From positions 1-16,217 of the forward strand of contig CALDBH010000072.1 in assembly GCA_937938065.1 (NCBI GenBank): 16,217 nucleotides of DNA, written 5' to 3'. Shown here piece by piece: positions 1 through 16,217 of the stretch. The DNA comes from an uncultured Sulfurovum sp. (GTDB lineage Bacteria; Campylobacterota; Campylobacteria; Campylobacterales; Sulfurovaceae). Under the pieces are notes generated by a model, which saw nothing but the letters and a program-made list of their open reading frames with translations, did no database searches and had not been told where the DNA came from. Every line of letters begins with the position of its first letter. Positions within the stretch are counted from its first letter, which is position 1. The translations under genes were made by a program, and so were the position numbers.

Positions 1-417
1 CTAGGTGAGTTCTTGGCACTTGCTGAGTCTTTAAGGATGATCGGTCAAAAACATGACGATGCTAAACTTGCTGCACTTACTGCTGCTCTTGATGTTGCGA
101 ACCAAGGTTACCTTGATAACAACAAAGCACCAGGAAGAAAAGTAGGTCAACCAGATAACAAAGCATCTCACTTCTTCGTAGCGCAGTACTGGGCAGAAGC
201 ACTTGCAAATGGTGAAGATGCAGAATTAGCTTCTAAATTCGCTCCAGTTGCTGCTGCACTTAAAGAGAACGAAGATAAGATCATGGAAGAGCTAATGGCT
301 GCTGAAGGTGAAGGTAAAACTACAGATGTTGGTGGTTACTTCCATCCAAATGACGAGATGGCTGCTAAGGCAATGAGACCATCTGCTACACTTAACAGTA
401 TTATTGACGCTATCTAA
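1..417 (+). CDS. icd: Isocitrate dehydrogenase, NADP-dependent, monomeric type (3' part only)
   Basis: This is the C-terminal 138 residues of a gene that begins before the window; the frame is open from base 1. It resembles the end of the roughly 740-residue monomeric isocitrate dehydrogenases. The visible block NKAPGRKVGQPDNKASHFF is followed by QYWAEAL, and near the end come YFHPNDE and RPSATLN, all characteristic of that family's nucleotide-binding end. The enzyme interconverts isocitrate and 2-oxoglutarate with NADP in the cytoplasm; in autotrophic Campylobacterota it can run in the carboxylating direction of the reductive TCA cycle (family knowledge). All visible arginines are AGA or AGG, with no CGN codons, suggesting high expression. 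A strong hairpin follows the TAA stop. Confidence 0.92.
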   Translation, partial: LGEFLALAESLRMIGQKHDDAKLAALTAALDVANQGYLDNNKAPGRKVGQPDNKASHFFVAQYWAEALANGEDAELASKFAPVAAALKENEDKIMEELMAAEGEGKTTDVGGYFHPNDEMAAKAMRPSATLNSIIDAI

Positions 418-430
418 GTTGTCATCTACT

Positions 431-458
431 GTGTACTGCACCCTAGGGTGTAGTACAT
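431..458 (+). terminator. Long hairpin after icd, possible terminator or processing site
   Basis: Arms 432-444 and 445-457 form a nearly perfect inverted repeat, with one G-U pair at 438/451 and an extra G-U closing pair at 431/458. The centre is CCCTAGGG, so the real loop is the four bases CTAG. There is no run of T after it, so it is not a textbook intrinsic terminator. It may instead stabilise the icd mRNA 3' end or attenuate read-through into the downstream carboxylase gene. Confidence 0.5.
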
Positions 459-513
459 CTCATCAAAATATAAACATAGATTTAATACTCTCAAAAATAT
501 TGAAGGAAATTCA

Positions 514-1968
514 ATGAGTCGAAAAATATCAAAAATTTTAATTGCCAATCGTGGTGAGATTGCACTACGTATCATCAGAGCATGTAAAGAGTTGGAAATC
601 ACCAGTGTCGTGATCCATTCAAAAGTAGACAGTGAGGGACCATGGGTAAAAAAAGCAGATAAAAGTGTTTTACTTGAAGGTCATCCTGTGGAAGTTTATC
701 TTGATTATGAAAATATTATCAAGATCGCCAAAGAGCAAAAATGTACTGCTATCCATCCTGGGTACGGTTTCTTGTCTGAAAGTGCTGATTTTGCCAGGGC
801 TTGTGATAAAAATGGACTTATTTTCATCGGACCAAAAGCAGAACACATTGAGCTTTTTGGAGATAAGATTACTTCAAAAAATGCTATGAAAGAGATAGGC
901 GTACCAGTACTTGAGGGAACATCAGCACCTATATCAGATAAAAAAGAAGCGGAAAAAACTGCTCAAGAGATCGGGTTTCCTATTATTATTAAAGCAGCAT
1001 TTGGTGGTGGAGGCCGTGGAATGCGTGTTGTATATGAAGCTAAGCAATTCGCATCACTCTTTGATGCAGCAACCAATGAAGCAAAAAAATATTTTGGAAA
1101 TGGTGATGTATTTATAGAAAAATTTGTAAGTAATCCTCGACATATAGAAGTACAAGTGATTGCTGACAAGTTTGGTAACGTTGTGCATTTGGGGGAACGT
1201 GATTGTTCCATTCAAAGACGTCATCAAAAAGTCATTGAAATAGCACCTTCACCAAGGCTTAATGATGCTACACGAAAAGAGCTCTATCGTATTGCTATAA
1301 GAGCTATGAACCGTTTAGGGTATGAAAATGTCGGTACGATCGAATTTTTGCTCGATGAAAAAGACAATATCTATTTTATTGAAATGAATACACGTCTTCA
1401 GGTTGAACACCCGGTTACAGAGATCATCACAGGTGTGGATATCGTACAGCGTATGATCCAAATCGCTGAAGGGGATAAACTTCATTTTTTACAAGAAGAG
1501 ATTAATTTTAGAGGATATGCCATTGAGTTTAGGATCAATGCAGAGGACCCGTTAAATAATTTCATGCCATCATTTGGAACTATCGGAGAGTACTTAACAC
1601 CGGGAGGACCAGGTGTAAGGTTAGATACAAGTGTCTACGGTGGATACAAGATGCCTACAAATTATGATTCTATGATAGGTAAACTTATTGTATGGGCATT
1701 GGATTGGGAAGGTGTGGTCAAAAAAGCAAAAAGAGCTCTTGATGAATATCACATTGAAGGGCTTACAACGAACATCCCATTGCATAAAGAAGTAGTATGT
1801 GATAAGGATTTTCAGGAAGGAAAATTTGATACAGGTTTCCTAGACAAACGTGTAGAACATTTTGCACTGATCAATACTATTGCACCAAATAAAGATAAAC
1901 GTATTAGTTCATTTTTCTCAAAATTAATGCAAAAAGGACTCATATCAGAGAAGGGTGATTTTATTTAG
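514..1968 (+). CDS. accC: Biotin carboxylase subunit (AccC / pyruvate carboxylase subunit A type)
   Basis: This 484-residue protein is the ATP-dependent biotin carboxylase that loads CO2 from bicarbonate onto carrier-bound biotin. The order is N-terminal domain (KILIANRGEIA at 7-17, HPGYGFLSE at 81-89), ATP-grasp with the glycine-rich loop FGGGGRGM (163-170), QRRHQKVIE (234-242, K239), EMNTRLQVEHP (290-300, with E290, R294 and E298 matching the E. coli catalytic residues), and the C-terminal domain. AAGGAA at 503-508 precedes the ATG by 5 bases. It is about 35 residues longer than E. coli AccC (449), with the extra residues at the C-terminus. That, and its place after icd rather than beside accB, leaves open a PycA role or a 2-oxoglutarate carboxylase small-subunit role. 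No carboxyl-carrier subunit is in the window. The enzyme class is secure; the acceptor substrate is not. Confidence 0.9.
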   Translation: MSRKISKILIANRGEIALRIIRACKELEITSVVIHSKVDSEGPWVKKADKSVLLEGHPVEVYLDYENIIKIAKEQKCTAIHPGYGFLSESADFARACDKNGLIFIGPKAEHIELFGDKITSKNAMKEIGVPVLEGTSAPISDKKEAEKTAQEIGFPIIIKAAFGGGGRGMRVVYEAKQFASLFDAATNEAKKYFGNGDVFIEKFVSNPRHIEVQVIADKFGNVVHLGERDCSIQRRHQKVIEIAPSPRLNDATRKELYRIAIRAMNRLGYENVGTIEFLLDEKDNIYFIEMNTRLQVEHPVTEIITGVDIVQRMIQIAEGDKLHFLQEEINFRGYAIEFRINAEDPLNNFMPSFGTIGEYLTPGGPGVRLDTSVYGGYKMPTNYDSMIGKLIVWALDWEGVVKKAKRALDEYHIEGLTTNIPLHKEVVCDKDFQEGKFDTGFLDKRVEHFALINTIAPNKDKRISSFFSKLMQKGLISEKGDFI

Positions 1969-2024
1969 TCCCCCTTTAATAGATTGCCACTCTCTTGGGT
2001 AATGAGAGATTAAGGTTATCACTA

Positions 2025-2030
2025 TATGAT
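2025..2030 (+). promoter_or_regulatory. Possible -10 box for the export operon
   Basis: TATGAT lies 58 bases before the ATG of the ABC membrane gene and would give a leader of about 50 nt. No good -35 hexamer stands at the usual distance, but -35 boxes are poorly conserved in Campylobacterota. The 120-base gap after accC holds no other clear promoter. The box sits inside a small palindrome (ACTAT-atg-ATAGT, 2021-2033), which weakens the call. Confidence 0.35.
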
Positions 2031-2061
2031 AGTTTAGTTCTTTGACTATAAAGTCAATTAA

Positions 2062-2093
2062 ATCATCAGTACGAATAAAGGGCCTTTGATGAT
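2062..2093 (+). promoter_or_regulatory. Inverted repeat that could sequester the start codon of the ABC membrane gene
   Basis: ATCATCA at 2062-2068 is the exact reverse complement of TGATGAT at 2087-2093, which contains the ATG start at 2089. In mRNA this 7-bp stem would cover the start codon and leave the ribosome binding site (AAAGGG, 2077-2082) in the 18-nt loop. A second perfect 6-bp hairpin (TTGACT / AGTCAA, 2042-2057) lies just upstream. Translational control is inferred; only the repeats are observed. Confidence 0.35.
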
Positions 2094-3048
2094 ATCAAAT
2101 AAGATTTTTATTGATTTTGTAAAGAAGATAATCCAAGAAGACCGAAAAAATATTCTTCATCTAGTTTATTATTCTATCATTGATGCGATCTTGGTATTGT
2201 CTATCCCTCTGGCATCAGCTATTGTTATTAATAGTGTATTGTCACATGCTTCACTCTCTCTTATCGTTGTAGGTACCATTCTTCTTATTTTATTTGTATT
2301 TATCACCATATTGCAACTACTTAAAGAATACATCATTGAAAAGTTTCAACAAAAAGTGTTTCTTATGAGAGGAATAGAGATTTCCCAAAAAGCATTAAAT
2401 CTACATCAGGGGGAGAGCAGTGATGAGACTAAACATAGAAAATTGATGAACTATTTTTTCGATATTACCTCTATTCAGAAGTTCTTTCCCATTCTTGTAC
2501 TTGATGGACTTGGCGTGGTCATTAAAATCCTGGTAAGTCTTCTTTTACTGCTTATATTTGATCCGATCCTATTTACTGCAGGTGTGATTTTATTCTCATT
2601 ATATATTATTATATTGTTTGCTCTTGGGCGTAATGCGGGAGTCACTGCATTAGCGCGTTCAGATGCGAAACATAATACAATCTATTTTTTACAAAATATC
2701 AATGAAGAAAAAGGCTCAAGAGAAGAGACTCTTACTAAGTATAACACTTCCTTGGCCAAGTATGTGAAGGCTCGGCAGAATTTATTTAGGATCATTATCA
2801 GACAATTGGGCTTTACATTTTTTGCAGAAGGGTTTATTTTTACTATGTTCTTACTCATAGGAGGGTATCTTGTGATCAATGGCAGCCTGCCTTTGGGAGA
2901 GTTTGTTGCAGCAGAAATTATTGTTACTTCTATTACCTATGCGCTTAAAGGATTTGCTAAACAGCTTGATTATATCTATGATACGGTTGAGGGATTGTAT
3001 AAAGTAAACAAGTTATCAGTGGAACTGAAGGATAAGCAAGATGGATAG
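2089..3048 (+). CDS. ABC-exporter transmembrane domain protein lacking an ATPase domain
   Basis: This 319-residue inner-membrane protein has six predicted membrane segments (about 26-50, 56-79, 133-157, 158-180, 242-262, 268-288) in the pattern of the type I exporter membrane domain. A long cytoplasmic loop lies at 80-132 and another at 181-241. It ends with YDTVEGLYKVNKLS, close to where the linker to the nucleotide-binding domain starts in full-length exporters (about 570-720 residues). No Walker A, LSGGQ or Walker B motif is present. The next gene starts inside its last codons, so this is not a simple frameshifted NBD. ATG 2089 is chosen over TTG 2086 because AAAGGG (2077-2082) is 6 bases before it. 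With the HlyD and TolC genes downstream it resembles a type I secretion system; the substrate and the ATPase are unknown. Confidence 0.8.
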   Translation: MISNKIFIDFVKKIIQEDRKNILHLVYYSIIDAILVLSIPLASAIVINSVLSHASLSLIVVGTILLILFVFITILQLLKEYIIEKFQQKVFLMRGIEISQKALNLHQGESSDETKHRKLMNYFFDITSIQKFFPILVLDGLGVVIKILVSLLLLLIFDPILFTAGVILFSLYIIILFALGRNAGVTALARSDAKHNTIYFLQNINEEKGSREETLTKYNTSLAKYVKARQNLFRIIIRQLGFTFFAEGFIFTMFLLIGGYLVINGSLPLGEFVAAEIIVTSITYALKGFAKQLDYIYDTVEGLYKVNKLSVELKDKQDG

Positions 3049-4312
3049 ATTTGAATTTGATTCTTTGAAACTTGTTCAGACAGCCCCTTTTGTAAATCGA
3101 GTAGGACGTGTTATATTTGTACTTATCCTTGTGTTTGTAGCGATCCTCTTTTTACCCTGGAGACAGACAGTTGAGGGAGAGGGTAGAGTGATTGCGTATG
3201 ATCCTACCCAAAGAGTACAATCCATCTCCGCACCTATAGACGGTTTCATCGAGACTTTTTTTGTTTCAGAAAATGAACATGTGCAAAAGGGTGCAAAACT
3301 GTTTGATATGATTGATCCGGATAAAGAGTATAAAACACGTGTCTATAAAATGAGAGAGGACTTCAAGCAGCAGCAACAGAACATCGAAGATAAACTGCTT
3401 ATTTTAGAGCAAAAAAGAAGCAGTCTCCTTGCACAGAAAGAAATACGTCTTGAGCTATATGACAAACGCTATACACAAGCCGAAGAAGTACTGAAATCTA
3501 AACAGATCAAATATAGTGCAGACAAGAAAAACTATGAAGTGATCTCAAATCAGTTTAATAGGATAAAAGAGCTCTATCTTCAGAAAATAGAATCCAAAAA
3601 GCATTTTGAAAAAATGGAAAATGAGTATATTTTTGCTAAAACTAAGCTCGATAAAATAGAGATAGATATTGAGGTGGAAAAACGCAACATGTTGATCATA
3701 CAGAAAGAGAAAGAGCACTTTTTAGAGGAGATTGGAAATAAGATAAGAGCACTTGAGACGAACAGGTTATCTGAAGAAACACATTTAAACAGTTTGAAAA
3801 GAGAATTGGAAAAACATCAGACCGAAGTTTCAAGATATGAGACATCATCTGTTGTTTCACAAAAAGATGGCTCAGTCATGCGAATCTTAAAAAATGATAA
3901 AAATACCTATATAAAAAAAGGTGAACCTATTGCACTCTTTTCCCCCGATGTAACGACAAGCGCACTTTTGTTAAAGGTATCTGATTTCAATATGCCGCTT
4001 ATCAAAGAGGGACTCTCTGTAAGGATACGTTTTCATGGCTGGCCTGCATTGCACCTTCCGGGCTGGCCGACAATAAGGTTTGGTACGTTTGGAGGGATTA
4101 TAAAAAGAGTGGACCCTGTCTTGCATGAAAAGGGCTTTTACTATGCCTATGTTGTTGAAGACCCAAATGAACCATGGCCCTCACAAGAAGAGTTAAGAGT
4201 AGGAACCAATGCAACGGTATGGGCTGCTTTGTCAGTTGTACCTATCTGGTATGAACTGTGGCGTTTGATGAATGCCTTCCCTGCAAATATGGTCACTTCT
4301 GGGAAAAAGTAA
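3041..4312 (+). CDS. HlyD-family periplasmic adaptor (membrane fusion protein)
   Basis: This 423-residue protein would link an inner-membrane transporter to an outer-membrane channel. A short cytoplasmic N-terminus is followed by one membrane helix (about 21-38). The first lipoyl half (57-92) contains SAPIDGFIETFFV and VQKGAKLF. A long charged coiled coil runs from about 100 to 268, then comes the second lipoyl half (about 272-302, KDGSVM and IKKGEPIALF) and a beta-barrel region ending near 400 (VGTNATVWAA). The region VEGEGRVIAYDP after the membrane helix and the tryptophan-rich FHGWPALHLPGWP stretch resemble HlyD proteins paired with ABC exporters, as I recall them. The gene overlaps the upstream gene by 8 bases, with AAGGA at 3028-3032 as binding site, so the two are probably translationally coupled. 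No RND pump gene is nearby. Confidence 0.88.
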   Translation: MDRFEFDSLKLVQTAPFVNRVGRVIFVLILVFVAILFLPWRQTVEGEGRVIAYDPTQRVQSISAPIDGFIETFFVSENEHVQKGAKLFDMIDPDKEYKTRVYKMREDFKQQQQNIEDKLLILEQKRSSLLAQKEIRLELYDKRYTQAEEVLKSKQIKYSADKKNYEVISNQFNRIKELYLQKIESKKHFEKMENEYIFAKTKLDKIEIDIEVEKRNMLIIQKEKEHFLEEIGNKIRALETNRLSEETHLNSLKRELEKHQTEVSRYETSSVVSQKDGSVMRILKNDKNTYIKKGEPIALFSPDVTTSALLLKVSDFNMPLIKEGLSVRIRFHGWPALHLPGWPTIRFGTFGGIIKRVDPVLHEKGFYYAYVVEDPNEPWPSQEELRVGTNATVWAALSVVPIWYELWRLMNAFPANMVTSGKK

Positions 4313-5676
4313 TGATAAACATACTACCAAGATACTACCTATTTATTTTGCTTGTTTCACCTTATATTTTAGGTAAAGAGATCTTTACAGTTGAACATGT
4401 TGAACAGCATTTGACAGAGAAAAATCCCTATATATACAGTGCCATAGGACGGCAATATATTGATGAGGCGCGCATAGAAACAGCGCAGGGAGATCTTGAT
4501 ACAAGACTCTTTGGTGCTTATGATAAAAAAGATTACCCTGTAAGTACGGGTGAATTTTCTGATGTTTTTCTCAGTAAACCAACAGAAAATGGTACAGAGT
4601 TTATTGCCGGATACAGAAAAGCAGAAGGGATCCAGGAGTATAACAATATCAAGACTGGAAATGATGGAGAATTTCGTATTGGCGTCAAAGTGCCTGTTTT
4701 TTCATTATTGAATGAAATGAATGAGAGAAAATACAAAATTGATTCTGCGAAGATAAATGCGACAAAGTCGACATTTCATGCGCAAAATAATTTAAGAAAT
4801 CTCTATGCGCAGATCATGCTCTCCTATTATAAGCTTCTCTATTATCATGAATTGGTCAAGCTTGAAAAAAGATTATATGTAAAAGCAAAAAAGAGGAATG
4901 GTTTCATTGAACAAAAGGTCAATGCAGGAGACCTGGCACCTATTGAATTACTCGAATCAGATCAGCAGATAATCAGTCGTGAACAAAGGGTTCTTAGAAC
5001 AAAACGAAGTTATACACAGGCATTGCAGTCATTTTTGAAATATATGAATATTCCCCAAAATGATTTTGATCAAAAGTATGCATTGCCGACTTTAAAAATG
5101 TTAAAGAAAGAAAAGATCATTTTGGAAAGTGCAATGCGTAAAGCCCTGGAGAGTAGACAGGATATTAAGGCATTGGAGTATCAAAGAACAAAGTTGGACC
5201 TAGATACTGCCTATAACAGTTTAGATAAATATCCTAAGTTGAACCTTTTTGCCTATGGTGTGCATGATATGGAGTATGGTGAAGGTGTAAAAGTTGGATT
5301 ACAGTTTGAAATGCCTTTGGAAAGACGAAAGTATGAAGGGAAGAAGGTAGAGATAAAAAAGAGTGTTATCCAACTTGAAGAGGAGAAGAATCGATTGATC
5401 CTGGAATTGAAAGCGAATCTAAGTAATTTGATCTATTCATTGGATACTATCAATCAAAACATAGAGCTAGGGCGTAAAGAAACGAAAATAGTTGAGTCAC
5501 TGGAAAAAATGGAAAACAAAAAGTATGAAGTTGGCTCAAGTGATCTATTCCAGGTTAATCAACGTGAAATACTTACATTGGAAGTGAAAAGAAAACAGCT
5601 GGAATACTATCTTAATGCACTGATGGTCCAGCAAGAGATTAAAAGAGAGACAGGAGAGCTTATTCGTACTTTTTAA
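4312..5676 (+). CDS. TolC-family outer-membrane efflux protein
   Basis: This 454-residue protein would form the outer-membrane channel of the operon. Residues 1-20 (MINILPRYYLFILLVSPYIL) look like a secretion signal. The rest is two alpha-helical repeat halves typical of outer membrane efflux proteins, with long charged helices at about 140-245 and 340-450 and strand-like segments such as FRIGVKVPVF (121-130) and VKVGLQFEMPL (327-337) entering each coiled region. The ATG shares its A with the stop of the HlyD gene (TAATG), so translation is probably coupled. An in-frame GTG at 4258 would extend it into the HlyD gene and put charged residues before the signal, so I reject it. The last 17 bases overlap the 3' end of the convergent small gene, leaving no room for a separate terminator. 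Confidence 0.87.
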   Translation: MINILPRYYLFILLVSPYILGKEIFTVEHVEQHLTEKNPYIYSAIGRQYIDEARIETAQGDLDTRLFGAYDKKDYPVSTGEFSDVFLSKPTENGTEFIAGYRKAEGIQEYNNIKTGNDGEFRIGVKVPVFSLLNEMNERKYKIDSAKINATKSTFHAQNNLRNLYAQIMLSYYKLLYYHELVKLEKRLYVKAKKRNGFIEQKVNAGDLAPIELLESDQQIISREQRVLRTKRSYTQALQSFLKYMNIPQNDFDQKYALPTLKMLKKEKIILESAMRKALESRQDIKALEYQRTKLDLDTAYNSLDKYPKLNLFAYGVHDMEYGEGVKVGLQFEMPLERRKYEGKKVEIKKSVIQLEEEKNRLILELKANLSNLIYSLDTINQNIELGRKETKIVESLEKMENKKYEVGSSDLFQVNQREILTLEVKRKQLEYYLNALMVQQEIKRETGELIRTF

Positions 5677-5875
5677 ACTGCTGCAGCCACTCTTTATCTT
5701 CTTCACTGAGTGTTCCGACCCTTTCAAGTAGTTTTTTCTTGGTAGCAATAAGATCGTCTATTTCTAGATAAGCTAAAAGAGCGGGATTGATGGTTGTCTC
5801 TTCTCTGCCATAAGCGATGAGTTTTTCTATATCTGCTAGTAATTCTTCTTTTGAGTGTTCATTTTCTTTATTCAT
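5660..5875 (-). CDS. Small acidic hypothetical protein (71 aa)
   Basis: The product is highly charged and apparently soluble, with no signal or membrane segment and probably all helical. It contains LIAYGREETTINPALLAYLE (19-38) and ends with VGTLSEEDKEWLQQFKKYE. This looks like a real protein, not a shadow ORF: its composition is normal and the plus strand opposite it is otherwise non-coding. I recall similar short proteins in other Campylobacterota but no function. The 3' end overlaps the last 17 bases of the tolC-like gene in convergent orientation. The 5' end is 40 bases from bcp in divergent orientation. The binding site is weak: only GGG about 13 bases before the ATG. Confidence 0.72.
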   Translation of the reverse strand: MNKENEHSKEELLADIEKLIAYGREETTINPALLAYLEIDDLIATKKKLLERVGTLSEEDKEWLQQFKKYE

Positions 5876-5880
5876 TCTGT

Positions 5881-5886
5881 TATACT
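5881..5886 (+). promoter_or_regulatory. Probable -10 box for bcp
   Basis: TATACT lies 29 bases before the bcp ATG in the 40-base gap between bcp and the divergent small gene, predicting transcription from about 5893. The opposite strand of the same bases reads AGTATA, so a minus-strand promoter for the small gene may overlap it. There is no clear -35. Confidence 0.45.
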
Positions 5887-5915
5887 ACCCAAAAAGAAAT
5901 AATAAAGGATACAGT

Positions 5916-6383
5916 ATGTTAGAAGTAGGAACACAAGTACCAGATTTTTGTTTACCCAACCAGGATGAAGAGGAGATTTGTCTTAGAGATATTAAAGGCA
6001 GATGGATAGTACTTTACTTTTACCCAAAAGATAACACTCCGGGTTGTACAACAGAAGCTTGTGATTTTACAGCAGCACTTCCGGACTTTACAGATTTGGA
6101 TGCCATCATCTTAGGAGTGAGTCCAGACTCACCTGAAAAGCATAGAAAATTTATAGAGAAAAAAGAACTCAAAATTACTTTATTGGCTGATGAAGAGAAA
6201 GAATTGTGTAAGACTTTTGGTATCTGGCAGCTTAAAAAATTCATGGGTAAAGAGTATATGGGTGTGGTACGTTCTACATTTATTATAGATCCAGATGGGA
6301 AAGTAGCTGCAAACTGGACAAAAGTAAGAGTAAAAGAACATGTGGATGCTGTGAAAGCCAAACTGGAAGAACTACAGGCATAA
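5916..6383 (+). CDS. bcp: Thioredoxin-dependent peroxiredoxin, BCP/PrxQ type
   Basis: This 155-residue cytoplasmic peroxidase reduces hydrogen peroxide and organic hydroperoxides using thioredoxin. The active-site segment is FYPKDNTPGCTTEACDF. C44 is the peroxidatic cysteine, and C49, five residues later, is the resolving cysteine of the atypical BCP arrangement. Downstream are the family segments GVSPDSPEKHRKF and VRSTFIIDPDGKV. Length matches E. coli Bcp (156). ATG 5916 has AAAGGA at 5904-5909, 6 bases upstream. The same frame stays open to 5817, but that extension has no binding site and does not resemble the family. It appears to be a single-gene unit. Confidence 0.95.
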   Translation: MLEVGTQVPDFCLPNQDEEEICLRDIKGRWIVLYFYPKDNTPGCTTEACDFTAALPDFTDLDAIILGVSPDSPEKHRKFIEKKELKITLLADEEKELCKTFGIWQLKKFMGKEYMGVVRSTFIIDPDGKVAANWTKVRVKEHVDAVKAKLEELQA

Positions 6384-6399
6384 TCTACGATACCATAAA

Positions 6400-6419
6400 A
6401 GGCATCCAAAAGGGTGCCT
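6400..6419. terminator. Short hairpin after bcp, possible terminator
   Basis: An 8-bp stem (arms 6400-6407 and 6412-6419, one wobble pair) encloses a 4-base AAAA loop 17 bases after the bcp stop. On the plus strand no T run follows. On the minus strand it is followed by TTTTAT, but no minus-strand gene needs it. It probably marks the end of the bcp transcript. Confidence 0.4.
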
Positions 6420-6464
6420 ATGCAAACACCTCCTAAATTTATATTCATTTAAACATCATTTCGG

Positions 6465-6470
6465 TATAAT
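6465..6470 (+). promoter_or_regulatory. -10 box of the rpsB-tsf promoter
   Basis: This is a perfect TATAAT, the best -10 match seen by eye in the window, upstream of two highly expressed translation genes. Transcription would start near 6477, leaving a leader of about 180 nt before rpsB. The -35 region is AT-rich without a recognisable hexamer. Confidence 0.7.
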
Positions 6471-6476
6471 CGCGCT

Positions 6477-6660
6477 CCTTATTCTATAAGAGGCTATTGA
6501 AGATAGCTTGAATTTGGAAATACTCATGTAGTTATTCCTTGACTGGTTGCGCATTGTGCGTTGATGACTACAGCGGATTAAACCTAGTGATGAAGCATGT
6601 GCTTTTAACTGAGCTTTTATGATGAAAGTTCTATTATGATTATATACCAAGGAGAAACTT
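6477..6660 (+). promoter_or_regulatory. Long structured 5' leader of rpsB (candidate S2 autoregulatory RNA)
   Basis: The leader is about 180 nt long and has no convincing ORF. Three hairpins are visible. Hairpin 1 pairs 6491-6497 with 6503-6509 (7 bp with one wobble, TGAAG loop). Hairpin 2 pairs 6528-6535 with 6564-6571 (GTAGTTAT with ATGACTAC) and encloses an inner CGCA-ttg-TGCG stem at 6550-6560. Hairpin 3 is the palindrome AAGCATGTGCTT at 6593-6604. The ribosome binding site AAGGAG (6649-6654) is 6 bases from the ATG. In other bacteria rpsB-tsf is repressed by S2 binding its own leader. That this leader does the same is inference. Confidence 0.5.
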
Positions 6661-7635
6661 ATGGTAACAATGAAAGACTTACTCGAATGTGGTGTACACT
6701 TCGGACACCAAACAAGAAGATGGAATCCAAAAATGAAAAAATTCATTTTCGGTGCAAGAAAGAACATCTATATTATCGACCTTCAAAAAACACTTAGATA
6801 CTTCAAATATACTTACAATGTTGTAAGAGATGCAGCAGCTGAAGGACAAACTGTACTTTTCGTAGGTACTAAAAAACAAGCTAGACAAGCAGTTAAAGAG
6901 CACGCTGAAAGATGTGGTATGCCTTACGTTGCAACTAGATGGTTAGGTGGTATGTTAACAAACTACCCAACAATGAAAAAATCAATCAGAAAACTTGAGA
7001 TCATCGAGCAAATGGAAGAGACTGGTCAAATCAATCTTCTTACTAAGAAAGAAGCATTAATGCTTAAGAGAAAGAAAGAGAAATTAAGTTCTTACCTCGA
7101 AGGTTTCAGACACATGAAAAAACTTCCAGACATGATGTTTGTTGTAGATTCTGTTAAAGAACACATTGCTGTTAAAGAAGCAAGAAGACTTGGTATGAAA
7201 GTTGTTGCACCACTTGACACTAACTGTGATCCTGATATGGTTGATTATCCAATTCCAGGAAATGATGATGCTATCCGTTCAATTAACCTTTTCTGTAAAG
7301 AAATGGCTGAAGCGATCATCGAAGGTAAAGCTATATATGCTGAAGCAACTGGTGGAGATGTTGAAGAAGCAACAAGTGAAGAAGTAGCAGAAGTTATGGC
7401 TGAAGCAGCATCTGAAGAAGAAGTTGCAGCACTTGTAGAAGAGAAAGCAGCACCTAAAGCAGAAAGTAAAGGTGATGATTTAACAAAACTTACAGGTATC
7501 GGTAAAGTGGGTAATGAAAAGTTGATTGATGCAGGTATTACTACATATGCACAAATTGCTAAAATGAGTGAAGAAGAAGCTGCAAATTTTAAAGTTAAAG
7601 CTGAAGCAATTGCTGAAGCAAAAGAATTAGTATAA
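6661..7635 (+). CDS. rpsB: 30S ribosomal protein S2 with C-terminal helix-hairpin-helix extension
   Basis: Residues 1 to about 228 are a complete S2 protein of the small ribosomal subunit, needed for S1 binding and start-site selection. Visible S2 landmarks are [16 protein letters not shown] (10-25), IYIIDLQKT (36-44), [10 protein letters not shown] (92-101), DTNCDPD (187-193), and [11 protein letters not shown] (198-208). The protein is 324 residues against 241 in E. coli. The excess is an acidic Ala/Glu linker (about 233-270) and a compact module at 272-324 with [20 protein letters not shown] and [10 protein letters not shown]. That module has the form of the helix-hairpin-helix domain in some nucleic-acid-binding proteins. 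Thirteen of 14 arginines are AGA. ATG 6661 has AAGGAG 6 bases upstream. It is co-transcribed with tsf, 10 bases downstream. Confidence 0.97.
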
Positions 7636-7645
7636 GGCATAATAA

Positions 7646-8707
7646 ATGGCAAATTTTGGACCTAAAGATATTAAAAAACTAAGAGAAATGACTGATGCAG
7701 GAATGATGGACTGTAAAAAAGCATTGGCTGAATCTGACGGAGACATGGACAAAGCAGTTGCATGGCTTAGAGATCAGGGTATGGGTGCTGCAGCGAAGAA
7801 AGCTGGTAAAACAGCTGCTGAAGGTTCTGTCGCTGTTAAAGTTGAAGGTAAAAAAGCAGTGATCGTTGAGATCAACTCGCAAACTGACTTTGTGGCACAA
7901 AATGATAAGTTTAAAGCATTGCTTTCAACTGTTGTAAACCATGCATTTGATAACAACCTTGCTGATGCAGATGCGATCAATGCTTCAACGATCAATGGCG
8001 AGCCGTTTTCTGAGTATCTTTCTCAGCAAATTGCTACTATCGGTGAAAAACTCGTAGTAAGAAGAGCAGCACTTATTAATGCTGATGAGAACACAGCAGT
8101 AAACGGTTACGTTCACTCTAATTCTCAAAATGGTGTAATCATTGAAGCTAAATGTGATTCTGCTGCTACTGCTGAAGCGATGACTCCAGTACTTAAAGAG
8201 ATCGCAATGCACGCTGCTGCTATGTCACCATCAACACTTTCTTATAAAGATTTTGATGCTGATTTCGTAGCTGAAGAGACTAAAGGTAGAATCATTGCTA
8301 TCGAAAAAGAGAATGAAGAACTTGTAAGACTTGGTAAAACACTTAAAAATGTTCCTCAGTATATCTCTATGAGTCAATTAACTGAAGAAGTTATGGCTGA
8401 AGCAGAAGAAGCACTGAAAGCGGTATTGGCTGCTGAAGGTAAACCAGAGAAGATCTGGGACAAGATCCTTCCAGGTAAGATCGCAAGATTTATCGCTGAC
8501 AATACAACACTTGACCAAGAGCAGTGTCTTCTTGATCAAAACTTTGTAATGGATGACAGTAAAACAGTTCTTGAATACGTTCAAGAAAAAGCAAAAGCAG
8601 CCGGTGGTTCAGCTAACATCGTACATTTTGTAAGACTTGAAGTTGGTGAAGGAATTGAAGTAGCAGAAGAAGATTTTGCTGCTGAAGTTGCTGCACAAAT
8701 GGGATAA
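7646..8707 (+). CDS. tsf: Translation elongation factor Ts
   Basis: EF-Ts exchanges GDP for GTP on EF-Tu during elongation. The 353-residue product starts with the UBA-like domain (KLREMTDAGMMDCKKALAES at 11-30) and continues with DGDMDKAVAWLRDQG. The EF-Tu-contacting motif TDFV is at 80-83 within INSQTDFVAQND. The rest is the two-part dimerisation core. It is longer than E. coli EF-Ts (283) but close to the roughly 350 residues I recall for Campylobacter, so the extra length is lineage-typical. The ATG is 10 bases after the rpsB stop; the binding site AAGG overlaps that stop. The arginines checked are all AGA, as in rpsB. Two hairpins follow the stop. Confidence 0.97.
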   Translation: MANFGPKDIKKLREMTDAGMMDCKKALAESDGDMDKAVAWLRDQGMGAAAKKAGKTAAEGSVAVKVEGKKAVIVEINSQTDFVAQNDKFKALLSTVVNHAFDNNLADADAINASTINGEPFSEYLSQQIATIGEKLVVRRAALINADENTAVNGYVHSNSQNGVIIEAKCDSAATAEAMTPVLKEIAMHAAAMSPSTLSYKDFDADFVAEETKGRIIAIEKENEELVRLGKTLKNVPQYISMSQLTEEVMAEAEEALKAVLAAEGKPEKIWDKILPGKIARFIADNTTLDQEQCLLDQNFVMDDSKTVLEYVQEKAKAAGGSANIVHFVRLEVGEGIEVAEEDFAAEVAAQMG

Positions 8708-8721
8708 GGGTCTCCCCTTAT
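8704..8721 (+). terminator. First hairpin after tsf
   Basis: A perfect 7-bp stem (ATAAGGG 8704-8710, CCCTTAT 8715-8721) with TCTC loop starts on the tsf stop codon and is followed by TCTTTCTTTC. This has the form of an intrinsic terminator with an imperfect T tract. Confidence 0.6.
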
Positions 8722-8730
8722 TCTTTCTTT

Positions 8731-8754
8731 CTATCCAAACAGTTGTTTGGATAG
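8731..8754 (+). terminator. Second hairpin after tsf (intrinsic terminator)
   Basis: A perfect 10-bp stem (CTATCCAAAC 8731-8740, GTTTGGATAG 8745-8754) with AGTT loop is followed by GTTCTTAAATTTTTCC and a run of seven T. Together with the first hairpin it should end the rpsB-tsf transcript efficiently. Confidence 0.72.
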
Positions 8755-8804
8755 GTTCTTAAATTTTTCCTTTTTTTCTCAATATACCCATTACATTTTT
8801 ATGT

Positions 8805-8810
8805 TAAAAT
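8805..8810 (+). promoter_or_regulatory. Probable -10 box for the LolD-like ATPase gene
   Basis: TAAAAT lies 26 bases before the ATG, just after the tsf terminators, in the local context TGTTAAAATA that resembles the other -10 boxes in this window. No -35 hexamer is evident. It allows the ATPase gene to be expressed independently of tsf. Confidence 0.45.
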
Positions 8811-8835
8811 ATGCCAAATAATTTAAAGGCAACAG

Positions 8836-9486
8836 ATGTCCCAATCTTTATTGGAAGCGAAAAATATTTCTCACAGTTTTGATACTCTTTTATTTCATGA
8901 TGTCAATTTTTCTTTAAAACCATCTCAGAGTGCAGCTATCATTGGCCGAAGCGGTTGTGGAAAGTCTACACTTTTACATATATTTTCAACTTTTATTAAA
9001 CCTGATGAAGGCAGTGTAACACTTTTAGGAAAAGACCTTTACAGCCTTGATGATAAGACCATTGAGGCACTACGCCGTTATGATATAGGGATCATATTTC
9101 AGTTTCATTACCTGTTTAAAGGTATGACAGCAATGGAAAATGTCGAAGTGGCCAGTATGTTAAGTGCTGAGAAGATCGATGATACCATACTTGAAAAGTT
9201 AGAGATAAAAGAACTCATGAAACAAAAGATAGGTGAACTCTCAGGTGGACAGCAACAGCGTGTCTCTATAGCCAGGGTTTTAAGCAAAAACCCTCGTATC
9301 ATCTTTGCAGATGAACCTACAGGAAACTTAGACAAAGAGACTGCAGAGCTTGTGATGGATGTCCTGATGGACTACATTAAAGAGACAGGTGCCGGACTCT
9401 TACTAGTGACCCATGATGAGACTATGGAAGCACGTTGTGATGTTGCTTATAAGATCGAAGATAAAATACTGAAGGAGAAAGTATGA
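8836..9486 (+). CDS. ABC transporter ATP-binding protein, LolD/MacB-like
   Basis: This stand-alone 216-residue cytoplasmic ATPase has Walker A GRSGCGKST (37-45), Q-loop IIFQFHYLF (Q89), signature LSGGQQQR (135-142), Walker B RIIFADEP (154-161, E160), D-loop GNLD (163-166) and switch histidine H193. QFHYLFKGMTAMENV and the size are typical of the LolD/FtsE/MacB group, whose membrane partners are FtsX-like permeases. No such permease is in the window. The order rpsB-tsf-ATPase matches what I recall in Campylobacter jejuni, so this is probably an ancestral arrangement. AAAGG at 8825-8829 precedes the ATG by 6 bases. The stop overlaps the start of the next small gene (ATGA). Transport of lipoprotein or lipid is inferred only from similarity to LolD. 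Confidence 0.88.
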   Translation: MSQSLLEAKNISHSFDTLLFHDVNFSLKPSQSAAIIGRSGCGKSTLLHIFSTFIKPDEGSVTLLGKDLYSLDDKTIEALRRYDIGIIFQFHYLFKGMTAMENVEVASMLSAEKIDDTILEKLEIKELMKQKIGELSGGQQQRVSIARVLSKNPRIIFADEPTGNLDKETAELVMDVLMDYIKETGAGLLLVTHDETMEARCDVAYKIEDKILKEKV

Positions 9487-9608
9487 ATATAGATCTAATG
9501 AATGTACTGTATACAACCTCTATGATTATTTTGGCTTTTGTCGCAGCCATAGTAATCACAAAAACGATTTCTAAATATACAAAAAAAGAGGATGAAGAGC
9601 AAGAGTAG
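9483..9608 (+). CDS. 41-residue single-pass membrane protein coupled to the ATPase gene
   Basis: The protein has one strongly hydrophobic helix (about 12-27, TSMIILAFVAAIVITK) followed by a charged tail ending KYTKKEDEEQE. It was found by reading on from the ATPase stop. A strong site AAGGAG (9472-9477) stands 5 bases before its ATG, and the ATG overlaps the upstream TGA as ATGA, which is the mark of translational coupling. The positive residues after the helix suggest a periplasmic N-terminus and a cytoplasmic tail. I do not recognise the family. It could be an accessory subunit of the ATPase or an unrelated small membrane protein. Confidence 0.72.
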   Translation: MNIDLMNVLYTTSMIILAFVAAIVITKTISKYTKKEDEEQE

Positions 9609-9627
9609 CTAGAACGACTTTTGATCT

Positions 9628-10722
9628 CTACTTCGCTTGAGCGATAAGTACACCCTCTAGCAATTTATCTATATCCCCATCAAGTATAGCATCTACATTC
9701 GTAAAGGCCTGGTTGGACCTGGTGTCTTTGACCTGTTGGTAGGGTTGCATGACGTAAGAGCGTATCTGGTGTCCCCAACCTATATCTGATTTTTCTACAC
9801 CATCCAAGGCAGCTTGTTTTTTAGCCATTTCATACTCATAAAGACGAGATTTGAGCATCTTCATGGCTGCAGCTTTATTTTTATGCTGGCTTCTGTCATT
9901 TTGACATTGTACGATGATGTTTGTTTCGATGTGAGTGAGACGGATAGCTGATTCTGTTTTGTTGACATGTTGTCCGCCTGCACCTGAAGCACGGTAGGTG
10001 TCTACACGTATGTCTTTGTCTTCAATGACAATGTCTATATCATCATCTACTTCAGGTGAAACCATCACTGAAGAAAATGAAGTGTGACGTTTGGCATTGG
10101 AATCAAAAGGAGAGATACGTACAAGTCTATGAATGCCGTTCTCCACTTTGAGGTAGCCATAGGCATTTTCACCCTTGATGATGAAAGAGACATCTTTGAT
10201 ACCTGCTTCTTCTCCAGCCTGATAGTCAAGTCCTTCGACTTTAAAGCCATGTCTCTCTGCCCAACGCAAATACATACGATAGAGCATACTTGCCCAGTCC
10301 TGCGATTCAGTTCCACCAGCTCCTGGGTGTATAGAGACGATGGCATTGGCACCGTCATGTTCTCCACTGAGCATCATCTGTACTTCTAGTGCATTAGTAC
10401 TTTCCTGTAAGTTCTCTGCATCTTCATAAAGCATCTCCAAGGTCTCTTCATCATTTTCTGCTTTAGAGAGTTCAAAATATTCACTGGCATCATGTACGGC
10501 ATCATAGGCATTGTTGTACGTAGCAAGAATACGCTCTGCTTTGGTTTTCTCTTGAGAAATTTTTCCGGCATTGGCTGCATCGTTCCAAAAGTCAGCATCT
10601 TGCTGCATCTCTTCTATCTCTTTTAGTCTCTCTTGCAAGACCTCAGGCTTTACAATATTTTTAATATTATCCATTTTGATAGTAAGTGATTTGAGTAATT
10701 CGCTGTATTCGTATGCATCCAT
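9628..10722 (-). CDS. prfB: Peptide chain release factor 2
   Basis: RF2 recognises UAA and UGA stop codons and triggers peptide release. The 364-residue protein has the N-terminal helical domain, the stop-recognition tripeptide SPF (204-206, in [16 protein letters not shown]) and the catalytic GGQ (249-251, in [21 protein letters not shown]). SPF rather than the PAT-type motif of RF1 identifies it as RF2. Length equals E. coli RF2 (365). Unlike E. coli it is a single uninterrupted frame from ATG to TAG, with no programmed +1 frameshift near codon 25. It is divergent from panC across 63 bases and ends 19 bases from the convergent 41-residue gene. Confidence 0.97.
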
Positions 10723-10738
10723 AGTAAAAACCTAGTGT

Positions 10739-10763
10739 AATTTTGATATGATTTTATCAAAAT
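10739..10763. promoter_or_regulatory. Overlapping divergent promoters of prfB and panC on an inverted repeat
   Basis: ATTTTGATA (10740-10748) and TATCAAAAT (10755-10763) are perfect 9-base arms around a 6-base centre. On the plus strand TATGAT (10747-10752) could be the panC -10. On the minus strand TAAAAT (10756-10751) could be the prfB -10. The two boxes overlap, so polymerase could serve only one gene at a time. A dimeric repressor site is an alternative reading. Confidence 0.45.
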
Positions 10764-10785
10764 ATAGCGAAATATGAGGTTAGAG

Positions 10786-11610
10786 ATGGTTATCGTTCGG
10801 ACAATAGAAGCTTTACAGGAAGCAAAAAATGCATTATCGGGTTCAATAGGTTTTGTGCCTACGATGGGAGCACTACATAAAGGACATCTTTCACTCATAC
10901 AACAAGCCAAAAAAGAGAATGAGCATCTCGTCGTTTCTATTTTTGTCAATCCTACACAGTTTTTAGAAGGCGAAGACTTAGATGCGTACCCTCGTAAAGA
11001 AGAAGCAGATACAAAGATATGTGAATTGGCAGGTGTCGATATACTCTTTATGCCTACCATAGATGCTATGTACGAAGATGATGAACTCTGCATAGGGGCA
11101 CCTGCAATTCGTGGGTACATTTTGGAAGGCGAAAAACGTCCTGGACATTTTGACGGTATGCTGCAAGTGGTGATGAAGCTGCTTAACCTCAGTGGTGCTA
11201 CTAATGCTTACTTTGGGAAAAAAGATGCGCAGCAGTTGGCACTCATCATGCAGATGGTTAAAAATTATTTTATGGATGTAAATATCATTCCCTGTGAGAT
11301 CATACGAGATGAGAATGGTTTGGCTTTAAGTAGTCGTAATGTCTACTTGAAAGGTGAAGAAAAAACACGTGCAATCTCTCTTGCACGCTCACTCAAACGA
11401 GCAACTAAAATGGTCATGGCAGGAGAACTCAATGTCGAATTGATCAAAAAAGAGATGTTAAGTGTACTTGAAGAGACAGATCAGGTTGAATATGTGGCTA
11501 TAGTAGACAGAGAATTTAATGCACTTGATAGTGTAGAGATAGGCAATACGATCATTCTTGTTGCAGCATGGGTAGGAAAGCCTAGATTGATCGATAATTT
11601 GTGGATCTAA
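10786..11610 (+). CDS. panC: Pantothenate synthetase (pantoate-beta-alanine ligase)
   Basis: PanC joins pantoate and beta-alanine using ATP, the last step to pantothenate on the way to coenzyme A. The 274-residue protein has the nucleotidyltransferase signature [13 protein letters not shown] (25-37, with the HxGH histidines H31 and H34), VNPTQF (54-59), the pantoate/ATP segment FGKKDAQQL (143-151) and [12 protein letters not shown] (174-185) containing the KMSKS-like loop. ATG 10786 is preferred over in-frame ATG 10774 because GAGG (10776-10779) lies 6 bases before it and the N-terminus then matches the family. No panB or panD is adjacent. The stop codon overlaps that of convergent ftsI. Confidence 0.96.
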
Positions 11611-13646
11611 AACAGATCTTCAAAAAGTTCATGTGTTGATTTATCTTTCGCAGGCTTTGTATTGACTGGTTTAGGGTCAGGTTTTGGTTCAAGTTTAAAA
11701 AGTTCTTTTACCGAAGGTGTCGGTTTTTTTACTGGCTTTACTGTCACTTTTTTCTTTTTTTCTTTTTGTGGTACGGTTGGTTCATGTATGATCTTTGGCG
11801 GGCTTTTTGGTTCCACTTTGATTTCGGGACTGGCTACTTCCAATCCGCCTTCAGGTTTAAGGTAATCAAGTTCTACAAGTATATCAAGCATTCTTCTAAA
11901 TGTCGGTACAGCTGATTGTGATGCGAAGTATTTATAGCGTTTTTTAGCACGTATTACCATAGCTCCGATCGTATATTTATGCCCTTCTTTATCGTTGGCA
12001 AAGCCATAAAAGCTACTATGATACTCTCTCACATAGCGACCTTTTTTAGCGATGTGAGCCGTTCCTGTTTTCCCACCTACTTCTAACCCTGGATACTGTG
12101 CTGCAACACCGGTACCGCGTTTGACTACTTCTAAAAGAATATCATGTATTTGGTTAGCAGCTTTTTTGCTAACGGCTTGCATATTTCCGATTTTAGGAGG
12201 AAGGGTATAGTGCTTACCTTTTGCATCTTGCAAGTAATCTACCAAACGAGGAGTCACGGCTAAACCATCATTATTGAAAGCGGAGTAAGCTTTCATCAGT
12301 TGGGTAAAAGTGACCATCATACCATAGCCAAATGAAGAGTTTGCTCTATGCATTTTATGATTAAGCAACCTAAGTGGTTTAAGAGAACCTGGCAGATCAC
12401 GTGAGAGGTCTATCCCTGTCTTTTGGGCGAGACCAAATTTGAGTAAACCTTCTCTAAACTCTTTGCCTGTAAGTAGCCATGAGATTTGAGACGTACCGAT
12501 GTTGGAAGAGTGCACAATGATATCCGTTACAGGGATAGACTCAAAATAATCATCATCACTTACACTTTGACCACCTGTAATATCAAATTTTTTATATCCT
12601 GTCTTAAACCATGTGTCAGGGGTGATTCTCTTTTTATCAAGTGCAAGTGCGACTGTAAGAGGTTTAAGTACTGAACCGGCCTCATAAGGGTACTCTGTAA
12701 ATTTTGGTACGAGTGCAGCGATATCTTTTTGTCTAATGTGCGAAGGGTCATAACGTTCAGAACTTGCCAAACTCAGTACTTTACCGGTTTCACTCTCCAT
12801 GATACCTACGATGATCTCATCAGCATCAATGCTGAGTTTCATTTGATCGATCATGAGTTCAACACGTCTTTGCAAAGCAAGAGGAATGTTGAGATGTAGA
12901 TCCAATCCGTCTACACGTTGTATCTTGATACTGTTTTTGTCATGGATGACTGCACCAACCACATCACGTTTACCCTGAAAGTATCCATTTTTCTTAGATG
13001 TAATATGTTTTTCGTATGCCCGTTCAAGACCTTTTTTCCCTGATGGACGGGTGTATTTGCCATCACTTTTATCACCTACATAGCCCAATATGGGACTTAA
13101 AACATCACCAAGTGGAAAGCGTCTGCTCTCTCCATTCTCGATAATATCCAAACCATAGACAACCTCTATACCACTACGGGTTTTGATAGACTGAAAGACA
13201 TCTAGTTTTCGTAATTTATAAGCGAGTGATTTGAGCTGCATAGCGGAGCGCGCATTAATGGTTTTAGAGAGGACAATATTGCCTTTTATCTCTTTGCCTT
13301 TACGATTTTTAAATCTTTTAAGAATCTTTTTCTCAGGGATACCGCTATAGATACTAAAGAGTTTGACAAAAAGTGCTTTTTTCTCAGGATCTATACTCGC
13401 ACCACGTACCACTGCTTGATAGGTTTTTTCTGAACTGCTGAGTGTATAATCATCTGCAGAGATGATAGCTCCGCGAAATGAACGGTCATGAATAGTAGAG
13501 TTATGGCTGGGAATACGTCTGTCTGAAGAGATGGTCTTCAGAACTGAAAATAAGAAAATACCCATGGCAAGCAGTAAGAGTAAAAAAAGAAAAGAAATTT
13601 TGTTCTTTCTTTGATGTATTGCTTTATTTTGTATTTCTTTATTCAT
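11607..13646 (-). CDS. ftsI: Septal peptidoglycan transpeptidase FtsI (class B penicillin-binding protein)
   Basis: FtsI crosslinks peptidoglycan at the division septum, anchored in the inner membrane with the enzyme in the periplasm. The 679-residue protein has one membrane anchor (about 18-37), the RGAIIS segment of the class B N-terminal domain (58-63), and a transpeptidase domain with SVLK (325-328, nucleophile S325), SSN (380-382) and KTG (526-528). After residue 600 comes a 75-residue Pro/Lys-rich tail ([38 protein letters not shown]) absent from E. coli FtsI (588). ATG 13646 follows AGAGGG by 4 bases. Proximity to divergent ftsW supports FtsI rather than the elongation enzyme PBP2 (MrdA). 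Confidence 0.92.
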
Positions 13647-13667
13647 ATTTCCCTCTTATAGAGTGTA

Positions 13668-13702
13668 ATTTTATCAAAGTTATCTGTTAAATTTGATAAA
13701 AT
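13668..13702. promoter_or_regulatory. Symmetric divergent promoter pair for ftsI and ftsW
   Basis: ATTTTATCAAA (13668-13678) and TTTGATAAAAT (13692-13702) are perfect 11-base inverted repeats around 13 bases. Each arm ends in TAAAAT read outward: minus strand 13673-13668 for ftsI, plus strand 13697-13702 for ftsW. These positions predict starts near 13661 and 13709, short leaders in both cases. The -35 region of each promoter falls on the other's -10 arm, so binding should be mutually exclusive or coordinated. Confidence 0.55.
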
Positions 13703-13731
13703 ACTAATTAATAAATAAAAGAGAATACAAT

Positions 13732-14913
13732 ATGATAGACAAACCCCTTTTAGCTGGTGTCATGATACTTTTGACACTTTCTCTGGTAATGAGTTATTCT
13801 CTCTCTACCTATACGGTTGTACATTTTAATTATGCAGACTTCCACTTTTTTATACGACAAAGTATGGCTATTTTTATAGGGTTTGTCACGATGGTATTTT
13901 TAAGTAAAATGGATCCTGACAAATGGTTTTCAAGAATAGGGTTGTCACTATTTGTCCTCTTTTTTATTTTAATGATAGCAATGCAGTTTTTACCTTCTTC
14001 TCTAGTAAATGCAGTAGGGGGTGCTAAAAGATGGATACGTGTAGGACCGATGTCGATTGCACCTGTGGAATTCTTTAAAGTGGGGTTCATCTTCTTTTTA
14101 GCATGGAGTTTCTCACGTAAATTACTCAACAAAACAAAAATGAAATTTTGGGAAGAAGTACGCGCCTTTGCGCCTTATATTTTTGTCTTTCTTGTAGCAG
14201 TTGTGATTATCGCTGTCTTTCAAAAAGATTTAGGTCAAGTGGTGGTTCTGGGTGCGACATTGATGGTATTGTTTTTGTTTATAGGGAGTTCAAAGAAATT
14301 CTTTTTCACACTGCTTTCAGGTGGTTTTTTGGCCTTTATTGGGCTTATCTTCTTTGCTCCTCACCGTATGGCACGGATAAAAAGTTGGTGGGGAACTGTG
14401 CAAGATAATATACTTTCACTCTTCCCATTTGAATCAGTCCAAAACCTTCGTATAGAAGCAGGGAAAGAGCCTTATCAGATATCTAACTCCCTTAATGCTA
14501 TTCATAATGGCGGTTTTTTTGGACAAGGCCTGGGCAATGGTCAGTTTAAATTGGGCTATTTAAGTGAAGTACATACAGACTTTATTTTGGCAGGTATCAC
14601 AGAAGAGTTAGGGCTTTTAGGACTTACCTTAGTCACGTTTACCATGTTATTTATTGTATTTCGTATTTTCAAGATCGCTTCAAAAGTGAAAAATCCTATG
14701 TATTATCTCTTCTCTATAGGTGTAGGATTGTTGATCGCATTGGCATTTATTCTTAACTCTTATGGTATCTCAGGTATTACTCCGATTAAAGGAATTGCTG
14801 TACCGTTTTTAAGCTATGGTGGTTCACATATATGGGCTTCTTGTATCGCTATAGGTATGGTGTTGATGGTTTCTAAAAAAGTACCAAGAGACAGTAAAGG
14901 ACGCATAAAATGA
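13732..14913 (+). CDS. ftsW: SEDS-family peptidoglycan glycosyltransferase FtsW
   Basis: FtsW polymerises lipid II into glycan strands at the septum together with FtsI. The 393-residue multipass membrane protein has about nine to ten hydrophobic segments. Landmarks are GAKRWIRVGPMSIAPVEFFK (97-116), FQKDLGQ (163-169, D166 at the position of the essential SEDS aspartate), HTDFILAGITEELGLLG (281-297) and the terminal signature PFLSYGGSHIWAS (358-370). The usual QPSE element reads APVE here, probably a lineage variant. RodA/MrdB is the alternative; linkage to murG and divergent ftsI favours FtsW. AAAAGAGA (13717-13724) precedes the ATG. Its stop overlaps the murG start as ATGA. Confidence 0.93.
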   Translation: MIDKPLLAGVMILLTLSLVMSYSLSTYTVVHFNYADFHFFIRQSMAIFIGFVTMVFLSKMDPDKWFSRIGLSLFVLFFILMIAMQFLPSSLVNAVGGAKRWIRVGPMSIAPVEFFKVGFIFFLAWSFSRKLLNKTKMKFWEEVRAFAPYIFVFLVAVVIIAVFQKDLGQVVVLGATLMVLFLFIGSSKKFFFTLLSGGFLAFIGLIFFAPHRMARIKSWWGTVQDNILSLFPFESVQNLRIEAGKEPYQISNSLNAIHNGGFFGQGLGNGQFKLGYLSEVHTDFILAGITEELGLLGLTLVTFTMLFIVFRIFKIASKVKNPMYYLFSIGVGLLIALAFILNSYGISGITPIKGIAVPFLSYGGSHIWASCIAIGMVLMVSKKVPRDSKGRIK

Positions 14914-15917
14914 GTATCGTGATGACAGGTGGTGGTACAGGCGGACATTTGGCCATCATCAAAGCAGTGAAAGAGCACTTGAAGGATGAAGAACTTGTTT
15001 ATATTGGTTCAACTAAAGGACAAGATAAACAGTGGTTTGAAAATGATGATGACTTTGCATACAAATACTTTTTTGAGACACGTGGTGTCGTCAACCAGGG
15101 TGCCTTAGGTAAAGTTAAATCACTTTTTATGATGTTCAAAGCAACGATGAAAGCTATTAGACTTTTACGAAAACATAAGGCCAAAGTGGTTTTTTCTGTA
15201 GGTGGCTTCTCTGCTGCTGCCACAGCATTTGCAGCGAAGATCTTACGTATTCCTCTAGTGATTCATGAACAAAATGCAGCACTTGGTTCACTCAATAAAC
15301 TACTCAAGTCTCATGCCACAGCATTCATTTCATCGTATCTGGAAGAGAGTCCTATCAAAGCGTATCCAATTAAACAAATATTTTTTGAGAATGCCCGTAA
15401 AAGAGACAAGGTTCATACGATTATCTTTCTTGGCGGATCACAAGGAGCAAAGGCTATCAACACACTAGCTTTACAGATAGCACCAAAACTGAAGGAAAAA
15501 GGGATTAAGATCATCCATCAAGCGGGGCAAAATAACATCGATGAGGTCCAAAAAGCGTATGATGAGCTAGGTATAGAAGCTGAAGTCTTTGGTTTTACAG
15601 ATAAACTGGCAGACTATATGAATGAAGCAGACTTTGCGATAGCACGCTCAGGTGCTTCAACACTATGGGAACTTTCTGCTACGGCTGTACCTACACTGTA
15701 TATCCCTTATCCTTATGCTGCAAGTGACCATCAGTTTCATAATGCACAGTTTTTAGTAGAAAAAGATCTTGCATGGATCATGAGAGAAAATGAGATAGAT
15801 ACCGAAAAAGTCTTGGCACTACTGGATGAAGATCTGGCAGATAAAAGCAGAGGACTTATGGAGATTGTTGAAAAAAATGGTAGTGAGAAAATAGCTAGGC
15901 TATTGACACAAATCTAA
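14910..15917 (+). CDS. murG: MurG, lipid II synthase (UDP-GlcNAc transferase)
   Basis: MurG adds N-acetylglucosamine from UDP-GlcNAc to lipid I on the cytoplasmic membrane face, making lipid II for FtsW. The 335-residue GT-B protein has the first glycine loop TGGGTGGH (6-13), FSVGGFSAA (95-103), HEQNAALG (119-126), the second glycine loop FLGGSQGAKAIN (173-184), and the UDP-GlcNAc site with RSGASTLWEL (246-255, E254) and DHQFHNAQFL (273-282). Length is slightly below E. coli MurG (355). The ATG overlaps the ftsW stop by 4 bases, so production of enzyme and polymerase is probably coupled. AAAGG lies 9 bases upstream. Confidence 0.97.
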   Translation: MSIVMTGGGTGGHLAIIKAVKEHLKDEELVYIGSTKGQDKQWFENDDDFAYKYFFETRGVVNQGALGKVKSLFMMFKATMKAIRLLRKHKAKVVFSVGGFSAAATAFAAKILRIPLVIHEQNAALGSLNKLLKSHATAFISSYLEESPIKAYPIKQIFFENARKRDKVHTIIFLGGSQGAKAINTLALQIAPKLKEKGIKIIHQAGQNNIDEVQKAYDELGIEAEVFGFTDKLADYMNEADFAIARSGASTLWELSATAVPTLYIPYPYAASDHQFHNAQFLVEKDLAWIMRENEIDTEKVLALLDEDLADKSRGLMEIVEKNGSEKIARLLTQI

Positions 15918-15929
15918 CACAATTATGAT
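15903..15929 (+). promoter_or_regulatory. Possible promoter of the lipoprotein gene
   Basis: TTGACA (15903-15908, inside the end of murG) and TATGAT (15924-15929) are good hexamers, but the spacer is only 15 bases instead of about 17. The predicted start near 15936 would give a 30-nt leader. Confidence 0.4.
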
Positions 15930-15965
15930 GTATAGTTTTTTAAATTAAAAGTAAAAGGGTTTATT

Positions 15966-16217
15966 GTGAAAAAGTTTATGATGTTGATACTATCGGTAGT
16001 ATCTGTCGTGGCATTGAGTGGCTGTGGTGGTGGAAGTGATGATGGACCAAGACCAGAAACATATTTTATTACAGATGGTTTTGGTAATGGTGTAAGTGGT
16101 ATCATTTATCATTGTGATAGTGGCTTAAGTGGTGTAACTAATTTTGAAGGTGCTTTTACATTTGATATTGTTGGAGATAATTGTAATTTTGATTTAGTAA
16201 CAAACGGTATTGTAGAT
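15966..16217 (+). CDS. Lipoprotein, hypothetical (5' part only)
   Basis: The gene runs off the window end; 84 residues are visible. The start is a GTG, chosen because AAAAGGG (15953-15959) lies 6 bases upstream and the resulting N-terminus has the KK pair before the hydrophobic stretch; ATG 15978 would lose these lysines. The type II signal peptide ends in a lipobox LSGC, with C20 as the lipid-carrying residue, followed by the flexible GGGSDDGPRPE. The mature part (GVSGIIYHCDS, GVTNFEGAFTFDI, two further cysteines) resembles repeat-type surface lipoproteins with an Ig-like or carboxypeptidase-regulatory fold. Function is unknown and the length cannot be judged. Confidence 0.8.
   Translation, partial: MKKFMMLILSVVSVVALSGCGGGSDDGPRPETYFITDGFGNGVSGIIYHCDSGLSGVTNFEGAFTFDIVGDNCNFDLVTNGIVD

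Follow-up and report, generated by a model that had tools for sequence, protein, structure and literature searches.

The operon and its gene products

The window, that is, the whole stretch of 16,217 nucleotides from an uncultured Sulfurovum sp. that was analysed, contains an operon of Sulfurovum-like Campylobacterota with the gene order TMD-HlyD-TolC, in which the ABC protein ends at the boundary between membrane domain (TMD) and ATPase domain (NBD). The operon genes and the nearest NBD in the window are as follows:

2089..3048, + strand: TMD gene, 319 aa, an NBD-less type IV ABC-exporter membrane domain; inner-membrane component
3041..4312, + strand: HlyD-type periplasmic adaptor, 423 aa; start codon within the 3' end of the TMD gene
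4312..5676, + strand: TolC-type outer-membrane channel, 454 aa counted from the ATG
8836-9486: LolD-like NBD, 216 aa, 3.2 kb beyond the operon

What defines an ABC exporter is ATP hydrolysis, and what defines type I secretion is its ABC engine. The first-pass annotation of this DNA had described a three-gene type I-like operon whose ABC component has no ATPase domain, and this was confirmed, the open reading frame (ORF) comprising the TMD only. The adaptor matches TIGR01843 (E 1e-17) and HlyD_D23 (E 5.5e-7), each below the curated cut-off, and HlyD_3 at E 2.4e-4, which equals the cut-off of that model, while the channel protein matches PF02321 (E 1.1e-21) over two stretches. The LolD-like NBD (TIGR02211, E 6.4e-55, below the curated cut-off) lies past ORFs that we take to be rpsB and tsf; it was considered as a motor of the TMD and no link was drawn.

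The NBD-less protein keeps the exporter TMD fold (ABC transporter, type IV exporter fold). A first AF2 model, built from 14 rows (pLDDT 72.5), was replaced by a 72-row model, in which a short helix (residues 2-17) is followed by exporter helices only.

Distribution and conservation of the NBD-less form

Besides the window, the NBD-less TMD gene is present in 45 genomes. HlyD directly follows it in 45/46 loci, the sole exception being a contig end, and TolC follows HlyD in 43/46, where the misses are two contig ends and one real absence (L010). The adjacent type I secretion set of ABC protein, HlyD adaptor and TolC channel is complete in 43 of the 46 loci, and in the window as in its relatives from 45 genomes the ABC component is a TMD-only ORF, devoid of a catalytic NBD. 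None of the 46 loci has an NBD as an operon member. Length and order of the NBD-less gene are constant and its dN/dS is low (0.03-0.13, 12 pairs) in genomes of two families. The form is thus genuine and not the product of a sequencing error or recent deletion; since it is conserved, the objection that no relative carries it does not hold. The operon is patchily distributed, occurring in 18/175 and 27/200 genomes. In one genome (G513), a 48-residue remnant of the gene lies between conserved flanks.

The absence of an adjacent substrate or peptidase gene, already remarked on for the window, agrees with the wider set: within 4 kb no neighbouring family was found in more than 7 of the 46 loci, this being the size of the largest neighbour cluster.

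Coupling-helix positions and membrane glutamates

Five features within the TMD gene distinguish the NBD-less clade or its wider family:

2395..2439, + strand: coupling-helix-1 position, residues 103-117; most variable internal segment of the NBD-less clade
2695..2730, + strand: coupling-helix-2 position, residues 203-214; hypervariable, and shorter by 6 residues than its counterpart in NBD-bearing relatives
2827..2829, + strand: codon of E247, a glutamate in the membrane region of TM5, typical of the NBD-less clade
2899..2901, + strand: codon of E271, a TM6 glutamate characteristic of the NBD-less clade
2914..2916, + strand: codon of E276, a TM6 glutamate common to the whole family

Judged by aligned sequences, the coupling-helix positions are poorly constrained in the NBD-less clade. 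Entropy at the first reaches 2.15x the mean over the 45 rows of the clade, compared with 1.08x in the 38 T1SS exporters used as controls, and at the second 1.71x versus 1.19x, with the columns having been set after the segment ranking had been inspected. Rows with a degenerate NBD (see below) lie between the NBD-less clade and the intact exporters, at ratios of 1.31 and 1.37. The ICD2 stretch measures 37 residues in 44/45 NBD-less rows (38 in one), 43 in 36/36 degenerate-NBD rows and 42 in 38/38 controls. The structure model is of low confidence at the coupling-helix-1 position.

E247, E271 and E276 are nearly invariant in the NBD-less clade. Position 247 is E in 41/45 genome rows (3 Q, 1 X) and 120/120 listed proteins of the clade; elsewhere it is K in 33/33 and 119/120 Bacteroidota rows and Y in 3/3 Sphingomonadales, and E in 0/38 controls. 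Position 271 is E in 44/45 genome rows (1 D) and 120/120 listed proteins, as opposed to Q in 32/33 (1 A), 120/120 and 3/3 degenerate-NBD rows; another count of 120 degenerate-NBD proteins gave 114 Q and 6 M. E276 is found in all family rows (45/45, 120/120, 33/33, 120/120 and 3/3, and again 120/120 in another count of degenerate-NBD proteins), but in 0/38 controls, and K131, K194 and Y297 are likewise common to the family. In these counts, 30 of the 33 Bacteroidota rows recur among the second set of 120. The alignments thus reveal two extra glutamates, E247 and E271, in what is the predicted membrane region of the NBD-less clade, their placement following the helix limits of a medium-confidence monomer model. 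E271 and E276 are predicted to lie near the periplasmic end of TM6.

Relatives with degenerate motors

In Bacteroidota and Sphingomonadales, the relatives retain both the order of the genes and a fused NBD, but the latter is degenerate. Among 240 listed NBD-bearing relatives, the signature at the aligned place is intact in none and the DE of Walker B is present in none, while Walker A is retained in 227/240 of these Bacteroidota proteins and also lost in Aureibacter and both full-length sphingomonad NBDs. Control T1SS loci, with both strands read, have the signature in 60/60 and DE in the Walker B stretch in 60/60 (51/60 under a stricter Walker B pattern); an initial control set had comprised 39 proteins out of the 60 loci, extraction having required the signature and dropped 21. 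In the relatives seen, the NBD therefore reads as catalytically degenerate. These relatives are the top 120 of over 6,000 matches in each search, and as degenerate sequences also served as queries, members with an intact NBD may exist.

In 80/120 proteins of the second set, an SGG lies six residues ahead of the aligned signature place, at a site that reads GERG in intact exporters. The ungapped spacing to the following helix sets it off the signature place, but it may be a shifted signature. On account of this motif we lowered our estimate for hydrolysis-independent action, which we still consider likely.

In the tree, NBD-less rows grouped with Bacteroidota, and Sphingomonadales with the references. 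The tree was flagged for long branches and for the letter make-up of three sphingomonad rows, and an alternative that unites Bacteroidota with Sphingomonadales had a slightly better score (p-AU 0.61). That decay of the NBD preceded its loss is therefore an argument of parsimony, not proof.

The retention of Walker A in 227/240 implies that nucleotide still matters somehow in the Bacteroidota members. With the other catalytic motifs lost, their NBDs could represent a switch that binds ATP without hydrolysing it, and the NBD-less clade a separate, additional loss with a mechanism of its own, as the unrejected tree that sets Bacteroidota and Sphingomonadales apart from that clade would allow. We regard this as rather unlikely. 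Walker A is gone too in Aureibacter and the sphingomonad NBDs, and the family-wide residues E276, K131, K194 and Y297 indicate a single peculiarity shared before the split.

Comparison with known systems

The operon differs from type I secretion systems of the HlyB/HlyD/TolC, LssB and PrtD types in having no NBD, or a catalytically degenerate one in the relatives, and no recurrent substrate gene within 4 kb. In the heterodimeric exporters TM287/288, TmrAB and TAP, NBD motifs are likewise degenerate, but one site stays catalytic (excerpts of PMC7756269, PMC8277102), whereas in the relatives described here the operon's sole NBD has lost both signature and Walker B, and the NBD-less clade has none at all.

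Another parallel is SbmA/BacA (SLiPT), proton-driven peptide importers thought to derive from an ABC exporter TMD by loss of NBDs and coupling helices; according to the excerpt of PMC13316013, they have an ABC-exporter-like TMD without NBD, as does the operon protein, and, perhaps also like it, a reduced coupling-helix region and conserved membrane glutamates. Unlike the importer SbmA, however, the operon protein is partnered with HlyD and TolC and presumably exports; its E271 and E276 are modelled near the periplasmic end of TM6, while the glutamate ladder of SbmA sits on the cytoplasmic side of the gate (PMC13316013, same excerpt); and the TM0 helices of SbmA (eight membrane helices) are not predicted in the 319-aa protein. 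At E 0.01, 0/72 NBD-less members match the SbmA_BacA Pfam family, three other Pfam families being matched. SbmA was absent among the 50 structure-comparison chains listed, and a PDB sequence search with the NBD-less profile gave no match at E 0.01.

PF13748 (ABC_membrane_3), a Pfam model of an ABC transmembrane region for which the excerpt of PMC9408558 gives no experimental structure, is matched at E 0.01 by 22/72 NBD-less members (best 5e-5) and not by the window protein; a six-frame scan of operon-bearing genomes found it in 0/5 at E 0.001. In Sulfurovum indicum, HlyD and TolC genes, of whichever operon, were raised on elemental sulfur (excerpt of PMC10045233). The operon of PMC10197871 was set aside as a match, its authors taking it for RND-type. 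The open-access PMC literature, which excludes subscription papers and preprints, yielded no paper on HlyD-TolC operons with an absent or dead NBD.

Proposed mechanism and alternatives

We propose, with a probability of about 0.55, that the operon encodes a type I-like exporter in three parts, the inner-membrane one being derived from an ABC exporter and no longer driven by ATP hydrolysis of its own. The TMD would act as a homodimer that, by alternating access, picks up its substrate from the cytoplasm or inner membrane and passes it on to HlyD-TolC. By analogy with SbmA/BacA (excerpt of PMC13316013), power could come from the proton gradient via E247, E271 and E276, a proton-driven reading to which we give slightly less than even odds. 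Energy source, transport direction and substrate are what we infer for the system.

Alternatively, the TMD might be a non-pumping conduit or anchor that keeps the HlyD-TolC channel in place or provides a gated passive pore, with the push coming from the gradient of the substrate itself or its folding outside. The motor is lost while the channel is kept, no energy source has been shown, and no substrate gene recurs within 4 kb, all of which would suit such a role. We nonetheless find it unlikely, as the strong conservation of polar residues in TM5 and TM6 and of the whole exporter fold would exceed the needs of an anchor.

The first-pass annotation had left two options, a separate ATPase working in trans or a membrane domain that is not ATP-driven, of which the second is now favoured. 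For the first, a standalone NBD from elsewhere in the genome would dock on the TMD dimer and power it. Split exporters exist, YddA-type TMDs with an NBD in a different operon offer a precedent (excerpt of PMC13316013), and genomes are rich in NBDs (26-32 PF00005 matches per genome, 13 genomes). Of the 45 operon-bearing genomes, 18 were searched with an NBD profile built from six T1SS exporters, and the orphan exporter-type NBD that had been suggested was not found there: all matches of at least 178.9 bits lie in frames of at least 568 aa, and the best match in a frame below 350 aa reached 128.5 bits. A T1SS-type NBD above 260 bits is missing from 9 of these 18 genomes, present in 8 and cut at a contig edge in one. 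By motif, an ABC NBD ORF occurs within 8 kb in 5/46 loci, in each case outside the operon, some flanks ending at contig ends. We thus consider an ATPase in trans improbable, because no standalone exporter-type NBD was detected in the 18 genomes, because internal constraint is weakest at the coupling-helix positions where it would dock, one of them shortened, and because the closest NBD-bearing relatives carry a fused, degenerate NBD.

A decaying pseudogene or sequencing artefact, at which the patchy presence and the remnant in G513 might hint, is refuted by the conservation of the NBD-less form, which keeps its length, its gene order and a low dN/dS in genomes from two families.

Returning to the exporter without ATP hydrolysis, we tentatively extend it to a large clade of ABC-exporter-derived proteins, including at least Bacteroidota, Sphingomonadales and Campylobacterota, that may have abandoned ATP hydrolysis, remained part of a type I-like HlyD-TolC system and become a proton-driven, secondary-active engine of type I secretion, a scenario we hold to be somewhat less probable than its opposite. 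The Campylobacterota members would mark its final stage, in which the defunct motor has disappeared and two more membrane glutamates have been gained. If true, this lineage would add to SbmA a second path from primary to secondary transporter, with stages surviving in living bacteria: an NBD with Walker A only, an NBD without any motif, and no NBD. Our analysis further suggests that a set of Bacteroidota genes whose annotation reads ABC transporter ATP-binding protein or bacteriocin exporter (240 proteins examined) do not encode working ATPases. In this branch of ABC exporters, the driving force is probably not ATP hydrolysis but another source, and the NBD-less and degenerate lineage offers a testable case for what powers export once ATP hydrolysis is lost.

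Conservation of the NBD-less operon

The operon analyzed here consists of three genes:
2089..3048 (+): ABC-exporter membrane domain (TMD) of 319 aa, ending at the TMD/NBD boundary
3041..4312 (+): hlyD
4312..5676 (+): tolC

The TMD-HlyD-TolC order and the NBD-less form of the ABC component, both described in the first-pass annotation, are kept in relatives. Scanning a single genome for each species detected 13 relatives. Their titles place all of them in the Campylobacterota (Sulfurovum, Sulfurimonas, Sulfuricurvum, Thiovulum and others), and their ORFs measure 318-329 aa. Whole-genome searches recovered an NBD-less TMD in 18/175 genomes of one family, in 27/200 of another (one of the 27 being a 48-residue remnant) and in 2/249 genomes of a class-wide sample. 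The resulting set of 45 genomes, the Thiovulum genome included, together with the window comprises 46 loci. HlyD directly follows the TMD in 45 of these, the remaining locus lying at a contig end, and TolC is present in 43, two of the misses being contig ends and the third a locus without TolC (L010). A protein search yielded 669 relatives, the best 120 of which measure 311-326 aa; this search was restricted to proteins between 0.55- and 1.75-fold as long as the query, leaving full-length exporters outside by design. No frame longer than 364 aa was present among the listed matches of the genome searches, which had no length limit. In 12 pairs the TMD gene has dN/dS values of 0.03-0.13; those of HlyD and TolC are 0.04-0.11 and 0.06-0.16, respectively.

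The neighborhoods vary among the 46 loci, with the commonest family within 4 kb found in seven of them. In genome G513 the operon is lost: both flanks of the gap (L121) match locus L118 at 73-93% protein identity and a 48-residue TMD remnant is left, which makes the gap relative to L118 a loss event.

Search for a partner ATPase

The first-pass annotation considered a separate ATPase working in trans. A motif search, with contig ends shortening some of the 46 loci, located an ABC NBD ORF within 8 kb in five, and in none was it part of the operon. Genome-wide, no standalone exporter-type NBD was found by an exporter-NBD profile in any of the 18 genomes (of the 45) searched with it: every match of at least 178.9 bits lies in a frame of 568-1006 aa, and the best match in a frame below 350 aa reached 128.5 bits, a clear gap. 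T1SS-type NBDs above 260 bits are absent from nine of these 18 genomes and present in eight, with G586 cut at a contig edge. Split-off exporter NBDs were thus found in none of the 18, and half of them also showed no T1SS exporter for pairing; an NBD of another type could still act in trans. The NBD nearest to the operon in the window is a standalone LolD-like one at 8836-9486 (TIGR02211, E 6.4e-55, below the cut-off), preceded by ORFs that we take to be rpsB and tsf; no link to the operon was seen.

Relatives with a degenerate NBD

A protein-based search of plasmid records extended the operon to Bacteroidota (Riemerella, Persicobacter, Aureibacter) and to Sphingomonadales; 22 records have a TMD match, and all 20 with an HlyD match fall among them. 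Five of six relative loci read encode a full-length ABC protein of 550-724 aa with an NBD region. In the sixth, the Sphingopyxis plasmid copy (L140), an IS3 insertion element interrupts the ABC gene. Profile comparison confirms homology of the NBD-bearing relatives to the NBD-less TMDs (E 1.3e-42). Two protein searches, with five relatives and with the Persicobacter protein as queries, each provided the best 120 of more than 6,000 proteins above threshold, and the two sets share no sequence. Locus L136 and the second set (P0241-P0360) are mostly 706-765 aa long with about 150 additional N-terminal residues, the named ones being Cytophagales-like. In T1SS exporters, a C39-like domain occupies this place.

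The NBD motifs of the loci read are broken: Walker A is the sole motif left in Riemerella, Persicobacter has GKN, LSTST and ND, and in Aureibacter and the sphingomonads Walker A is gone too. For the two sets of 120, four intact T1SS proteins served as the alignment reference for motif states. Among the matches listed, SGG at the aligned signature place and DE at the aligned Walker B place each occur in 0/120 of both sets; Walker B is replaced mostly by ED or KD in the first and by ND in 112/120 of the second, and Q-loop and H-loop residues are mostly replaced in both. As a counterpoint, a DE that follows hydrophobic residues lies at another C-terminal position in 4/120 and 3/120 proteins, respectively. 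By comparison, 60 control T1SS loci from Campylobacterota genomes, picked by similarity to an intact NBD profile, have the signature and DE in the Walker B stretch in 60/60. A further counterpoint is an SGG in 80/120 of the second set, six residues ahead of the aligned signature place and in the stretch corresponding to GERG of intact exporters; it may represent a shifted signature, but the ungapped spacing to the next helix favors the alignment as made. Despite the loss of signature and Walker B, Walker A is kept in 114/120 and 113/120 (227/240 listed), suggesting continued selection for nucleotide binding in these relatives.

In a TMD tree, with the Bacteroidota represented by every fourth of 120 proteins and three loci, each group was recovered as a single branch (NBD-less 100/100, Bacteroidota 100/98, Sphingomonadales 100/99), and an alternative sister pairing among the three was not rejected (p-AU 0.61). 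Because the NBDs are degenerate in both NBD-bearing groups, parsimony favors an ancestor whose NBD had already decayed; separate decay in Bacteroidota and Sphingomonadales is a possible alternative.

Docking sites, membrane glutamates and putative mechanism

NBD-less alignment rows comprised the window and 44/45 genomes, L113 having been missed in ORF tiling. Their two most variable internal 12-column windows (3.03 and 2.51 bits vs a mean of 1.37) coincide with the coupling-helix positions, which we assigned from general exporter anatomy. At fixed columns, chosen after this ranking, the NBD-less rows gave entropies of 2.15 and 1.71 relative to their mean, against 1.31 and 1.37 for the 33 degenerate-NBD rows and 1.08 and 1.19 for the 38 intact controls; given unequal overall diversity (means 1.37, 1.04 and 0.81), these ratios are a rough guide. 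The ICD2 stretch is six residues shorter in 44/45 NBD-less than in degenerate-NBD rows. Judged from these alignments, the NBD-less TMD is altered at the would-be NBD docking sites.

E276 (TM6) is Glu in all aligned family rows (45, 120, 33, 120 and 3, with 30 of the 33 also belonging to the second 120) and in 0/38 controls. E271 is Glu in 44/45 and 120/120 NBD-less rows and Gln in 32/33 and 120/120 Bacteroidota rows; E247 is Glu in 41/45 and 120/120 and Lys in 33/33 and 119/120, respectively, the 120 listed NBD-less proteins being the closest ones and partly the same as the genome rows. By the helix limits of a predicted model, E247 falls within TM5, and E276 lies roughly two turns along TM6.

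According to PMC13316013, SbmA/BacA lacks an NBD and coupling helices, is proton-driven and uses a glutamate ladder, and its presumed ancestor is a full-length ABC exporter. The present TMD appears to follow this pattern by anatomy, but it is not a member of the SbmA_BacA Pfam family and is partnered with HlyD and TolC. We posit that a TMD homodimer would act as an export engine, and that it would probably be independent of ATP hydrolysis (probability of this independence about 0.7). By analogy with SbmA/BacA, coupling to protons would be its most likely, if tentative, energy source, with export as the presumed direction.

Genes near the operon at loci L008 and L094-L097 look phosphate-related to us (one porin family immediately upstream in four loci from two genome families, presumably pst-type genes near L008, and a permease and a response regulator downstream at L094-L097), and the operon might be responsive to phosphate limitation. 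No paper on such an operon was found in the open-access literature, and we rate it as a type I-like architecture that would use an ABC-derived engine rather than a working ATPase.
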